Shown here piece after piece: positions 1 through 64,000 of a DNA stretch of 64,000 nt (position 1 is its first letter; each line of letters begins with the position of its first letter). Below the pieces are notes generated by a model. That model ran no database searches. It had not been told where the DNA came from and saw nothing but the letters and a program-made list of their open reading frames with translations. The position numbers and the translations under genes were made by a program. The stretch lies in contig JAEEXH010000002.1 of assembly GCA_016291435.1 (NCBI GenBank), positions 1 through 64,000 on the forward strand, given 5' to 3'. Source of the DNA: Oscillospiraceae bacterium. GTDB taxonomy: Bacteria; Bacillota; Clostridia; Oscillospirales; Ruminococcaceae.

Positions 1-3000
1 ATAGGTGCCGTCCGGCAGACCCTTGAACTCGGTCTCTGCGCCCTCGAAGGTGATCGTGGTGTCATCTCTGGTGACATCGGTCTTCTCGGTGCCGTTATCC
101 AGAACCTTGACCTTCTCAAGTGTAGTGCCGTCCTCGTCAGCCTTCACAAGCGTCAGCGTGAACTCTGCGGATGCCGGAGCGATCTTCGCGTTCTCGTCGA
201 TGATCTGCTTGCTGATGACGATATCGGAGATGTTGTCAGTGACGATGAGATTGCCGTTGCTGTCAACCGAAACACCGCCGGTGGTCTTGGTGGTCGGCTT
301 TTCGTTCTCGTTGTTCACAACCTTACCGTCCTCGATCCGGAATGTGATCGTGGTGACAACGGCGAAGCCGTCCGGTGCGGTGTTCTCCTCGAGCTCGTAT
401 GTGCCGTCCGGCAGACCCTTGAACTCGGTGTCAGCGCCCGTGAAGTTGATGATGCCGGTCTCTGCATCGTAAGCATCTGTCAGTTCAGTGCCGTCTGCGG
501 AAACCTTGACATTCTCGAGCGTTGCGCCTTCCTTGTCAGCCTTTGTCAGGGTCAGCGTGAACTCTGCGGGAGCCGAAGCTTCCTGTGCATTCGCGTCGAG
601 CGTCTTCTTGCTGACAAAGATGTCGGAGATGTTGTCGGTGACAATGAGCTTGCCGTTCTCTGCCTTGAAAGAACCGCCGTCCGTCTCGACTTCCTTTGCA
701 GTGACCTCGCCGTTTTCAACGTTGAAGGTCATGGTTGTGGTAACTTTCTGTGCGCCGTCCGGAGCTGCTGTCTCTTCCAGCTCATAGGTGCCGTTCGGCA
801 GACCCAGGAACTCGAACTCGTCGCTGGTGAAGGTGAGCTCATTCTTCGCGGCATCATAAGTGAAGCCCGGAGCGAGTCCATCCATACCATAGACAGTATC
901 GCCGATCTTGATCATGGTGCCGACCGAACCCAGCGTTCCGACCGCCTCCGTTGCCTTCAGGACGAAGGTTGCCGGTGCGGATGCAGGCGCTGCGCCGCCG
1001 CCGCTTGCGACCTGCTTGTTGAAGCCGATGGTCGAGACATTATCGGTAACGATCAGGTTGCCGTCTGTGTCGACCTCGACAGCGCCGGTGGTCGCGGTGA
1101 CCGGCTTATCGGTCTCAGTGTTCACGATCTCGCCGTTCTTGATCTTGAAGGTGATCGTGGTCACGACGGTGAAGCCGTCCGGTGCAGTGGTTTCCTCGAG
1201 CGTGTAGGTGCCGTCCGGCAGACCCTTGAACTCGGTATCCTTGCCTGTGAAGTCAATGTGATCCGCCGCGATCGTAAGCGTTTCTTCGTCTGCGCCGGAT
1301 ACCTTGACATTCGTGAGGGAAGCATCTTCGCTCTTCTTGGTGGACGCCTCCTCGGTCAGCGTCAGCGTGAACGATGCCTTTGCCGATGCTGTCTGAGACT
1401 TGCCGTCGAGTGTCTTCTTGCTGATGGTGATGTCGGAGACGTTGTCGGTGACAATGAGGTTGCCCTGTTTGTCAACGTCCACACCGCCGGTGGTCTTAGT
1501 GGTCGGCTTATCGGTCTCAGTGTTCACGACCTTGCCGTCTTCGATCCTGAAGGTGATCGTGGTCACGACGGTGAAGCCGTCCGGAGAGGTGTTCTCCTCG
1601 AGCTCGTATGTGCCGTCCGGCAGACCCTTGAACTCCGTGTTTGCGCCTGTGAAGTCAATGTGATCCGCTGCAATCTCAGAAGATTCTGCGCTGGAAACAT
1701 TGACATTCTCAAGCGTGGTGCCTGCCTTGGCAGGTGTCACGAGCGTCAGCGTAAACTCTGCGGGAGCGGATGCTTCCTGCGAATTCACGTCGAGCGTCTT
1801 CTTGCTGATGGTGATGTCGGAAATGTTGTCGGTGACGATCAGTTTGCCGGTGGTGGAGTCGATCGTGCCGTCTCCGTCGGTCACGGTATCCTTCGTAGTG
1901 ATCACGCCGTCTGCGACCTCGAATGTAAACGCGGTCGTAATTCTGCGTGTGCCGGTCGGAGATGCAGTCTCGGTCAGGGTGTACTCATCTGCGTCCGGCA
2001 GACCGATGAACTTGAAGCTGACACCGGAGATGGTGAGCAGGTTCTGCGCTGCGTCATAGCTGCTGCCGTCGCTGAGCTGACCCAGCTCATACACAGTGCC
2101 GTCGATCTCGATCTTCGTGCCTGCCTGTGCGAGCGTCTTGCCGCCCTGAGAGGTCAGGGTGAAGGTTGCGGGAGATGTTGCGGGCTGTGCGGTGCCGCCG
2201 CTTGCAATCTGCTTGTCGAGCTCGATCTCGGTGATGTCATCCAGGATGACAATGCCGTTTGCAGTGAGCTCAACCGCGCCGGCCGTGGTCGCGATGGTCT
2301 TTGTGGTGTCAACCTCGCCGCCTGCGACCGTGAAGGTGAAGACTGTCTGAACACCGGTTTCGGTCTCATTCTTCAGCTTCTGATAGCCGGTCGGTGCTGC
2401 GATCTCTTCAAATGTGTAGTCGCCGTCGGAGAGACCGGTGATCGAAGTTGCATTGCCCTTGAACTCGTATGCGCCTTCTGTCAGATTCTCTGCTGTCAGT
2501 GTCTTCTCGGTGCCGTCCTCGAGCTTCACGGTCACGCCGACCAGAGAATTCTTGGTCGCGTCAACCGGTGCCAGCTTGAAGGTTGCGGGGTTGGAAGCAG
2601 GAATCGCGTGCTTGTCGAGATCCGTCTTGCTGAGGGTGATGGTCTTCTGCTCTTCCTTCGCGTCCTTGACGGTGATCTTGTTCGACTCGAGCTTTACGAC
2701 CTCAACGTCGCCGTCAGTGATTGCGGTCACGGTAGAAGTATCGACCAGACCCTCTTCGGTCACGGTGAATGTGAATTCAGATGTGACCTCATAGCCCTTC
2801 GGCGCAACCTTTTCCTGGAGGATGTAGGTGCCAGCCTTCAGGCCGGTGATATCGGTGTCATTGCCGGTGAATTCAACATAGAACTTGCCTGCATGCTCGG
2901 TATCGCGCTGCACATCCTCAGGCTTCAGCGCTGTGCCGCCAGCGATGGTGATGCCGACCAGCTTATCGGGAGCATCCGCGATCAGATGGAAGGTTGCCTT

Positions 3001-6000
3001 CGCATCATCGCCTTCACCCTCGATCTGAGCATCCTGCAGGTCTCTCTTGCTGATGGTAATGGTCTTCGGGACTTCCTTCTCATCGAGAACGACGATTTCG
3101 CCGCCGCTGACATTTGCGGAGACAGTCTCGCCGTCGGTGACAGCCTTCACAGAAGATGTGTCAACCGAGCCGTCCGGAGCGATCTTGAACTCAAAGCTCG
3201 AAGTGGTCAGATAGCCCTTCGGTGCGGTTTGCTCCACGAGCGTATAGACCGTATCGGGAGCCAGACCGACGAATTCAGTGTCATTGCCGCGGAATTCGTA
3301 GAAATATCTGGTGCCTTCTGTCTTGAATTCTGCGCTGGGAACCTCATTGCCGTTGACGATCAGACCGCCGAAGCTGTCGATATCATCGGTGTAGAGGCGG
3401 AAGGTTGCCTGTGCCGCAGGGCCCTCACCCTCAATCGCATGATTCTGCAGGTCTCTCTTGCTGATGGAAACGGTGCGCTTGTCGAGCACGATAATGCCGC
3501 CGTCTTCACCCATCATCACTTCGCCGTCGGACTCTTCATCCACCACGCGCAGCTGACCGTCCGTATCCACTGCAAAGCGGAAATCGGAAGCAGTTGCATA
3601 GCCGTTCGGAGCAGTCTGCTCATGCAGCGTGTAGATGGTGGTGTTGTCATTCTTCAGGCCTGTGATTTCAGTGTTATTGCCTGTGAATTCATAATAGTAT
3701 ACCGTCTTTTCGCCCTGGGTCTCAGATTCGACAGCCGTGACAGTCTCGCCTGCGACGGTAATGCCGATCAGAGCATCCTCATTGCCTGCGTAGAGACGGA
3801 AGGTTGCGGGATTGTCAGAAGCGATCTCTGTTCTGGTGTAGAAATTCTGCTTGCTGACAGTCATAGACTTGGGACCTGCCTTCTTCGCATCAAAGACGGT
3901 CAGGATCTTGCCGGTTGCATCCACTTCTGCGTCGCCGGTTGTAGCCACATTGATCTCTGTGATCTTGCCCTCGTCATCGACAGTGAATGTCATGTCACTG
4001 ATTACTTCGTAGCCTTCCGGTGCAGCTTCCTCACGCAGCGTGTAGGTGCCTGCCGGGAGATCTTCGATCAGTGTGCTGTTGCCGTTGAAGACGCATTCAT
4101 AGGTCGTTGCACCGGTTTCGTCGTCGGTCACTTCCGCGAAGATTGCGCTTTCGCCGGCGACCTTGACGATTCCGGTCAGGTCGGTTTCGGAGATCAGCAC
4201 GAAGGTGACTTCGCCTTCTGCGATCTCGCCGCCGCCGACTGCCTTCTTCTCGATATACATCTTCTTGGTCTCAGGAGTCGAGTCATCCTCGTCCATAACG
4301 ACCATCTTCATGCCGGAGGTCACTTCGACCTTACCGTTTTCAACAACAATCACCTTCTCAGTGATCTTGCCGTTCTTGATGGTGAAGTTGAAATCGGTGA
4401 CTGCCTTGTAGCCGTTCGGTGCTGCTTCTTCATGCAGCGTGTAGCTGCCGTCTGCAAGACCGCTGATCTTGGTGCTGTTGCCGGTGAAGGTGTAGGAACC
4501 GTCCTCAGCAACCTGTGCCATGGTTTCAGCATTTTCCGCATCCACGGTGTCGCCGGTCAGCTTCTTGCCCGCGACAGTTGCGCCGACGAGCGAGCCGCCC
4601 TCTGCCGGGATCAGCTTGAAGGTAACAGCGTTCGAGGAGGGAAGCTGCTTGCCGCCCATGTCAGCCTTGTTGATGAAGATGCTCTTCTCGGGGATCTTGA
4701 CCATGTCCGCGAAGACATTGTGCCACTCACCGCCGGTGTTCTCAACATAGCCTGCGGAGCAGATCCAGCCGGTGCTCGTGCCGCCCTTTGCGCCGTTGGT
4801 CACAGAATCAGGATCCTTCACAAGGAAAACACCCGCGCTGGTGGAGATATCAACCTCCTTGAGGCTGTTCAGATTCCAGATGAGCTGCGGAGTCAGCTTC
4901 GCAAGGAACGCATTCTCCGGGTTGTCGATTTTCTGAGCATTCATGGAGCTCTGCGGAACTGCCGTATCCGGATCATCCGCATAATGATACAGGATATTGT
5001 CCAGCTTCGTCAGATGGACATATTCCGTGTCCACAAAATTGAACACGATGGTCTGACCCTCGTAGATCTCCAGCTCGAGATTCTGGCCGATATTAGTGCC
5101 CAGAAGTCTGACCAGCTCGTCGCCGTCAACGAAGATCGTTGCATCCTGAGGGAAGTCCGTGGTATCCAGCTTATACCTGGAAGCTTCCTTGTTCGTCGGG
5201 TACACGCTCACACTGGGCGTGTCCGCATAGGACGCGAGCTCATCCGACATGCTTGTCATATAGTCCGTCATGGACTTGATTCTGCCTGCGATCTCGCTTG
5301 CATCAGTCGGAATGATCTCAACCCAGCCGCCGTTGTTGGTCTGACGGTTAGGGTTCTCCAGAGCAACCATGTTGTCCGGGTCATCCGCATTCAGGATGTT
5401 ATCCGGATTCATGTAAACCGCATCAGGACCGCTGTGGCTTTCACCAATATTCAGCAGGCCAACCTTACCGGGGTCTTCTGCCTTGTAAACGGTCACATTA
5501 TCATTGTACTTCTTCTCGCCGTTGAACCCAACAATATGTCCGACCAGGAAGGAGCCGCCGGTCTCAGGTGTCAGGTCAGGCTCAATTGTAAAGCCGCCCT
5601 GCTCATAATAGTTTGCCGCGAAATTCGTCTGTGCGTGATTCAGCTTTGCGTATTCATCTGCAACGATGCCAAAGTACATTGCATCGCCGAGTACGCTTGC
5701 GTAGTTGTAATCACCCACCTCAGCCGGAGCTGTAAAATGAACCTTGTCCGAGATGTCCGTAACATGTGTTTCTTCATCTCTGGAGATGTTCTGCACATCC
5801 GCAGTTGCGAGCCAATCCGCTGTTGCAGCAGGAATTGCCATCAGTCTGCAATCCTTGTGGTTTACCGCATTCGCAACAGTGATCTCGTTGTCGCTGACCA
5901 CGAGATAAGGTGTAATGATCTCGGTGCCGCCGATTCGGTCGTGCGTTTCCTTGACTTGCTCGCCATCCAGCGAAAGCCAATGCGCCTCATGACCCGTCTG

Positions 6001-7308
6001 CACAACAATCTCTTCATCCGTGCCGTCAAGCTCTTTAAAATAGTATGTATTGGCCGATGTCTGGTGCTGAACCTCGACCATGATGTAGGTGTGCTTTGCA
6101 GGATCCAGCGTCACATTGTCATAGTCCACGCTGATCTTGTACTGCACGGAATCCTCGATGATTCTGACAGTCGTCGAAGCGCCGCTGCTTTCTTTCTCAA
6201 AGCGGTAGCAAGGGATCGAGTCGCTCGCCTTGCTTCCATCCTTGCAGTCCGCATAGGAGGTCAGCGACTCGCCCTCAGTCTTTGCGTGGTAGACACGATA
6301 GTCGATCTGCTGTGTTTCGAGGTCAAACTTGAACGTCTCACCGTTCGGCACGCCGTCCGCGTCGCAGCCGTTGATTGTAGAGAAGCCAAGTGTCGTTTTG
6401 CTGTTGTTCTTCGGATCGAAGGGCTTGATTGCCCAGCCGATCAGCTTACCCTTGCTGTCAGTCACAGTTGCAAGAACAACGTAGTTATACTGCGTGTCGT
6501 TCTGCAGCGGAGCCAGATTGCCCTCGTTGTCATAAACCTCAACATTCATAACAACGCCATCAATCGCCTGAACCTCAACCGTGTCATTATTATATACGAA
6601 GTTGCTCGATCTCTTGGTCAGGCTATTGGAGGGAATCAGATTCTTGCCTTCGATCTGATTCACTTTTGCGCAGCCGTTCTCAGCGATTGCGTCCTCCAGC
6701 GTCAGCGCAGCAGAGGGATCATTGTTCTTGATCACATACGCTTCAACTGATTCTGTATCAGGAACAGCCTCAATTTCACGGGTCACAGGAGTGCCCCAGC
6801 GATCGCCCGACGCAGTAACCGTCTTGCGGGGCAGCGCAGAGAATTTTTCACTCTTCCAATTCGACCCGCCGTCCAGATTGATCTCAATGAGCTGATAGCC
6901 GTCCCGGCTCTCGCCGATTTCAAAAATGTAATCGTAGTAGTACGTTGTGCCATACGGACCGTCAGGCTGATACTTTGCGTTTTCCACGTCCTTGCCGACT
7001 GCATGAACCAGCAGATAATAGGTGTTCGGATCAGTGGTAATCTCGACAGGATTGCCGCCCTCATCCGCAAACCCGATCTCGGCATAGAGGTCGTCCGCGC
7101 TCATGTACGCCGTAATCTGCGACGGAGGAAATGTGCCCCAGTCCCACGAATCATATCCAAGCGCGTCATGGTCAAGCGAGAAAACCGGCGAGGCCGCCGT
7201 TTCCGCCGTGACCGGCACCGTCAGCTCCATCGGAAGCCCGGTTCCCATCGCAAGGACAACGCCCGCGGCAGCACTCAGAAAGCGCTTGCCAAAGGTTTTT
7301 CCTTTCAT
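1..7308 (-). CDS. Giant SpaA-repeat surface adhesin, choice-of-anchor-A-like (partial, 3' end off window)
   Basis: Minus-strand frame open for 2436 codons from an ATG preceded by AGGGGAAGGTG; no stop before the window edge, so the ORF track missed it and shows only its shadows. The N-terminus is a signal peptide (MKGKTFGKRFLSAAAGVVLA). Residues of about 40-860 form a non-repetitive region whose middle (DAMYFGIVADEYAKL, later LIWNLNSLKEVDIS) resembles choice-of-anchor-A/collagen-binding adhesive domains; that match is tentative. From about residue 865 come twelve SpaA-like prealbumin-fold modules of 130-140 residues, each ending in a GLPDGTYxLEE..APxGY motif; the last is cut by the window. Lys (ISKKTLD) and Glu (LEE) positions fit intramolecular isopeptide crosslinks. 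Modules nearest the window edge are the most alike. Likely an exported, wall-attached stalk protein for adhesion; a C-terminal sortase signal would lie outside the window. No sortase gene is seen here. Confidence 0.85.
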   Translation of the reverse strand, partial: MKGKTFGKRFLSAAAGVVLAMGTGLPMELTVPVTAETAASPVFSLDHDALGYDSWDWGTFPPSQITAYMSADDLYAEIGFADEGGNPVEITTDPNTYYLLVHAVGKDVENAKYQPDGPYGTTYYYDYIFEIGESRDGYQLIEINLDGGSNWKSEKFSALPRKTVTASGDRWGTPVTREIEAVPDTESVEAYVIKNNDPSAALTLEDAIAENGCAKVNQIEGKNLIPSNSLTKRSSNFVYNNDTVEVQAIDGVVMNVEVYDNEGNLAPLQNDTQYNYVVLATVTDSKGKLIGWAIKPFDPKNNSKTTLGFSTINGCDADGVPNGETFKFDLETQQIDYRVYHAKTEGESLTSYADCKDGSKASDSIPCYRFEKESSGASTTVRIIEDSVQYKISVDYDNVTLDPAKHTYIMVEVQHQTSANTYYFKELDGTDEEIVVQTGHEAHWLSLDGEQVKETHDRIGGTEIITPYLVVSDNEITVANAVNHKDCRLMAIPAATADWLATADVQNISRDEETHVTDISDKVHFTAPAEVGDYNYASVLGDAMYFGIVADEYAKLNHAQTNFAANYYEQGGFTIEPDLTPETGGSFLVGHIVGFNGEKKYNDNVTVYKAEDPGKVGLLNIGESHSGPDAVYMNPDNILNADDPDNMVALENPNRQTNNGGWVEIIPTDASEIAGRIKSMTDYMTSMSDELASYADTPSVSVYPTNKEASRYKLDTTDFPQDATIFVDGDELVRLLGTNIGQNLELEIYEGQTIVFNFVDTEYVHLTKLDNILYHYADDPDTAVPQSSMNAQKIDNPENAFLAKLTPQLIWNLNSLKEVDISTSAGVFLVKDPDSVTNGAKGGTSTGWICSAGYVENTGGEWHNVFADMVKIPEKSIFINKADMGGKQLPSSNAVTFKLIPAEGGSLVGATVAGKKLTGDTVDAENAETMAQVAEDGSYTFTGNSTKISGLADGSYTLHEEAAPNGYKAVTDFNFTIKNGKITEKVIVVENGKVEVTSGMKMVVMDEDDSTPETKKMYIEKKAVGGGEIAEGEVTFVLISETDLTGIVKVAGESAIFAEVTDDETGATTYECVFNGNSTLIEDLPAGTYTLREEAAPEGYEVISDMTFTVDDEGKITEINVATTGDAEVDATGKILTVFDAKKAGPKSMTVSKQNFYTRTEIASDNPATFRLYAGNEDALIGITVAGETVTAVESETQGEKTVYYYEFTGNNTEITGLKNDNTTIYTLHEQTAPNGYATASDFRFAVDTDGQLRVVDEESDGEVMMGEDGGIIVLDKRTVSISKRDLQNHAIEGEGPAAQATFRLYTDDIDSFGGLIVNGNEVPSAEFKTEGTRYFYEFRGNDTEFVGLAPDTVYTLVEQTAPKGYLTTSSFEFKIAPDGSVDTSSVKAVTDGETVSANVSGGEIVVLDEKEVPKTITISKRDLQDAQIEGEGDDAKATFHLIADAPDKLVGITIAGGTALKPEDVQRDTEHAGKFYVEFTGNDTDITGLKAGTYILQEKVAPKGYEVTSEFTFTVTEEGLVDTSTVTAITDGDVEVVKLESNKITVKDAKEEQKTITLSKTDLDKHAIPASNPATFKLAPVDATKNSLVGVTVKLEDGTEKTLTAENLTEGAYEFKGNATSITGLSDGDYTFEEIAAPTGYQKLKNETETGVQTVFTFTVAGGEVDTTKTIATTAGAVELTANGIVILDDITEIELDKQIASGGTAQPATSPATFTLTSQGGKTLAQAGTKIEIDGTVYELGQLSDGSSYDAAQNLLTISGVSFKFIGLPDADEYTLTETASPTGTRRITTAFTFEVADGVITTKDTVTDGDGTIDSTTGKLIVTDNISDITISKKTLDVNSQEASAPAEFTLTLVTPAKAGTTLENVNVSSAESSEIAADHIDFTGANTEFKGLPDGTYELEENTSPDGFTVVTTITFRIEDGKVVNTETDKPTTKTTGGVDVDKQGNLIVTDNVSDITISKKTLDGKSQTASAKASFTLTLTEEASTKKSEDASLTNVKVSGADEETLTIAADHIDFTGKDTEFKGLPDGTYTLEETTAPDGFTVVTTITFKIKNGEIVNTETDKPVTATTGAVEVDTDGNLIVTDNVSTIGFNKQVASGGGAAPASAPATFVLKATEAVGTLGSVGTMIKIGDTVYGMDGLAPGFTYDAAKNELTFTSDEFEFLGLPNGTYELEETAAPDGAQKVTTTMTFNVENGEVTAKEVETDGGSFKAENGKLIVTDNISDIFVSKKTLDANAQEASAPAEFTLTLTKADKEGATLENVKVSADGTELTDAYDAETGIINFTGADTEFKGLPDGTYELEENTAPDGFAVVTTITFRIEDGKVVNNENEKPTTKTTGGVSVDSNGNLIVTDNISDIVISKQIIDENAKIAPASAEFTLTLVKADEDGTTLEKVKVLDNGTEKTDVTRDDTTITFEGAETEFKGLPDGTY

Positions 7309-7348
7309 CAAATAATCACCTTCCCCTAAAGTATAAAAGATGTATGAT

Positions 7349-7399
7349 GCGAGAATGCGCATCGCATAGCTGCATTTCGCAGCAGAAAATAGATCTCGC
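7349..7399 (-). promoter_or_regulatory. Predicted three-way junction in the adhesin mRNA leader
   Basis: On the minus strand an outer helix GCGAGA/TCTCGC encloses two hairpins, GCTGC-GAAAT-GCAGC and ATGCG-ATG-CGCAT. It sits between the small leader ORF and the adhesin ribosome-binding site. The pairing was done by hand; no family is recognised. Confidence 0.4.
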
Positions 7400-7449
7400 G
7401 CAGCGCAGTGCTGAACCCACCGCTCTGCAAGCCCCCCCCGGGCGATCTG

Positions 7450-7479
7450 CTATCCCGAGTGAATACTGATACCTCTCAT
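7450..7479 (-). CDS. Candidate 9-residue leader peptide (MRGISIHSG) upstream of the adhesin
   Basis: A short reading frame of nine codons plus TAG, too small for the ORF track. It starts at an ATG preceded by a strong purine-rich ribosome-binding site (AGGGAAAGGGTGATTGAT). It lies inside the long leader of the adhesin mRNA, directly after a predicted pseudoknot and about 140 nt before the adhesin start. The product is unrecognised. It could be a regulatory leader peptide whose translation changes folding downstream, or a chance ORF; the good ribosome-binding site favours the former. Confidence 0.45.
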   Translation of the reverse strand: MRGISIHSG

Positions 7480-7499
7480 ATCAATCACCCTTTCCCTCT

Positions 7500-7546
7500 G
7501 CGGATGTCCTTCCTGTTCCGCACAGACACATCCGCGGTTCTGTGCG
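7500..7546 (-). promoter_or_regulatory. Predicted H-type pseudoknot in the adhesin leader RNA
   Basis: Stem 1 pairs CGCACAGA (7546-7539) with TCTGTGCG (7526-7519). Stem 2 pairs GCGGATGT (7535-7528), inside the loop of stem 1, with ACATCCGC (7507-7500). Both are eight perfect pairs. Loops of 3, 1 and 11 nt suit a coaxial H-type pseudoknot. The 3' strand of stem 2 abuts the ribosome-binding site of the 9-codon ORF, so folding could gate its translation. No known riboswitch class was recognised. Confidence 0.45.
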
Positions 7547-7669
7547 TGCAGCCGCCCTGATCAAAAGCGGCCATTCCTCGTCCCACCTGGTTTTGTTATA
7601 TTTCTGTGAGATATTACAGTCTGTATATCGTAAATGTCCTCTACTTCATCAGACTGCTCTATAAAGATT

Positions 7670-7698
7670 ATTATAGTCAAAAGTGGGCAAAAAGTCAA
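7670..7698 (-). promoter_or_regulatory. Sigma-A type promoter for the adhesin
   Basis: Minus strand TTGACT (7698-7693), a 17-nt spacer and TATAAT (7675-7670). Transcription would begin near 7663 and give an unusually long leader of about 355 nt before the adhesin ATG. The rest of the gap to 8039 is AT-rich, with no convincing gene. Confidence 0.8.
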
Positions 7699-7964
7699 GC
7701 ATTTTTGCAAAAAAATCGGGCTTTTTTTAATTTTGTCGAAGGTCACAAATCCCGTCTATCATTTTTGCCGGATTTGTGCATCAGAAATGATTACATTTCG
7801 CATGTGAAAGTGCGCAAATTCCGACAAAAATGCAATCCTTCACAATTACATTCCGCGGTTTTTGTGCAATACAGCGAAGACGGCATCCATTTACTTTTCG
7901 CACCACGATTTTATACATTTTGTTTATTTCCATCGCGTTTTTTTGGTGATAGATTCACTATTAC

Positions 7965-8012
7965 TAAAAAATAAAAAGCAATGGAGAAATGCCCGCAGAC
8001 TTCTCCATTGCT
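7965..8012 (-). terminator. Intrinsic terminator of the GH13 gene
   Basis: A 12-bp perfect stem (AGCAATGGAGAA, 7977-7988, with TTCTCCATTGCT, 8001-8012). On the minus strand it is followed by a U-rich run (TTTTTATTTTTT), just beyond the GH13 stop. Confidence 0.9.
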
Positions 8013-8039
8013 CATGTCATTTTCTTCAGATTTTACATA

Positions 8040-9674
8040 TTACCCCAGCACAATCCGAACACTCGTTCCGTTTGCTTCGAGTGCAGCTGCCGTCAGGCTC
8101 TGCCCCGTGAGCCGCAGTATCACATCTCCGCAGGTATAAGCACCGCCGTCGCCCTCGGGTCTCGGCGCCTTGCCGAAGATCTCCGCCGCCGCACCGATCG
8201 GCATGCCCGCTCTGAGCTGCGCGAGCTTTGCGATCAGCTCTGCCGCGCTCATCTCTGCGATCACGCCGTCACTGACCGGCTCTGCCGCCGTCTGCACCGG
8301 CGCTGCCGCCGCATCGTTCTCCGCGCCGGAGAAGCGGCGTCTGTCGGCATCATTCGGCTTCCCGATCCACATTGCCGTGAATGCCGGAATCTGCACCCTG
8401 CCCGCCTGCACAGGCTTTCCCGTCAGCAGATCGACCCAGCCGTCGCCCTGCACCGGCAGCGGAAGCTCTGAGCCGCCGTCTGCAAGATTCAGCAGGCAAT
8501 AGACCGCATCGTCGCCGTCGCCGCGCCGGAAGACAAGCTGCTGATTGCGGACCTCAACGGTGAAGAAGCTGCCGGTATGCAGCACAGGATGTGCCGCATA
8601 GACTGCGCCGAGGTTATAGAGGAACTGGCAGAGCGCATTGCTCTCAGGGTGCATGTCCGCCCATTTCAGCGCAGGTCTCAGCCCCTGATCGCCGTGCTGC
8701 TTCTCGCCGGTGATGGCAAACTCACTGCCGTAATAGATTGAGGGAATACCCGGCATTGCATAGAGCAGCGCATAGACGAGCGGCAGATGGCGCTGATCGT
8801 GCAGCTGCGACGCAAGCCGCGCTACATCGTGATTATCGGCAAAATTATAGAGCAGCAGATTGCGGTAGATGCCGCCCTGCGAGCCCGACTGCCGGTTGAT
8901 CGCGTAATTGATCTCGAAGTAGTTTTTGTCGTTATGCGACGACCAGATGCCCTTCCAGCATTCGTAATTCGTCGAAGAATCGAGCATTTCGGGATTTGCC
9001 CAGCGGGCGTAGTCGCCGTGGATCAGCTCACCCATGAGCCAGCACTCCGGGTTGCGGCTCTTGATTGTGTGCCGGATGCGGCGGAAGAAATCCATGTCGA
9101 TGCAGTCTGCGGCATCGAAGCGGATGCCGTCGATATGGAACCTGTCCATCCAGCCGATGATCGCATCTTCCAGATAGCGGACAACATCCTCATTGCGGAG
9201 ATTGAGCTTCACGAGCTCCTCGCAGCCGTGCCACGATTCATAGGAGAAGGGGTCGCCGAAGCGGTTGGAGCCGCCGAACCAGAGATTGCAGAACCAGCTG
9301 CAATAGGGGGAAGACTGCCCGTTTTTGAGCACATCCTGAAACGCGAAGAAACCGCGTCCGACATGATTGAATACGCCGTCGATGACAACGCGGATGCCGT
9401 TCTCGTGCAGGGTATTGCAGAGGGCGGCGAAATCGTCGTTCGTGCCGAGTCTGCGGTCAAGCTGCGTGTAGTCATGCGTATCATAGCCGTGCGTGCCGGA
9501 TTCCCAGAGCGGGCTGAAATAGACCGCATTGACATGCAGCTTCTTCAGGTGCGGGATCCAGTCATAGATCTGATTGATGCGGCTGACCGGTTCGCCGCCG
9601 GGATTCTCCCACGGCGCCCCGCAGAGACCGAGCGGATAGATGTGATAAAACAGTGCGTGTTGTTCCCAAGACAT
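8040..9674 (-). CDS. Alpha-amylase family (GH13) glycoside hydrolase
   Basis: The 544-residue frame starts at the ATG with AAAGGAGTTTGTCACA before it; the ORF track extends 19 residues too far. There is no signal peptide, so it probably acts in the cytoplasm on maltodextrins. The TIM-barrel motifs are present: VFNHVG (region I), GIRFDAAD with the nucleophile Asp, GELIH with the acid/base Glu, and FADNHD with the transition-state Asp. A short beta-sandwich follows. The final ~85 residues, after an Ala/Pro-rich linker, form a small extra domain not usual for the family. The gene is downstream of the HD-domain gene and probably co-transcribed from its promoter. Exact specificity (alpha-amylase, neopullulanase or maltogenic) cannot be fixed from motifs alone. 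Confidence 0.88.
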   Translation of the reverse strand: MSWEQHALFYHIYPLGLCGAPWENPGGEPVSRINQIYDWIPHLKKLHVNAVYFSPLWESGTHGYDTHDYTQLDRRLGTNDDFAALCNTLHENGIRVVIDGVFNHVGRGFFAFQDVLKNGQSSPYCSWFCNLWFGGSNRFGDPFSYESWHGCEELVKLNLRNEDVVRYLEDAIIGWMDRFHIDGIRFDAADCIDMDFFRRIRHTIKSRNPECWLMGELIHGDYARWANPEMLDSSTNYECWKGIWSSHNDKNYFEINYAINRQSGSQGGIYRNLLLYNFADNHDVARLASQLHDQRHLPLVYALLYAMPGIPSIYYGSEFAITGEKQHGDQGLRPALKWADMHPESNALCQFLYNLGAVYAAHPVLHTGSFFTVEVRNQQLVFRRGDGDDAVYCLLNLADGGSELPLPVQGDGWVDLLTGKPVQAGRVQIPAFTAMWIGKPNDADRRRFSGAENDAAAAPVQTAAEPVSDGVIAEMSAAELIAKLAQLRAGMPIGAAAEIFGKAPRPEGDGGAYTCGDVILRLTGQSLTAAALEANGTSVRIVLG

Positions 9675-9740
9675 TGTGACAAACTCCTTTGCTGCTGTGA
9701 GATAGATATATATTTTCACGCAGATGCGCAAAAATCAGAA

Positions 9741-10352
9741 TTATTCCGCCGAACCCTCAAGGAAATAGCTCGCCTCCATATCGGCGACATGCAGCGCGAA
9801 CGCCAGCGGATACATTTCGAGCGCCCTGCCGATCGTGTTCGCGTCCTCGGGGCCGGAGAAGCCCATATGCCAGCGGATCGCCATTGCCTCCTCGGTGTGC
9901 AGGTGCATGAAGAACTGGATGAGGAACACCGACTTTTCGCCGTGACCGTAGGGCAGGCGGTCGTTGACTTTGAAATAGGGCACCTTTTCCCAGACGCCGT
10001 CGGCGTTTTTCGCGTTGCGGTAATCGACGGTGTAGAAATTCATCTTGCAGAGGTCGTGCAGCAGCGCACAGATCGCGATGCTCTCGTCGCTGTAATCCAT
10101 GTGATAGACCTCTTTGCAGCGCTCTCTGGCAAGATAGGCTTTCAGATTGTGATAGACATTGAGCGAATGCTCAAGCAGACCGCCCTCATAGGCGCCGTGA
10201 TAGCGGGTGCTGGCGGGGCAGGTGAAGAAATCGCTCTTTTCCGAGAGCAGATAGCTGAGCAGCTTATCCGCGCCCGCACGCTTGATATTTTCATTGTAGA
10301 TGCGGATGAATTCATCCTTCTTGGATTGCAGCGTTTCGGGACTGAGTGCCAT
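9741..10352 (-). CDS. HD-domain phosphohydrolase-like protein
   Basis: 203 residues, start preceded by AAAGGAGGCTCTCT. The metal-binding HD signature is visible as GLLEHSLNVY around residue 58 and ALLHDLCKMN around residue 95, with later histidines (YGHGEKS, IRWHMGF). Such single-domain HD proteins hydrolyse nucleotides or act on phosphoesters, and some resemble the HD module of YhaM-type exonucleases; the substrate is unknown. It is the first gene after a strong promoter and leads into the GH13 gene 66 bp downstream. A link with starch metabolism is not implied by the sequence. Confidence 0.75.
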   Translation of the reverse strand: MALSPETLQSKKDEFIRIYNENIKRAGADKLLSYLLSEKSDFFTCPASTRYHGAYEGGLLEHSLNVYHNLKAYLARERCKEVYHMDYSDESIAICALLHDLCKMNFYTVDYRNAKNADGVWEKVPYFKVNDRLPYGHGEKSVFLIQFFMHLHTEEAMAIRWHMGFSGPEDANTIGRALEMYPLAFALHVADMEASYFLEGSAE

Positions 10353-10417
10353 AGAGAGCCTCCTTTGCAGGTTGTATTCGACAAAATATCCAAAACATTT
10401 CGCTGTGAGACCTCTCT

Positions 10418-10446
10418 ATTATACAACATTCTCAGAAAAAATGCAA
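10418..10446 (-). promoter_or_regulatory. Promoter of the HD/GH13 unit
   Basis: Minus strand TTGCAT (10446-10441), 17-nt spacer, TATAAT (10423-10418). It diverges from the GH42 promoter about 50 bp away. Confidence 0.8.
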
Positions 10447-10495
10447 GCCCCGCAGAAAATTTTTCTGTGATTCATGAGAAAATCCGAAAAAACGC

Positions 10496-10525
10496 TTGAC
10501 GGCACATTCATACATCATGTATAAT
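10496..10525 (+). promoter_or_regulatory. Promoter of the GH42 gene cluster
   Basis: TTGACG (10496-10501), 18-nt spacer and TATAAT (10520-10525), about 60 bp before the GH42 start. No obvious operator palindrome is seen beside it. Confidence 0.75.
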
Positions 10526-10584
10526 AGATGTGTATGCGCAATCATCGTTACACAACATGATTTTATTTACAGGAGGACATCCTC

Positions 10585-12648
10585 ATGCCGAAATACGCTG
10601 CACTTCTCCCGCATATGCTCCACGGCTGCGACTACAATCCCGAGCAGTGGATGTACGACCCCGCCATTCTCCGGCAGGATATCGAACACATGAAGGAAGC
10701 GCATATCAACTGCGTTTCCCTCGGCATCTTCGCCTGGGCGGCACTTGAGCCGAAGGAGGGGGAATATCACCTGGACTGGCTCGCTGAGGTGATCGACAAC
10801 CTCTATCAGAACGGCATTTATACCGTCCTTGCGACACCCTCCGGCGCAAGACCCGCCTGGATGGCAAAGAAATATCCCGAGGTGCTCCGCACCGGCGCAG
10901 ACCGCGTCCGTGCGCTGATGGGCGGGCGGCACAATCACTGCTACACCTCGCCTGTCTACCGCGAAAAGGTGCGCGCAATCAACACGCAGCTCGCCGCGCG
11001 CTTCGCAAAGCATCCGGGCGTGATCCTCTGGCATATCAGCAACGAGATCCAGGGCGAGTGCCACTGCGAGCTCTGTCAGGCGGCATTCCGCGCCTGGCTC
11101 AGGGAAAAATACGGCACGCTCGAAAAGCTGAATCATGAGTGGTGGACGATGTTCTGGTCGCACACCTACTCTGACTGGGACGAGATTGAGTCACCCTCAT
11201 GGCGCGGTGAAACAAATGTTCACGGGCTGAACCTCGACTGGAAGCGCTTTGTCTCGCACCAGACCGCAGAGTTCTTCCGCAATGAGATTGAGCCGCTGAA
11301 GGCAGCCAATCCCGCGATTCCTGTCACGACCAACTTCATGGGCTTCCATGACAGCTTCGATTATTACAAGCTGCTCCCGCTGCTTGATGTGGTATCGTGG
11401 GACAGCTACCCGACCTGGCACAACAGCACCGACGGCAACGAGATGTATAATGCGCTCTGGTCGGATGCCTATTCCGACATCTGCCGCAGCATGCTCGGCA
11501 AGCCCTTCCTGCTGATGGAGAACACCCCCTCGCAGACAAACTGGCATGAGGTCTGCCGCCCGAAGCACCCCGGCATCCTCCGCCTGACCTCGATCACGAA
11601 GCTCGCACACGGTGCCGACAGCATCCAGTATTTCCAGTGGCGGCAGTCACGCGGATGCAGCGAGAAGTTCCACGGCGCCGTCATGACGCACGCCAACCGC
11701 ACCGATACACGGGTCTTCCGCGAGGTGAGCTCCGTCGGCACGATGCTTGAAAAGCTCGATCGGCTCTGCGGCGCGAAGACGAAAGCGAAGGCCGCGATCC
11801 TCTTTGATACCGAAAACGGCTGGGCGATCCGCGATGCAAAGGGTCCCCGCAATCAGGATATGGGCTATCAGGAGCTCTTCTTCCGCTTCTATGAGCCGCT
11901 CTGGAAGGCGGGCATCCCCGTCGATATCGTCAATGCGGACATGGATTTCTCCGGCTATCATCTGCTCTGCGTCCCGATGCTCTATCTGCTGCGCGGCGAC
12001 ACCGCAAAGCGCATCGCAGACTTCACGAAGCAGGGCGGCACCGTCATCCTGACGATGCACACAGGCCTTGTCAACGAAAACGACCTCTGCTATATGGGCG
12101 ATACCCCCGCAGAGGGACTTGCCGAGGTCGCGGGCGTGCGCCTGCTGGAGATGGATCCGCTGTATGACAATCAGCACGAGACCATGCGCATCACGCGGAC
12201 ACCCTTCCCGATGGCGGAAAGCTACCGCTGCGGCAAGCTCTGCGAGCGCATTTCCGCAGAGGGCGCAGAGGTGCTCGCGGTCTATGAGACCGATTCGCCT
12301 GTGCTGCCGGACAATATGCCCTGCCTCACGAAAAATGAGTTCGGGCGCGGCACCGCATATTATGTCGCGGCATTCGCGGAGCACCGTTTCTTCTCCGACC
12401 TTCTGCTCTCGCTGGCAGAGCGCCTCGGCATCGCGCCTGTGCTCGACACCACGCTCCCCGAGGGCGTCACGGCTTCCGCACGCATGGCAGAGGGCGGCGA
12501 AATGTTCTGGTTCCTCATGAACTGGACCGCCGAACAGAAATCGGTGAATCTGCCCTTCCCGCTCAGAGATTTTGAATCCGGCAGAAGCTATCAGAACGTC
12601 ATTCCGCTCGCGCCTTACGGGGCAAAGATCCTTGTGAAGGCGGAATAA
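10585..12648 (+). CDS. Beta-galactosidase, GH42 family
   Basis: 687 residues, start preceded by AGGAGGACATCCTC. The N-terminal GCDYNPEQW motif, the acid/base Glu in HISNEIQGEC (near residue 155) and the nucleophile Glu in LLMENTPSQTNW (near residue 312) are typical of GH42. The length matches the usual 650-700, with TIM barrel, trimerisation domain (DTENGWAI..) and C-terminal beta domain. No signal peptide, so cytoplasmic. It would release terminal beta-galactose from imported oligosaccharides, such as galactosylated xyloglucan fragments produced by the GH74 enzyme encoded downstream. It heads a plus-strand run of glycosidase and housekeeping genes. Confidence 0.93.
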   Translation: MPKYAALLPHMLHGCDYNPEQWMYDPAILRQDIEHMKEAHINCVSLGIFAWAALEPKEGEYHLDWLAEVIDNLYQNGIYTVLATPSGARPAWMAKKYPEVLRTGADRVRALMGGRHNHCYTSPVYREKVRAINTQLAARFAKHPGVILWHISNEIQGECHCELCQAAFRAWLREKYGTLEKLNHEWWTMFWSHTYSDWDEIESPSWRGETNVHGLNLDWKRFVSHQTAEFFRNEIEPLKAANPAIPVTTNFMGFHDSFDYYKLLPLLDVVSWDSYPTWHNSTDGNEMYNALWSDAYSDICRSMLGKPFLLMENTPSQTNWHEVCRPKHPGILRLTSITKLAHGADSIQYFQWRQSRGCSEKFHGAVMTHANRTDTRVFREVSSVGTMLEKLDRLCGAKTKAKAAILFDTENGWAIRDAKGPRNQDMGYQELFFRFYEPLWKAGIPVDIVNADMDFSGYHLLCVPMLYLLRGDTAKRIADFTKQGGTVILTMHTGLVNENDLCYMGDTPAEGLAEVAGVRLLEMDPLYDNQHETMRITRTPFPMAESYRCGKLCERISAEGAEVLAVYETDSPVLPDNMPCLTKNEFGRGTAYYVAAFAEHRFFSDLLLSLAERLGIAPVLDTTLPEGVTASARMAEGGEMFWFLMNWTAEQKSVNLPFPLRDFESGRSYQNVIPLAPYGAKILVKAE

Positions 12649-12683
12649 ACACACGTCACATCTGATGAAAGGAGTTTTTTCTC

Positions 12684-13085
12684 ATGGGATTCTTTGATAT
12701 TCATTTCGCAAAGCCGCAGAATATTCTGGTTGTCGTGGAGAACAACCGGCTGCTTTACTATGTCGCGACTGCAAAATCATTCATCGCAAAGCCAGGCGAG
12801 CTGGATCCGCATTTCAGGGATTTCATCTCGCAGCTTGCAAAGGGCAGCCTCGGCACAAAGCTCGACGTGATGCAGTATCAGTATTACATCGGCGAATACA
12901 ACAAGAAAAACCGCTCGCTGGATTTCCACTACATCATCCAGCTGATGCAGAAGGACGGAAATATCCTTGTCGGCGTGAATGATCTTGCAAAGACGTTCAG
13001 AGAGGCGGGCAGAACGGAATCCTACCTCAGCATCACCGGCGTCGATCTCAGCAACATCAAAAAGCTCAGCTACCGCTGGGCGTAA
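12684..13085 (+). CDS. Unknown 133-residue protein
   Basis: Starts at an ATG with AAAGGAGTTTTTTCTC before it, 35 bp after the GH42 stop. Predicted soluble, with no signal peptide or membrane segment. It contains a hydrophobic beta-rich start (NILVVVENNRLLYYVATAKSF) and a basic C-terminus. No family recognised. Its 3' end is 3 bp from the next gene, so it is probably co-transcribed with the lipoproteins that follow. The codon usage and strong ribosome-binding site argue that it is a real gene. Confidence 0.7.
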   Translation: MGFFDIHFAKPQNILVVVENNRLLYYVATAKSFIAKPGELDPHFRDFISQLAKGSLGTKLDVMQYQYYIGEYNKKNRSLDFHYIIQLMQKDGNILVGVNDLAKTFREAGRTESYLSITGVDLSNIKKLSYRWA

Positions 13086-13088
13086 GCC

Positions 13089-13751
13089 GTGAAACGACTG
13101 TTTGCCGCGGCCGCAGCAGCGCTGCTCCTGCTCACAGGCTGCACAGAAAGCAGCTCTGATCCCGGCATCTGCTTCACGGAGGAGATGCCCGCGCAGCTGA
13201 CGCGCAGCGACCTTGAACGCATGCAGGTGCAGTACACCGAGGAAGACGGCATTGTCACGGAGATCAAGGGGGCATTTGTCAGCTACCCCGTCGAAACCGG
13301 CGAGGATGCGTTCCGTGCGCTCGCATCGGTCTCCGAGCTGTTCGGCATCAACGATTTCGGCAGCGAAATGCGGCTTGTATACAGCACAGACAGCACTTCC
13401 GCGTGCAATTACTTTTTTGCGCAGTATGTCGGCGATGTGCCCGTTGCAGGCATCCGCACAGTGCTCTATGCCGACCCGGGGAGCCATGCGGTCCGGCGTG
13501 TGCACAACAGCTATCTGCCCGACCTGCAAATCGGCACCGTGCCGAACATCACCGCAAAGGACGCCCGCAAAAAGGCAGAGGAAATCTGCAAAGCGGACGC
13601 CGAGGGCGAGCCGGAGCTTCTCATCATCATATGGCGAAGCACGCCGACGCTCGTGTGGTATGTCGAAACAGACGGCGCAGCGCCCTCTGCCGTCTATCTG
13701 GACGCGCAGAGCGGCGAGGTCGTCGAAGCGATCTATCCCGCCGATGATTAA
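13089..13751 (+). CDS. Lipoprotein with PepSY/FTP-like C-terminal region
   Basis: Begins with GTG, three bases after the previous stop. The N-terminus MKRLFAAAAAALLLLTGC is a type II signal peptide with lipobox LTGC, so the mature protein should be anchored outside the membrane. The C-terminal part (ITAKDARKKAEEICK.. VWYVET.. AVYLDAQSGEVVEA) resembles PepSY or fungalysin/thermolysin propeptide folds, where a residue pattern ending in DAxSGEV is common. 220 residues. No protease is encoded beside it. The exact role is unknown. Confidence 0.65.
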   Translation: MKRLFAAAAAALLLLTGCTESSSDPGICFTEEMPAQLTRSDLERMQVQYTEEDGIVTEIKGAFVSYPVETGEDAFRALASVSELFGINDFGSEMRLVYSTDSTSACNYFFAQYVGDVPVAGIRTVLYADPGSHAVRRVHNSYLPDLQIGTVPNITAKDARKKAEEICKADAEGEPELLIIIWRSTPTLVWYVETDGAAPSAVYLDAQSGEVVEAIYPADD

Positions 13752-13788
13752 GGCGGCGCATAACCGGCATCTGACGAAAGGACATCCT

Positions 13789-14193
13789 ATGAAACGACTG
13801 CTTGCTCTGATCGCGGCATCCGCGATCCTGCTGACCGGCTGCGGGGACGAATCCTCTGCATCCGGCACAAAAACTGTCATCCCTTCTGTCGCCTCGATGC
13901 AGTCCGCGATGGAGCAGCTCGGCTACAAAACCGCTGTCATCGGCGACATGGAAAAGGACGGCTACACGCTCTTTTCCGCCTCAAACGGAAAAGAGATCGA
14001 GAAATTCGACGGCGTGACGGTCATGCAGACGGTCAGACCGGAGGATCTCGAAGCGAAAAAGCCGAAGACAGAATCCGTTGAATCGGAACACACGGTCTTC
14101 TGGGTCAAAACCAATGACCCGGAGCTCGGCAATGTGTTCGTCACCGGCACCGAGGACGCCATCCGCAAGGCTGGCATCATCCTCGGCGACTGA
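13789..14193 (+). CDS. Small lipoprotein of unknown function
   Basis: 134 residues from an ATG with GAAAGGACATCCT upstream; the ORF track wrongly extends the frame into the preceding gene. The signal peptide MKRLLALIAASAILLTGC is very like that of the preceding gene. The mature part is charged, begins with a Ser-rich linker, and contains a short globular region (MEQLGYKTAVIGDMEKDGYTLFSASNGKEI). No family recognised. The two neighbouring lipoproteins share only the leader clearly. Confidence 0.65.
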   Translation: MKRLLALIAASAILLTGCGDESSASGTKTVIPSVASMQSAMEQLGYKTAVIGDMEKDGYTLFSASNGKEIEKFDGVTVMQTVRPEDLEAKKPKTESVESEHTVFWVKTNDPELGNVFVTGTEDAIRKAGIILGD

Positions 14194-14220
14194 CTGTTCA
14201 TTTTTTGTGGGGGAAACCGT

Positions 14221-16407
14221 ATGATCACCTATCTTGCATCCGTGCGGCAGTTTCAGATCGACACGCCGCACAGCACCTATGCCCTCGCCGTTGTCGATGA
14301 GGGATACCTCTGCCATGTCTACTGGGGCAAGCGTCTCGCGCCGCAGGACATGACCGCGCTGCTCCGGCTCTCGGAGGGACCCTTTGTCCCCTCGAAAAAT
14401 AACCGCGAGCGCGCATCCTTCATGGACTGTGCCCCGTTTGAGTATCCGGTTTCGGGCACAGGCGACTACCGTGAGGCAGCATTCGGCGTCGAGACACCCG
14501 ACGGCGCACGCATCTGCGATCTGCGCTATGTCTCGCACCGCATCTACAACGGAAAATACAAATCCGCCGTGCTCCCGCACACCTGGGGCAACGGCTGCGA
14601 AACGCTTGAGATCACGACCGAAGACAAGCTGCTCGGGCTCACTGTGATCCTGCGCTATACCGTCTTTGAGGGGCTCGACGCCATCATCCGCAGCGCATAC
14701 CTTGAGAACAACGGCAGCCGCGATATTACCGTCACGCGGGCGCTCTCGGCATCCGTCGATATGGATGACAGCCGCTTTGAGATGCTCTCGCTCTACGGCT
14801 CCTGGGCACGCGAGCGGCAGGCGGAACGGCTCCCGCTCAGACACGGCAAGCAGCGGCTCGATTCCTTAAGAGGGGAGTCCTCGCATCAGTACAGCCCGTT
14901 TTTCGCGCTCGTGCGCCCCGAAACGACCGAGGAATCCGGCGAAGCCTACGGCTTCTCGCTCATCTATTCCGGCAATTTTCTGGCGCAGGCGGAGCTGACG
15001 CAGTTCTGCCAGACGCGGGCGCAGATCGGCATTCAGCCGGAGGATTTCGCCTGGCTGCTGCAAACAGAGGGCTGCTCCTTCGATGTGCCCGAAGCGGTGC
15101 TGGTATACAGCGAGGACGGCATCGGCGGCATGTCGCGCACCTATCACAGGCTCTATTCCGAGCACCTGATCCGCTCGAAGTGGCAGTATCAGGAGCGCCC
15201 GGTGCTCATCAACAACTGGGAAGCGACCTATTTTGATTTCAATCTCGACAAGCTGAAAACGATCGCGGACGAAGCGGCAAAGCTCGGCATCGAGCTCTTT
15301 GTGCTGGACGACGGCTGGTTCGGCAGACGCGACAGCGACAACTGCTCGCTCGGCGACTGGACCCCCGACGAGCGCAAGCTGCCGGGCGGCCTTAAGCCCC
15401 TCACCGACCACATCACCGGCAAGGGCATGAAATTCGGGCTCTGGTTCGAGCCGGAGATGATCTCGCCGGACAGCGATCTTTTCCGCGCACACCCCGATTA
15501 CGCCATCGGCATCGAGGGAAGACCGCGCACGGAATCCCGCGCACAGTATGTGCTCAACATGGCACGGAGCGATGTGCGCCGGGCTGTCTGGGCACAGATG
15601 AAGAAAATCCTCGATTCTGCGCCGATCTCCTATATCAAGTGGGACATGAACCGTCAGCTCACGGAGGTTCCCTCCCGCACGCTCTGGCACAGCTATGTCC
15701 TCGGCGTCTATGCGCTGATGGAACAGCTTGTGACGGAATACCCCGATATTCTCATCGAAAACTGCTCCGGCGGCGGCGCCAGATTTGACCCCGGCATGCT
15801 TTATTATTCCCCGCAGATCTGGGGCTCTGACGACACCGACGCGAAGGAGCGCCTGCGCATCCAGTACGGTGCCTCGCTCTTCATGCCGCCCTCTGCAATC
15901 GGCTCGCATGTGAGCGTCTGCCCGAATCACGCCACGGGGCGGAATACGCCCTTTGACACCCGCGCCAATGTCGCGATGTTCGGCACCTTCGGCTATGAGC
16001 TCAATGTCGCGCAGCTTTCCGATGAAGAAAAAGCACAGATCCCCGCGCAGATCGCCCGCTGGCACAGCATCAGCCGTCTGGTGCGGGAGGGTGCGCTTTA
16101 CCGTCTCGGCGACCCGTTCCGGCCGTCGGGCTATGCGGCACAGATGCAGGCGGATTACGACGGCTGGATGTTCGTCTCGCAGGACAGCATGCAGGCGGTC
16201 TTCACCTATGTGCAGATCACGGCAGAAGCAAATATGAAGTCGCGGCGCATCACGCTGCGCGGCCTTAAGCCGGAGCGGGTGTATCACTTCTCGCTCGGCG
16301 GGGAAGAATATGCCAGAACCGGCGCCTATCTCATGCAGTGCGGCATCCTGATCCCGAATCTCTGGGGTGATATGAAGTCCGTGCAGATTATGTTCAATGC
16401 GGAGTAA
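14221..16407 (+). CDS. Alpha-galactosidase, GH36 family
   Basis: 728 residues, the usual length for bacterial GH36 tetramers, with TGGGGGAAACCGT before the ATG. It has an N-terminal beta-supersandwich, then a TIM barrel carrying ELFVLDDGWFGRRD, the nucleophile Asp in YIKWDMNR, the ENCSGGGARFD loop and the acid/base Asp in WGSDDTDA. No signal peptide; cytoplasmic hydrolysis of alpha-1,6-galactosides such as raffinose-type sugars or galactomannan fragments. Encoded between the lipoproteins and the xyloglucanase, separated from the latter by a MITE-like repeat. Confidence 0.95.
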   Translation: MITYLASVRQFQIDTPHSTYALAVVDEGYLCHVYWGKRLAPQDMTALLRLSEGPFVPSKNNRERASFMDCAPFEYPVSGTGDYREAAFGVETPDGARICDLRYVSHRIYNGKYKSAVLPHTWGNGCETLEITTEDKLLGLTVILRYTVFEGLDAIIRSAYLENNGSRDITVTRALSASVDMDDSRFEMLSLYGSWARERQAERLPLRHGKQRLDSLRGESSHQYSPFFALVRPETTEESGEAYGFSLIYSGNFLAQAELTQFCQTRAQIGIQPEDFAWLLQTEGCSFDVPEAVLVYSEDGIGGMSRTYHRLYSEHLIRSKWQYQERPVLINNWEATYFDFNLDKLKTIADEAAKLGIELFVLDDGWFGRRDSDNCSLGDWTPDERKLPGGLKPLTDHITGKGMKFGLWFEPEMISPDSDLFRAHPDYAIGIEGRPRTESRAQYVLNMARSDVRRAVWAQMKKILDSAPISYIKWDMNRQLTEVPSRTLWHSYVLGVYALMEQLVTEYPDILIENCSGGGARFDPGMLYYSPQIWGSDDTDAKERLRIQYGASLFMPPSAIGSHVSVCPNHATGRNTPFDTRANVAMFGTFGYELNVAQLSDEEKAQIPAQIARWHSISRLVREGALYRLGDPFRPSGYAAQMQADYDGWMFVSQDSMQAVFTYVQITAEANMKSRRITLRGLKPERVYHFSLGGEEYARTGAYLMQCGILIPNLWGDMKSVQIMFNAE

Positions 16408-16534
16408 ACCCCTCAGTCGCTGACGCGACAGCTCCCCTTTCAGGGGCGCAATGACTGATTCCGCAGATACGACAGAAGTGTATGCTCCTGCCTCCCCTGA
16501 AAGGGGAGGGGAACCGCGCAGCGGTGGAGGGGTT
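16407..16534. repeat. MITE-like imperfect inverted repeat
   Basis: A 128-bp element with ~40-bp arms: left begins AACCCCTCAGTCGCTG and ends CCCCTTTCAGGGG; right begins CCCCTGAAAGGGGAGGGG and ends GGAGGGGTT. The arms pair over most of their length. It begins right at the alpha-galactosidase stop and ends 25 bp before the xyloglucanase start. Such ACCCCTC-ended palindromic repeats recur in Clostridia genomes; that is from memory, not a search. It encodes no credible protein. Confidence 0.7.
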
Positions 16535-16558
16535 CACTTTTCCAGAAAGAGGTACCAT

Positions 16559-18742
16559 ATGAAATCACAGAAAATAATCGTTTCCGCGGCGCTTGCCGCA
16601 TCCGTGCTGCTCGCTGCAACAGGCTGTGCGGGCGGCGCTTCCGGGACCGCTGACTGCACCTTCGGCAATGTTGCCATCGGCGGCGGCGGCTATATCCCCG
16701 GCATCGTCTACAACAAAACAGAGGAAGGCCTCTGCTACTGCCGCACCGATATCGGCGGCGCCTACCGCAGAAGCAGCCGCGACAAGACCTGGGTTCCGAT
16801 CACCGACCATCTCGGCGGCGTCGGCAAGGATAACTGGAATCTCATCGGTATTGAGTCCATCGCGACAGATCCCGTGGAGCCCAAGCGCGTCTATCTCTCC
16901 TGCGGCACCTACCTCGGCTCGAACGGCGCGATCCTTGTCTCCGAGGATTACGGCGATACATGGACACAGGTTGATATGCCCTTCCCGATGGGCGGCAACC
17001 AGTCCGGGCGCGGCGTCGGCGAGCGCCTGATGGTGAACCCGAAGAACAATGCGCAGGTCTTCTGCGGCACCCGCACCGACGGGCTCTATGTCTCGAATGA
17101 CTACGGCAAAACATGGGAGAAATGCACCGCACTGCCCTCTGAGGGCGACTATTCGCAGGAGAAGAACCAGATCGGCGTCATGTGGGTCGAATTCGATCCG
17201 GCGGGCGGCGACCTCTTTGTCGGCGTCGCGAACAAGGACGGCAAATGCATCTACCGCTCCTCCGACGGCGGCAAGAGCTTTTCGGAGCTCCCCGCACAGT
17301 ATCCCGGCTATTTCCCGCTTCAGGCGGAGATCTCGCAGAACGGCTGGCTCTATCTCTGCTACGCCAACAGCTGCGGCCCGAATGCCGCAGTCACAGAAGG
17401 CGCTGTTGCGCGGTACAATCTCGCGAGCGGCAGCTTTGAGGACATCACTCCCGATGTCGGCGACAACCGCTACGGCGGCTTCTCCGGCATTTCCGTGGAC
17501 GGCAGCGACCCCGACACCGTCGTCTGCGGCACGCTCGGCTTCTGGGACAAAAAGGGTGAAAATCTTTACCGATCGACCGACGGCGGCAGCACATGGACAC
17601 CGTTTTTCACCGCAGATGCGAAGAATTACACAATGGATGTCTCCGACGCCGCATGGCTCAACTGGGGCAAGGACGAAGCCCAGACCGGCTGGTGGATGGC
17701 GGATGTCGAAATTGACCCCTTCAACAGCGATGTGGTCTCCTGGGGCACGGGCGCCACGCTCTATTCGACAACGAATCTCACGGCGCTCGGCTCCGGCACG
17801 CCCGTCACGGTCAGATTTGACGCAGCAGGCATTGAGGAAACTGCCGTGTTCAAGGTCGTGTCCGCGCCGGTCACTGACGGCTCCCCCGCGCTCTATTCCA
17901 TCATGGGCGACCTGACCGGCTTTGCGCATCTCGATGTGACAAAGCGCCCCGATGATGCGCATTTCATGAACAACGGCGTCGCACAGGATCTCGCGGTCGC
18001 CTGGCAGAACGGCAAGATCGCCGCCTACACCAGCGACAGCAAGAAATCTGCCCTCGTCTACACCGATGACGGCGGCAGCACATGGAACACGATCAAGAAG
18101 AAGCCCGATTCCTCGGCAGGCGGCAAGGTCGCGCTCAACGCAGACGGCAGCAAGCTGTTCTGGTCGCCGGGCGCACTGACCGCGGGGCTCTATTTCACGA
18201 CCGATTTCGGCAGCACATGGTATCAGTCCTCCGGGCTCGGCATGGGCGCGACGGTCTATCCCGACAAGCTCGACCCGAACATCCTCTATGCGACGGCGGG
18301 CGGCAGCATCTACATCTCCGAGAACGGCGGCGTCAGCTTCGCGGCAACGGGACTCAATGTCTCCGATAACAGCGAGCTTGTGCCCTCTGCGGAGAAGGCG
18401 GGCTTCCTCTGGATCCGCTCCGGCACAAGCCTCTCCTATTCGGAGGATTTCGGCAAGACCATGACCTATGTGAAGGGTGTCTCCGCGAACGCGATCGGCG
18501 TCGGAAAGGCGGAGAAGGAAGGCAGCGCAATGGTGCTCTATTTCCTCGGCGATGCAAACGGGCAGGGCGGCGGTGTCTATATGACCGCTGACCACGGCAA
18601 GCACATCACAAAGCTCTCGACTGACAAGGACGGCTTCGGCAACATCACCTATTCCATCACCGGCGATGCCGCGACCTACGGCAGATTCTATTTCGCCACA
18701 AACGGCAGAGGCATCGTGATGGGCGATGCGGCACAGAAATGA
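16559..18742 (+). CDS. GH74 xyloglucanase-type lipoprotein
   Basis: 727 residues from the ATG after AGAAAGAGGTACC; the ORF-track start lies inside the repeat. The signal peptide ends in a lipobox (LLAATGC), so the enzyme should be anchored on the outer face of the membrane. The N-terminal IGGGGYIPGIVYN..CRTDIGGAYR is the hallmark of GH74, and Asp-box repeats (SEDYGDTW, SSDGGKSF, STDGGSTW, TDDGGSTW, TTDFGSTW) mark the two seven-bladed propellers. The Asp in RTDIGG is one candidate catalytic residue. It would cleave the xyloglucan backbone; galactosidases encoded upstream could trim the imported products. There is no dockerin or carbohydrate-binding module. Confidence 0.92.
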   Translation: MKSQKIIVSAALAASVLLAATGCAGGASGTADCTFGNVAIGGGGYIPGIVYNKTEEGLCYCRTDIGGAYRRSSRDKTWVPITDHLGGVGKDNWNLIGIESIATDPVEPKRVYLSCGTYLGSNGAILVSEDYGDTWTQVDMPFPMGGNQSGRGVGERLMVNPKNNAQVFCGTRTDGLYVSNDYGKTWEKCTALPSEGDYSQEKNQIGVMWVEFDPAGGDLFVGVANKDGKCIYRSSDGGKSFSELPAQYPGYFPLQAEISQNGWLYLCYANSCGPNAAVTEGAVARYNLASGSFEDITPDVGDNRYGGFSGISVDGSDPDTVVCGTLGFWDKKGENLYRSTDGGSTWTPFFTADAKNYTMDVSDAAWLNWGKDEAQTGWWMADVEIDPFNSDVVSWGTGATLYSTTNLTALGSGTPVTVRFDAAGIEETAVFKVVSAPVTDGSPALYSIMGDLTGFAHLDVTKRPDDAHFMNNGVAQDLAVAWQNGKIAAYTSDSKKSALVYTDDGGSTWNTIKKKPDSSAGGKVALNADGSKLFWSPGALTAGLYFTTDFGSTWYQSSGLGMGATVYPDKLDPNILYATAGGSIYISENGGVSFAATGLNVSDNSELVPSAEKAGFLWIRSGTSLSYSEDFGKTMTYVKGVSANAIGVGKAEKEGSAMVLYFLGDANGQGGGVYMTADHGKHITKLSTDKDGFGNITYSITGDAATYGRFYFATNGRGIVMGDAAQK

Positions 18743-19485
18743 CGCACAGTGCAAAGCGGCTCCGGCGCGCCGCCATCGCGTGGAGCGTGCTGATTCTGCT
18801 CGGGCTGACGCTCTTTCTGCTCGGCTGGAAGGGCGCGATCTGGTTCAATATGCCATCGCGGAAGAAGTATCCCGTGCGCGGTGTCGATGTGTCGCATTAT
18901 CAGGGCGACATCGACTTCTCCCTAATCGCAAAGCAGGGCATCTCCTTTGTCTTCATCAAGGCGACAGAGGGCTCCGGCACCGCAGATGACCGCTTCTCCG
19001 CAAACTGGGACAACGCACGCGCCGCCGGACTGCTCACCGGCGCCTATCACTTTTACAGCTTTGAGAGCGCGCCGGAAACGCAGGCGGACAACTTCATCCG
19101 CACTGTGCCCTATGCTGAAGATGCACTCCCGCCGGTCATCGACCTCGAATATTACAGGGGCAGCGATGCGGCGAATCTCGCGCCCGAAGCCGTCCGCAGG
19201 GATCTCGGCACACTGCTTTCGCGCTTCCGCGAAGCCTACGGCAAAACGCCGGTCATCTACACCACAAGCAGCTGCTATGCCGATTATCTTGAGGGTGCCG
19301 ATCTCGGCGAGGACTATCTGCTCTGGATCCGCAGTGTCCTCACACCGCCCGATGACACGCTCAACTGGACATTCTGGCAGTATAACCCGCGCGGGCTGCT
19401 CAAGGGATACAGCGGCGATGAGCGGTTCATTGACCTCAACGCATTCCGCGGAACGCTTGCAGATCTGCAAGCGCTCGGCACATAA
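18739..19485 (+). CDS. Membrane-anchored GH25 lysozyme (muramidase)
   Basis: 248 residues, overlapping the xyloglucanase stop as ATGA. A transmembrane segment (residues 11-31) is followed by the GH25 domain: GVDVSHYQGDIDF, FVFIKATEG, GAYHFYSF, and PPVIDLEYY with the catalytic Asp/Glu pair, ending with FWQYNPRG and DLNAF. Predicted to face outside and cleave peptidoglycan. It ends shortly before a small membrane-protein gene and is most likely cotranscribed with it. Confidence 0.9.
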   Translation: MTHSAKRLRRAAIAWSVLILLGLTLFLLGWKGAIWFNMPSRKKYPVRGVDVSHYQGDIDFSLIAKQGISFVFIKATEGSGTADDRFSANWDNARAAGLLTGAYHFYSFESAPETQADNFIRTVPYAEDALPPVIDLEYYRGSDAANLAPEAVRRDLGTLLSRFREAYGKTPVIYTTSSCYADYLEGADLGEDYLLWIRSVLTPPDDTLNWTFWQYNPRGLLKGYSGDERFIDLNAFRGTLADLQALGT

Positions 19486-19499
19486 AGGAGATGGCTTCC

Positions 19500-19745
19500 G
19501 TGACAGCATGGGCACCGTGCATTCTGATCAGCGGCATCGGATTTCTGCTGCTGGCGCTGACCTACGGCGCACTGATCGCCTCAAAGCGCAGCGGAAAGTA
19601 TATTTCCGGGGCGCCCTGCTTCGGCGGGCTGCTGATTGCACTGGGCTTTCTGCTCTCGCCCTGCAAATGGCTCGCGCTGCTGGGGCTGCTCGATTACGGC
19701 TTCTGGGAGCTCGGTCTGAGCTTTTGGAAGCATCGCGGGAAATGA
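19500..19745 (+). CDS. Small membrane protein of unknown function
   Basis: I choose the GTG at 19500: the ribosome-binding site AAAGGAG lies right against the ATG at 19491, which leaves no spacing for that start, whereas the GTG is 9 nt away. This gives 81 residues with two hydrophobic segments (APCILISGIGFLLLALTYGA and FGGLLIALGFLLSP) and a third weaker one. No family recognised. It lies between the lysozyme and rsmD genes. Confidence 0.6.
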   Translation: MTAWAPCILISGIGFLLLALTYGALIASKRSGKYISGAPCFGGLLIALGFLLSPCKWLALLGLLDYGFWELGLSFWKHRGK

Positions 19746-19781
19746 CCCCGCATTCACTGAAAAGAAAGGAGCGTGCACTGC

Positions 19782-20330
19782 ATGCGCGTTATCACAGGCT
19801 CTGCCCGCGGCAGAAAGCTCATTACACCCGAGGGCTTTGACACCCGCCCGACCACCGACAAGGTCAAGGAGGCAATCTGCTCCGCAATCCAGTTTGATTT
19901 CCCCGGCGCACATGTCCTCGATCTTTACGCCGGCAGCGGACAAATGGGCATCGAAGCACTCTCCCGCGGCGCCGCACATGCCGTCTTCACCGACAGCGCC
20001 GCCGAAGCGGTCTCCTGCGTGAAGCAGAATGTTAAGGCGTGCGGCTTCTCCGATATTGCGGAGGTCATCCGCACCGACGCTGTCTCCTATTTGCAACGCT
20101 GCACCGCACGCTTCGATATCGCATTCCTTGACCCGCCCTACAATCACGGGATTTTGCAGGAAATCCTGCCGCTCCTTGCTCCGCATATGACAAAAAACGG
20201 CATAATTATCTGCGAACACGAGCCGGAATGCAAATTACCGCAAACAATTCTCGATTTCCCCTTGCAAAAGCAGAAAAAATATGGTAAAATAGTAATAAGT
20301 GTTTATAGACAGACTGAGGAAGACGCATGA
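19782..20330 (+). CDS. rsmD: 16S rRNA (guanine966-N2)-methyltransferase
   Basis: 182 residues from the ATG 10 nt after AAAGGAG; a GTG three codons earlier is too close to the ribosome-binding site. It carries MRVITGSARGRKL and FDTRPTTDKVKEAICS, the SAM-binding VLDLYAGSGQMGIEALSRGA and the catalytic LDPPY motif, all typical of RsmD. It methylates G966 of 16S rRNA. As in many Bacillota it is followed by coaD, here with a tiny ORF between them. Confidence 0.95.
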   Translation: MRVITGSARGRKLITPEGFDTRPTTDKVKEAICSAIQFDFPGAHVLDLYAGSGQMGIEALSRGAAHAVFTDSAAEAVSCVKQNVKACGFSDIAEVIRTDAVSYLQRCTARFDIAFLDPPYNHGILQEILPLLAPHMTKNGIIICEHEPECKLPQTILDFPLQKQKKYGKIVISVYRQTEEDA

Positions 20331-20434
20331 AAGACCCGATCCGGCGCGATTTGGACGGAGAGAACGCCGCGATCGTCCGGGAGCATATGCGGATCTATGC
20401 ACCGCACTGCACGGTGCATTCCATATATCAGTGA
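20327..20434 (+). CDS. Possible 35-residue ORF between rsmD and coaD
   Basis: Too short for the ORF track. It overlaps the rsmD stop as ATGA and has GAGGA seven bases before its ATG, which suggests translational coupling. The product (MKDPIRRDLDGENAAIVREH..) is charged and predicted soluble. No homologue is known to me. It may be a true small protein, a remnant, or chance. Confidence 0.4.
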   Translation: MKDPIRRDLDGENAAIVREHMRIYAPHCTVHSIYQ

Positions 20435-20465
20435 CAGCATCGCCGCATGCGGAAAGGAGTATGAC

Positions 20466-21059
20466 ATGTCAGACAATCATCAGCGCATTGCCGTTTGCCC
20501 CGGCAGCTTCGACCCTGTGACATTCGGTCATCTCGATATTATCACCCGCGCCTCCAAGCTCTTTGACAAGGTCATTGTGCTTGTCTCGACCAATCTCGAC
20601 AAGCGCCCCGCCTTTACCCTCACCGAGCGCCTGCTCATGATCCGGCAGGTGACACAGAATTTCGAGAATGTGTTTATCGACATTCTGGAGGATGAGCTGC
20701 TCGCGGATTATGTCCGCAGAGTCGGCGCAGTGGCAATCGTCAAGGGTCTCAGAGCTGTCACCGATTTTGAATATGAATTCCAGATGGCGCTCGGCAACAA
20801 GAAACTCGTGCCCGAAGCCGAGACCGTCTTCCTGACGACTGCTGCGGAAAATATGTACTTAAGCTCCAGCATCGTCAAGCAGATCGCTGCCCTGGGCGGC
20901 GATATCAGCAGCTTTGTCCCGGCGGAGATCCTGCCGGTCATCAATACCCGCCTGCAGCGGCAGAGAAAGCCCAGCGAAATAGACCCCGACACGCGCCAGC
21001 TTCTCCTGCAGCAGGTGCAGCAATTTGCTCAAACAATCAGAAAGGATGAAACAACATGA
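20466..21059 (+). CDS. coaD: Phosphopantetheine adenylyltransferase
   Basis: Catalyses the penultimate step of coenzyme A synthesis, adenylating 4'-phosphopantetheine. I take the ATG after GGAAAGGAGTATGAC (197 residues), not the upstream ORF-track start. Nucleotidyltransferase motifs are clear: CPGSFDPVTFGHLDII, KGLRAVTDFEYEFQMA, and TAAENMYLSSSIVKQIAALGGDISSFVP. The family is usually about 160 residues; here a basic tail of ~35 residues is added. It overlaps the next gene by 4 bp. Confidence 0.95.
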   Translation: MSDNHQRIAVCPGSFDPVTFGHLDIITRASKLFDKVIVLVSTNLDKRPAFTLTERLLMIRQVTQNFENVFIDILEDELLADYVRRVGAVAIVKGLRAVTDFEYEFQMALGNKKLVPEAETVFLTTAAENMYLSSSIVKQIAALGGDISSFVPAEILPVINTRLQRQRKPSEIDPDTRQLLLQQVQQFAQTIRKDETT

Positions 21060-21502
21060 GCGTATTCGATATTCTGGACGAAATGGACGACATGCTGGAC
21101 AACGCAAAGGCGTTCCCGCTCGCAGCGCACAAAATCGTCATCGACGGCGACAGACTGCGCGAGCTGGTCAATGACATCCGCCTTGCGATGCCGAAGGAGA
21201 TGAAGCGTGCGCAGACCATCGACTATGACTGCGACCGCATCATGAAGGAAGCCCAGCAGAACGCGGAGAAGGTCATCCACGAGGCAGAGGAGCGCGCAAA
21301 GACGCTCGTCTCCGAAAGCGCGATTGTCGATGAGGCGAAGAAGCGTGCGCACGAGATCCTCGCGAAGACCAAGACCAAGTGCGATCAGACCAAGCAGGCG
21401 ACCTCTGCGTATGTGCTCCAGTCGCTCCAGTCTACGGAGTCCACCATCGCCGATCTGCTTGAGCAGGTCCGCAAGGAGCGCGGCAACTGGGAGGACAATT
21501 GA
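21056..21502 (+). CDS. Coiled-coil protein, V-type ATPase subunit H/F0-B-like
   Basis: 148 residues, overlapping coaD as ATGA. Mostly helical and charged; the centre (AQQNAEKVIHEAEERAKTLVSE..) has the alternating Ala/Glu/Lys pattern of a long coiled coil as in ATP synthase peripheral stalks. Clostridia genomes often carry such a gene next to coaD, usually annotated as ATPase, but no other ATP synthase gene is here. Its function is unknown; a cell-division or scaffold role is equally possible. Confidence 0.6.
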   Translation: MSVFDILDEMDDMLDNAKAFPLAAHKIVIDGDRLRELVNDIRLAMPKEMKRAQTIDYDCDRIMKEAQQNAEKVIHEAEERAKTLVSESAIVDEAKKRAHEILAKTKTKCDQTKQATSAYVLQSLQSTESTIADLLEQVRKERGNWEDN

Positions 21503-22011
21503 AGCAAAAACGTCTGGTGCTGCTCCTGATCCTGCTTTGCTGGATGGTGCTGATCTTCTGGTTTTCCTCACAGAACAGCACAGAATCCGCTTCTTTGAGC
21601 AGCGGTCTCCTGAAGAAGCTGCTCTCGCTGCGTCCGGACTGGGACTCCCTCACGCTCGCACAACAAAGAAGCAAGATCCGGGCGCTGCACACGTTCTTTC
21701 GCAAGCTCGGGCATTTTTCAGAATACACCGTGCTGGGAACGATCTCTGCGCTGCTTGGGCGCATCGGCTTCCCGACAGATGACATATGGCAAAAGCGCGT
21801 CCGGTATTATTTTGTACCGGCGGGCTTTGCTCTGCTCTACGCTGTCGGAGATGAGATCCATCAGCGCTTTGTGCCTGGGAGATCCTGCGAATTCCGGGAT
21901 ATGATGATCGACTTCTCGGGCGCCTGCCTCGGCGTCCTGCTGACAGCGGCTGCGGTATGGCTGCTCACGAAACGCCGCCGGAAACGGCGCAGCGCACAAT
22001 CCTCTGCATAA
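21499..22011 (+). CDS. VanZ family membrane protein
   Basis: 170 residues starting with TTG, which overlaps the previous stop (TTGA) and follows GGGAGGACAA. N-terminal membrane segment LVLLLILLCWMVLIFWFSSQNS, then the VanZ-typical KLGHFSEYTVLG and AVGDEIHQRFVPGRSCEFRDMMIDFSGACLG, with further membrane segments. VanZ-like proteins occur in many Gram-positives, and some give low-level teicoplanin resistance, but no vancomycin-resistance genes are nearby. Last gene of the plus-strand run, followed by a strong terminator. Confidence 0.85.
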   Translation: MKQKRLVLLLILLCWMVLIFWFSSQNSTESASLSSGLLKKLLSLRPDWDSLTLAQQRSKIRALHTFFRKLGHFSEYTVLGTISALLGRIGFPTDDIWQKRVRYYFVPAGFALLYAVGDEIHQRFVPGRSCEFRDMMIDFSGACLGVLLTAAAVWLLTKRRRKRRSAQSSA

Positions 22012-22017
22012 ACAAAA

Positions 22018-22052
22018 AATCCCCCGATACGCGGAAAACGTATCGGGGGATT
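22018..22052. terminator. Bidirectional terminator between convergent VanZ and SDR genes
   Basis: A 14-bp stem, AATCCCCCGATACG/CGTATCGGGGGATT, with a 7-nt loop. T-rich sequence follows on plus (TGTGTTTCTC) and an A-run precedes it (U-run on minus), so it can serve both genes. Confidence 0.9.
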
Positions 22053-22060
22053 TGTGTTTC

Positions 22061-22804
22061 TCAGTAAACGCCGGGAACCTGCTCTGCCTTCGCGACAGCC
22101 TCCTCCAGCGTCATGCCGGCGAACATGTGTGCGGGGAGATACCGCCCGGATTTGCCGTCATTGATAAACGCGCCGACCAGCACGCCCGGGATCGCACTCT
22201 CCGGGGCATTCGGTGCCTGCGGTCCGCCGAGATCGGTGCGGCACCAGCCGGGGTCCGTGAGGCTCAGGATCACATTTGTGCCCTCATACTTCGAGCCGAG
22301 GTCGCGTGTGACCTTGTTGAGCGCTGCCTTGCTCGCGGAATAGCCCGCCTGATAGGGGTCGAGGTCGATGCCGCTCGTCGTGTTGACAATGCGCCCGAAG
22401 CCGCGTTCCGCCATGCCCGGCAGGAAATGGTAGCAGATCATCATCGGCGCCATCGTATTGACCTTGAAGCTCGTGTCGTAGTCAGACATCGGTGTTTTCA
22501 GGTATTCCGTGCGGTAGGCGACCTGCAAACCGGCGTTATTCAGCACAACGTCAATCTGTGTGCCGCGGGCGTCGATCTCTGCAAGCATCTTCTCAACCGC
22601 ATCCAGATCGGAAAACTCCGCCGCGACTGCATAGGCTTCGACGCCCTTTGCGCGCACTTCCTCAAGCAGCGTTTCGGTGTGATCGAGTCTGCGTCTGTGC
22701 AGCACAAGATTGCAGCCCTGATCCGCCATTGCGAGCGCCGCAAGTCTGCCGATGCCGCGGTACGCACCTGTGATGAGCACCCATTTCCCTTTGAGTGAGA
22801 TCAT
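22061..22804 (-). CDS. Short-chain dehydrogenase/reductase
   Basis: 247 residues with the classical SDR pattern: the cofactor site TGAYRGIG near residue 12, NNAG near residue 90, the active-site Tyr/Lys in YSASKAAL, and a PGW..T turn. RR after the second beta strand (LHRRRLD) suggests NADP(H) preference, an inference. The substrate is unknown. It starts 40 bp after the dockerin gene on the same strand and is likely read from it or from an internal promoter. Confidence 0.88.
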   Translation of the reverse strand: MISLKGKWVLITGAYRGIGRLAALAMADQGCNLVLHRRRLDHTETLLEEVRAKGVEAYAVAAEFSDLDAVEKMLAEIDARGTQIDVVLNNAGLQVAYRTEYLKTPMSDYDTSFKVNTMAPMMICYHFLPGMAERGFGRIVNTTSGIDLDPYQAGYSASKAALNKVTRDLGSKYEGTNVILSLTDPGWCRTDLGGPQAPNAPESAIPGVLVGAFINDGKSGRYLPAHMFAGMTLEEAVAKAEQVPGVY

Positions 22805-22843
22805 GTGAAAATCCTCCTTTTATTCACTGCCTTCCGGCAGGAT

Positions 22844-24274
22844 TCATGGGGTAACGCTCAGCGCCGCACGCAGCATCAGCGTCAGGTCGGCGGCGTTCAG
22901 CCTGTTGTCGTTGTTGTAATCGGCAGCCTTCCAGTCGGCAAGCTCCGCATCCTCGCCGAGCAGCCATTTCTGCACGCTGACGGCATCGCTGACCGTCGAT
23001 TGGCCATCGCCGCTGACATCGCCGGTCGGGGTGAATTTCAGCCGGAACACAATATCCGCGCTGCCGTTCTCGTAACGGGTCGCTTCGATCGCGCCCTCTG
23101 GGATGCTTACGCCGTTTGAGAAAACCGCATTGCTGCTGTATCCGCGCGGCAAATCCCATTCAGAGAGCCGGTATTCGTAACTATCACCGCTGAACATGAG
23201 ATCAAATTGCTGTACGCAGGGGTTTGTGTCAATCATCAGAATCGGTCCGGTGCTGACTGTACCGTACTGCGGATCGTTGAAGCTGATGTTTGTGCCGATC
23301 GAGCCGAACCCGCCGTTCTGATTGCGCGAGACGATCAGCGCGCCGGTGTCGGCGTCCTTCAGCCAGACGCGCAGCATGCCCTTCTCGGGAATATCGCGCC
23401 GCAGCCGAAAGACCACATCCATCGAGCCGTTCTCATATCTTGTCACGCTGCGGTAGTTTTCCGGCAGCGTCCAGCCCTCCGGCAAGGATGCCTGCGACAG
23501 CGAAAAGTCGAGAATATCCGCATCCATATACTGCGACGCATCCCAGAACATATCATAGCTGAACTCCAGCGATGCCATGTCGGCATAGGCGTAATTATCA
23601 ACGTCTTCTAAATAATACGCGATCGTCGGCAGAATGGTCAGTTTGTCAATATCTCCGGGGACATTCAGCGTTTCGCCGGTGTCGGCATCCTCTGCACGGA
23701 AGCGCACAAGCCCCGGCTCCAGCGATTCGGTGCAGTGCCACTCCCAGCCGAGCGTGGGGTAGATGCGGTTCGGCACGATCACCTGCAAAATCTCAAAGCA
23801 GTGTGTCTTGCAGATACTTGCGCCGAAGGTCGAGGTGTAGTCGAGATACAGCACAGTTTCCCCGTCGGACTGCGTTTCAAGCTCTGCGCTTTGCAGCTTG
23901 TGACCGCCGACAAGGCGCCCGCGGGTCGGGTCCATGTAGGTGCAGAGCATCAGTGTGTAGTCATAGAAGAACTCCTCGGGATACTGCGCCTCAAATTCCT
24001 TGCGCGGCGCTTCCAGCAGGTATTCCGAAAGAATCCTGTCCAGCTCCTCCGGCGATTCGGCGGTAGACTGATGCGATTCGGTGAACAGTCCGTCCATCTC
24101 AAAAGCGCTCTGCGTGAGCGTATCCGGTGCGTAGACGCTGTATGCAGTGTCTACAAATTTCACGCGGTCGAGAATGTCGGTCCGCGTTTCCTTTGCCGCG
24201 GCAGGGATTCCTGCCGAAGTGATGCTGCACATCAGCATCGCGGCTGCCGTAATGTTGCTCAATAATCGTTTCAT
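22844..24274 (-). CDS. Secreted dockerin-containing protein of unknown function
   Basis: 476 residues, taking the ATG after AAAGGAATGTGTGCG. The signal peptide MKRLLSNITAAAMLMCSITSAGIPAAAK predicts export. The C-terminal ~60 residues form a type I dockerin with two calcium loops (GDVSGDGQSTVSDAVSVQKW and AADYNNDNRLNAADLTLMLR), which would bind a cohesin. The body has no glycosidase motif that I recognise. It holds an internal repeat, TRYENGS followed by D and VFRL, near residues 300 and 410. This suggests a non-catalytic or novel component of a cellulosome-like assembly; no cohesin scaffold is encoded in the window. Confidence 0.8.
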   Translation of the reverse strand: MKRLLSNITAAAMLMCSITSAGIPAAAKETRTDILDRVKFVDTAYSVYAPDTLTQSAFEMDGLFTESHQSTAESPEELDRILSEYLLEAPRKEFEAQYPEEFFYDYTLMLCTYMDPTRGRLVGGHKLQSAELETQSDGETVLYLDYTSTFGASICKTHCFEILQVIVPNRIYPTLGWEWHCTESLEPGLVRFRAEDADTGETLNVPGDIDKLTILPTIAYYLEDVDNYAYADMASLEFSYDMFWDASQYMDADILDFSLSQASLPEGWTLPENYRSVTRYENGSMDVVFRLRRDIPEKGMLRVWLKDADTGALIVSRNQNGGFGSIGTNISFNDPQYGTVSTGPILMIDTNPCVQQFDLMFSGDSYEYRLSEWDLPRGYSSNAVFSNGVSIPEGAIEATRYENGSADIVFRLKFTPTGDVSGDGQSTVSDAVSVQKWLLGEDAELADWKAADYNNDNRLNAADLTLMLRAALSVTP

Positions 24275-24442
24275 CGCACACATTCCTTTCTGTCGGTCAT
24301 TCATCCTGTTGCATACAAATCGGCTGAGCAGGAAATCCTGCTTCTGATATTGTGTTCGGTGAAATCGCGTGAATCCTCACGCATAAAAATCAGATTTGTA
24401 AATCTTTACAAATTTCTGCCATCTGCTTTGTGCAGATCGCCG

Positions 24443-25303
24443 TCATGCTTCTGCGGCGAGCAGCCCGCCGAGACGGATCACCGTCTCCAGATCAATCTGC
24501 TCAAAGCGGACAGTCTCGCTGAGCCCGCAGGCTTCCAGTGCTGCCGCGACCGCTGCCTTGTCAAGCGAGAGCCCCGAGGAGAGCGCATTCATCGCGGTCT
24601 TGCGGCGCTGCGCAAAGCCTGCCTTCACGACCCTGAGCGCCTGCCGCAGCTCCTCCGGCGTGCAGACCGGCTCCTCGTAAGGCGTGATGCGGATGACCGC
24701 AGAATCCACCTTCGGCGCCGGATAGAAGGAATCCCGCGGCACATCGAAGAGCTGCTCCGCCGTGCCCCTGAGCTGCACCGCCGCCGTCACAGCGCCCGCC
24801 GCACGGGTGCCGAGCCGCGCACAGAGCCGCTCCGCCGCCTCCTTCTGCACCATAACCGTGATGCTCCTGAATTTTGCCTCCGATTCCAGCAGGTGCATGA
24901 GAATCGGCGAGGTGATGTAATACGGCAGATTCGCGCAGACAGAGACTTCCCTGCCGCCGAACTGTGCCCGCAGGAGCTCCGCCGGGTCAGTTTTCATAAT
25001 ATCCTGCCAAAGCACCGTCACATGCGGGTAATCGGCGAGCGTTTCGCGCAGCACAGGCGCCAGCCGCTTGTCGAGCTCGACCGCGACCACCTGCTCCGAG
25101 CATTCCGCGAGTTCCTTTGTCAGCACGCCGAAGCCCGTGCCGATCTCCAGCACGCCGCAGCTCCGTGACGGGATGCCGTAATGCGCGATTGCAGGGCAGA
25201 CCTCCGGGTCGATCAGGAAATTCTGCCCGAGCCCCTTTGCAAAGGTAAAATGATGGCGCTTCGCAAGATCGCGGATCACCTGCATATCTGTCAGTTCGGG
25301 CAT
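24443..25303 (-). CDS. rsmA: 16S rRNA dimethyladenosine transferase
   Basis: 286 residues, with AAAGGATACTGAAAT before the ATG. Motifs: FAKGLGQNFLIDPEV, LEIGTGFGVLTKELAE (SAM site), VVAVELDK, and the catalytic NLPYYITSPI. It dimethylates A1518/A1519 of 16S rRNA. The C-terminal small domain ends RFEQIDLETVIRLG. The stop of the upstream dCMP deaminase lies only three bases before the rsmA start, so the two are coupled. The 168-bp gap after rsmA toward the dockerin gene has small inverted repeats (ATCTGC/GCAGAT, GCGTGA/TCACGC) but no convincing terminator. Confidence 0.95.
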   Translation of the reverse strand: MPELTDMQVIRDLAKRHHFTFAKGLGQNFLIDPEVCPAIAHYGIPSRSCGVLEIGTGFGVLTKELAECSEQVVAVELDKRLAPVLRETLADYPHVTVLWQDIMKTDPAELLRAQFGGREVSVCANLPYYITSPILMHLLESEAKFRSITVMVQKEAAERLCARLGTRAAGAVTAAVQLRGTAEQLFDVPRDSFYPAPKVDSAVIRITPYEEPVCTPEELRQALRVVKAGFAQRRKTAMNALSSGLSLDKAAVAAALEACGLSETVRFEQIDLETVIRLGGLLAAEA

Positions 25304-25306
25304 ATT

Positions 25307-25801
25307 TCAGTATCCTTTCGTAATGTCTTCTGCAAGGGAATCGTCATCCTCGATCCATGCTGCGGTGTCAATCTCAAAATGATGCTCTGCATCCTGCCGG
25401 ATCACGACCTTCTCGATGCCGGCATTGAGAATCAGGCGCTTGCACATCGAGCAGGGCTCCACGGCGCCGTCCAGCGTATCGGTCTGCGCGTCATGGCAGG
25501 CGAGATAGAGCGTTGCGCCCATGAGATCGGCGCGGCTCGCACTGATGATCGCGTTTGCCTCGGCGTGAACGCTCCGGCAGAGCTCATAGCGCTGTCCGCG
25601 GGGGACATTCATGCGGGTGCGGTAGCAGTAATCGAGATCGACGCAGTTTGCTCTGCCGCGCGGTGCGCCGTTGTAGCCGGTGGAGATGATCTCGTCATTC
25701 TTCACGACAATGGCGCCGAATTTTCTGCGCAGGCATGTGCTCCGCTTACAGACGGTCTCGGCGATATCGAGATAGTAGTTCGTTTTGTCGCGTCTGGTCA
25801 T
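25307..25801 (-). CDS. dCMP deaminase family protein (ComEB-like)
   Basis: 164 residues. Zinc-binding cytidine-deaminase motifs HAEANAI and EPCSMCK are intact, preceded by TGYNGAPRG, which is characteristic of dCMP deaminases. It would convert dCMP to dUMP for thymidylate synthesis. ATG preceded by AAAGGAGGACATTTGCC. Followed at once by rsmA and preceded by serS, with a GC-rich inverted repeat in the 155-bp gap. Confidence 0.9.
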   Translation of the reverse strand: MTRRDKTNYYLDIAETVCKRSTCLRRKFGAIVVKNDEIISTGYNGAPRGRANCVDLDYCYRTRMNVPRGQRYELCRSVHAEANAIISASRADLMGATLYLACHDAQTDTLDGAVEPCSMCKRLILNAGIEKVVIRQDAEHHFEIDTAAWIEDDDSLAEDITKGY

Positions 25802-25852
25802 GGCAAATGTCCTCCTTTTCAGATGTATCGCCTGTGCGATGATTTAGAATAA

Positions 25853-25945
25853 GGCTCCGCCCCAAACCCTTCGGAATCCCATTTTGATACAATATAAGGG
25901 GTCCGGGGAACCGCTGTCCCCCGGCGGGGTTTGGGGCAGAGCCCC
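25853..25945 (-). repeat. Dispersed GC-rich hairpin repeat, copy A, plus inverted partial copy
   Basis: The minus strand 25945-25898 carries GGGGCTCTGCCCCAAACCCC followed by a hairpin CCGGGG..AGCG..CCCCGG, the same unit as at 59052 and 63298. A partial unit in the other orientation (GGCTCCGCCCCAAACCC, 25853-25869) can pair with it over about 17 bp. It lies between serS and the dCMP deaminase gene and may act as a transcript boundary. Confidence 0.7.
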
Positions 25946-25956
25946 GATATCAATTT

Positions 25957-27243
25957 TTACTTCTTCGGCACAAGGCGCTCCTTGCCGCCCATATACGGAC
26001 GCAGAACCTCCGGCACGATGACGGAGCCGTCTGCCTGATAGTGATTCTCAAGCAGTGCGATCAGCATTCTCGGCGGCGCGACAACGGTGTTGTTCAGCGT
26101 GTGGACAAGATATGTGCCGTTTTCGCCCTTCGTGCGGATCTTCAGGCGGCGTGCCTGTGCATCGCCGAGATTCGAGCAGGAGCAGACCTCAAAATATTTC
26201 TGCTGACGCGGCGACCATGCCTCGATATCGCAGCTCTTCACCTTGAGGTTTGCAAGGTCGCCCGAGCAGCACTCAAGCTGCCGCACCGGGATGCCCATGC
26301 TGCGGAAGAGCTCGACCGAGAGCTTCCACATCTTGTTGTACCAGTCCATCGAATCCTCCGGCTTGCAGAGGACGATCATCTCCTGCTTCTCGAACTGATG
26401 GATGCGGTAAACACCGCGCTCCTCAAGACCGTGCGAGCCGATCTCCTTGCGGAAGCAGGGGGAATAAGAGGTCAGTGTCAGCGGGAGCGATGCCTCATCG
26501 ACGATCTGACCGACGAATCTGCCGATCATCGTGTGCTCGGAGGTGCCGATCAGATAGAGATCCTCGCCCTCGATCTTATACATCATCGCTTCCATTTCCT
26601 CGAAGCTCATGACGCCCTCGACAATGCTCTTGTGCATCATGAACGGCGGGATCATGTAGGTGAAGCCGTGGTCGATCATGAAATCACGCGCATAGGCGAG
26701 CACTGCCTCGTGCAGGCGTGCGATATCGCCCATGAGATAATAGAAGCCCGTGCCGGCAACTCTGCCCGCGGAATCCTTGTCAAGGCCCGAGAGCGCAGTC
26801 ATGATCTCCGCGTGATAGGGAATCTCATAATCCGGAACAACCGGCTCGCCGAAGCGCTCGACCTCGACATTCTCGCTGTCATCTTTGCCGATCGGCACAG
26901 AGGGGTCGATCATCTGCGGGATGCGCTTCATGATGTCATCGAGCTGCGCAGAGATCTCCTCCATGCGCGCTTCCTGCTCCTTCATGGTCGCCGCATCTGC
27001 CTTGACCTTTGCGCGGATCGCTTCAGCTTCCTCCTTCTTGCCCGCCTTCATGAGCTGCGGAACCTGTGCGGAGAGCTTGTTGCGGTCTGCGCGGATCGCC
27101 TCGGAGCTGTGCTTTAAGTCCATCAGCTCCGCATAGAGCGCTGCCGCCTCATCGACGAGCGGGATCTTGTCATCCTGAAACTTCTTGCGGATGTTCTCCT
27201 TGACCGCATCCTTGTTCGCGATCAGAAACTTAATATCAAGCAT
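25957..27243 (-). CDS. serS: Seryl-tRNA synthetase
   Basis: 428 residues, the normal length. The N-terminal antiparallel coiled coil (residues 25-105) that grips the tRNA-Ser long arm is visible. The class II core follows, with LIGTSEH, SPCFRKEIGSHGLEERGVYRIHQFEKQE (motif 2), LECCSGDLA, and NTVVAPPRMLIALLENH (motif 3). It charges tRNA-Ser in the cytoplasm. Only 27 bp separate it from the aminotransferase gene upstream, leaving no room for a T-box; expression probably follows the upstream promoter. Confidence 0.97.
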   Translation of the reverse strand: MLDIKFLIANKDAVKENIRKKFQDDKIPLVDEAAALYAELMDLKHSSEAIRADRNKLSAQVPQLMKAGKKEEAEAIRAKVKADAATMKEQEARMEEISAQLDDIMKRIPQMIDPSVPIGKDDSENVEVERFGEPVVPDYEIPYHAEIMTALSGLDKDSAGRVAGTGFYYLMGDIARLHEAVLAYARDFMIDHGFTYMIPPFMMHKSIVEGVMSFEEMEAMMYKIEGEDLYLIGTSEHTMIGRFVGQIVDEASLPLTLTSYSPCFRKEIGSHGLEERGVYRIHQFEKQEMIVLCKPEDSMDWYNKMWKLSVELFRSMGIPVRQLECCSGDLANLKVKSCDIEAWSPRQQKYFEVCSCSNLGDAQARRLKIRTKGENGTYLVHTLNNTVVAPPRMLIALLENHYQADGSVIVPEVLRPYMGGKERLVPKK

Positions 27244-27270
27244 GGTGTCTTTACTCCTTTGAAATCTGTA

Positions 27271-28551
27271 TTACTGCATCTGCTCCAGCGCCGCATACTT
27301 CACGGCAATGCAGAAGAGCTCCATTGCCTGCGCGAGCTTCTCAAGCGAGGGGAAGGTCGGTGCGATACGGATATTGCTGTCGTCGGGGTCATTGCCGTAG
27401 GGATAAGTTGCGCCTGCGCCCGTCAGCGTGACGCCGCCCTCCTTGCAGAGCTGCACAACGCGCTTTGCGGTGCCCTTCGGTGCATAGAACGAGATGAAGT
27501 AGCCGCCCTCGGGACGGTTCCACTTGCCGAGCCCGTAGGGTGCGAGCTCTTTTTCCAGCGTATCGAGCACGAGATTGAACTTCGGTGCGAGCAGGGCACG
27601 GTGCTTCTCCATATGGGCGCGCATCTTGTCTGCGGTGCCGAAGAAGCGCACATGACGGAGCTGATTGATCTTGTCATAGCCGATCGTCATGATGCCGATT
27701 GCCTTCTGGAGCTCCTGCATGTTGGTCTTCGAGGTGTTGAATGCGGCAACGCCTGCACCCGGGAAGGTGATCTTCGAGGTGGACATGAACTGATAGAAGA
27801 TATCGGGATTGCCCGCCTCTGCACATGCCTGATTGATGGTCAGCGGCTTTCTCGGATGCTCCGTCAGGTGGTGGATGCAGTATGCGTTATCCCAGTAGAT
27901 GCGGAAATCCTTTGCGGCGGGCTTCAGTGCGGCAAAGGCACGCACGGTCTCGTCGCTGTAAACGATGCCGGTCGGGTTCGCATAGACCGGGACACACCAG
28001 ATGCCCTTGACAGCCGGGTCGTTCTCGACAAGCTCCTTCACCATTGCCATATCGGGGCCGTTCTCGTCGGTCGGGATGTTAATCATCTCCGCACCGAAAT
28101 AGCCGCTCACGGCGAAGTGGCGGTCATAGCCCGGGACAGGACAGAGGAACTTCACCTTCTCCTGTCTGCACCACGGCTCACAGCCCGCGATGCCGCGCAC
28201 GAAGGAGATCTGCATGACGGTGAACATCAGCTCCAGCGAGGAATTGCCCGCGATGAACATTTCATCGGGATTTGCGCCGAGGATATCGGCAAAGAGCTTT
28301 TTCGCCTCCGCGATGCCGGTCAGCACGCCGTAATTGCGCACATCATCGCCGGTTTCCGAAACTGCGTCTGCGCCTGCGGGGAGAGCATTCAGCAGATCGG
28401 CGGTGAGATCGAGCTGATCGGTGCCGGGCACGCCGCGTGCCATATTGAGCTTCAGTGCCTTTGCCTGAAACGCGGCATAGGCTTCCTTCGTCTCGCGGAG
28501 AAGGGCTGCTTTTTCGTCCGCAGACATGGTCTGCAAGGGTTTCTTGTCCAT
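27271..28551 (-). CDS. Aminotransferase, aspartate aminotransferase Ic/MocR-type
   Basis: 426 residues from the ATG after AAAGGATCATTACC; the ORF-track start is 16 codons too early. A PLP-dependent fold type I enzyme with YGVLTGIAEAKKLFA, AGNSSLELM, VPVYANPTGIVYSDE and IYWDNAY (PLP Asp). The Schiff-base Lys is in STSKITFPGAG, and RPEGGYFISF follows. It resembles the Ic subgroup of aspartate aminotransferases found in Gram-positives. Likely interconverts aspartate and oxaloacetate; the amino donor cannot be proved here. Its promoter is just upstream, and serS follows. Confidence 0.85.
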   Translation of the reverse strand: MDKKPLQTMSADEKAALLRETKEAYAAFQAKALKLNMARGVPGTDQLDLTADLLNALPAGADAVSETGDDVRNYGVLTGIAEAKKLFADILGANPDEMFIAGNSSLELMFTVMQISFVRGIAGCEPWCRQEKVKFLCPVPGYDRHFAVSGYFGAEMINIPTDENGPDMAMVKELVENDPAVKGIWCVPVYANPTGIVYSDETVRAFAALKPAAKDFRIYWDNAYCIHHLTEHPRKPLTINQACAEAGNPDIFYQFMSTSKITFPGAGVAAFNTSKTNMQELQKAIGIMTIGYDKINQLRHVRFFGTADKMRAHMEKHRALLAPKFNLVLDTLEKELAPYGLGKWNRPEGGYFISFYAPKGTAKRVVQLCKEGGVTLTGAGATYPYGNDPDDSNIRIAPTFPSLEKLAQAMELFCIAVKYAALEQMQ

Positions 28552-28626
28552 GGTAATGATCCTTTCCTGTGGATGTGTTCTGCTCCGGCGGACAATCATC
28601 CGCCTCTGCCGAACTATTTACATTTT

Positions 28627-28655
28627 ATTATAGCACATTTCCGTAGAAAAAGCAA
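28627..28655 (-). promoter_or_regulatory. Promoter of the aminotransferase-serS unit
   Basis: Minus strand TTGCTT (28655-28650), 17-nt spacer, TATAAT (28632-28627), about 75 bp before the start codon. Confidence 0.8.
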
Positions 28656-28734
28656 GTATTTCAGCCGTGATTGCGCCATTTCCGCACAAAAAATTTGCGA
28701 CGGCGGCGCACGGTGTTTTTCTTGCCCCCCGCTG

Positions 28735-28763
28735 TTGCATTTTGCGGGAAACTGTGCTATAAT
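28735..28763 (+). promoter_or_regulatory. Promoter of the zinc-ribbon protein
   Basis: TTGCAT (28735-28740), 17-nt spacer, TATAAT (28758-28763), about 50 bp before the start codon. Confidence 0.8.
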
Positions 28764-28813
28764 GTGTGCAGAACGCAATTCCGCCTGCTGAAACCGAAAC
28801 GGAGGTAAACAAC

Positions 28814-29179
28814 ATGATCATTTGTCCGAACTGCGGCTCCCATATCGCCGATTCTTCTGTGAACTGCCCGGTCTGCGGCGCGCCGACAGTGCAGAATCCT
28901 TACGGCAATCCCTACGCGCAGAATCCCTACGGCTCGCCCTATCCGCAGCAGCCGCCCGTGCCGGCAGTGACCTCACCGCTGGGCTGGTTCGGCTGGATGA
29001 TGCTCTGCTCCTTCCTGCCGATCATCGGTGCGATCATCATGCTGAGTTCGACGGAAGACCAGTCCGCGAAGAACTTTGCGAAGTGCTGGATTGTGCTGCA
29101 AATCATCGGGATGGTGCTCGGTGTCCTGCTCGCGATGCTCATGATCGCAGGGCTCGGCACGGTCTGGCTGCGCTACTGA
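28814..29179 (+). CDS. Zinc-ribbon membrane protein
   Basis: 121 residues from the ATG after ACGGAGGTAAACAAC. The N-terminal MIICPNCGS...CPVCGA is a four-cysteine zinc ribbon. A Pro/Tyr/Asn-rich linker with NPYGxPY repeats follows, then two transmembrane segments (FGWMMLCSFLPIIGAIIML and CWIVLQIIGMVLGVLLAMLMIAGL). Such small zinc-ribbon membrane proteins are common in Bacillota and have no firm function. Monocistronic, between a strong promoter and a terminator. Confidence 0.8.
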   Translation: MIICPNCGSHIADSSVNCPVCGAPTVQNPYGNPYAQNPYGSPYPQQPPVPAVTSPLGWFGWMMLCSFLPIIGAIIMLSSTEDQSAKNFAKCWIVLQIIGMVLGVLLAMLMIAGLGTVWLRY

Positions 29180-29216
29180 TCTGCGGAACACACATTCCGT
29201 TTTTCTCTGAATACAG

Positions 29217-29252
29217 AAATGCCCCCGATACCGCTCAGGTACCGGGGGCATT
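29217..29252. terminator. Terminator between the convergent zinc-ribbon gene and nifJ
   Basis: Stem AATGCCCCCGATACC/GGTACCGGGGGCATT with loop GCTCA and one mismatch, in the gap between the two converging genes. T-tracts are short on both sides. Confidence 0.7.
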
Positions 29253-29284
29253 CTTATGCAATTATGCTGCGCTTCTCAGGGAAA

Positions 29285-32200
29285 TTACTTCTCTGCGAGC
29301 TTGGTGAGGTATGCGTAGCGATCCTGCGCAGTCTCCTCTGCCTTTGCGAACAGCTCCTTTGCACGCTCCGGGAAGGAACGGGTCAGTGCGCTGTAACGAG
29401 CCTCGCCCATGATGAAGTCCTGATAAGAGGTGGTCGGTGCCTTGGAATCCAGAACAAACGGATTCTTGCCCTCAGCAGCCAGACGCGGATCATAGCGGAA
29501 GTTGTTCCAGTAGCCGCAGTCAACAGCCTTCTTCATCTCAGCCTGGCAGTTGGTCATGCCGCCCTTGATGGAGTGCATTTCGCAAGGTGCGTAGCCGATG
29601 ATGAGGGACGGACCGTGATAGGACTCTGCTTCCTTGATTGCCTTGAGGGTCTGGTTCATGTCAGCGCCCATTGCGATCTGTGCGACATAGATGTAACCGT
29701 AGCTCATTGCAATGTCAGCCAGACGCTTCTTTGCGATTGCCTTACCGGCAGCCGCGAACTGTGCGACCTGACCGATGTTGGAGGACTTGGAAGCCTGTCC
29801 GCCGGTGTTGGAATAAACCTCGGTATCGAAGACCATGATGTTGACATCCTCGCCGGTTGCGAGCACATGGTCGAGACCGCCGAAGCCGATATCGTATGCC
29901 CAGCCGTCGCCGCCGAAGATCCAGACAGACTTCTTGGAGAGGTACTGCTTGTTTGCGACAATGTCAGCGCTCTTCTCGCACTTGTCAGCGATCTTCTCGA
30001 GCTCAGCAACGAGTGCCTTGGTAGCAGCATCGTTTGCTTCGCCGTCCTCGAGCGTGCTGAGGTAAGCCTCAGCAGCAGCCTTCAGCTCAGCGGAAGCCTT
30101 CTCGTTTGCAGCGACTTCCTTGACCTCTTCGATCAGGCGCTCACGGATTGCCTTCTGGCCGAGATACATACCGAGACCGTGCTCAGCGTTGTCCTCGAAC
30201 AGGGAGTTTGCCCATGCCGGGCCTCTGCCGTCTGCATCGACGGTGTACGGAGAGGTTGCTGCCGGACCGCCCCAGATGGAGGAGCAGCCAGTTGCGTTGG
30301 AGATATACATTCTGGAACCGAAGAGCTGGGTGATGAGACGTGCATAGGAGGTCTCAGCGCAGCCTGCGCAGGAGCCGGAGAACTCAAGCAGCGGCTTCTT
30401 GTACTGGCTGGAGATGAGGTTTGCATTGGAAGCGACCTCGGGCTTTTCGGTGACGGAAGCGACGCAGTAGTCGAATGCTGCCTGCTGCGGCTCCTGAGAC
30501 TCTCTGGAGACCATCTTCAGGGAGTTGGTCGGGCAGACGCCCACGCAGACGCCGCAGCCCATGCAGTCCATAGCAGAGACAGCGAGCGTATACTTGTACT
30601 CGGTCTTGACGATCGGCTTCGGCGCGATCTTGGTGACTGCCGGTGCAGCTGCCGCCTCTTCCTCGGTGAGAGCGAACGGACGGATGGTTGCATGCGGGCA
30701 GACGAACGCACAGCGGTTGCACTTTGCGCAGGTCTCTGCATTCCACTCAGGAACGAGAACTGCGACGCCGCGCTTCTCATATGCTGCTGCGCCCTGCTCG
30801 AAGGTACCGTCAACATGATCGCAGAATGCGGAGACAGGCAGCGCATCGCCGTCCATCTTGCCGACCGGATTCATGATGCCTTCAACCATCTTGACGAGCT
30901 TCTCAGGACCGGTCAGAGCTGCATCGGAAGCAGCATCCTCAGCGGTTGCCCAGTCAGCCGGGACATCGACCTTGACGTAAGCGGTTGCGCCTGCGTCGAT
31001 CGCCTTCTCGTTCATCTGAACGATCTCGATGCCCTTCTTCATGAACTTCTGTGCCTTTTCCTTCATGTATGCGATTGCCTCTGCCTCCGGGAGAACCTTG
31101 GAGAGCGAGAAGAATGCAGACTGGAGGATGGTATTGGTGCGCTTGCCCAGACCGATCTTAGCTGCGAGGTCAATCGCGTTGACGAGATAGAGCTGGATGT
31201 TGTTCTTTGCGATGTAGCGCTTGGTTTCCGCGTTGAGGTGCTGAGAGAGCTCCTCCGGCTTCCACTGGCAGTTGATCAGGAAGACACCGCCCGGCTTGAC
31301 ATCCTGCACCATCTTATAGCCCTTGAGGACGTAGGACGGGTTGTGACATGCGACGAAGTCTGCCTTGTTGATGTAGTACGGGCTCTTGATCGGCTTATCG
31401 CCAAAGCGCAGGTGCGAGATGGTGATACCGCCGGTCTTCTTGGAGTCATACTGGAAGTATGCCTGCACGTACTTATCGGTGTGGTCGCCGATGATCTTGA
31501 TGGAGTCCTTGTTTGCGCCGACGGTGCCGTCGCCGCCGAGACCCCAGAACTTGCACTCGATGGTGCCCTCAGCAGCGGTGTTCGGAGCCTCCTCCTCTGC
31601 GAGAGAGAGGTTGGTGACATCATCGACGATGCCGATGGTGAACTGCTGCTTCGGCTCTGCCTTTGCGAGTTCTGCATAGACTGCGAACACGGATGCAGGC
31701 GGAGTATCCTTGGAACCGAGGCCGTATCTGCCGCCGATGACCTTGATGCCGGTTCTGCCGGTGACATTGAGCGCTGCGACAACATCCAGATAGAGCGGCT
31801 CACCGAGAGAGCCCGGCTCCTTGGTTCTGTCGAGGACAGCAACGGTCTTTGCGGTTGCAGGAATTGCCTCAACGAGCTTCTCTGCGCTGAACGGACGGAA
31901 CAGTCTGACCTTGACCAGACCGACCTTCTCGCCGTGTGCGTTCAGGTAGTCGATGACTTCCTCTGCGACGTCGCAGATAGAGCCCATTGCAACGATGACG
32001 CGGTCTGCGTCCGGTGCGCCGTAGTAGTTGAACAGCTTGTAGTCAGTGCCGAGCTTTGCATTGACCTTGTCCATGTACTCCTCGACGATGCCGGGGATCG
32101 CGTTGTAGTAGCTGTTACATGCTTCTCTGTGCTGGAAGAAGATATCGCCGTTCTCGTGGGAGCCGCGCATGGTCGGGTTCTCCGGGTTCAGTGCGCGCTG

Positions 32201-32821
32201 ACGGAACGCCTTGACAGCGTCCATATCGCACATCTCAGCGAGATCTGCGTAATCCCAGGTCTCGATCTTCTGGATCTCGTGGGAAGTACGGAAGCCGTCG
32301 AAGAAGTTGATGAACGGGACTCTGCCCTTGATGGAAGCGAGGTGCGCAACCGCAGCGAGATCCATAACCTCCTGCGGATTGGTCTCCGCGAGCATTGCAA
32401 AACCGGTCTGGCGGCATGCGTAGACGTCGGAGTGGTCGCCGAAGATGTTGAGCGCGTGGGAAGCGACGCAGCGTGCGGACACATGGAACACGCACGGGAG
32501 CAGCTCACCTGCGATCTTATACATGTTCGGGATCATGAGGAGCAGACCCTGCGAAGCGGTATAGGTGGTGGTCAGTGCGCCGGCGTTCAGAGAGCCGTGG
32601 ACTGTACCTGCCGCGCCCGCCTCAGACTGCATCTCCTCGACCTTGACGGTCGTACCGAAGATGTTTTTGACGCCCTGTGCGGACCACTGATCAACATAGT
32701 CTGCCATCGGGCTGGAAGGCGTGATCGGATAAATACCGGCGACTTCCGTGAAGGCGTAGGACACATATGCAGCAGCGTTGTTGCCGTCCATCGTCTTCTT
32801 CTTGCGAACGATAGGTGCCAT
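29285..32821 (-). CDS. nifJ: Pyruvate:ferredoxin (flavodoxin) oxidoreductase
   Basis: 1178 residues, the standard single-chain length, from the ATG after GGAGGTACTTCTTT. Domains in order: alpha-type YPITPSSPMADYVDQWS near residue 30, gamma-type FWGLGGDGTVGANKDS near residue 425, two 4Fe-4S motifs (CAKCNRCAFVCP and CMGCGVCVGVCP, around 690-760), CAGCAETSY, and the thiamine diphosphate site GDGWAYDIGFGGLDH..YSNTGGQASKS. It oxidises pyruvate with CoA to acetyl-CoA and CO2, reducing ferredoxin or flavodoxin; the central catabolic step of this anaerobe. Single gene with its own promoter. The 1207-residue antisense ORF is a shadow. Confidence 0.98.
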   Translation of the reverse strand: MAPIVRKKKTMDGNNAAAYVSYAFTEVAGIYPITPSSPMADYVDQWSAQGVKNIFGTTVKVEEMQSEAGAAGTVHGSLNAGALTTTYTASQGLLLMIPNMYKIAGELLPCVFHVSARCVASHALNIFGDHSDVYACRQTGFAMLAETNPQEVMDLAAVAHLASIKGRVPFINFFDGFRTSHEIQKIETWDYADLAEMCDMDAVKAFRQRALNPENPTMRGSHENGDIFFQHREACNSYYNAIPGIVEEYMDKVNAKLGTDYKLFNYYGAPDADRVIVAMGSICDVAEEVIDYLNAHGEKVGLVKVRLFRPFSAEKLVEAIPATAKTVAVLDRTKEPGSLGEPLYLDVVAALNVTGRTGIKVIGGRYGLGSKDTPPASVFAVYAELAKAEPKQQFTIGIVDDVTNLSLAEEEAPNTAAEGTIECKFWGLGGDGTVGANKDSIKIIGDHTDKYVQAYFQYDSKKTGGITISHLRFGDKPIKSPYYINKADFVACHNPSYVLKGYKMVQDVKPGGVFLINCQWKPEELSQHLNAETKRYIAKNNIQLYLVNAIDLAAKIGLGKRTNTILQSAFFSLSKVLPEAEAIAYMKEKAQKFMKKGIEIVQMNEKAIDAGATAYVKVDVPADWATAEDAASDAALTGPEKLVKMVEGIMNPVGKMDGDALPVSAFCDHVDGTFEQGAAAYEKRGVAVLVPEWNAETCAKCNRCAFVCPHATIRPFALTEEEAAAAPAVTKIAPKPIVKTEYKYTLAVSAMDCMGCGVCVGVCPTNSLKMVSRESQEPQQAAFDYCVASVTEKPEVASNANLISSQYKKPLLEFSGSCAGCAETSYARLITQLFGSRMYISNATGCSSIWGGPAATSPYTVDADGRGPAWANSLFEDNAEHGLGMYLGQKAIRERLIEEVKEVAANEKASAELKAAAEAYLSTLEDGEANDAATKALVAELEKIADKCEKSADIVANKQYLSKKSVWIFGGDGWAYDIGFGGLDHVLATGEDVNIMVFDTEVYSNTGGQASKSSNIGQVAQFAAAGKAIAKKRLADIAMSYGYIYVAQIAMGADMNQTLKAIKEAESYHGPSLIIGYAPCEMHSIKGGMTNCQAEMKKAVDCGYWNNFRYDPRLAAEGKNPFVLDSKAPTTSYQDFIMGEARYSALTRSFPERAKELFAKAEETAQDRYAYLTKLAEK

Positions 32822-32897
32822 AAAGAAGTACCTCCTAAATAATAGTATAGCGTAGGAATCTGCCCCGGCGCAAGACCGGGCAGAGTTTCGCTTTTCT

Positions 32898-32926
32898 ATT
32901 ATACCACAAAAACGCATAATTGTAAA
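32898..32926 (-). promoter_or_regulatory. Promoter of nifJ
   Basis: Minus strand TTTACA (32926-32921), 17-nt spacer, TATAAT (32903-32898). Confidence 0.8.
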
Positions 32927-32950
32927 GCGATTTTCCCGATTTTCGATGAT

Positions 32951-33024
32951 TTTTCACGAAGGGGCGAGTGAAAATGCACATCTCAATTTATCGGATGTAC
33001 AAATCGACGATTATCCGTTGAGAT
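32951..33024. promoter_or_regulatory. Inverted repeats between divergent promoters (possible operators)
   Basis: The 32822-33297 gap has no gene. It holds TTTTCAC/GTGAAAA (32951-32974) and ATCTCAA..CGGAT/ATCCG TTGAGAT (32980-33024), with a further small repeat GTGAAGAATCAC close by. They sit between the nifJ promoter and the candidate small-RNA promoter and could bind a regulator of either. Function unproven. Confidence 0.35.
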
Positions 33025-33079
33025 AGATTGTGAAGAATCACGAAAATTTGTGCGAGATGCCAAAAAAATGAAAAAACGA

Positions 33080-33109
33080 TTGACTTTGAAGCCGCATTTG
33101 TTGTATAAT
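33080..33109 (+). promoter_or_regulatory. Promoter of the candidate small RNA
   Basis: TTGACT (33080-33085), 18-nt spacer, TATAAT (33104-33109). A terminator lies only ~115 bp downstream, with no gene between. Confidence 0.75.
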
Positions 33110-33115
33110 GAAGTC

Positions 33116-33231
33116 GGTGAAATAATGTAATGTTATTTTCACTCGTTTTGTTGTCTCCTTTCTTTTGTTCTACACATTTTGATTTGACCTCATTTTATTT
33201 CGGAAAGCAGAGTTTCGACTCTGCTTTTTTT
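33116..33231 (+). ncRNA. Candidate small RNA with anti-Shine-Dalgarno stretch
   Basis: A promoter is followed by a hairpin (GTGAAATAA/TTATTTTCAC, 33117-33142), then a pyrimidine-rich unpaired stretch with CTCCTTTC (33155-33162). This is the exact complement of GAAAGGAG, the ribosome-binding site used by several genes in this window. A strong terminator ends it: AAAGCAGAGT-TTCG-ACTCTGCTTT then a T-run (33204-33231). This architecture fits a trans-acting regulatory RNA. Alternatives: a terminated leader (attenuator) of the membrane-protein gene 67 bp further on. The 40-codon ORF through it lacks a ribosome-binding site. Confidence 0.55.
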
Positions 33232-33297
33232 CATTTCCTGTGCATGGAATGATCGAAATACGCGCATGATGGTAACAAAAGAGGAGGCGGCACAGAC

Positions 33298-34083
33298 ATG
33301 CAGAAGCGGGAAAAGCGGGCAGTTTTCGCGGTATGGATCACATTGCGCACGGTTGTGCTGCTGGTCGCGGTGCGGTGCGCATTCCAGCAGCGGTGGGAGA
33401 GCTTTTTCACCTGTCTGCTGGCGCTCGTGCTCTTTCTCGCGCCGTCGTTTGCCGCAAGGCAGCTTCGTCTGCGGCTCCCTTCCGCAATGGAGATCACGGT
33501 GCTGATCTTCATTTTCTGCGCGGAGATTCTCGGCGAAGTCGCCGCGTTTTATGTGAAATACCCGTTCTGGGACACGATGCTGCACACGGTCAACGGGTTT
33601 CTGTTCGCCGCGTTCGGCTTTTCGCTCGTCGATCTGCTGAATGAGGAACGCACGCTGCGGTTCCGGCTGTCGCCGCCGTTCCTGGCGCTTGCAGCCTTCT
33701 GCTTTTCAATGACCGCCGGCGTGCTCTGGGAGTTTCTGGAGTTCGCGGCAGACCGGCTTCTCCCGCTCGATATGCAGAAGGATACCATTCTCACCGGGTT
33801 TCATTCGGTGCTGCTCGACCCTTCGCACGGGAATCACCCGGTGCCGGTCCGCGGAATCACGGAAACCGTCATCTCGCTCGCGGACGGGCGCAGGATCACG
33901 GTCCGCGGCTATCTCGACATCGGACTCTCCGACACAATGAAGGATCTGTTTGTGAATTTCCTCGGTGCTGCGGCATTTTCGGCAATCGGCGCCGTCTATG
34001 TCAGACGGAGGGGGAAGCAGCCCTTTGCCGCTGCGTTTATCCCGACCGCCGCAGCGGATGCGCAGGAGCCCCCGCACGCATAG
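33298..34083 (+). CDS. Polytopic membrane protein, possibly DUF2238 (YjdF-like)
   Basis: 261 residues; GGAGG lies 10-15 bases before the ATG. About six hydrophobic segments: VWITLRTVVLLVAVRCAF, FFTCLLALVLFLAPSFA, MEITVLIFIFCAEILGEVAAF, and others to residue ~235. The conserved-looking FWDTMLHTVNGFLFAAFGF and GVLWEFLEFAADR resemble DUF2238 membrane proteins; this match is from memory. A ~50-residue soluble loop lies before the last segment. It sits where dnaA or oriC would often be found upstream of rpmH, and could be transcribed by read-through of the small-RNA terminator. Confidence 0.65.
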   Translation: MQKREKRAVFAVWITLRTVVLLVAVRCAFQQRWESFFTCLLALVLFLAPSFAARQLRLRLPSAMEITVLIFIFCAEILGEVAAFYVKYPFWDTMLHTVNGFLFAAFGFSLVDLLNEERTLRFRLSPPFLALAAFCFSMTAGVLWEFLEFAADRLLPLDMQKDTILTGFHSVLLDPSHGNHPVPVRGITETVISLADGRRITVRGYLDIGLSDTMKDLFVNFLGAAAFSAIGAVYVRRRGKQPFAAAFIPTAAADAQEPPHA

Positions 34084-34154
34084 CAGGAATGCCTATATCG
34101 CCCCGCCGGAGCACGCTGTTTCCTGTCAAACTTTACAAATCCCATAAAAAGGGC

Positions 34155-34183
34155 TTGACTTTGGCGGGGAAATCGTGTATAAT
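34155..34183 (+). promoter_or_regulatory. Promoter of rpmH
   Basis: TTGACT (34155-34160), 17-nt spacer, TATAAT (34178-34183); the leader is about 120 nt. Confidence 0.85.
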
Positions 34184-34309
34184 CAAACCTTGCAGGGCAT
34201 TCTATATTTATATGAGTTTGCCGCACATGATTTCCTTCGCGTTTTCCCGCAGTTTTCTGCCGGAATGCGCGGTGATACATGAGAACGATAGAAAAGGAGT
34301 GACAATGCC

Positions 34310-34444
34310 ATGAAGAGAACATATCAGCCGAAGAAGCGCCATCGCAAGATGGAGCACGGCTTCCGGAAGCGTATGGCTACCACCAACGGCCGCAAGGTTC
34401 TGGCGCGCCGCCGTGCAAAGGGTCGTGCAAAGCTGACCTATTGA
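34310..34444 (+). CDS. rpmH: 50S ribosomal protein L34
   Basis: 44 residues, too short for the ORF track: [20 protein letters not shown] and so on to RAKLTY, the near-invariant L34 sequence. AAAAGGAG lies ten bases upstream of the ATG. Highly basic, part of the large ribosomal subunit. First gene of the conserved rpmH-rnpA-yidD-yidC-jag-mnmE-mnmG-rsmG cluster normally found near the chromosome origin in Bacillota. Confidence 0.98.
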
Positions 34445-34467
34445 TTCCGAATCATACGCCATGCAGA

Positions 34468-34502
34468 GGGTCACAACAAGCTTTGTTTGTTGTGATCCTT
34501 TT
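34468..34502 (+). terminator. Hairpin/attenuator between rpmH and rnpA
   Basis: GGGTCACAACAA pairs with TTGTTGTGATCC (12 bp, one G-U) and CTTTTCTG follows. It probably stops part of the transcription, giving more L34 mRNA than the downstream genes, as is common at this locus. Confidence 0.65.
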
Positions 34503-34537
34503 CTGTTATCCGCAAGAGGACAGGGGAGGTGCAGGAC

Positions 34538-34978
34538 ATGCTGTTCACCGAATCGCTGAACCGCAATGAGGATTTTCAGCGGCTGTACCGGCGCGGCGCC
34601 TTCTGCTCGCTCGGCTCGGCGCTGCTCTATGTGATGCCGAACCGCCTGCCCTATAACCGCCTCGGCATCACCGCCGGCAAGAAGATCGGCAATGCCGTGA
34701 AGCGCAACCGTGCAAAACGCATCATCCGTGCGGCTTACACCGCCGCAGAGAAGGATATGCCCATCGGCGTCGATATTGTCGTCGTGGCGCGGTCGATCCT
34801 CCCGGAGCAGAACGCAAACACACTCACAGACGCGATGTGTACACGCGGCGTCCGGCATGTGCAGGGCGTCAGCAGCGGAGAAATCCCGCTCGGTCAGCCA
34901 AAGGCACAGGGCGGCTCCCCGAAGCAGAAAACACGGCGCGTCCCGCACAAAGCACCGCAGAAGCCGGGGAAACAGTGA
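34538..34978 (+). CDS. rnpA: Ribonuclease P protein component
   Basis: 146 residues from the ATG after GGGGAGGTGCAGGAC. The signature [19 protein letters not shown] is present near residue 50. It binds the RNase P RNA and assists tRNA 5' processing. A proline/lysine-rich tail of about 45 residues ([17 protein letters not shown]..) extends it beyond the usual ~115. The stop overlaps the yidD start by one base (TGATG). Confidence 0.95.
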
Positions 34979-35349
34979 TGCTCCGCCCGTCGCTTCTGCT
35001 CATCCGGTTTTATCAGCGGCATATCTCGCCGCATTTTCCCGCGGTCTGCCGCTATCGCCCGACCTGTTCGCAGTATGCGTTCACGGCGATCGAACGGTAC
35101 GGCGCGATCCGCGGCATCTGGCTCGGATTTCTCCGCATCTGCCGCTGCAACCCGTGGTCAAAGGGCGGCTGGGATCCCGTGCCCCTGAAGTTTGATATAT
35201 TCGGCAGACACCGTCAGCCCCAGCCCGATCCGCTTCCCGCTTCTGCGCGCCGTGCGTCGGAATTTGGCTGGAAGCTCGCGCCGCGCACAAAATACAGATG
35301 CGGCAGGAACACACGCGGCTACCGGTATCTGCGCCCTTATTTTGAATAG
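34978..35349 (+). CDS. yidD: Membrane protein insertion efficiency factor YidD
   Basis: 123 residues; the ORF track begins it too early inside rnpA. Motif [43 protein letters not shown] is diagnostic, with the conserved cysteines. It is an amphipathic, membrane-associated helper of YidC, encoded next. The C-terminal ~45 residues after the core are basic and not part of the usual ~75-residue family length. Confidence 0.95.
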
Positions 35350-35362
35350 GAGGACAACATCC

Positions 35363-36508
35363 TTGTTTGACTTGATCGCAATTCCGCTCGGCTGGGTCAT
35401 GTGGGCGATTTATCAGGTCGTCCACAACTACGGCATTTCTCTCGTGCTCTTTACATTATTCATCAAGCTCCTGACGCTCCCGAGTACCTATAAGATGCAG
35501 GTCAATACGGCGCGTATGGGACTGATCGCTCCGAAGATCGAGAAGATCAAAAAATCTTACCCGAACAACCCGCAGCGCGTGCAGGAGGAGCAGACAAAGC
35601 TCTACGGACAGGAGGGCATCAATCCCGGCTCCGGCTGTCTGGGCAGCCTTGTCACGATGCTCCTGCTCTTCGGCGTCTACCGCGTTGTGCTGAAGCCGCT
35701 GACGCATATCCTGCACATCTCGAATGAAACACTCACGCAGGCACAGACCGCGCTTCAGACATGGCTCCAGGACAACAACATCACGGAGAAATATCTGACT
35801 GCGCGTCCGGAGCTGATTATGCTGAAATACGCAAAGTCGAATCCTGAGGCGTTTTCCGGCATCGAGGGCTTCGCAGACAAGCTCCGCGGCTTCCAGAATA
35901 ACTTCCTCGGCTTCGATCTCACCGGCACGCCTGAGCTGCACCCGGAGGTCTGGAGCAAGACGGCGATCCTGCTGATCGCACTGCCTGTGCTCGCGGCAAT
36001 CGCACAGCTCGCAATCACGATCGTCACACAGATGCGCCAGAAGAAGGTCAACCCGAATATGCAGAGCATGGGCGGCATGAACGCGATGCTCTACGCCTCC
36101 CCGCTCATGACCGTCTGGATCGGCATGTCCACGCCGGCAGGTCTTTCGCTCTACTGGCTCGTCAACAGCATCCTGAGCCTTGTGATGATGGTGCTCATTT
36201 ATAAGTATCTCGACAACAAGGAGCGCCTGCTTGCCATCAATGAGAAGGAAAAGCAGAAGCAGCTCAAGAAGGGTCCCGGCTTCATGCAGCGCATGATGGA
36301 GCAGTCCGCACAGATGCAGGCACAGCAGAACGGGACAAATAACCGCGGCGAAGCCAACCGCACCCGCTATGCAGACGGCGACGACGGCATGACCCGCAAG
36401 GAACGCGCTGAGTATGAACGCAAGCTCGTTGAAGCGGCAAGACGGCGCGCAGCAGAAAAATACGGCGAAGAGCTCCCGGATTCCGACCCGGGGGATGACG
36501 ATCTGTAA
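35363..36508 (+). CDS. yidC: Membrane protein insertase YidC/OxaA
   Basis: 381 residues from a TTG, the only start suitably spaced after AGGAGGACAACATCC; the ORF track extends into yidD. Five or so transmembrane segments: LGWVMWAIYQVV, YGISLVLFTLFIKLLTLP, GSLVTMLLLFGVYRVVLKPL, AILLIALPVLAAIAQLAITIV, and TVWIGMSTPAGLSLYWLVNSILSLVMM. The insertase folds membrane proteins with or without SecYEG. A charged C-terminal tail of ~85 residues (ending EELPDSDPGDDDL) may contact ribosomes. Gram-positive type without the large periplasmic domain, not a lipoprotein. Confidence 0.96.
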   Translation: MFDLIAIPLGWVMWAIYQVVHNYGISLVLFTLFIKLLTLPSTYKMQVNTARMGLIAPKIEKIKKSYPNNPQRVQEEQTKLYGQEGINPGSGCLGSLVTMLLLFGVYRVVLKPLTHILHISNETLTQAQTALQTWLQDNNITEKYLTARPELIMLKYAKSNPEAFSGIEGFADKLRGFQNNFLGFDLTGTPELHPEVWSKTAILLIALPVLAAIAQLAITIVTQMRQKKVNPNMQSMGGMNAMLYASPLMTVWIGMSTPAGLSLYWLVNSILSLVMMVLIYKYLDNKERLLAINEKEKQKQLKKGPGFMQRMMEQSAQMQAQQNGTNNRGEANRTRYADGDDGMTRKERAEYERKLVEAARRRAAEKYGEELPDSDPGDDDL

Positions 36509-36556
36509 AAACACGCAGATCCGCATAATTCAATTTGGAAAGGGGATTATGATCCG

Positions 36557-37594
36557 ATGGCATCTATGACAGAAATCTTTACCGCCCCCACGCTTGAGGA
36601 GGCGAAGCAGAAGGCGGCAGACGCATTCGGCGCGCCGGTTTCTGAGATCACATTCACAGTGATTGAGGAGCCGAAGCGCTCGATCCTGGGCGGCTTGTTC
36701 GGCAAGAAGGATGCAGAGTGCAAGGTCCGCGCTGAGTATCAGTCCGCAGAAGCACCGGAAGAGGAAACGGCATCCGAAGCAGTCAGCTCCGATGTTGTTG
36801 AGACGGCGGCTGAAGCTGTCGCTGACACAGCAGAGGAAACCGCCGATACGCCCGCAGCAGAGGAAAAGAACGACGACAGACCCGCCTGGGAGGATATCCC
36901 CGAGGAGATCCGTCTCGCAAAGATGCAGCTTGCAGTGGATTATCTTCAGCAGGTGCTCGCACGGCTCAGCCCGGATGTGACTGTCAGCGCAAAGCTCGAC
37001 AACGGCATCGCAATCACGCTTGAGGGTGACAATCCCGGCGTGCTGATCGGCAGACGCGGTGACACACTCGATGCACTTCAGTATCTCACCTCTATGGTCG
37101 CAAACCGCGGCGACAAGGACTATGTCCGCCTGACCATCGACGCTTGCGGCTACCGTACAAAGCGCCGCAAGGCACTCCAGGAGCTTGCACAGCGCATCAG
37201 CAAGAATGTGCTCCGCAGCGGCAGAAGCGTCGCGCTTGAGCCGATGAACCCCTATGAGCGCCGCATCATCCACTCGACCGTCACCGAGATCGAGGGCGTT
37301 TCGTCCCACAGCTCCGGCGAGGAGCCGTACCGCAAGGTGATCATCACCTCTGACTCCGCCCCTGCTTATAAACGCGATGACAAAAACGCGCGCGGGTATC
37401 GCAGCGGAAACGGCGGCAGACGCGACCGCAATGACCGCGGTGACAAGCGCGGCGGCAGACGCGACCGCGGTGAGCGCCGTCCTCCGGTCGAGGCAAGAAA
37501 GCTCGATCTTTCGACCAGCTTCGAGCGCGACTACAAGCGTCCGAAGCCGGAGGATTCTCTCAACACCGGCGTTTACGGTAAAATTGATATCTGA
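36557..37594 (+). CDS. jag: RNA-binding protein Jag/KhpB
   Basis: 345 residues. N-terminal Jag_N domain (FTAPTLEEAKQKAADAFGAP..KRSILGGLFGKKDAE, residues 5-55), a long acidic Glu/Ala/Thr linker, then a KH domain (ITLEGDNPGVLIGRRGDTLDAL) and an R3H domain (ALEPMNPYERRIIHSTV..GVSSHSSGEEP..). The tail (residues ~280-330) is rich in Arg, Asp and Gly, typical of disordered RNA-binding regions. Binds RNA and affects cell elongation and division in related bacteria. Follows yidC as in its usual SpoIIIJ-Jag pairing. Confidence 0.95.
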   Translation: MASMTEIFTAPTLEEAKQKAADAFGAPVSEITFTVIEEPKRSILGGLFGKKDAECKVRAEYQSAEAPEEETASEAVSSDVVETAAEAVADTAEETADTPAAEEKNDDRPAWEDIPEEIRLAKMQLAVDYLQQVLARLSPDVTVSAKLDNGIAITLEGDNPGVLIGRRGDTLDALQYLTSMVANRGDKDYVRLTIDACGYRTKRRKALQELAQRISKNVLRSGRSVALEPMNPYERRIIHSTVTEIEGVSSHSSGEEPYRKVIITSDSAPAYKRDDKNARGYRSGNGGRRDRNDRGDKRGGRRDRGERRPPVEARKLDLSTSFERDYKRPKPEDSLNTGVYGKIDI

Positions 37595-37603
37595 GACTGA
37601 CGG

Positions 37604-37636
37604 AAAGGGCGGCGGCAATGCTGCCCTTTTTGTTTT
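37604..37636 (+). terminator. Terminator after jag
   Basis: AAAGGGCGGC-GGCAAT-GCTGCCCTTT followed by TTGTTTT. It separates jag from mnmE, which still has a ribosome-binding site 50 bp further on. Confidence 0.85.
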
Positions 37637-37686
37637 ATAAAAGCGCGTGTCTTCGCGAAATCTAAAGCACTTGTAAGGAGCTTGTC

Positions 37687-39033
37687 ATGACAACGATCGC
37701 AGCAATTTCAACACCCCCTGCACAGGGCGGCATCGCAATGATCCGTGTCTCAGGCGAGAATGCAATCGAAATATCGGAACATATGTTCTGTGCATATCAA
37801 AACAAAAAGCCGTCTGAAATGACAGGATATACCTGCGCCTACGGCGAAATCCGGGACGGCACAGAGCGCATAGACGATGTGATTCTGACCGTATTCCGTG
37901 CGCCGCACAGCTACACAGGCGAGGATACGGTTGAAATCACCTGTCACGGCGGACTGTATGTATCACGGCGCATTCTCGGGCTGCTCTATCGCAGCGGCGC
38001 AGAGCCGGCAGGCCCCGGAGAGTTCACAAAGCGTGCATTTCTGAACGGCAAACTCTCGCTCTCACAGGCAGAAGCCGTCATGGATCTGATACGCGCTGAC
38101 GGTGACGCTTCGCTCAGGCAGGCAAATTATGCACGCGAGGGCAGACTAGGCAAGCAAATGCAGGCTATCTGTGCAGCACTTACAGACCTGCTGTCAGCGA
38201 TGACATACTGGCTCGATGACGCGGAGGAATTCCCGCCTGAGCTGTCGCCCGAACATCTTTCTGCGCAGATTACAAAAACAGCCGACAAACTGCACGACAT
38301 GATCACGCACTATGATGACGGAAGAATGCTCAGAGAAGGGATCCGAACTGTCCTGCTCGGTCTGCCGAATGCCGGGAAATCCACGGTCATGAACTGGCTC
38401 TGCGGCGCGGATAAAAGCATTGTCACGGAATACGAGGGCACAACACGGGATGTGATCACGGAGCAGGTGCGCATCGGTGACTATACGCTGCTGCTTTCGG
38501 ATACCGCCGGCATACGCGATACAGACAATCCGATTGAAACCATCGGCATCGCTGCTGCTTACAAGGCGCTTGACGACGCAGATCTTGTCCTGTATACGGT
38601 CGATGCCGTGCGCGGGCTCAGGGACGAAGACCTGGAAGCACTCGCGCGCTGCGGTGCAAGACATGTGATCATTCTCTGGAACAAAACGGATCTTCCGCAC
38701 GAGGAATTGCCGGAATGCAGATATCCGATCGTTCCAATCGCCGCGAAAAGCAATCCTTCTCTCAATGTACTTGCAGATGCTCTGCATAATATTCTCGGTG
38801 ATACCGTAACAGGAACATACATTTCCGCACTGAATGAACGTCAGCAACAAATTCTGGTTGCGGCATACGAGCGCATCTCGCAGGCTCAAACGATGCTCAT
38901 TGAGGGTGCTCCCCTTGACCTCATATGCAGTGAACTGGAGATCGCGGCGAACAAGCTGGCGGAAATTGAGGGGAAGCAGGTCACAGACGATGTCATCGAA
39001 GGTGTTTTCGAGAAATTCTGTGTCGGAAAGTGA
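37687..39033 (+). CDS. mnmE: tRNA modification GTPase MnmE
   Basis: 448 residues; GTAAGGAGCTTGTC precedes the ATG. The folate-binding N-terminus (TIAAISTPPAQGGIAMIRVSG), the G1 box GLPNAGKSTVMNWL, EGTTRDV (G2), DTAG (G3), NKTD (G4) and the C-terminal zinc-free motif ending FEKFCVGK (CIGK-like cysteine) are all visible. With MnmG it installs the carboxymethylaminomethyl group on U34 of certain tRNAs. Its stop is one base before the first parS palindrome. Confidence 0.97.
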   Translation: MTTIAAISTPPAQGGIAMIRVSGENAIEISEHMFCAYQNKKPSEMTGYTCAYGEIRDGTERIDDVILTVFRAPHSYTGEDTVEITCHGGLYVSRRILGLLYRSGAEPAGPGEFTKRAFLNGKLSLSQAEAVMDLIRADGDASLRQANYAREGRLGKQMQAICAALTDLLSAMTYWLDDAEEFPPELSPEHLSAQITKTADKLHDMITHYDDGRMLREGIRTVLLGLPNAGKSTVMNWLCGADKSIVTEYEGTTRDVITEQVRIGDYTLLLSDTAGIRDTDNPIETIGIAAAYKALDDADLVLYTVDAVRGLRDEDLEALARCGARHVIILWNKTDLPHEELPECRYPIVPIAAKSNPSLNVLADALHNILGDTVTGTYISALNERQQQILVAAYERISQAQTMLIEGAPLDLICSELEIAANKLAEIEGKQVTDDVIEGVFEKFCVGK

Positions 39034-39034
39034 A

Positions 39035-39050
39035 TGTTCCACGTGGAACA
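39035..39050. other. parS site 1 (TGTTCCACGTGGAACA)
   Basis: A perfect 16-bp palindrome matching the ParB/Spo0J binding consensus known from Bacillus (TGTTNCACGTGAAACA, one base different on one half). Directly after the mnmE stop. Confidence 0.85.
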
Positions 39051-39073
39051 TTGTGAAACAAATCAGATTATGA

Positions 39074-39089
39074 TGTTCCACGTGGAACA
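39074..39089. other. parS site 2 (TGTTCCACGTGGAACA)
   Basis: Identical palindrome 39 bp from site 1, just before the mnmG ribosome-binding site. Its binding protein would sit on the translation-start region of mnmG. Confidence 0.85.
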
Positions 39090-39100
39090 ATGGAGGAACT

Positions 39101-40978
39101 ATGGAACCAATACGAAGATTTGACGTCGGGGTCATCGGTGCAGGACATGCCGGAATCGAAGCAGCGCTTGCAAGCGCAAAACGCGGATGTAAAACTGCTT
39201 TGTTCACAATTTCGCTGGATCAGATTGGCAACATGCCCTGCAATCCTTCGATCGGCGGAAGCGCAAAAGGGCATCTGGTGCGTGAGATTGACGCGCTCGG
39301 CGGAATTATGGGCACCGCCGGAGATGCATGCTGCATTCAAATGCGGATGCTGAACAAAAGCAAAGGCGCATCCGTCCACAGCCCGCGTGCACAGGCAGAC
39401 AGGCGGCTGTATCACGCATATACGAAGAAAATATGCGAAGATACACCAAATCTCGAAATCATACAGACAGAAATTGCCGATATATGCATGGATGAAAGCA
39501 ACCGCATCACAGGTGTAGTCAACGCATTCGGCGCAGTATTCGCATGCAAGGCGGTGATACTCTGCACCGGTACATTCTTAAAAGGAATGATCTACATCGG
39601 CAGGCACGGTGAAGAAGGCGGCCCGGATGCATGTTTGCCTGCACGGAGGCTATCGCAGAGTCTTGCAAACGCAGGAATCAAACTCCGCAGATTCAAAACA
39701 GGCACACCTTGCCGCGTGCACCGCAGAAGCATAGATTACACCAAGTTGCAGCCGCAGTACGGCGATGAAGATCCGCAGCCATTTTCCTTCGCGCACAGCG
39801 GTCAGCTCAGAAACGATGCCGTCTGCTATATCGCAAATACAAACGAAGAAACACATCGGATTATACGCGAAAACATCGGAGAATCGCCGCTTTACAGCAA
39901 AATGATCAGCGGAGTCGGACCGAGATACTGCCCATCCATCGAGGATAAGGTCATACGGTTTGCCGAAAGAGAGCGGCACCAGATATTCGTAGAACCGACA
40001 GGATTTGACACTGAGGAAATGTATTTGCAGGGATTCAGCACCTCTCTGCCTGAATATGTGCAGATACAAATGCTGCGCAGCGTATCAGGGTTTGAGCACA
40101 TCGAAATCATGCGGTCCGCATATGCAATCGAATATGACTGCATCAATCCGATCTGTCTCGACCATACACTTGCATTCAAAGGGCTCCACGGCCTGTACGC
40201 AGCGGGACAATTCAACGGAACGTCCGGTTACGAGGAAGCTGCGGCGCAGGGATTAATCGCCGGAATCAACGCATCAGCGTACATTCGAGGTGATACGCCG
40301 ATTGAACTGCAGCGCAGCAGTTCATACATCGGGACACTCATTGACGACCTTGTGACCAAGGGGACAGATGACCCCTACCGAATGATGACAGCTCGCAGCG
40401 AATACCGCCTGTCTCTCCGGCACACGACGGCAGACAAACGCCTGACTCCCATCGGGTATCAATATGGTCTGATCAGCGAAGAACGATACAAGAATTTTCA
40501 GTCTAAAATGGAGCATATTGAATCCGCAGTCGATCAAATCCGTAATATAACGCTCAAACCGACTGATGCACTGAACGAATATCTGCAAAACTGCGGCACA
40601 TCACCAATCAGCCAGCCGCAAAAGCTGTATGCAATACTGAAACGCCCACAGGTGAAATTTCACGATATTACGAGTATTTGCGGCATCGACCTCAATTTGA
40701 CAAAAGAGGAAGCAGACGAAGCAGAGCTCACTGTCAAATACGATGAATACATCGCCCGGCAGAACAGACAAAGCGAAGCGCTCAGTGAACTTGAGCGGAT
40801 TCGCCTGCCGGAAGGACTGGATTACAGCCAGATTCACGGGATGTCCTCTGAGGCAATCGAAAAGCTGACGCGCATCCGCCCTTCCCAGCTTGCACAGGCA
40901 TCCCGCATCTCCGGCGTTTCTCCGGCGGATATTTCGCTGATCATGACTTATCTGAAAGCAGGTGGATACCATGGATGA
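39101..40978 (+). CDS. mnmG: tRNA uridine-5-carboxymethylaminomethyl modification enzyme MnmG
   Basis: 625 residues, usual length. FAD site DVGVIGAGHAGIEAALASA, then MPCNPSIGGSAKGHLVREIDALGG and GTFLKG, with the SPRAQADR region and the C-terminal helical domain ending ADISLIMTYLKAGGYHG. Partner of MnmE in wobble uridine modification. GGAGGAACT precedes the ATG, 11 bp after parS site 2. Its end overlaps rsmG by 8 bp. Confidence 0.97.
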   Translation: MEPIRRFDVGVIGAGHAGIEAALASAKRGCKTALFTISLDQIGNMPCNPSIGGSAKGHLVREIDALGGIMGTAGDACCIQMRMLNKSKGASVHSPRAQADRRLYHAYTKKICEDTPNLEIIQTEIADICMDESNRITGVVNAFGAVFACKAVILCTGTFLKGMIYIGRHGEEGGPDACLPARRLSQSLANAGIKLRRFKTGTPCRVHRRSIDYTKLQPQYGDEDPQPFSFAHSGQLRNDAVCYIANTNEETHRIIRENIGESPLYSKMISGVGPRYCPSIEDKVIRFAERERHQIFVEPTGFDTEEMYLQGFSTSLPEYVQIQMLRSVSGFEHIEIMRSAYAIEYDCINPICLDHTLAFKGLHGLYAAGQFNGTSGYEEAAAQGLIAGINASAYIRGDTPIELQRSSSYIGTLIDDLVTKGTDDPYRMMTARSEYRLSLRHTTADKRLTPIGYQYGLISEERYKNFQSKMEHIESAVDQIRNITLKPTDALNEYLQNCGTSPISQPQKLYAILKRPQVKFHDITSICGIDLNLTKEEADEAELTVKYDEYIARQNRQSEALSELERIRLPEGLDYSQIHGMSSEAIEKLTRIRPSQLAQASRISGVSPADISLIMTYLKAGGYHG

Positions 40979-41684
40979 CACACATCTTGCCGAAAAGATC
41001 ACATTATTCCGACAGTATGGCATTGGCCTGAGCGAAGAAAACGCGGTATTATTGCAGAAATTTGCCGACATGATGATCGCTGAATCAAAGATACAGAACA
41101 TCACGGCTGTCACCGATCCGGACGCAATCTGGACGCGGCATTTTCTTGATTCTGCGTGCCTTTCCAGCTATTTGCCCTCTGAACAGAGTAAAATCATCGA
41201 CATCGGAACCGGCGGCGGAATCCCCGGTATTCCGCTTGCAATTTTAAAGCGCGGCAGCGCGCACACTGTTCTTCTGGACAGCGAACTGCGGAAAATTGAA
41301 TTCTGCGCCCGTGCTGCGAAAACGCTTGGGCTCAGCGCAGAAGCCAGATGCGCCCGCGCCGAGGAGCTGGCACAGGATCCCATTTACCGGGGAACATTCG
41401 ATATTGCAGTCTCCCGCGCGATGACAAACGGCGCAATATTATGCGAAATGGCGATCCCGTTCCTGAAAGTCGGCGGAAAGCTGCTCGCGATGAAGGGCAA
41501 GAATTACTCCGAGGAAACAGAAGGGTTCGGCAAAGCTGCAAAGAAGCTCGGTGCGCACATCGCAGAGGTCGTCCGGTATGAGATCGAAGGGGAAGAAAAA
41601 CATCTGATCATTGTGCAGAAGGACTGTGAAACGCCGGCGCAATATCCGCGGAGATTCGCGAAAATCAAGCGATCCCCGCTGTAA
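40971..41684 (+). CDS. rsmG: 16S rRNA (guanine527-N7)-methyltransferase
   Basis: 237 residues, using the ATG with GCAGGTGGATACC before it; a GTG three codons upstream is the ORF-track start. Motifs: NITAVTDPDAIWTRHFLDS, IDIGTGGGIPGIPLAI (SAM binding), DSELRKIEFC and SRAMTNGAILCEMAIPFLKVGGKLLAMKG. It methylates G527 of 16S rRNA. Overlaps the mnmG stop and ends exactly at parS site 3. Confidence 0.96.
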   Translation: MDDTHLAEKITLFRQYGIGLSEENAVLLQKFADMMIAESKIQNITAVTDPDAIWTRHFLDSACLSSYLPSEQSKIIDIGTGGGIPGIPLAILKRGSAHTVLLDSELRKIEFCARAAKTLGLSAEARCARAEELAQDPIYRGTFDIAVSRAMTNGAILCEMAIPFLKVGGKLLAMKGKNYSEETEGFGKAAKKLGAHIAEVVRYEIEGEEKHLIIVQKDCETPAQYPRRFAKIKRSPL

Positions 41685-41700
41685 TGTTCCACGTGGAACA
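41685..41700. other. parS site 3 (TGTTCCACGTGGAACA)
   Basis: Third identical copy. It fills precisely the 16-bp gap between the convergent rsmG and spoIID-like stop codons, 2.6 kb from sites 1 and 2. Confidence 0.85.
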
Positions 41701-42687
41701 TCACTGCTTCCGCAGCTCTGTGCCCGGGTAATAATGCAGCAGGATTTCTTCGAAAGATGCGCCAGCAAGTGCCATCCGGTGCGCACCGTACTGGCTCATA
41801 CCGACTGAATGCCCGTAGCCGTGAACAGTGAACACAAACTGCCGCTGTTCTGCATCATACGCCGCTGAAAATGCAGCAGATCGCAGCGCAAGCGCCTGCC
41901 TGATGACGGCCCCGGTCAGATCCGAACCTGCAATCTCCATGCGCAGGACTGTGCCCGCGTCAGAATAGCTGCACGCACCCAACCACAAGGCCGGATCCTG
42001 CGGAAATGTCAGCGACGGCTCGGCTGCAACGAGTGACGCAGACAGCGTCTCAGGAGAAAAGCTGCACACAGTCTCAAATTGCGGCGCTGCACAATCCGCC
42101 TCAGATTCCACTGATACCAGATACGGCAGACTTGTGCCCCAAGCATTTTCTGCCGACTCCGTTTCGCCCGGAGAAACCGCATGAAACGCCGCTACGATCG
42201 GCGCGTTGTCATAATAGAGCACCAGATCACCGACCGCATCCACGGCATCGGTGATCTTTTTTCTGTTTTCCTCGTAGTGTGTGCCCCAGAGCAGGCGCAT
42301 GTCCGTATCCGTGTAATACGCCTGATAACGGCTGCTGTCATCGGAGAAATCGGCATCCGGGAGACTGTCATCCGGCTGTGTCATATGAAGCTGATGCAGC
42401 CGTTCTGCATAGGTATGTGACGCGATCACCTGTGCACACAATGCCTCATGCGCATAGTCAGCCGGCATCTCAGCAGCCACAGCGCCAATCAGATAGTCAC
42501 GCACAGGCACTTGTTCAACAGTGTCTGTCTTTGTTATATATATACTGTAATACCGCGTATCTTCGTTATTTTCATGATCCGATTCATTTACATTCAGACG
42601 GCTGTGCCATTGACCGAATGCAGCCGTTGACGGGATCGCCAGCATCAGCAGCCCCGAGAGCAGTGCCGACCTGATCAGTTTCTGCAT
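41701..42687 (-). CDS. SpoIID-like sporulation/peptidoglycan hydrolase protein
   Basis: 328 residues from the ATG after GGAGGCGTATT; the ORF-track start adds 52 residues. N-terminal membrane anchor/signal IRSALLSGLLMLAIPSTAAFG. SpoIID features: VPVRDYLIGAVAAEMPADYAHEALCAQVIASHTYA near residue 60, and the C-terminal HGYGHSVGMSQYGAHRMALAG near 290. In Bacillus, SpoIID is a lytic transglycosylase needed for engulfment; SpoIID-like proteins also occur in non-spore formers as amidase enhancers. Located beside the parS/housekeeping cluster, transcribed opposite to it. No sigma-E promoter was recognised. Confidence 0.85.
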   Translation of the reverse strand: MQKLIRSALLSGLLMLAIPSTAAFGQWHSRLNVNESDHENNEDTRYYSIYITKTDTVEQVPVRDYLIGAVAAEMPADYAHEALCAQVIASHTYAERLHQLHMTQPDDSLPDADFSDDSSRYQAYYTDTDMRLLWGTHYEENRKKITDAVDAVGDLVLYYDNAPIVAAFHAVSPGETESAENAWGTSLPYLVSVESEADCAAPQFETVCSFSPETLSASLVAAEPSLTFPQDPALWLGACSYSDAGTVLRMEIAGSDLTGAVIRQALALRSAAFSAAYDAEQRQFVFTVHGYGHSVGMSQYGAHRMALAGASFEEILLHYYPGTELRKQ

Positions 42688-42738
42688 AATACGCCTCCGT
42701 TCGACCCGCGCTTCCGGACAAATGTTTGCAATTATCCA

Positions 42739-42767
42739 TTGACAGCGGGAGAAAAATGCTGTATAAT
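42739..42767 (+). promoter_or_regulatory. Consensus promoter of citrate synthase
   Basis: TTGACA (42739-42744), 17-nt spacer, TATAAT (42762-42767): a perfect sigma-A match, 58 bp before the start codon. Confidence 0.9.
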
Positions 42768-42825
42768 AGTAGGATAGAATGGTATAAATCTGCTCAGAAG
42801 CAGCAGCATAGAAAGGACACTCCCT

Positions 42826-44202
42826 ATGAATCAACACGATCACACTGCCACTCTCCGCACTCTATGCGAGGAGCTGCGCAGTTATTCCACACTGGATCCC
42901 GCGCTCTATCAGAAATATCAGGTCAACCGCGGGCTGCGCCGCTCCGACGGCACCGGCGTTGTGGCAGGCATCACCAAGATCTGCAATGTCCACGGCTATG
43001 TCATCAATGAAGGCGAGCTGGATCCGATCCCCGGCGAGCTCATTTACCGCGGCTATCAGATCACGGATCTCGTACACGCGGTCGAAAAGGACAACCGCTT
43101 CGGATTTGAAGAAGTGGCCTATCTGCTGCTGTTCGGCAAGCTCCCGACGGCAGATCAGCTCAGTGAATTTCAGCAGCTTCTTGCAGAAAACCGTGAGCTG
43201 CCCGACGGCTTTATCATCGACATGATCGCGAAGGCGCCGTCCAAAAACATCATGAACAAGATGGCGCGCTCTGTGCTCGCACTCTACTCCTACGACGACG
43301 ACTGCGAGGTGCGCACACTCGAAAACGAAGTGCGCATTGCAATTTCGATGATTGCGCGGCTGCCTGTCATCATGACCGCGGCATATCAGGTGAAGCGGCA
43401 GCATTTTGACGGCGAGAGCTTCATCCTGCACCCGACCAGACCCGAGGAATGCAACGCGCAGACGATTCTTTCGCTGCTGCGTCTCGACCGGCAGTATACA
43501 CCCGAGGAAGCGCATCTGCTCGACATCTGCATGATGCTGCACGCAGAGCACGGCGGCGGCAACAACTCCGCGTTCACCTGCCGTGTGCTGACATCCTCCG
43601 GCACAGACCCCTATTCTGCATATTCCGCTGCAATCGGCGCACTGAAGGGCTTCCGTCACGGCGGCGCCAATATCAAAGCCGTCGAGCAGCTTCACCTCTT
43701 CCGCGAGCGCATCAAGAATCCCGATGACGAGGGCGCAATCGCCGATCTGCTCAGAAAGATCCTCCGGCGCGAGGAGGGTGACGGCGCAGGGCTTGTCTAC
43801 GGTATGGGTCATGCGGTCTATACCCTCTCTGACCCGCGTGCGCTGCTGCTCAAGGAGAAGGCCTATGAGCTGGCAAAGGGCACAGAGCATGAGCGTGATT
43901 TCAAGCTGCTCAGTGCGATCGAGCGCATCACGCCGGAGCTTGTGCGCGAAAAATCCGCAAGAGCCGCGGCGAAGAATGTCTGCGCGAATGTTGACCTCTA
44001 CTCCGGTCTTGTCTATGAGATGCTCGGCATCCCGAGCGATCTGCTGACGCCGATGTTTGCAGTCTCGCGCATCGCGGGCTGGGCGGCACACCGCATCGAA
44101 GAAGTGCTGACCGGCGGCAGAATCATCCGCCCGGCATATAAATCCATCACAAAAACAACCGCATATGTCCCGCTGGCGGAGCGCACCGCCCAGACGAAAT
44201 GA
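42826..44202 (+). CDS. Citrate synthase
   Basis: 458 residues; GAAAGGACACTCCCT before the ATG. Motifs of the family: LIYRGYQITDLV near residue 70, LHAEHGGGNNSAFTCR (active-site His), FRHGGANIKAV, GMGHAVYTLSDPRA (second His) and DLYSGLVYEMLGIP (Asp). The long form with an N-terminal extension is typical of clostridial si-type enzymes. It condenses acetyl-CoA, made by the pyruvate oxidoreductase, with oxaloacetate. A dedicated methylcitrate role cannot be excluded. The next gene overlaps as ATGA. Confidence 0.93.
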   Translation: MNQHDHTATLRTLCEELRSYSTLDPALYQKYQVNRGLRRSDGTGVVAGITKICNVHGYVINEGELDPIPGELIYRGYQITDLVHAVEKDNRFGFEEVAYLLLFGKLPTADQLSEFQQLLAENRELPDGFIIDMIAKAPSKNIMNKMARSVLALYSYDDDCEVRTLENEVRIAISMIARLPVIMTAAYQVKRQHFDGESFILHPTRPEECNAQTILSLLRLDRQYTPEEAHLLDICMMLHAEHGGGNNSAFTCRVLTSSGTDPYSAYSAAIGALKGFRHGGANIKAVEQLHLFRERIKNPDDEGAIADLLRKILRREEGDGAGLVYGMGHAVYTLSDPRALLLKEKAYELAKGTEHERDFKLLSAIERITPELVREKSARAAAKNVCANVDLYSGLVYEMLGIPSDLLTPMFAVSRIAGWAAHRIEEVLTGGRIIRPAYKSITKTTAYVPLAERTAQTK

Positions 44203-45539
44203 TCCGCAGACTGCTGAGCGGCATGCTTGCCGCGTTCCTGACGGTGCAGCTTCCGTCCTGCGCGTTTTCCGGCAATGTCGAAACGATGCTCTCTCCGCCC
44301 CGTCTGACGGTTGAGCAGGAGAATATCTACCGCGCCTTACAGGCGGCAGTCGGCAGCTCTGTCAGCCTGAAATATCCGAAATCGGGCGAGCGGCTCTCCG
44401 CTTTTACGGTCGAGGATCTTGACGGCGACGGACAGGATGAAGCAATCGTCTTTTACGAGAGCAGCCGAAGCACGGAGGATGAGAACCGCCTGCGGCTCGG
44501 GCTGCTGGCACAGGAGGACGGCACATGGCGCGCAATGGCGGAATACCCGACGGCGGGCGCTGAGGTCGAGCGCATCGACATTGAACAGCTCGGCACAAAT
44601 TCCCGCAAGAATCTCGTCATCCGATACAGCGTTGTAGACGGCGCAAACCGCACCGCAGAGGTGCTGCATTATGACGACAAGGCGCTGACCCGCACGCTCT
44701 CGCTGCCCTATTCCCGCATGAGCGTCACAGACCTGGACGGCGACGGCACACGCGAGCTGCTGGTGCTCTCGGGCTCCACAACCTCTGCAACAGCCTCCGC
44801 GACTGTCTATGCACTGGATGAAAAAGGCAGCTATCTGCAAACATCCGCACAGCTTCCCGAAACAGTTACGGAGATCAGTTCCATCGGCTATGGCACGGTT
44901 CCCGCGCTGTACGGCACCGGACAGATCCCCGCGATCTTTGTGGACGGCAGCTCCGGCGCAACCACTGCGCAGACGGTCGTGCTCTCCTATGCGGACAGCG
45001 CACTCACACTTGTTTACACCGACAGCCCCGACCGCTTCCCGAATACATCCCGTCCCGCCGGTCTCCTGACGGCTGACCTGAACGGCGACGGCGAGCCTGA
45101 GATTCCGGTGCAGACTGTTTTCTACGGCTACGCAAACGCGGAGGACGGCTCCCCGCTCAGCATGACGAACTGGTATGTCTGCCGCGGCGGTGTGCTGATG
45201 CTCGAATATTCCTCCTACTACGCCGTGCAGGAGGGCTATGTCTTCCTGCTGCCGAAGCGCTGGGAGCGCAGGGTCACGGCAGTCCCGGAGGATGAGGAGA
45301 TCGTCTTCTATGAATATGATCCCGACACGCAGAAGGAGGACGGCAGCCCCGTGCTCCGCGCCCCGCTGCTGCGGCTCCGCACCGTGACAGATCCCGTGCA
45401 GGCAGATAATTTACAGGAAAACGGCTATCTGCTGATTCAGAAGCGCGGCGGCAGCTATTACCTCGCGAACGCAGAATCCGGCAGCGCCTCGCTCACACTG
45501 ACACAGAGCGAGCTGCTCTTTGCAATGAAATATCTATGA
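44199..45539 (+). CDS. Exported protein with three DxDGDG-type calcium-binding loops
   Basis: 446 residues, overlapping the citrate synthase stop. N-terminal signal segment with a weak lipobox (LPSC). Three integrin-like/VCBS-type loops occur: VEDLDGDGQDEAIVFY near residue 70, VTDLDGDGTRELLVLS near 178 and TADLNGDGEPEIPVQT near 290; such loops bind calcium in beta-propeller-like folds. The rest is beta-rich. Function unknown; the operon position between citrate synthase and a two-component system does not define it. It is read into the response-regulator gene 25 bp downstream. Confidence 0.75.
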   Translation: MIRRLLSGMLAAFLTVQLPSCAFSGNVETMLSPPRLTVEQENIYRALQAAVGSSVSLKYPKSGERLSAFTVEDLDGDGQDEAIVFYESSRSTEDENRLRLGLLAQEDGTWRAMAEYPTAGAEVERIDIEQLGTNSRKNLVIRYSVVDGANRTAEVLHYDDKALTRTLSLPYSRMSVTDLDGDGTRELLVLSGSTTSATASATVYALDEKGSYLQTSAQLPETVTEISSIGYGTVPALYGTGQIPAIFVDGSSGATTAQTVVLSYADSALTLVYTDSPDRFPNTSRPAGLLTADLNGDGEPEIPVQTVFYGYANAEDGSPLSMTNWYVCRGGVLMLEYSSYYAVQEGYVFLLPKRWERRVTAVPEDEEIVFYEYDPDTQKEDGSPVLRAPLLRLRTVTDPVQADNLQENGYLLIQKRGGSYYLANAESGSASLTLTQSELLFAMKYL

Positions 45540-45564
45540 ACCGAATGAAAGGCAGGTGCTTTGA

Positions 45565-46278
45565 ATGAAGCGTGTACTGGTCTGTGAGGATGAAGACGTC
45601 ATCCGCGAATTTGTGGTCATCAATCTGAAGCGCGCAGGCTACGATGTGGTCGATGTGAGCTGCGGCGAGGATGCCCTCACCATGTTCGATCAGGAGAACG
45701 GCAATTTTGACATTGTGCTGCTCGACATCATGATGCCCGGCATCGACGGATTCACCGTCTGCAAGCGGCTCAGAGAGCGTTCCTCCACCATCGGCATCAT
45801 CATGCTGACGGCGAAGGCGCAGGAGATGGACAAGGTCAACGGCCTGATGATTGGCGCAGATGACTACATCACCAAGCCCTTTGCCCCCTCGGAGCTCACC
45901 GCCCGCGTCGATGCGATCTACCGCAGAGTCTGCATGAGCTTCATGAAGACCGAGAAGACCACCGTGCTCGAATCGGGCCCGTTTGTGCTCAATCTCAAGA
46001 GCCGCACCATCACCAAGAACGGCAAGCCGATCGACCTCACGCAGGTGGAATATCAGATCCTCGAATATTTCCTCAACAACAAGAATACCGCTCTTGACCG
46101 TGCGAGCATTCTCTCGCATATCTGGGGCGACAGCTACTACGGCGACAACAAGATCGTCGATGTCAACATCCGCCGCATCCGCATGAAGATCGAGGATGAC
46201 CCCTCCGATCCGAAGTATATCATCACAATCTGGGGCTACGGCTACAAGTGGGAAGAGAACCCGGATAACCGCCGGTAA
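45565..46278 (+). CDS. OmpR/PhoB-family response regulator
   Basis: 237 residues. Receiver domain with acidic pocket EDEDV, phospho-acceptor Asp in LLDIMMPGIDG (near 55), Thr in MLTAKAQ and Lys in DYITKPFAPSEL. The C-terminal winged helix includes EYQILEYFLNNKNTALDRASILSHIWG and VDVNIRRIRMKIEDDP. Likely transcriptional regulator paired with the kinase encoded next. Targets unknown. Confidence 0.95.
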   Translation: MKRVLVCEDEDVIREFVVINLKRAGYDVVDVSCGEDALTMFDQENGNFDIVLLDIMMPGIDGFTVCKRLRERSSTIGIIMLTAKAQEMDKVNGLMIGADDYITKPFAPSELTARVDAIYRRVCMSFMKTEKTTVLESGPFVLNLKSRTITKNGKPIDLTQVEYQILEYFLNNKNTALDRASILSHIWGDSYYGDNKIVDVNIRRIRMKIEDDPSDPKYIITIWGYGYKWEENPDNRR

Positions 46279-46293
46279 AGGAGACGCCGCATC

Positions 46294-47742
46294 ATGGCGA
46301 AAAAAAGCATTACCCGCCGCTGGATCCTCAATAACCTCGGCGTGATCGTGCTGATCCTGCTGGCGATCGAGCTGGCGCTGATCTACGGCGTGCAGAGCTA
46401 TTTCTATAACTCCGCACGCACCTACATGGTCTCGAAGATCAATGCCGTCAACGGCGTCCTGACAAACTACGCGCGCGCCTCGGGCACAAACCTCAACACA
46501 GAGCTCCGCCGCACGCTTGAGACCTTCTCCGACAAGGACAAGATGGAGCTCATGGCGATCGACTATGACGGCATGATCGTCCTCACCTCCTCGGGATTCT
46601 CTCCCGACTACGAGATCAGCATGCCGGACTACGATGCCGCGATGCACGGCACCGGCAGCTACGGTTACAGCACCTCCGTCACAGAAAACGGCGAACGCAT
46701 CATGGCGGTCAGCATCCCGATCACGGAGATCAGCGGCGAATACAGCGCGATCCGTGTTGTCACATCGCTGGAAACCATCGACGAGACCATCCGCGCATTT
46801 GTCCTCTGGATGACGCTGCTGGCAGTGGCGATTCTGCTGCTGCTCGGTCTCTCCGACCTCTACTTCGTCGGACTGATCCTGCGCCCGATCCGCGAGATCA
46901 ACGCGAACACGGAAAAATTTGCACAGGGCGATTTCAGCGCACGCATCCGGCAGGAGAGCGAGGATGAGATCGGCGAGCTCTGCCGCGGCATCAACCACAT
47001 GGCTGACGAGCTCTCGACCGCAGAAACGATGAAAAACGAATTCATCAGCTCCGTCTCGCACGAGCTCCGCACGCCGCTCACGGCAATCAAGGGCTGGGCG
47101 GAAACGCTCACCTACATGGCAGAGCCCCCGAGCGAAGGGGAACCGGCTGAGCCTGCCGATCCCGAAATGATGCGGAAGGGTCTGCGCGTCATCGTCGGCG
47201 AGACAGAGCGCCTCTCGGAAATGGTCGAGGAGCTGCTCGATTTCTCGCGCATGCAGAGCGGTCACTTCACGCTGCAAATGGCAACAATGGATGTGCTCGC
47301 TGAGCTCGGCGACGCGGTGCTCATCTATATGGAGCGCGCAAAGAAGGATGACATCCGCCTGACTTACTCGGAGCCTGAGAACCTGCCGTTCATCATCGGC
47401 GACAAGAACCGCATCCGGCAGGTCTTCATCAATGTCATCGACAACGCGATCAAATATACCGAAAAGGGCGGCTTTGTCGCAGTCACCGCAGAGGCGGCAG
47501 AAAACGACACCCTCGTCCGCATCACCGTGCAGGATACCGGCTGCGGCATCAAGCAGTCCGATCTTGCAAAGGTCAAGACAAAATTCTATAAACCGAACCA
47601 CACCAAGCGCGGCTCCGGCATCGGGCTGGCAGTCGCCGATGAGATCATTTCGCTGCACAAGGGCACACTGGAGCTTGAGAGCGAGGAGGGTGTCGGCACA
47701 ACCGTCATCATCACGCTCCCGGCAAAGCCGAAGGAAGGCTGA
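46294..47742 (+). CDS. Membrane sensor histidine kinase
   Basis: 482 residues; GTAAAGGAGACGCCGCATC before the ATG. Two membrane segments (NLGVIVLILLAIELALIYGV, residues ~12-32, and FVLWMTLLAVAILLLLGLSDLYFV, ~170-195) flank an extracellular sensor of ~135 residues. HAMP (LRPIREINANTEKFAQGDFSARI), the phospho-His in SSVSHELRTPLTAIKGWAE, and N/G boxes (INVIDNAIKYT, VQDTGCGI, GSGIGLAVADEI) follow. It phosphorylates the adjacent regulator. Walk-like architecture but without a PAS domain. An insert (PPSEGEPAEPADPE) lies just after the H-box. Confidence 0.95.
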   Translation: MAKKSITRRWILNNLGVIVLILLAIELALIYGVQSYFYNSARTYMVSKINAVNGVLTNYARASGTNLNTELRRTLETFSDKDKMELMAIDYDGMIVLTSSGFSPDYEISMPDYDAAMHGTGSYGYSTSVTENGERIMAVSIPITEISGEYSAIRVVTSLETIDETIRAFVLWMTLLAVAILLLLGLSDLYFVGLILRPIREINANTEKFAQGDFSARIRQESEDEIGELCRGINHMADELSTAETMKNEFISSVSHELRTPLTAIKGWAETLTYMAEPPSEGEPAEPADPEMMRKGLRVIVGETERLSEMVEELLDFSRMQSGHFTLQMATMDVLAELGDAVLIYMERAKKDDIRLTYSEPENLPFIIGDKNRIRQVFINVIDNAIKYTEKGGFVAVTAEAAENDTLVRITVQDTGCGIKQSDLAKVKTKFYKPNHTKRGSGIGLAVADEIISLHKGTLELESEEGVGTTVIITLPAKPKEG

Positions 47743-47781
47743 TGCCCCCGCAGGCAGCCCCCCGAAAGGACACAGGATACA

Positions 47782-49002
47782 ATGGCTGAAAAAGACGCGG
47801 CACTCGCAGCCGCAAAAGCAGAATACGCCCACCGTTCAAAAATCGGCGGGCAGGCGCTCATTGAGGGTGTCATGATGAAGGGTGCGTTCCGCGGCGCAAT
47901 GGCTTGCCGCCTCCCGAACGGCGAGATCGACCTGGAAACATGGGATCTCCCCGCAGAGTGGACAACCGATCCGAAGACCGGCGAGAAAAAGCTCCTGCGT
48001 CCGTGGTACACAAGGATCCCGCTCGTGCGCGGTGTCTACGGCTTCTTCGACTCCGCAGTCGGCGGCTACAAGTGCATGATGAAATCTGCGGAAAAGCAGA
48101 TGGACGAGGAAATCGACAGCTTCTGCAAATGGAAAAAGGAGCAGAAGATCGACAAGCTCGAAGAAGACGAGCAGAAGATAAGATTCGCAGAATGGTACAG
48201 AGCGGAGCGGAAGCGTCTCGATGAGGAAAAGGCAAAGGAAGACGCGGATTATGTCCCGCTCGGCGAGCCGGACGATGACACGATTGCCCGCAGATGGGAC
48301 TATCTTGTCAAGGCAAGCGAACACTATGACTACGAGGAGCCGGGCAAATTTGAGCAGTGGCTCGATGACAAGCTGGGCGACAAGATCTTCGGCATCATCA
48401 TGGGGATTGCTGCCGTGCTGAGCATCGTCATCGCCTTCGGACTGTTCCTCTGGCTCCCGCGCTTCACGGTCGGGCTCATCAAGCCGCTGACCGAAAGCCG
48501 CATCATCCGCTCCTGCGCGGAGGGTCTTGTCAAGATGGCAATTTTCATCGGCTATATGGCATTCACCGGCTGCATGAAATCCGTCCGCCGCACCTATGAA
48601 TATCACGGCGCAGAGCACAAGACCATCGCCTGCTTTGAGGCAGCACTCCCGCTCACCGTCGAGAATGTGAAGAAGCAGTGCCGGTTCCACCCGCGCTGCG
48701 GCACCAGCTTCATCTTCCTTGTGCTGATCATCAGCATCTTCTTCGGCTGCTTCAATCCGTTTGACATTGTCTGGCAGCGCGTGCTCTTTTCGCTGGCGAT
48801 TCTGCCGGTCATCATGGGCGTCAGCTATGAGGTCATCCGATACGCAGGCCGCAAGGAAAACATCCTGACGAAGATTCTCTCCGCGCCCGGTCTCTGGGTG
48901 CAGCGCATCACAACAAGAGAGCCGGATGCCTCACAGATCGAATGCGCGATTGCCGCAATGACCCCCTGCATCCCCGAAAATCTGGAAGACGATGAATGGT
49001 AA
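47782..49002 (+). CDS. DUF1385 family membrane protein
   Basis: 406 residues. Diagnostic RSKIGGQALIEGVMMKG at residue ~15, then GAEHKTIACFEAALPLTVENVKKQCRFHPRCGTSFIFLVLII near 275. Hydrophobic segments follow residue 210. Known DUF1385 proteins are ~300-330 long; here a charged insert (~100-195, DEEIDSFCKWKKEQKIDKLEEDEQ..) accounts for the excess. Function unknown in the family, though in Bacillota the gene is usually found beside prmC and prfA, as here with prmC one gene downstream. Confidence 0.9.
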   Translation: MAEKDAALAAAKAEYAHRSKIGGQALIEGVMMKGAFRGAMACRLPNGEIDLETWDLPAEWTTDPKTGEKKLLRPWYTRIPLVRGVYGFFDSAVGGYKCMMKSAEKQMDEEIDSFCKWKKEQKIDKLEEDEQKIRFAEWYRAERKRLDEEKAKEDADYVPLGEPDDDTIARRWDYLVKASEHYDYEEPGKFEQWLDDKLGDKIFGIIMGIAAVLSIVIAFGLFLWLPRFTVGLIKPLTESRIIRSCAEGLVKMAIFIGYMAFTGCMKSVRRTYEYHGAEHKTIACFEAALPLTVENVKKQCRFHPRCGTSFIFLVLIISIFFGCFNPFDIVWQRVLFSLAILPVIMGVSYEVIRYAGRKENILTKILSAPGLWVQRITTREPDASQIECAIAAMTPCIPENLEDDEW

Positions 49003-49008
49003 ACACCG

Positions 49009-49521
49009 ATGATCGTGACAGAAAACCGCTATGATCTCGCCTATGCACGCGCTGTTGCATGGAATCAGCCGTTTGAGTATCTCTGGATCGGGCTGCTCGC
49101 CTACGGTGGATACCGCCTCCTGCACATGCTTTGGACGCTTGCCGCAAACGGGCTGCTCCTGCGTGCGCTCCGGCTGCCGCAGTTTTATATCGTCCCTGCC
49201 ATGGTCGCACTGCTTGTTTTGCTTTACATCCTGCGGATGCCCTTTATGAAGCAAAGGCGCTGGGCAAAGGATGACCCGGTCGCTGTCTGGGCATTTTCGG
49301 CGGAGAAATTCACCTGCGACTTCACGCGCCGCGGCTATTCCTCACACAGCGATTACAGCTATGCGAATGTCCGCTCAGCAAAGCGCCGCAAGGGATATTT
49401 CAAGCTGTCACTGGACTCGCTCGGCGCGGTCATCATCATGGATCACATGTTCCGTGAGGGCACGCCCGAAGATCTCGAAGCGCTGCTGATCACAGTGCTC
49501 GGCAGCAAATACAAATTCTGA
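49009..49521 (+). CDS. YcxB-like membrane protein
   Basis: 170 residues, starting six bases after the preceding stop with little ribosome-binding site, so probably translationally coupled. Two membrane segments (YLWIGLLAYGGYRLLHMLW and YIVPAMVALLVLLYIL) precede a soluble beta-rich domain (VWAFSAEKFTCDF..DYSYANVRSAKRRKGYFKLSL), the arrangement of YcxB-like proteins. Function unknown. Confidence 0.65.
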   Translation: MIVTENRYDLAYARAVAWNQPFEYLWIGLLAYGGYRLLHMLWTLAANGLLLRALRLPQFYIVPAMVALLVLLYILRMPFMKQRRWAKDDPVAVWAFSAEKFTCDFTRRGYSSHSDYSYANVRSAKRRKGYFKLSLDSLGAVIIMDHMFREGTPEDLEALLITVLGSKYKF

Positions 49522-49532
49522 CAGGATACGAT

Positions 49533-50345
49533 ATGAAAATCACAGACCCCGTGCTCCGCAAAGAGCTCACGGACATTCTGGAGGCAGGCGGCATCGAAGA
49601 CGCCGCGCTCGAAGCACAGTGGATCGCGGAGGATATCCCGGATGCGGAAAAGGCAAGGGAGATCGCCCGCCGCCGCGCACAGCATGAGCCGCTGCAATAT
49701 CTGCTCGGCACATGGGAATTCTACGGGCTGACGCTCAGAGTCGGCAAAGGGGTGCTCATCCCGCGTGCCGACACGGAAACACTGGTGGATGCGGTGCTCA
49801 GCCGTCTGCCGCAGACGCCGAAGCCGGAGATTGCAGATCTCTGCACCGGCAGCGGATGCATTGCCCTCGCGCTGAAATCGCAGCGGAGAGACGCAGAGAT
49901 CATCGGCATCGAGAAAAGCCATGACGCCATGCAGTATGCCGTCATCAATGAAATGCACCTTTCGCTCGGCGTGCAGTTCTTTCACGGCGATGTGACCGAT
50001 CCCGCTGTGTACGGGCTGTTCCGGGGGCTGGACGCCGTTGTGAGCAACCCGCCCTATCTCACGGCAGAGGACATGCGGCATTTGCAGCCGGAGGTCACAT
50101 ATGAGCCGGAGACGGCACTCGCGGGCGGAGAAGACGGTCTCTGCTTCTACCGCATCATCACGGAGAAATGGAAGGGCGCGCTGAAAACAGGCGGGCTTCT
50201 CGCATATGAAGCAGGCATCGGGCAGGCAGACGCCGTGGCGGAGATTCTCCGCGCAAACGGCTTCACCGGCATTGAGCAGATCGCCGACTTAAACGGCATC
50301 GCGCGCGTGATACTCGGATTCAAAGACGAACAGTCTATACGATAG
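49533..50345 (+). CDS. prmC: Peptide chain release factor N5-glutamine methyltransferase
   Basis: 270 residues. N-terminal helical domain, then [30 protein letters not shown] (SAM site) and [13 protein letters not shown] (catalytic NPPY). It methylates the GGQ glutamine of release factors. Unlike many Bacillota, prfA is not adjacent; recA follows after 17 bp. Confidence 0.95.
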
Positions 50346-50362
50346 AAAGGAAAGATACACAC

Positions 50363-51550
50363 ATGGCAAAGCAGGATCTCAAGAAGAAGCAGACCGGCAT
50401 GGTCGTTCCCGCCAGCAAAGAGGAGCGCGAGAAGGCGCTCAAAAACGCCATCGCACAGCTCGAAAAGCAGTACGGCGCAGGTGCCGTCATGCGGCTCGGT
50501 CAGCGCACCACAGCGAATGTGCAGGCGATCTCGACCGGCTCCCTGACCCTCGATATGGCACTCGGCATCGGCGGTGTCCCCCGCGGGCGCATCGTCGAGA
50601 TCTACGGACCGGAAAGCTCCGGCAAAACGACCGTCGCGCTCCAGATCATCGCAGAGGCACAAAAACAGGGCGGCGAAGCGGCGTTCATCGACGTGGAGCA
50701 TGCGCTCGACCCTGTCTATGCGGAAGCACTCGGCGTCAACATCGACAACCTGCTGGTCTCCCAGCCGGACAGCGGTGAGCAGGCGCTGGAAATCGCGGAA
50801 GCACTCGTGCGCTCCGGCGCGATCGACGTCATCGTCATCGACTCCGTTGCGGCAATGACAACCCGTGCGGAAATCGAAGGCGAAATGGGCGACTCCCATG
50901 TCGGTATGCTCGCACGCCTCATGTCGCAGGCCATGCGCAAGCTGACCCCTGTTATTTCCAAGTCGAACTGCGTCGCGGTGTTCATCAATCAGATCCGCGA
51001 GAAGATCGGCGTCATGTACGGCAACCCCGAGACCACCACGGGCGGCAGAGCGCTCAAGTTCTACGCATCCGTCCGCATGGAGGTGCGCAAGGGTGAGGCG
51101 ATCAAGAACGGCGCCGAGGTCATCGGCAGCCGCACCCGCGTCAAGGTCGTGAAGAACAAGGTCGCACCGCCCTTCCGTGAGTGTGAATTCGATATGATGT
51201 ACGGCAAGGGCATTTCCCGCATTGGCGAGGTGCTCGATCTTGCCGTGGAGCTTGATATCATCCACAAGAGCGGCTCCTGGTTCAGCTACGGCGACCGTAA
51301 GCTGGGTCAGGGCAGAGATGCCGTCAAGGAGCTGCTGGAATCGGATCCCGCATTTGAGGCAGAGGTCGAGCAGAAGATCCTCGAGATGAAGGACAGCCTC
51401 GTGCTCGCCTCGAAGAAGAACAAGAAGGATGCGGCAGTCTCCGGCGCAAAGTCGAAGGCAGAGCAGGCAGCGGCAGAGACCGGCGCCGCGCTCGCAGAAA
51501 GCACCGCGGATTCCGATGAAAACTTTGAAGAGTTTTCGCCTGAGGAATGA
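50363..51550 (+). CDS. recA: Recombinase RecA
   Basis: 395 residues, with AAAGGAAAGATACACAC before the start. Walker [10 protein letters not shown], Walker [20 protein letters not shown] (L1 area) and [32 protein letters not shown] are intact. Strand exchange and SOS co-protease. A longer than usual C-terminal tail (~45 residues of Lys/Ala/Glu) ends acidic. recX overlaps its stop as ATGA. No LexA/SOS box was recognised just upstream, where prmC lies. Confidence 0.98.
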
Positions 51551-52197
51551 TCATCACATCTGTTTCACCGTCGAAGGGCAAGCTCTTTGAAGTGACGCTC
51601 GACGACGGGCAGAAGCTCTGGCTGCATGCCGACCTGCTGGCGGAAGCCGCCCTGCACACGGGGGATTCCCTCTCTGCGGAGGACATCGCAAGGCTCCGGC
51701 ACCGTGCCGCGGAGCACCGCGCCTATGAATACGGGCTCTATCTGCTTGAAAAGCGCGGATACTCCTACCGCGAGCTCTATGACAAGCTCATGCACGCGCA
51801 GAACGCAGAGGAGGAGGCTGTCCTCACAGCGCTCGAAAAGCTCATGCGCTACGGCTTCCTGAACGACGCCCGCTACGCGGAGCAGCTTGCGCGGCATTTT
51901 GTCGAGGGGAAGAAATACGGCATCCGGCGCGCAGAATATGAGATGCGGCACCGCGGTCTCTCGCAGACCGACATCGACGATGCGCTCGCGGAGTTTGATG
52001 ACCCCGTGCGCATTTCGGAGACGCTTTCAGAGCTCCTGCATAAAAAATATGCGCGGTATCTCTCCGACCCCGATGACCGCAAGGCAATCGAGAAGGTCAC
52101 GGCGGCGCTCGTGCGGCGGGGATTTACCTATCAGCAGATCCGTTTTGCGATCGAAGATTATTACGCTTCTCCGGAAGATGAGGAGGAGGGAGACTGA
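51547..52197 (+). CDS. recX: Regulatory protein RecX
   Basis: 216 residues, overlapping recA. Tandem three-helix RecX repeats are visible: [69 protein letters not shown], and [19 protein letters not shown]. It modulates RecA filaments. Coupled translation keeps the ratio low. Its last base overlaps the next start. Confidence 0.92.
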
Positions 52198-52625
52198 TGG
52201 AGAACACGATCACTGTCCGGCAAACCACGCTGCTGCATGTGGTCATCTGTGCGGCTGTGCTCGGCATCGGCATGCTGCTCGGGCTGCTCATCGGCAAGCT
52301 GATTCTGCTCATTCTGCTGATGCTCCCGGGGCTTGGCTATGCACTGCATCTGATTTTCTGGTCGCTGGAATGCGACACAGCCTCCGGCACATTCACCTAC
52401 CGCACGCTGACGCAGGGCATCCGGACATTCACGGTATCCGATATCCGCAGCAAGCGCATCTCCGACGGCGGCTATCAGCGGAAGAATGAGCAATATGAGA
52501 TCTATGTCCACAAGGAGGGCATGAGCGAACGCATCTGCATGCCGCTCAGCAGGGCTGAGGCACTGCGGGCATATCTCGAAGCGCAGCCGCAGCCGCAGAC
52601 AGAGAAAGGAACCCCCGCCCCATGA
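52197..52625 (+). CDS. Unknown membrane protein with PH-like C-terminal region
   Basis: 142 residues; the start overlaps the recX stop by one base, with GAGGAGGGAGACTG upstream. Two close hydrophobic segments (LLHVVICAAVLGIGMLLGLLIGKLILLILLMLPGLGYAL) are followed by a beta-rich soluble part (FTYRTLTQGIRTFTVSDIRSKRI..YEIYVHKEG). The pattern resembles small bacterial PH-domain membrane proteins, which is tentative. No family assigned. Confidence 0.65.
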   Translation: MENTITVRQTTLLHVVICAAVLGIGMLLGLLIGKLILLILLMLPGLGYALHLIFWSLECDTASGTFTYRTLTQGIRTFTVSDIRSKRISDGGYQRKNEQYEIYVHKEGMSERICMPLSRAEALRAYLEAQPQPQTEKGTPAP

Positions 52626-53737
52626 TGCGCGTCTTTGATACCTATGTGTTCAATCTCGCAGACAGAGTGACCTTCGCAAAGGCGGCTGCCTATCTGAACG
52701 ATATGCTCGCGGAGACCGGCTTCACGGCGCCGAAAACCGCATTCTCGGTCTATGCGGCCGGGGAGAGCGTGCCGCAGAAGGCAGCGGAAGCCTGCCCGTT
52801 TCTCTGCAAATATGCGCAGAAGGGCGACGGCACCTGCGGCTTCACCAGCGCAGACACCGATCCCGCGGCGTGCGACCGGGGCAAAATCTTCGCGGAGGAA
52901 AGCGACCGCGCTGAAATCTGCGCGCTCTTTGCAAAGATCCCGCACAGGCTGAATTTCCCGTTCTGCACGCTGATATTCGGCGGCATCCGCTGGTTTCCCG
53001 ACAGCCGGGACGATGCCGTGCCGGAATCCCGCAGTGAGCGGCGCTTCCGCAATCCGTTCCTGATCCCGGGGAGCATGTACTGCAACTCCGTGCGGCTCTC
53101 CCGCAGCTATGACGACGGCAGAAAACTGGTGTCTGTCTCTCTCTGCATCGAGGTCACAGGCGAGGATGCCCCGCGGGATCCATCGGAGATTCTTGCAAAG
53201 CTCGCGCCCTATCTCGGCGAACCGGAGCTGAAAAACCGCGTCTGTGTCTTTGATGACGCGGCGGAATGGGAACGGCTGCATACACTCGAACAAACACACC
53301 GCACGGCACTCAGCGCACAGATCCGTGCTGCAATGCCGGCACCGATCAATCCCAGCGCCGGGATGCGGGACGCAGAGCAGCATGCAAAGACTGCGCTGCT
53401 CGACCGGATCTTCCGCGGCACAGGCTTCGTAAAAGTGAAGGGATACCCCGGCTGGCTCTCATGCTATGCCTGCACCGACGCACACGGCTTCTGCTTTGAA
53501 GCCTATGTGCAGCGTGTCTCCGCCTTCGGTGAATTCCGTGTCTGGCTGGAGGTGACGGGCTGCAATTTCACAATGAGAGAGCTGCCCTTCCCGTCGCTGG
53601 ATTATGCAGGCACCGACCCTGAAACGGCAAAAAGCATCCTCTCGCGCTTTGCGGCATGCTGTGTGTCCGCCCGCGATACCTATGCGGCAGCACTCGCAGA
53701 GGATTTCGGCAACACCCCGGACTGGTTCCGGGAGTAA
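52622..53737 (+). CDS. Unknown 371-residue cytoplasmic protein
   Basis: Overlaps the preceding stop (ATGATG; either ATG could start it). No signal peptide, membrane segment or family that I recognise. Several cysteines cluster at residues ~58-85 (CPFLCKY..GTCGF..ACDRG), and a conserved-looking Arg/Phe-rich centre follows (RWFPDSRD..NPFLIPGSMYCNSVRLSRSYDDG). The length, codon use and tight packing between recX and rimO genes support a real gene. Could be a metal- or nucleotide-binding protein; no basis to choose. Confidence 0.7.
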   Translation: MMRVFDTYVFNLADRVTFAKAAAYLNDMLAETGFTAPKTAFSVYAAGESVPQKAAEACPFLCKYAQKGDGTCGFTSADTDPAACDRGKIFAEESDRAEICALFAKIPHRLNFPFCTLIFGGIRWFPDSRDDAVPESRSERRFRNPFLIPGSMYCNSVRLSRSYDDGRKLVSVSLCIEVTGEDAPRDPSEILAKLAPYLGEPELKNRVCVFDDAAEWERLHTLEQTHRTALSAQIRAAMPAPINPSAGMRDAEQHAKTALLDRIFRGTGFVKVKGYPGWLSCYACTDAHGFCFEAYVQRVSAFGEFRVWLEVTGCNFTMRELPFPSLDYAGTDPETAKSILSRFAACCVSARDTYAAALAEDFGNTPDWFRE

Positions 53738-53758
53738 GATAAATTTTAGGAGCATCTC

Positions 53759-55090
53759 ATGACAGTCAGTATGATCTCGCTTGGCTGTGCCAAGAATTTA
53801 GTAGACTCCGAGCGCATGCTTGCCCTGCTCGAAAAGGGCGGCTATTCGCTCACAGCAGACCCCGCCGACGCCGACATTGCGGTCATCAATACCTGCGGCT
53901 TCATCCAGTCGGCAAAGGAGGAGGCCATCGACACAATTTTAGAGATCATCGGTCTCAAGGAAGCGGGCACGCTGAAGGGCATTGTCGTCACAGGCTGTCT
54001 CGCCGAGCGCTATAAGCAGGAGGTCGCAGAGCAGTTTCCCGAGGTGGATGCCGTCATCGGCATCGGCGACCAGACGGAGATCTGCAAGGTGCTCGATGAG
54101 ATCACGGGCGGCAGCCGCGTCACACGCTTTGCGCCGAAGTGCAATATGCCCCTGACAGGCGAACGCCTGCTGGCAACGCTTCCGTTCTTTGCCTACCTGA
54201 AAATCGCAGAGGGCTGCTCCAACGGCTGCACCTACTGCGCCATCCCGCAGATCCGCGGAAAATACCGCTCTGTCCCGATGGAGGATGTGCTCGCGGAGGC
54301 GCGGGCGCTCGCCGGGCGCGGCGTCACGGAGCTTGTCGTCATCGCGCAGGATACAACCCGATACGGCGAGGATTTCAGCGGCGGCAAATCGCTGCTCCCG
54401 GATCTTCTCACAGCGCTTTGCAGAATCGACGGCTTCCGCTGGATCCGCGTGCTTTACTGTTACCCCGAGCGCATCACCGACGAGCTGATCGAGGTCATCG
54501 CACGGGAGGAGAAAATCGTCAAGTATCTCGATATTCCGATTCAGCACTGCTCCGGCAGCGTGCTCAAAGCCATGCGCAGAGAGGGCGATGTCAACACGCT
54601 GCGTGCACTTTTCAGAAAGCTCAGAGACCGCGTCCCGGGCATCACGCTCCGCACAACGCTGCTGGTCGGCTTCCCCGGCGAGACCGAGGAGGACTTCACG
54701 GAGCTCTCGGAATTTGTCGAAGAAATGCGCTTTGACCGCATGGGCTGCTTTGCCTATTCGCAGGAGGAAAACACCGTCGCGGCAAGAATGCCCGATCAGG
54801 TGGACGAGGAGATCCGGCAGAAACGCGCCGATCTTCTGATGGAACAGCAAATGACAATCTCCGCAGAACTGAACGCTGCCCGCGTCGGCACTGTCACAGA
54901 AGCGGTGATCGAAGGATATGATACATGGAGCGGCTGCTGCATTGCCCGCACAGCCGCGGATGCTCCCGATATTGACGGGCGGCTGCTCATTGCCGCAGAT
55001 GAGGGACAGTATGCGATCGGGCAGTTTGTGACCGCTCAGATCACAGACACGGCAGATTATGATTTGATAGGCGAGGTGATCTCAAGTTGA
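53759..55090 (+). CDS. rimO: Ribosomal protein S12 methylthiotransferase
   Basis: 443 residues. N-terminal UPF0004 domain with conserved Cys (SLGCAKNLVDSERM, NTCGF, VTGCLAERYKQEV), then the radical SAM CxxxCxxC motif (CSNGCTYCAIP) and a C-terminal TRAM domain. The LGCAKNLVDSE start favours RimO over MiaB. It adds a methylthio group to Asp88/89 of S12. ATG preceded by TTAGGAGCATCTC. The pgsA start overlaps its stop (TTGA). Confidence 0.95.
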   Translation: MTVSMISLGCAKNLVDSERMLALLEKGGYSLTADPADADIAVINTCGFIQSAKEEAIDTILEIIGLKEAGTLKGIVVTGCLAERYKQEVAEQFPEVDAVIGIGDQTEICKVLDEITGGSRVTRFAPKCNMPLTGERLLATLPFFAYLKIAEGCSNGCTYCAIPQIRGKYRSVPMEDVLAEARALAGRGVTELVVIAQDTTRYGEDFSGGKSLLPDLLTALCRIDGFRWIRVLYCYPERITDELIEVIAREEKIVKYLDIPIQHCSGSVLKAMRREGDVNTLRALFRKLRDRVPGITLRTTLLVGFPGETEEDFTELSEFVEEMRFDRMGCFAYSQEENTVAARMPDQVDEEIRQKRADLLMEQQMTISAELNAARVGTVTEAVIEGYDTWSGCCIARTAADAPDIDGRLLIAADEGQYAIGQFVTAQITDTADYDLIGEVISS

Positions 55091-55671
55091 ATACACCGAA
55101 TAAGCTGACACTGGCGCGTGTGCTGCTGGTACCGATCTTTGTCATCTGCTTTTTCTGGAGATTCCCCGCGCATTATCTCGTTTCCCTTGTGATCTTTGTG
55201 ATCGCCTCTGTCACCGATGCGATCGACGGCAAGCTGGCACGCTCCCGCAATGAGATCACGGACTTCGGCAAATTTCTCGATCCGCTTGCAGACAAGGTGC
55301 TCGTCATCTCCGCAATGGCATGCTTTTTGCAGCAGCAGCGGATGAACATTGCTGCCTTCCTGCTGATTGTCACGCGGGAATTCATGGTCTCGGCGCTGCG
55401 CCTTGTGGTCGCCAACAAGGGCACAGTTGTCCCGGCGAGCTTCGCAGGCAAGCTGAAAACCGCATTCACGATGATCGCGATTATCACGGCGCTGGTCTGG
55501 TGGTCGTTCCAGGGCGATTTCAAGGCATTCGGGCTGGATCTGCCGCATGCGCTCTATACCGGCTGCGAGGTGCTGATCCAGATTCTGTTCTGGATTGCGG
55601 CGGTGCTGACCGTCTGGTCGGGCATCGAATATCTGAAGGCTTACTGGAAAGACATCAATCCGAACAAATAA
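55087..55671 (+). CDS. pgsA: CDP-diacylglycerol-glycerol-3-phosphate 3-phosphatidyltransferase
   Basis: 194 residues from a TTG overlapping the rimO stop. The CDP-alcohol phosphotransferase motif DAIDGKLARSRNEITDFGKFLDPLADK is complete. Several membrane segments. It makes phosphatidylglycerophosphate, the precursor of phosphatidylglycerol. rimO-pgsA is a frequent pairing in Bacillota. cysE follows after 12 bp. Confidence 0.95.
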   Translation: MNTPNKLTLARVLLVPIFVICFFWRFPAHYLVSLVIFVIASVTDAIDGKLARSRNEITDFGKFLDPLADKVLVISAMACFLQQQRMNIAAFLLIVTREFMVSALRLVVANKGTVVPASFAGKLKTAFTMIAIITALVWWSFQGDFKAFGLDLPHALYTGCEVLIQILFWIAAVLTVWSGIEYLKAYWKDINPNK

Positions 55672-55683
55672 CGGAGGAAACGT

Positions 55684-56301
55684 ATGTTCAAGCAACTCAA
55701 ACGCGAAATTGATCTGATCCGCGACCGCGACCCGGCGGCGCGCAGCTCCGTTGAGATCCTGCTGACCTATTCGGGGCTGCATGCAGTGGTGGCATACCGC
55801 ATTGCACACAAGCTGCTGAAGGCGGGCTTCCCGACGCTTGCGCGTATTGTCTCGCAGCTCGCAAGGTTCTTCACGGGCATTGAGATTCACCCGGGCGCAA
55901 CGATCGGCAAGGGGCTTTTCATCGACCACGGCATGGGTGTTGTGATCGGTGAGACAACAATCATCGGCGATGACTGCACGCTGTATCAGGGCGTCACGCT
56001 GGGCGGCACGGGCAAGGACCGCGGCAAGCGTCACCCCACGCTCGGCAACAATGTCACGGTCGGCGCGGGCGCAAAGGTGCTGGGACCCTTCAAGGTGGGT
56101 GATAACGCAAAGATTGCGGCAGGCGCGGTCGTGCTGCGGGAGGTTCCCGCGAATGCAACGGCAGTCGGCATCCCGGCGCATGTGGTGAAGATGAACGGCG
56201 TGCGCGTGCAGGATCTCGACCAGATTCACATTCCCGACCCGGTGCAGCAGGAGCTGGAGAAGATCGAGCAGCGTCTCCGCAGGCTGGAGAAGCGCAGATA
56301 A
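55684..56301 (+). CDS. cysE: Serine O-acetyltransferase
   Basis: 205 residues with GGAGGAAACGT before the ATG. N-terminal helical region, then left-handed beta-helix hexapeptide repeats: [32 protein letters not shown].., [30 protein letters not shown]. The catalytic His in IDHG and the GKRHP loop are present. It acetylates serine for cysteine synthesis. No cysK is seen nearby. Last gene of the long plus-strand run. Confidence 0.95.
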
Positions 56302-56334
56302 GCGGGGAGCCGTGCCCCGTTATGCGAAAAAAAA

Positions 56335-56359
56335 TGACCTGTCTGACAAAGACAGGTCA
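56335..56359. terminator. Bidirectional terminator for cysE (+) and tRNA-Leu (-)
   Basis: TGACCTGTC-TGACAAA-GACAGGTCA. On the minus strand an eight-U run follows; on plus a weaker T-rich stretch (CTTTCTATA). Confidence 0.85.
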
Positions 56360-56371
56360 CTTTCTATATAA

Positions 56372-56455
56372 TGCCGGTGGCGGGGGTCGAACCCGCACGG
56401 TATCGCTACCAACGGATTTTGAGTCCGTCACGTCTGCCAATTCCATCACACCGGC
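56372..56455 (-). tRNA. tRNA-Leu (anticodon CAA)
   Basis: 84-nt cloverleaf on the minus strand: acceptor GCCGGTG/CACCGGC with discriminator A, D-arm with TTGGCAGAC, anticodon loop CTCAAAA giving CAA, a long variable arm (TGGTAGCGATACCG), and T-arm GCGGGTTCGACCCCCGC. It reads UUG leucine codons. The CCA end is not encoded. The ORF 56322-56597 crossing it is spurious. Confidence 0.97.
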
Positions 56456-56466
56456 GCAGCATATAC

Positions 56467-56495
56467 AGTATAACATAAAACAGAAAAAAAGTCAA
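56467..56495 (-). promoter_or_regulatory. Promoter of tRNA-Leu
   Basis: Minus strand TTGACT (56495-56490), 17-nt spacer, TATACT (56472-56467), 11 nt before the mature tRNA 5' end. Confidence 0.85.
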
Positions 56496-56532
56496 TGCCC
56501 GGCGGAGCGCCCGTGCAGGCATTATTACAGTG

Positions 56533-56572
56533 AAGCGGCCTGTCCTTTGTCAGACAGGCCGCTTTTCTTTTC
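56533..56572 (+). terminator. Second hairpin, terminator-like on plus strand
   Basis: AAGCGGCCTGTC-CTTTGTCA-GACAGGCCGCTT, then TTCTTTTC on the plus strand. No U-run on the minus strand, although it lies at the end of the minus-strand membrane-protein gene. It could back up the cysE terminator. Confidence 0.6.
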
Positions 56573-56581
56573 ATATCATAA

Positions 56582-57415
56582 TCAGGATGCGCTGTAATTC
56601 GCTGAGCCGAAGAACACACGGTCGAAGAAATCGCGGGTCTTGTCCTCGCCGAGCGCCTTCTTGAAGACATCGGTCGAAACGCCGCCCTTCTCGATCAGTC
56701 CGTCGGAATATGCCTTTGTATTTGCAAGCTGCGCCGCCTTGTCCGCCGCACTGCTCTCAGAGAGAATGTCCGCCGCATTGAGATACATCCCGAGCGCGGT
56801 TCCGAACAGCTCGCTGTTGCGCGTGTCGTCCTTCAGCTGCTTGTGCAGCACAACGCTCAGCAGACCGTCATACCAATTCTCAGACGCGGGCAGTTCATCC
56901 AGATCCGCAAAGAGCTCCTTGAGACTGCCAAGCTGCGAGAGGACGGTTTTATATTCGTCGGTCTCTGTGTCGCCGACCAGATCGTAGAACTCAACATAGG
57001 ACTTGCGGTTTCCGAAGATATACATGAAATCGAGCGTGCAGAGCGGTACATTTTTCTCATAGGGTGTGATCATGAATGAGACCATCTGCATGAAGCCCAT
57101 GTTCGCACGCATGACCGAGAGATTGCCGAGCCCTTCGATCTCATACTGATAGGTATGGAATTTCATGAAGCCGTAGATGCGCATATCTTTATATTCGTCA
57201 GTGTACTTGTCTGGCTGCGCGGCGGCATCGCATTCGGTGACAGTGTAATGCTCAGCGACCTGACTGAGTCCGTCGCCGATCATTTCGTAGATCAGCTTGT
57301 TGTTTTTTACGGAGAAAAAGACACATGTGCCGACCAGCACGCAGATCAGAGCCAGGAGAATCCCCAGCACAATCAGCAGCGGCTTTTTCTTCGATTTTGT
57401 ACTCATATCATTCAT
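56582..57415 (-). CDS. Membrane-anchored protein of unknown function
   Basis: 277 residues; the start may be the first ATG or that three codons later, which is better spaced from GGGAG. A short basic N-terminus (STKSKKKP) precedes one transmembrane helix (LLIVLGILLALICVLVGTCVFF), and the rest (~240 residues) should lie outside the cell. The external part is mixed alpha/beta with no recognised domain. It follows guaA by 36 bp on the same strand, probably in one transcript. Confidence 0.7.
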   Translation of the reverse strand: MNDMSTKSKKKPLLIVLGILLALICVLVGTCVFFSVKNNKLIYEMIGDGLSQVAEHYTVTECDAAAQPDKYTDEYKDMRIYGFMKFHTYQYEIEGLGNLSVMRANMGFMQMVSFMITPYEKNVPLCTLDFMYIFGNRKSYVEFYDLVGDTETDEYKTVLSQLGSLKELFADLDELPASENWYDGLLSVVLHKQLKDDTRNSELFGTALGMYLNAADILSESSAADKAAQLANTKAYSDGLIEKGGVSTDVFKKALGEDKTRDFFDRVFFGSANYSAS

Positions 57416-57451
57416 AGCTCCCTATCGTTGTTTCTGTGAAAATACTTTCGG

Positions 57452-59005
57452 TTACTCCCACTCCACCGTCCCCGGGGGCTTCGATGTAATATCATACACC
57501 ACGCGGTTCACATGCGCGACCTCATTGCAGAGGCGGTTGGAAACACGCGCCAGCACATCATAGGGGATGCGTGCCCAGTCTGCGGTCATGAAGTCATCGG
57601 TCGTGACGGCGCGAATCGCAATGAGATGTTCGTAGGTTCTGTGGTCGCCCATGACGCCGACCGTATGCACATCGGGGAGCACGGCGAAGAACTGTTTGAG
57701 TTCCCGCGCAATGCCGCTCTTTTCAATTTCATCGCGGAAGACGGCGTCTGCCTCCTGCAAAATGCGGATCTTCTCCTCGGTGATCTCGCCGAGGATGCGC
57801 ACGCCGAGACCCGGTCCCGGGAAGGGCTGCCGCCACACGAGCTCTGAGGGGATGCCCAGCTTCTCGCCAACCGCACGCACCTCATCCTTGAAAAGATCGC
57901 AGAGCGGCTCGATCACGCCGTCAAACTGAATATCTTCGGGCATCTTCACCATATTGTGATGGGTCTTGATGACAGCGGTGCTGCCCTGCCCTGCCTCGTT
58001 GCCTCTGCCGCTTTCAATGCGGTCGGGATAGATCGTGCCCTGTGCAAAGAAGCCCTCAGCGCCGGTTTCGCGGATCTTATCCCAGAAGACATTGTAAAAT
58101 TCCGTGCCGATGATCCTGCGCTTCTGCTCCGGGTCGGTGACGCCGCGGAGCTTTTCGAGAAACTGCTTCCCGCAGTTCACGCGGACAAAATTCATGTCAA
58201 AGAGCTTTGTGAAGGTCTGCTCGACGAAATCGCCCTCATCCTTGCGCATAAGCCCCTGATCGACAAAGACACAGGTGAGCTGTCTGCCGACGGCGCGGCT
58301 TAAAAGTGCCGCTGCGACAGAAGAATCGACGCCGCCGGAGAGACCGAGCACAACCTTCTTATCGCCGATCTCCGCACGGAGCCGCTGCACCGTGGTCTCG
58401 ATGAAATCATCCATCACCCAGTCGCCGGTGAAGCCGCAGACTTCATAGAGGAAATTGTGCAGGATCTGCCTGCCGAAGACGCTGTGTGTGACCTCCGGGT
58501 GAAACTGCACCGCATAGACCTTCTGCGCAGGATTCTCAAAGGCGGCGCAGGGGCAGTCTGCGGAATGCGCGGTGACGGTGAAGCCCTCGGGGAGGCGGCT
58601 CACAAAATCCGTGTGGCTCATCCAGACGGTGCTCTGCTGCGGGACATCTTTGAAGAGGACGCTTTCGGCATCCGCAGTAATCTCGATTTTGCCGTATTCC
58701 GATTTTTCGCAGGCAGAGACCGCGCCGCCGAGCGTATAGGCGACAAGCTGGCAGCCGTAGCAGATGCCGAGCACGGGCACGCCGAGCGAGAAGATCTCTT
58801 TTCCGATATGCGGGGAGCTTTCGTCATAGACGCTGTTGGGGCCGCCGGTGAAGATGATGCCGGCGGGCTTTCTGGCTGCGATCTCAGAGAGCGGGGTGTC
58901 ATAGCGCAGGATCTCGCAGTAGACGCCGCATTCACGGACGCGCCGCGCGATCAGCTGGTTATACTGCCCGCCGAAATCCAGCACAATGCAGAGCTGATTT
59001 GCCAT
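57452..59005 (-). CDS. guaA: GMP synthase (glutamine-hydrolysing)
   Basis: 517 residues. Class I amidotransferase domain with catalytic Cys in LGICYGCQ and HPEVTHS (residues ~80-170). The ATP pyrophosphatase loop is GLSGGVDSSVAAALL near 225, and the dimerisation domain carries RQPFPGPGLGVRILG and ends TVEWE. Converts XMP to GMP with glutamine. ATG preceded by AAAGGAGGAACCCT. Its ~110-nt leader carries a copy of the GC-rich repeat. Confidence 0.98.
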   Translation of the reverse strand: MANQLCIVLDFGGQYNQLIARRVRECGVYCEILRYDTPLSEIAARKPAGIIFTGGPNSVYDESSPHIGKEIFSLGVPVLGICYGCQLVAYTLGGAVSACEKSEYGKIEITADAESVLFKDVPQQSTVWMSHTDFVSRLPEGFTVTAHSADCPCAAFENPAQKVYAVQFHPEVTHSVFGRQILHNFLYEVCGFTGDWVMDDFIETTVQRLRAEIGDKKVVLGLSGGVDSSVAAALLSRAVGRQLTCVFVDQGLMRKDEGDFVEQTFTKLFDMNFVRVNCGKQFLEKLRGVTDPEQKRRIIGTEFYNVFWDKIRETGAEGFFAQGTIYPDRIESGRGNEAGQGSTAVIKTHHNMVKMPEDIQFDGVIEPLCDLFKDEVRAVGEKLGIPSELVWRQPFPGPGLGVRILGEITEEKIRILQEADAVFRDEIEKSGIARELKQFFAVLPDVHTVGVMGDHRTYEHLIAIRAVTTDDFMTADWARIPYDVLARVSNRLCNEVAHVNRVVYDITSKPPGTVEWE

Positions 59006-59051
59006 AGGGTTCCTCCTTTAGAAGTGTCGCTGATGCGACGGGATTTATAAT

Positions 59052-59098
59052 GGGGCTCTGCCCCAAACCCCGCTGGGGATAGCGATCCCCAGACCCCT
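59052..59098 (+). repeat. Dispersed GC-rich hairpin repeat, copy B
   Basis: GGGGC-TCT-GCCCC, then AAACCC, then hairpin CTGGGGAT-AGCG-ATCCCCAG, ending in ACCCC. It lies within the guaA leader region (antisense orientation to guaA). Compare copies at 25898-25945 and 63298-63343. Confidence 0.75.
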
Positions 59099-59118
59099 GC
59101 TTATAAATAACATAAGAT

Positions 59119-59147
59119 ATTATAGCATATTATGCGGGAAAATTCAA
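59119..59147 (-). promoter_or_regulatory. Promoter of guaA
   Basis: Minus strand TTGAAT (59147-59142), 17-nt spacer, TATAAT (59124-59119). Confidence 0.75.
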
Positions 59148-59176
59148 GCGCAAATTTGCGGGTTCCGGGTCAAGGC

Positions 59177-59225
59177 GCGCACTTCTTATAGGGGGTGCGC
59201 TTCTTGCGCTTCTTGCGCGCCTTAC
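59177..59225 (+). repeat. Left inverted repeat with hairpin and iterons flanking the AAA ATPase
   Basis: Begins with the hairpin GCGCAC-N12-GTGCGC, continues with tandem TGCGCTTCT units and ends GCGCGCCTTAC. Its reverse complement occurs at 60389-60445, which has one extra 9-bp unit. Confidence 0.8.
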
Positions 59226-59303
59226 TCCGTCATATTGCTGCGATCTGCACTGCACAAACCTGTGTCTCTTGTGCATATCACAGAATCTTGTTTGTTATAT
59301 GAA

Positions 59304-59376
59304 AAAAGTTGTACGCCGACATACAACTTTTGCGGAAAAAGCCGCTGTATGTAGAGGGGGAAGTCCCCTCACGGCT
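59304..59376 (+). promoter_or_regulatory. Two hairpins in the leader of the AAA ATPase gene
   Basis: AAAAGTTGTA-CGCCGACA-TACAACTTTT (59304-59331), then AGCCG..AGGGG-GAAGT-CCCCT..CGGCT (59340-59376) ending a few bases before the ribosome-binding site. The rest of the 59006-59396 gap holds the guaA promoter, repeat B and the left inverted repeat. No clear promoter for the ATPase was found. Confidence 0.5.
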
Positions 59377-59396
59377 GACTGCGAAAGGAGTTTTAC

Positions 59397-60392
59397 ATGG
59401 CAGAAGAAAAGACTTTGGAACAGGCGCTTCAGGAAAACGGCTCGCTGATCTTTCTCGACGGTGTGGAGAAGAAAGAGACCCGCTGGCTCTGGTATCCGTA
59501 CATCCCGCTCGGGAAGGTGACGATCCTCATGGGCGACCCCGGAGAGGGCAAATCGACCTTTGCCCTGAATCTTGCCGCTGCGGTGACAAGGGGGATGCAG
59601 TTCCCGGAGACGCACCAAATCGTGACAGCGCCGGATTATGTCCTCTATCAGAATGCGGAGGACGGGCTCGGCGACACCATCTGCCCGCGGCTTGAGAAAG
59701 CAGGTGCGGATCTCCGCCTGGTCATGACGATCAACGAGATGAAGGAGAATGCCGACATGCAGAGCACGATGCTCTATGAGATCATCTCGAAGATCAGACC
59801 GAAGCTGGTGATCCTGGATCCGCTGCAAGCCTATCTCGGCGATCATGTGGACATGCACAGAGCCAATGAGGTCAGACCCGTGATGCGCTATCTTGCGATG
59901 CTTGCCGATCACTTCGGCTGCGCCATTGTCCTCATCGGGCACATGAACAAGAAAGCCGACCTGAAATCGCTTTACCGCAGCATCGGCAGCATTGACCTCA
60001 CGGCTGCGGCAAGATCTGTCCTGCTTGTCGGGCGCGACCCCTCAGAGCCCGCGCGCAGAGTGATTGCACAGGTGAAGAATTCACTGGCTCCCGAGGGGGA
60101 AAATGTCGCATTCACGATCAATGACGGGGTCTTTCACTTCGAGGGCGTCTGCGATGTGCCGACAGAACGGCTGCTCTCCCAGAGAGAGCGCAGGGTCACC
60201 CCGCGCGACAGGGCGGCTGAATGCCTGACCCGCTGGCTGACCGAACACGGGGAGATCTCCGTGCGCGAGATCTATGACATGGCATGCGGGGAGGAAATCA
60301 CAAAAGCAGCGCTTCTGCGGGCAAAAGCATCACTTGGCATTCATGCGCACAGGCAGAATAATCAGTGGTACTGGTCGCTTCCGAAAGCGTAA
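59397..60392 (+). CDS. RepA-like AAA ATPase (AAA_25 type), possibly mobile
   Basis: 331 residues; CGAAAGGAGTTTTAC before the ATG. RecA-like ATPase core: Walker A MGDPGEGKSTFALNLA near residue 45, LYQNAEDGLGDTICPRL, Walker B KLVILDPLQAYLG near 140, and VLIGHMNKK, as in plasmid RepA helicases and phage/mobile-element DNA-handling ATPases. The C-terminus (~270-331: RDRAAECLTRWLTEHGEISVREIY..) is a winged-helix-like domain. It stands alone between guaA and the 2-oxoacid oxidoreductase operon, bounded by inverted repeats; its stop codon lies in the right repeat. No integrase or relaxase is nearby. The function is probably replication-related, by family. Confidence 0.8.
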   Translation: MAEEKTLEQALQENGSLIFLDGVEKKETRWLWYPYIPLGKVTILMGDPGEGKSTFALNLAAAVTRGMQFPETHQIVTAPDYVLYQNAEDGLGDTICPRLEKAGADLRLVMTINEMKENADMQSTMLYEIISKIRPKLVILDPLQAYLGDHVDMHRANEVRPVMRYLAMLADHFGCAIVLIGHMNKKADLKSLYRSIGSIDLTAAARSVLLVGRDPSEPARRVIAQVKNSLAPEGENVAFTINDGVFHFEGVCDVPTERLLSQRERRVTPRDRAAECLTRWLTEHGEISVREIYDMACGEEITKAALLRAKASLGIHAHRQNNQWYWSLPKA

Positions 60393-60445
60393 GGCGCGCA
60401 AGAAGCGCAAGGAGAGCAAGAAGCGCACCCCCTTATAAAGTGCGC
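60389..60445 (+). repeat. Right inverted repeat flanking the AAA ATPase
   Basis: GTAAGGCGCGCAAGAAGCGC, then AGGAGAGCA and AGAAGCGCA units, ending with the hairpin GCGCAC-N11-GTGCGC. It is the reverse complement of the left repeat, plus one 9-bp unit. It includes the ATPase stop codon. The following stretch to 60583 shows only a small hairpin (AGCACGG-GCT-CCGTGCT, 60553-60569) and no gene. Confidence 0.8.
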
Positions 60446-60583
60446 TTCTTAAAATGTAAAGCAGGGAGCACGACATGTTCAATAGCTGCGAACAGCAGCG
60501 TCAACGGTCTGTCATTGGGCGTCTTCGGTTGGGCTCCCGGAGGCAAAACGCCAGCACGGGCTCCGTGCTTCACAATTTCCCTC

Positions 60584-60612
60584 TTGCAATTCCCTGTAAA
60601 ATGTGCTATAAT
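60584..60612 (+). promoter_or_regulatory. Promoter of the 2-oxoacid oxidoreductase operon
   Basis: TTGCAA (60584-60589), 17-nt spacer, TATAAT (60607-60612). Confidence 0.8.
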
Positions 60613-60676
60613 AATAGATACGCTGAGGCGCAATGCCGGCGGCGCACATTAAAAACGGAAAGGACTGATATGGACT

Positions 60677-60883
60677 ATGGCGAAAATGAACGTCATCTTC
60701 GACCGCTGCAAGGGCTGCGAGCTCTGCACGACCGCATGTCCCAAGCAAATTGTCGCGATTCAGCATGAGAAACGCAACAAGGAAGGCGTATTCACCGCCT
60801 ACTGTACCGATGACGATGCCTGCATCGGCTGTGCAATGTGCGCGATGATGTGCCCGGATTGTGCCATTATCATCGAGAATTAA
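60677..60883 (+). CDS. 4Fe-4S ferredoxin-type subunit of 2-oxoacid oxidoreductase (KorD-like)
   Basis: 68 residues with two cluster motifs, CKGCELCTTACP and CIGCAMCAMMCP. It is the delta subunit that passes electrons from the catalytic subunits to soluble ferredoxin. First gene of a four-gene operon, with GGAAAGGAC upstream; the spacing is a little long (about 11-12 nt). Confidence 0.92.
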   Translation: MAKMNVIFDRCKGCELCTTACPKQIVAIQHEKRNKEGVFTAYCTDDDACIGCAMCAMMCPDCAIIIEN

Positions 60884-60900
60884 CGAAAGGATGTGCTTCA

Positions 60901-61962
60901 ATGGAAAAGGTTTTAATGAAGGGTAATGAAGCACTTGCCGAGGCTGCCATCCGTGCAGGCTGCAAATGTTTCTTTGGCTACCCGATCACCCCGCAGACCG
61001 AGCTCTCCGAGTATCTCGCAAAGCAGATGCCGAAGCGCGGCGGTGTCTTTCTTCAGGCGGAATCTGAGGTCGCTGCAATCAATATGGTGCTTGGCGCCGC
61101 AGGTACCGGCACCAGAGTCATGACCTCCTCCTCCTCCCCCGGAATCTCTCTGAAATCTGAGGGTATCTCCTATATCGCAGGCTCCGATGTGCCCTGCCTC
61201 ATCGTCAATGTCGAGCGCGGCGGCCCGGGTCTCGGCTCGATCCAGCCCTCCCAGCAGGATTACTGGCAGGCGACAAAGGGTCTTGGCCACGGCGATTTCC
61301 ACCTCATTATCCTGGCGCCGAACTCCGTGCAGGAGGTCGTCAACCTCGTCACAAAGGCGTTTGACCTCGGCGAAAAGTACCGCATGCCCGTCATGCTGCT
61401 CTCCGACGGTCTGCTCGGTCAGATGATGGAGCCGGTAGAATTCCCGGAGATCACCCCCTCTCAGGCGGATAACTCCGCATGGGCAGCCTGCGGCACCAAG
61501 ATGGAGAGAGAGCACCATATCGTCAACTCGCTCTACATCGAAGCCCTCGACCTCGAGGAGCAGGTCAAGCGCCGCTACGAGCGCTATGCAAAGATCGAGG
61601 AGACCGAGGCAATGGCAGAGACCTATCTCTGCGAGGATGCTGACATTATCGTGACCGCATTCGGCGCGACCTCCCGTGTCGCAAAGTCTGCCGTCAACAA
61701 GGCAAGAGCCGAGGGCATCAAGGCGGGTCTCTTCCGTCCGATCACGCTCTGGCCGTTCCCGAAGGCTGAGCTCAATGCCGCCTGCAAGAATGCAAAGGCT
61801 GTCCTCTCCGTCGAGATGAACATGGGTCAGATGATCGACGATGTGAAGCTCGCGCTCGATTGCCGTCTCCCGGTCTCCTTCTTCGGCAGAACCGGCGGTG
61901 TTGTGCCGTCGCCGAAGGAAGTGCTTGAGGAGCTGAGAAAGCTGAACGGAGGTGCGCAGTAA
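60901..61962 (+). CDS. 2-oxoacid:ferredoxin oxidoreductase subunit alpha (KorA/VorB-like)
   Basis: 353 residues from the ATG after AAAGGATGTGCTTCA; the ORF track starts inside the ferredoxin gene. It has KGNEALAEAAIRAGCKCFFGYPITPQTELSEYL and SSSPGISLKSEGISY.., the pyrimidine-binding domain motifs of the alpha subunit. Close relatives are annotated as either 2-oxoglutarate (KorA) or 2-ketoisovalerate (VorB) oxidoreductases; substrate choice is not decided by the sequence seen here. With citrate synthase in this window, 2-oxoglutarate is plausible. Overlaps korB by one base (TAATG). Confidence 0.9.
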   Translation: MEKVLMKGNEALAEAAIRAGCKCFFGYPITPQTELSEYLAKQMPKRGGVFLQAESEVAAINMVLGAAGTGTRVMTSSSSPGISLKSEGISYIAGSDVPCLIVNVERGGPGLGSIQPSQQDYWQATKGLGHGDFHLIILAPNSVQEVVNLVTKAFDLGEKYRMPVMLLSDGLLGQMMEPVEFPEITPSQADNSAWAACGTKMEREHHIVNSLYIEALDLEEQVKRRYERYAKIEETEAMAETYLCEDADIIVTAFGATSRVAKSAVNKARAEGIKAGLFRPITLWPFPKAELNAACKNAKAVLSVEMNMGQMIDDVKLALDCRLPVSFFGRTGGVVPSPKEVLEELRKLNGGAQ

Positions 61963-62747
61963 TGGCTGTGAAATTTCAGAGACCGCATTCCCTGTGTGAT
62001 GTCCGTCTGCACTATTGCGCAGGCTGCACGCACGGCATCATCCACCGTCTTGTCGCAGAAGTGATCGACGAGATGGGCATTGAGGGCACGACCGTCGGCG
62101 TATGTCCGGTCGGCTGCTCCGTGTTTGCATATAATTACTTCAACTGTGACATGATCGAGGCACCGCACGGCAGAGCTCCGGCCGTCGCAACCGGCGTCAA
62201 GCGCGCAAGACCCGATCTGAATGTCTTTACCTATCAGGGCGACGGCGACCTCGCTGCAATCGGTACCGCGGAGACTGTCCATGCGGCAACCAGAGGCGAA
62301 AATATCGTTGTCATCTTCGTCAATAACGGTACCTACGGCATGACCGGCGGTCAGATGGCTCCGACCACGCTGCCCGGTCAGGTCACCACGACCTCTCCTT
62401 ACGGCAGAGATCCGAAGACCGCAGGCTATCCTGTCCGCGTCTGCGAGATGCTCTCGACCCTTTCCGGCACGGCACTCGCTGTCCGCACGGCTGTTGACTC
62501 CGTCCCGCATATCCGCGAGACCAAGAAGATGATCCGCAAGGCATTCGAGAATCAGCAGAGGGGCAACGGCTTCTCCATCGTCGAAGTCCTCTCGACCTGC
62601 CCCTCGAACTGGGGTCTCACGCCGAAGGAGTCCATCAAGCGCCTGCAGGAGGAGTGCATCCCCTACTATCCGCTCGGTGTTTACAAGGATGTTGAGATCG
62701 CAGAGGCAAATGCCGATCTGCTCGCAATGGGAGGTGCCGCGAAATGA
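61962..62747 (+). CDS. 2-oxoacid:ferredoxin oxidoreductase subunit beta (KorB-like)
   Basis: 261 residues. Thiamine diphosphate-binding part: HYCAGCTHGIIHRLVAEVIDE, VGCSVFAYNYFNCDM, and YQGDGDLAAIGTAETVHAATRGENIVVIFVNNGTYGMTGGQMAP, with the GDG..NN motif. It binds TPP and, with alpha, oxidatively decarboxylates a 2-oxoacid to an acyl-CoA. Encoded tightly between alpha and gamma. Confidence 0.93.
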   Translation: MAVKFQRPHSLCDVRLHYCAGCTHGIIHRLVAEVIDEMGIEGTTVGVCPVGCSVFAYNYFNCDMIEAPHGRAPAVATGVKRARPDLNVFTYQGDGDLAAIGTAETVHAATRGENIVVIFVNNGTYGMTGGQMAPTTLPGQVTTTSPYGRDPKTAGYPVRVCEMLSTLSGTALAVRTAVDSVPHIRETKKMIRKAFENQQRGNGFSIVEVLSTCPSNWGLTPKESIKRLQEECIPYYPLGVYKDVEIAEANADLLAMGGAAK

Positions 62748-63280
62748 CATATGAAATTCTGCTCGCGGGCTTCGGCGGACAGGGCATCCTGTTTGCCGGC
62801 AAGCTGCTCGCTTACTGTGCGCTGTTTGAGGGCAAGGAAATCTCCTGGCTCCCCAGCTACGGTCCTGAGATGCGCGGAGGCAAGTGCAACTGCTCCGTGA
62901 CAATCTCCGATGAGCCGATCGGTTCCCCGCAGGTGCTGGAGCCGGATCTGCTGGTCGTGCTGAACGGTCCGTCCTTTGACGCTTTCATGGGCAATGTGAA
63001 GCCCGGCGGCAAGGCATTTGTTGACAGCTCGATGGTCGCGCAGAAGACCGACCGCACCGATATTGAGACATTCTATGTCCCGGCGACCCAGCTCGCAGAT
63101 GACAACAATCTCGCGAAGGGCGCAAATATCGTCCTGCTCGGCAAGCTGCTGCACGAGACCGGCATCTTCTCCTTTGAGACCGTCCGCAAGGCACTCGAGA
63201 AGAACACCCCGGCAAAGCGCGCACATACCATCGACAACAACATGAGAGCACTCCAGCTCGGCGCGGACTACGCGGGATAA
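62744..63280 (+). CDS. 2-oxoacid:ferredoxin oxidoreductase subunit gamma (KorC-like)
   Basis: 178 residues, overlapping the beta stop as ATGA. LLAGFGGQGILFAGKLLAYCALFEGKEISWLPSYGPEMRGGKCNCSVTISDEPIGSP is typical of the gamma subunit, which helps bind coenzyme A. Last gene of the operon; a repeat and a hairpin follow. Confidence 0.94.
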   Translation: MTYEILLAGFGGQGILFAGKLLAYCALFEGKEISWLPSYGPEMRGGKCNCSVTISDEPIGSPQVLEPDLLVVLNGPSFDAFMGNVKPGGKAFVDSSMVAQKTDRTDIETFYVPATQLADDNNLAKGANIVLLGKLLHETGIFSFETVRKALEKNTPAKRAHTIDNNMRALQLGADYAG

Positions 63281-63297
63281 GCGGAAGGATTGATAAT

Positions 63298-63343
63298 GGG
63301 GCTCTGCCCCAAACCCCGCCGGGGACAGCGGTCCCCGGACCCC
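63298..63343 (+). repeat. Dispersed GC-rich hairpin repeat, copy C
   Basis: GGGGC-TCT-GCCCC, AAACCC, then hairpin CCGGGGAC-AGCG-GTCCCCGG and ACCCC. It differs from copy B by two paired changes that keep the stem. It follows the gamma-subunit gene. Confidence 0.75.
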
Positions 63344-63363
63344 GTTATATGGCAAAAAGATTG

Positions 63364-63391
63364 CCCCTGAGACCGTATGTGGTTTCAGGGG
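63364..63391 (+). terminator. Possible terminator of the 2-oxoacid oxidoreductase operon
   Basis: CCCCTGA-ACC..GGT-TCAGGGG stem with a weak T-containing tail (TGAATTGTATTT). Lacks a proper U-run. Confidence 0.4.
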
Positions 63392-63445
63392 TGAATTGTA
63401 TTTAGCGCCCGAAGCTGCCATTTTTGTAAAAAAATTCCCCTTTGA

Positions 63446-63474
63446 TTGACATATCCCGCATGATCTGCTATAAT
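63446..63474 (+). promoter_or_regulatory. Consensus promoter of the PrsW gene
   Basis: TTGACA (63446-63451), 17-nt spacer, TATAAT (63469-63474), 24 bp before the start codon. Confidence 0.9.
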
Positions 63475-63497
63475 ATACAAAAAAGGAGGGAAGCCCT

Positions 63498-64000
63498 ATG
63501 ACTTATATTCTGGCTGCACTTGCCGTCATCCCGGCAATCATCGTGATGCTTTACATCCGGGGAATTGACAAAATCGAGAAGGAGCCCTGGAAGCTGCTGT
63601 TTTCCATTTTGCTCCTCGGCGCGCTCAGCGTCATCCCGATCATGATCGCGGAGCTGATTGTCGATATCCCCATCAGCATTTTCCCGGAGGGCTCGCTGAT
63701 TCACGGCTTCTTGCAGGCGTTTGTCTGCGCGGCATTCGTGGAGGAGAGCTTCAAGATGATGGTGCTCTGGCTGCGCACATGGAAGCACAAGGAATTCAAC
63801 TACGTCTTCGACGGCGTGGTCTATGCGGTCTTTGCCTCGATGGGCTTTGCACTTGTGGAGAATATCCTCTATGTGTTCCAGATGGGCATTACCACGGGCA
63901 TCCTGCGCGCCGTGACATCCATTCCGGGGCATATGATCTTCGGCGTCTTCATGGGCATGTATTACGGCCTTGCAAAGCGGGAAGCGCTCCTCAGAAATGA
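63498..64000 (+). CDS. PrsW family intramembrane metalloprotease (partial, 3' end off window)
   Basis: The first 167 residues are present from the ATG after AAAAAGGAGGGAAGCCCT; the ORF track shows only a shadow. Membrane segments ILAALAVIPAIIVMLYI, LLFSILLLGALSVIPIMIAELIV and others. The metal-site motif EESFKMMV (EExxK) near residue 84, FDGVVYAVFASMGFALVENILYV and SIPGHMIFG match PrsW. In Bacillus, PrsW cleaves an anti-sigma factor in response to envelope stress; the target here is unknown. The C-terminus lies beyond 64000. Confidence 0.9.
   Translation, partial: MTYILAALAVIPAIIVMLYIRGIDKIEKEPWKLLFSILLLGALSVIPIMIAELIVDIPISIFPEGSLIHGFLQAFVCAAFVEESFKMMVLWLRTWKHKEFNYVFDGVVYAVFASMGFALVENILYVFQMGITTGILRAVTSIPGHMIFGVFMGMYYGLAKREALLRN

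Follow-up and report, generated by a model that had tools for sequence, protein, structure and literature searches.

The 64-kb stretch of DNA analysed here (hereafter the window) carries on its minus strand an adhesin gene whose product combines a signal peptide, an N-terminal adhesive region and at least 11 SpaA (PF17802) repeats. Behind its sigma-70 promoter, transcription would start near position 7663, which gives the message a leader of about 355-366 nt and agrees with the earlier placement of the element under study in a long adhesin mRNA leader (Table 1). The leader opens with a hairpin, as by eye do the leaders of its relatives, and ~129 nt past the putative start it contains two interlocked helices, S1 and S2 (minus strand, 7546-7500), both perfect over 8 bp and connected by loops of 3, 1 and 11 nt, exactly as described in the initial annotation. 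A G-run (CGGGGGGGGC; 7430-7442, minus strand) is found in the part of the leader that separates the knot from the adhesin start, and antisense to the adhesin gene the plus strand holds an open frame of 1830 codons (1258-6750), probably a by-product of the repeat codon usage.

Table 1. Features of the adhesin gene and its leader in the window
Feature	Position	Strand	Basis or remark
Adhesin gene	1..7308	-	2436 codons within the window, extends past its edge
Sigma-70 promoter TTGACT-17-TATAAT (11/12)	7670..7698	-	
5' hairpin CAGTCTG/CAGACTG near transcript start	7617..7656	-	leader folding
29-codon ORF MAAFDQGGCTHRTADVSVRNRKDIRRGKG, then stop, crossing the pseudoknot	7485..7574	-	predicted ORF
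S1, 5' strand CGCACAGA	7539..7546	-	sequence pairing, simulation and flank folding
L1 (ACC)	7536..7538	-	
S2, 5' strand GCGGATGT	7528..7535	-	equivalent to CGGAYGC in relatives
L2 (G)	7527..7527	-	
S1, 3' strand TCTGTGCG	7519..7526	-	sequence pairing and flank folding
L3 (GAACAGGAAGG)	7508..7518	-	
S2, 3' strand ACATCCGC	7500..7507	-	equivalent to GCRUCCG in relatives
9-codon ORF MRGISIHSG, then stop, plausible ribosome-binding site	7450..7479	-	downstream of the knot

When both strands of the window were scanned for H-type arrangements of perfect helix pairs of at least 8 bp each, this element was the single match, and no such pair arose in Markov simulations of 20 x 64 kb. The predicted fold of the leader likewise stands out against its shuffled versions (z -3.6; 0 of 100 shuffles as good). 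Does it belong to a class already described? Against Rfam 15, which includes preQ1, SAM-II and EAR, the whole window at gathering threshold returned only a tRNA, the window leader gave no match at E values up to 5, and 17 loci of relatives gave none either, in keeping with the earlier statement that no published class was recognised. No description of the element was found in the open literature, the coverage of which was incomplete, so that an earlier description is possible. EAR, the eps-associated RNA, is an antitermination leader RNA with a pseudoknot that precedes a long operon; the element described here is, by contrast, much smaller and is associated with other genes.

The initial annotation had suggested a covariance-model search upstream of surface-protein genes, and the combined searches yielded a total of 19 copies in 17 of the 30 genomes of the genus (Ruminococcus-like), all of them in leaders of signal-peptide adhesin-type genes. 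Similarity of the leader DNA itself was of little use within the genus, as it produced weak matches only (those inspected were mostly coding and none was a member), and a first contig scan using one protein produced no match. Homologues of the N-terminal region of the adhesin occur in genomes G010, G004, G029, G007 and G028, and the leaders in G010, G004, G029 and G028 contain interlocked helices in which S2 hardly varies (CGGATGC/GCATCCG) and S1 differs considerably. G003 and G022 were added by pattern searches, and the G022 copy precedes another type of adhesin; patterns restricted to S2 returned an excess of chance matches, yet pointed to G003, G022 and, in retrospect, G001a. A covariance model built from six sequences with S1 as its structure (R1) found three further copies in the genus (G004b, G020 and G027), each before a signal-peptide surface protein, and recovered the held-out copy G004a at a score just under those of the training copies. 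Eight more emerged once genes matching PF20597, the choice-of-anchor A adhesive domain, had been collected and their leaders read. Four of them are G001a, G016, G019 and G025; the other four (G002, G006, G015 and G001b) form a second group whose S2 reads GGACGC/GCGTCC, one pair in G002 being G-U. The final model, R3, contributed one extra copy, G023, from a genome without a PF20597 match.

Several other candidates were not accepted. The leader in G007 (L031) forms a hairpin with an AGACGGA loop and shows no convincing S2, and nine R3 matches (L208, L209, L213, L215, L216 and L218-L221) were coding or lacked a leader context. In 398 genomes of the family, searched with stricter filters, no credible copy lay outside the genus; the candidate in G083 was rejected, since by eye it resembles coding sequence and it does not sit in an adhesin leader. 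No matching element was seen either in the leaders of adhesin homologues from beyond the genus, and the RNA family is apparently genus-specific. The leaders of those homologues (L033-L044, L117, L119, L123, L126, L130 and L133) are mostly short and knotless and carry a 5' hairpin, an organisation that may be simpler and ancestral. Within G005, a small choice-of-anchor A gene is preceded at ~20 nt by TGCGGATG/CATCCGCA, accompanied by a weak S1 (GAGGCAT/ATGCTTT); this locus (L169, G005:C29) was not counted and is a possible divergent copy.

Covariation was assessed on 18 aligned copies, all from one genus and partly related: 82.9% of cells pair, and 11 of the 18 pairs vary on both sides (39 such cells). 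The covariation score of 0.323, reached in none of 500 shuffles, compares with a shuffled mean of 0.165 and with at most 0.171 for slid versions; because the sequences are related, the shuffle counts are not probabilities, and the weight rests on the slide control and on the recovery of held-out copies. S1 differs in sequence between copies and is re-formed by compensatory changes, some of its helices being bulged. All copies retain the GGA/UCC core of S2 apart from a G-U pair in G002 and one in G023, but a U-A pair is exchanged for C-G in four copies, a compensatory change in a helix once thought invariant. Only in the window is C-G replaced by U-A at the final S2 core pair, and G016 and G025 retain an S2 of 6 bp. 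The initial annotation had named a lack of compensatory change in homologous leaders as grounds for rejecting the fold; the opposite is seen, and both helices show such changes. The count of G-U versus A-C combinations as an indicator of the coding strand (24 versus 17) was uninformative. That the helices are a chance pair of inverted repeats, or a protein-binding site at the DNA level with no role in RNA, has a next to negligible probability: genes of the genus often contain CGGATG/CATCCG pairs, but the chance expectation for the interlocked arrangement is about 0, its placement after the promoter is constant, and the compensatory changes in the comparative data already contradict such a reading.

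Do S1 and S2 form together? When the flanks of the first 10 copies were folded with S2 kept unpaired, S1 formed directly around S2, leaving an L1 of 2-4 nt and an L2 of 0-2 nt. Loops vary in length and sequence among copies, yet in almost every one L1 and L2 stay short and L3 has sufficient length. By a rough energy estimate that charged a generic penalty for pseudoknots, the knot equalled or bettered the best nested fold in 9 of the 11 copies tested. As judged from these alignments and folds, the element is an H-type pseudoknot, whose loop lengths fit simultaneous folding and allow coaxial stacking. The earlier alternative, in which S1 and S2 would be mutually exclusive states of a switch, draws on the fact that each helix is stable by itself; it is weakened, and is now highly improbable, in that the two helices share no bases and the loop lengths stay within the range for folding at the same time.

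The distribution of conserved positions bears equally on ligand sensing, another function that had been suggested. In the H-type riboswitches (preQ1, SAM-II and SAM-V) the loops form the binding pocket and loop nucleotides are kept. The adhesin-leader element shares with them its compact overall fold and its position in a 5' leader, as would be expected of a small-molecule riboswitch of this kind, but its loops are the variable part and its S2 helix the conserved part, neither a conserved expression platform (terminator) nor an Rfam match accompanies it, and a riboswitch is very unlikely; a loop pocket in particular is disfavoured because S2 is conserved while the loops drift.

What, then, surrounds the knot? 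All 19 leaders have a sigma-70 promoter matching at 11-12 of 12 positions, 105-200 nt upstream of S2; they are 247-397 nt long, and the knot mostly lies 85-228 nt from the adhesin start. In 14 of the 19 an ORF of 8-12 codons, nearly always with a clear ribosome-binding site, stands upstream of the knot; the five without a clear short upstream ORF are the window copy, G004a, G001a, G020 and G023. From the ORF stop to S1 there are 15, 17, 17, 17, 17, 18, 20, 20, 22, 22 and 26 nt in 11 leaders, and 49, 51 and 59 nt in the other three. The peptides (MKNKVYDDRPVT, MNNNVYDDCPVT, MRLYNVYQRPDT, MKIYNLFMRPVT, MKYFNLYMRPVT, MLREMSIRGPS, MLRSLSIRGPSQ, MGIDELRNGPAP and MGKYLTKGPAP) fall into groups with recurring C-termini, RPVT, RGPS and GPAP, each directly before the stop codon. 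By eye, a GC-rich hairpin often surrounds that stop codon, and part of the peptide conservation may therefore be conservation of RNA. The regular spacing between ORF stop and knot favours a coupling of leader translation to folding of the knot. The earlier proposal of a translation-coupled regulator retains a plausible link to translation, but the conserved small ORF lies upstream of the knot rather than downstream and is non-canonical in the window. The 9-codon ORF downstream of the window knot, to which that coupling had been ascribed, does exist with a plausible ribosome-binding site, but its coupling is unsupported; neither it nor the 29-codon ORF is present in the leaders of relatives.

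Taken together, these features point, with a confidence only slightly short of even, to an uncatalogued, apparently genus-specific family of cis-acting H-type pseudoknots in adhesin leaders, which would be gated by translation and act through transcript elongation or mRNA stability. A ribosome translating the small ORF would terminate or stall, opening the hairpin around the ORF stop codon; seated there immediately upstream of the knot, it would couple leader translation to knot folding, and the knot would in turn set the quantity of full-length adhesin mRNA that is made or that survives, via elongation of the transcript or stability of the message. More tentatively, a recurring peptide of 8-12 residues and the knot downstream of it might form a new class of translation-gated switch that jointly governs completion or retention of the giant adhesin messages, a device common to several adhesin families of one genus. 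The window copy would have lost its short upstream ORF or exchanged it for a longer one that crosses the knot, and its control may for that reason be altered; the 29-codon ORF is a possible divergent replacement of this type.

The proposed arrangement bears similarities to leaders of ribosome-mediated attenuation (the trp/ilv type), among them the Corynebacterium ilvB-II motif, a leader regulated by a uORF (PMC10272879), in that, in most copies, a short leader ORF lies just before a structure, near the promoter and ahead of the regulated gene. Unlike these, however, the adhesin leaders have no terminator/antiterminator pair (the window leader lacks an intrinsic terminator, and a laxer scan of the 19 leaders gave no conserved match), their structure is a pseudoknot, their targets are adhesins, their peptides are without a run of one codon, and the window copy has no canonical ORF. 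A pseudoknot stimulating frameshifting or readthrough was rejected, as in most leaders the stretch between knot and adhesin start is interrupted by in-frame stops, the frame being open back past S2 only in G004b, G016 and G025.

The main rival to translation gating is a trans-acting binding protein. The knot would then be the site at which a putative RNA-binding regulator of adhesin mRNAs (a repressor, an activator or a processive antiterminator) is recruited, with the uORF of secondary importance, a possibility that is doubtful and yet finds several points of agreement: with the geometry fixed, S2 keeps the sequence GGAYGC/GCRUCC and S1 and the loops drift, as expected of a recognition site; the element is common to adhesin genes with different N-terminal families; and antiterminators typically act on long transcripts. 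Two candidate regulators are nevertheless at odds with the data. CsrA/RsmE is one, since csrA (PF02599) is missing from all 30 genomes, with positive controls in E. coli, B. subtilis and T. maritima. The other is LoaP, which binds a UNCG-tetraloop hairpin in leaders that also have a terminator (PMC12691694). Its dfn-type antitermination leaders resemble those described here in having a structured element before very long transcripts in Bacillota, but neither the hairpin nor the terminator is conserved among the adhesin leaders, the UNCG hairpin being missing in 15 of 19, including that of the window, and at inconsistent places in the remainder.

It is also conceivable, if unlikely, that the folded knot is a device for mRNA stability which protects the very long adhesin messages by impeding 5'-to-3' decay, either by itself or together with a ribosome halted upstream of it. 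Its location 105-200 nt into long messages, its strong predicted fold, the nearby Shine-Dalgarno sequence and short ORF, and the lack of a terminator would all suit that role, but the conservation of S2 and of the peptide C-terminus exceeds what a generic roadblock needs.

Under the preferred, translation-gated reading, the adhesin-leader pseudoknot is probably an unrecognised expression switch. Structured mRNA leaders with a short ORF are of a known kind; the present combination and its set of genes appear to be undescribed. It adds an uncatalogued family of structured RNA whose covariation is clear and whose gene set is defined: adhesins of gut bacteria resembling Ruminococcus, about the regulation of which little is known. 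With peptide and knot within ~100 nt, it also offers a compact system for studying how translation of a leader is coupled to the folding of a pseudoknot.

Two further observations concern neighbouring adhesin-type leaders. By eye, a second common element recurs in the leaders of G002:C38, G015:C28, G006:C72 and G001:C39 (L170, L171, L179 and L172), consisting of a GGTC...GACC pairing that encloses the 5' hairpin, together with a hairpin of the form GCCGGACATGC-N-GCATGTGCCGG; among these leaders only that of G001:C39 also contains the pseudoknot. The leader of G008:C44 (L180), on the other hand, carries an ORF of the MLR...S group (MLRIFTTELASG before its stop codon) and no recognisable pseudoknot, which suggests that ORF and knot can be lost separately.
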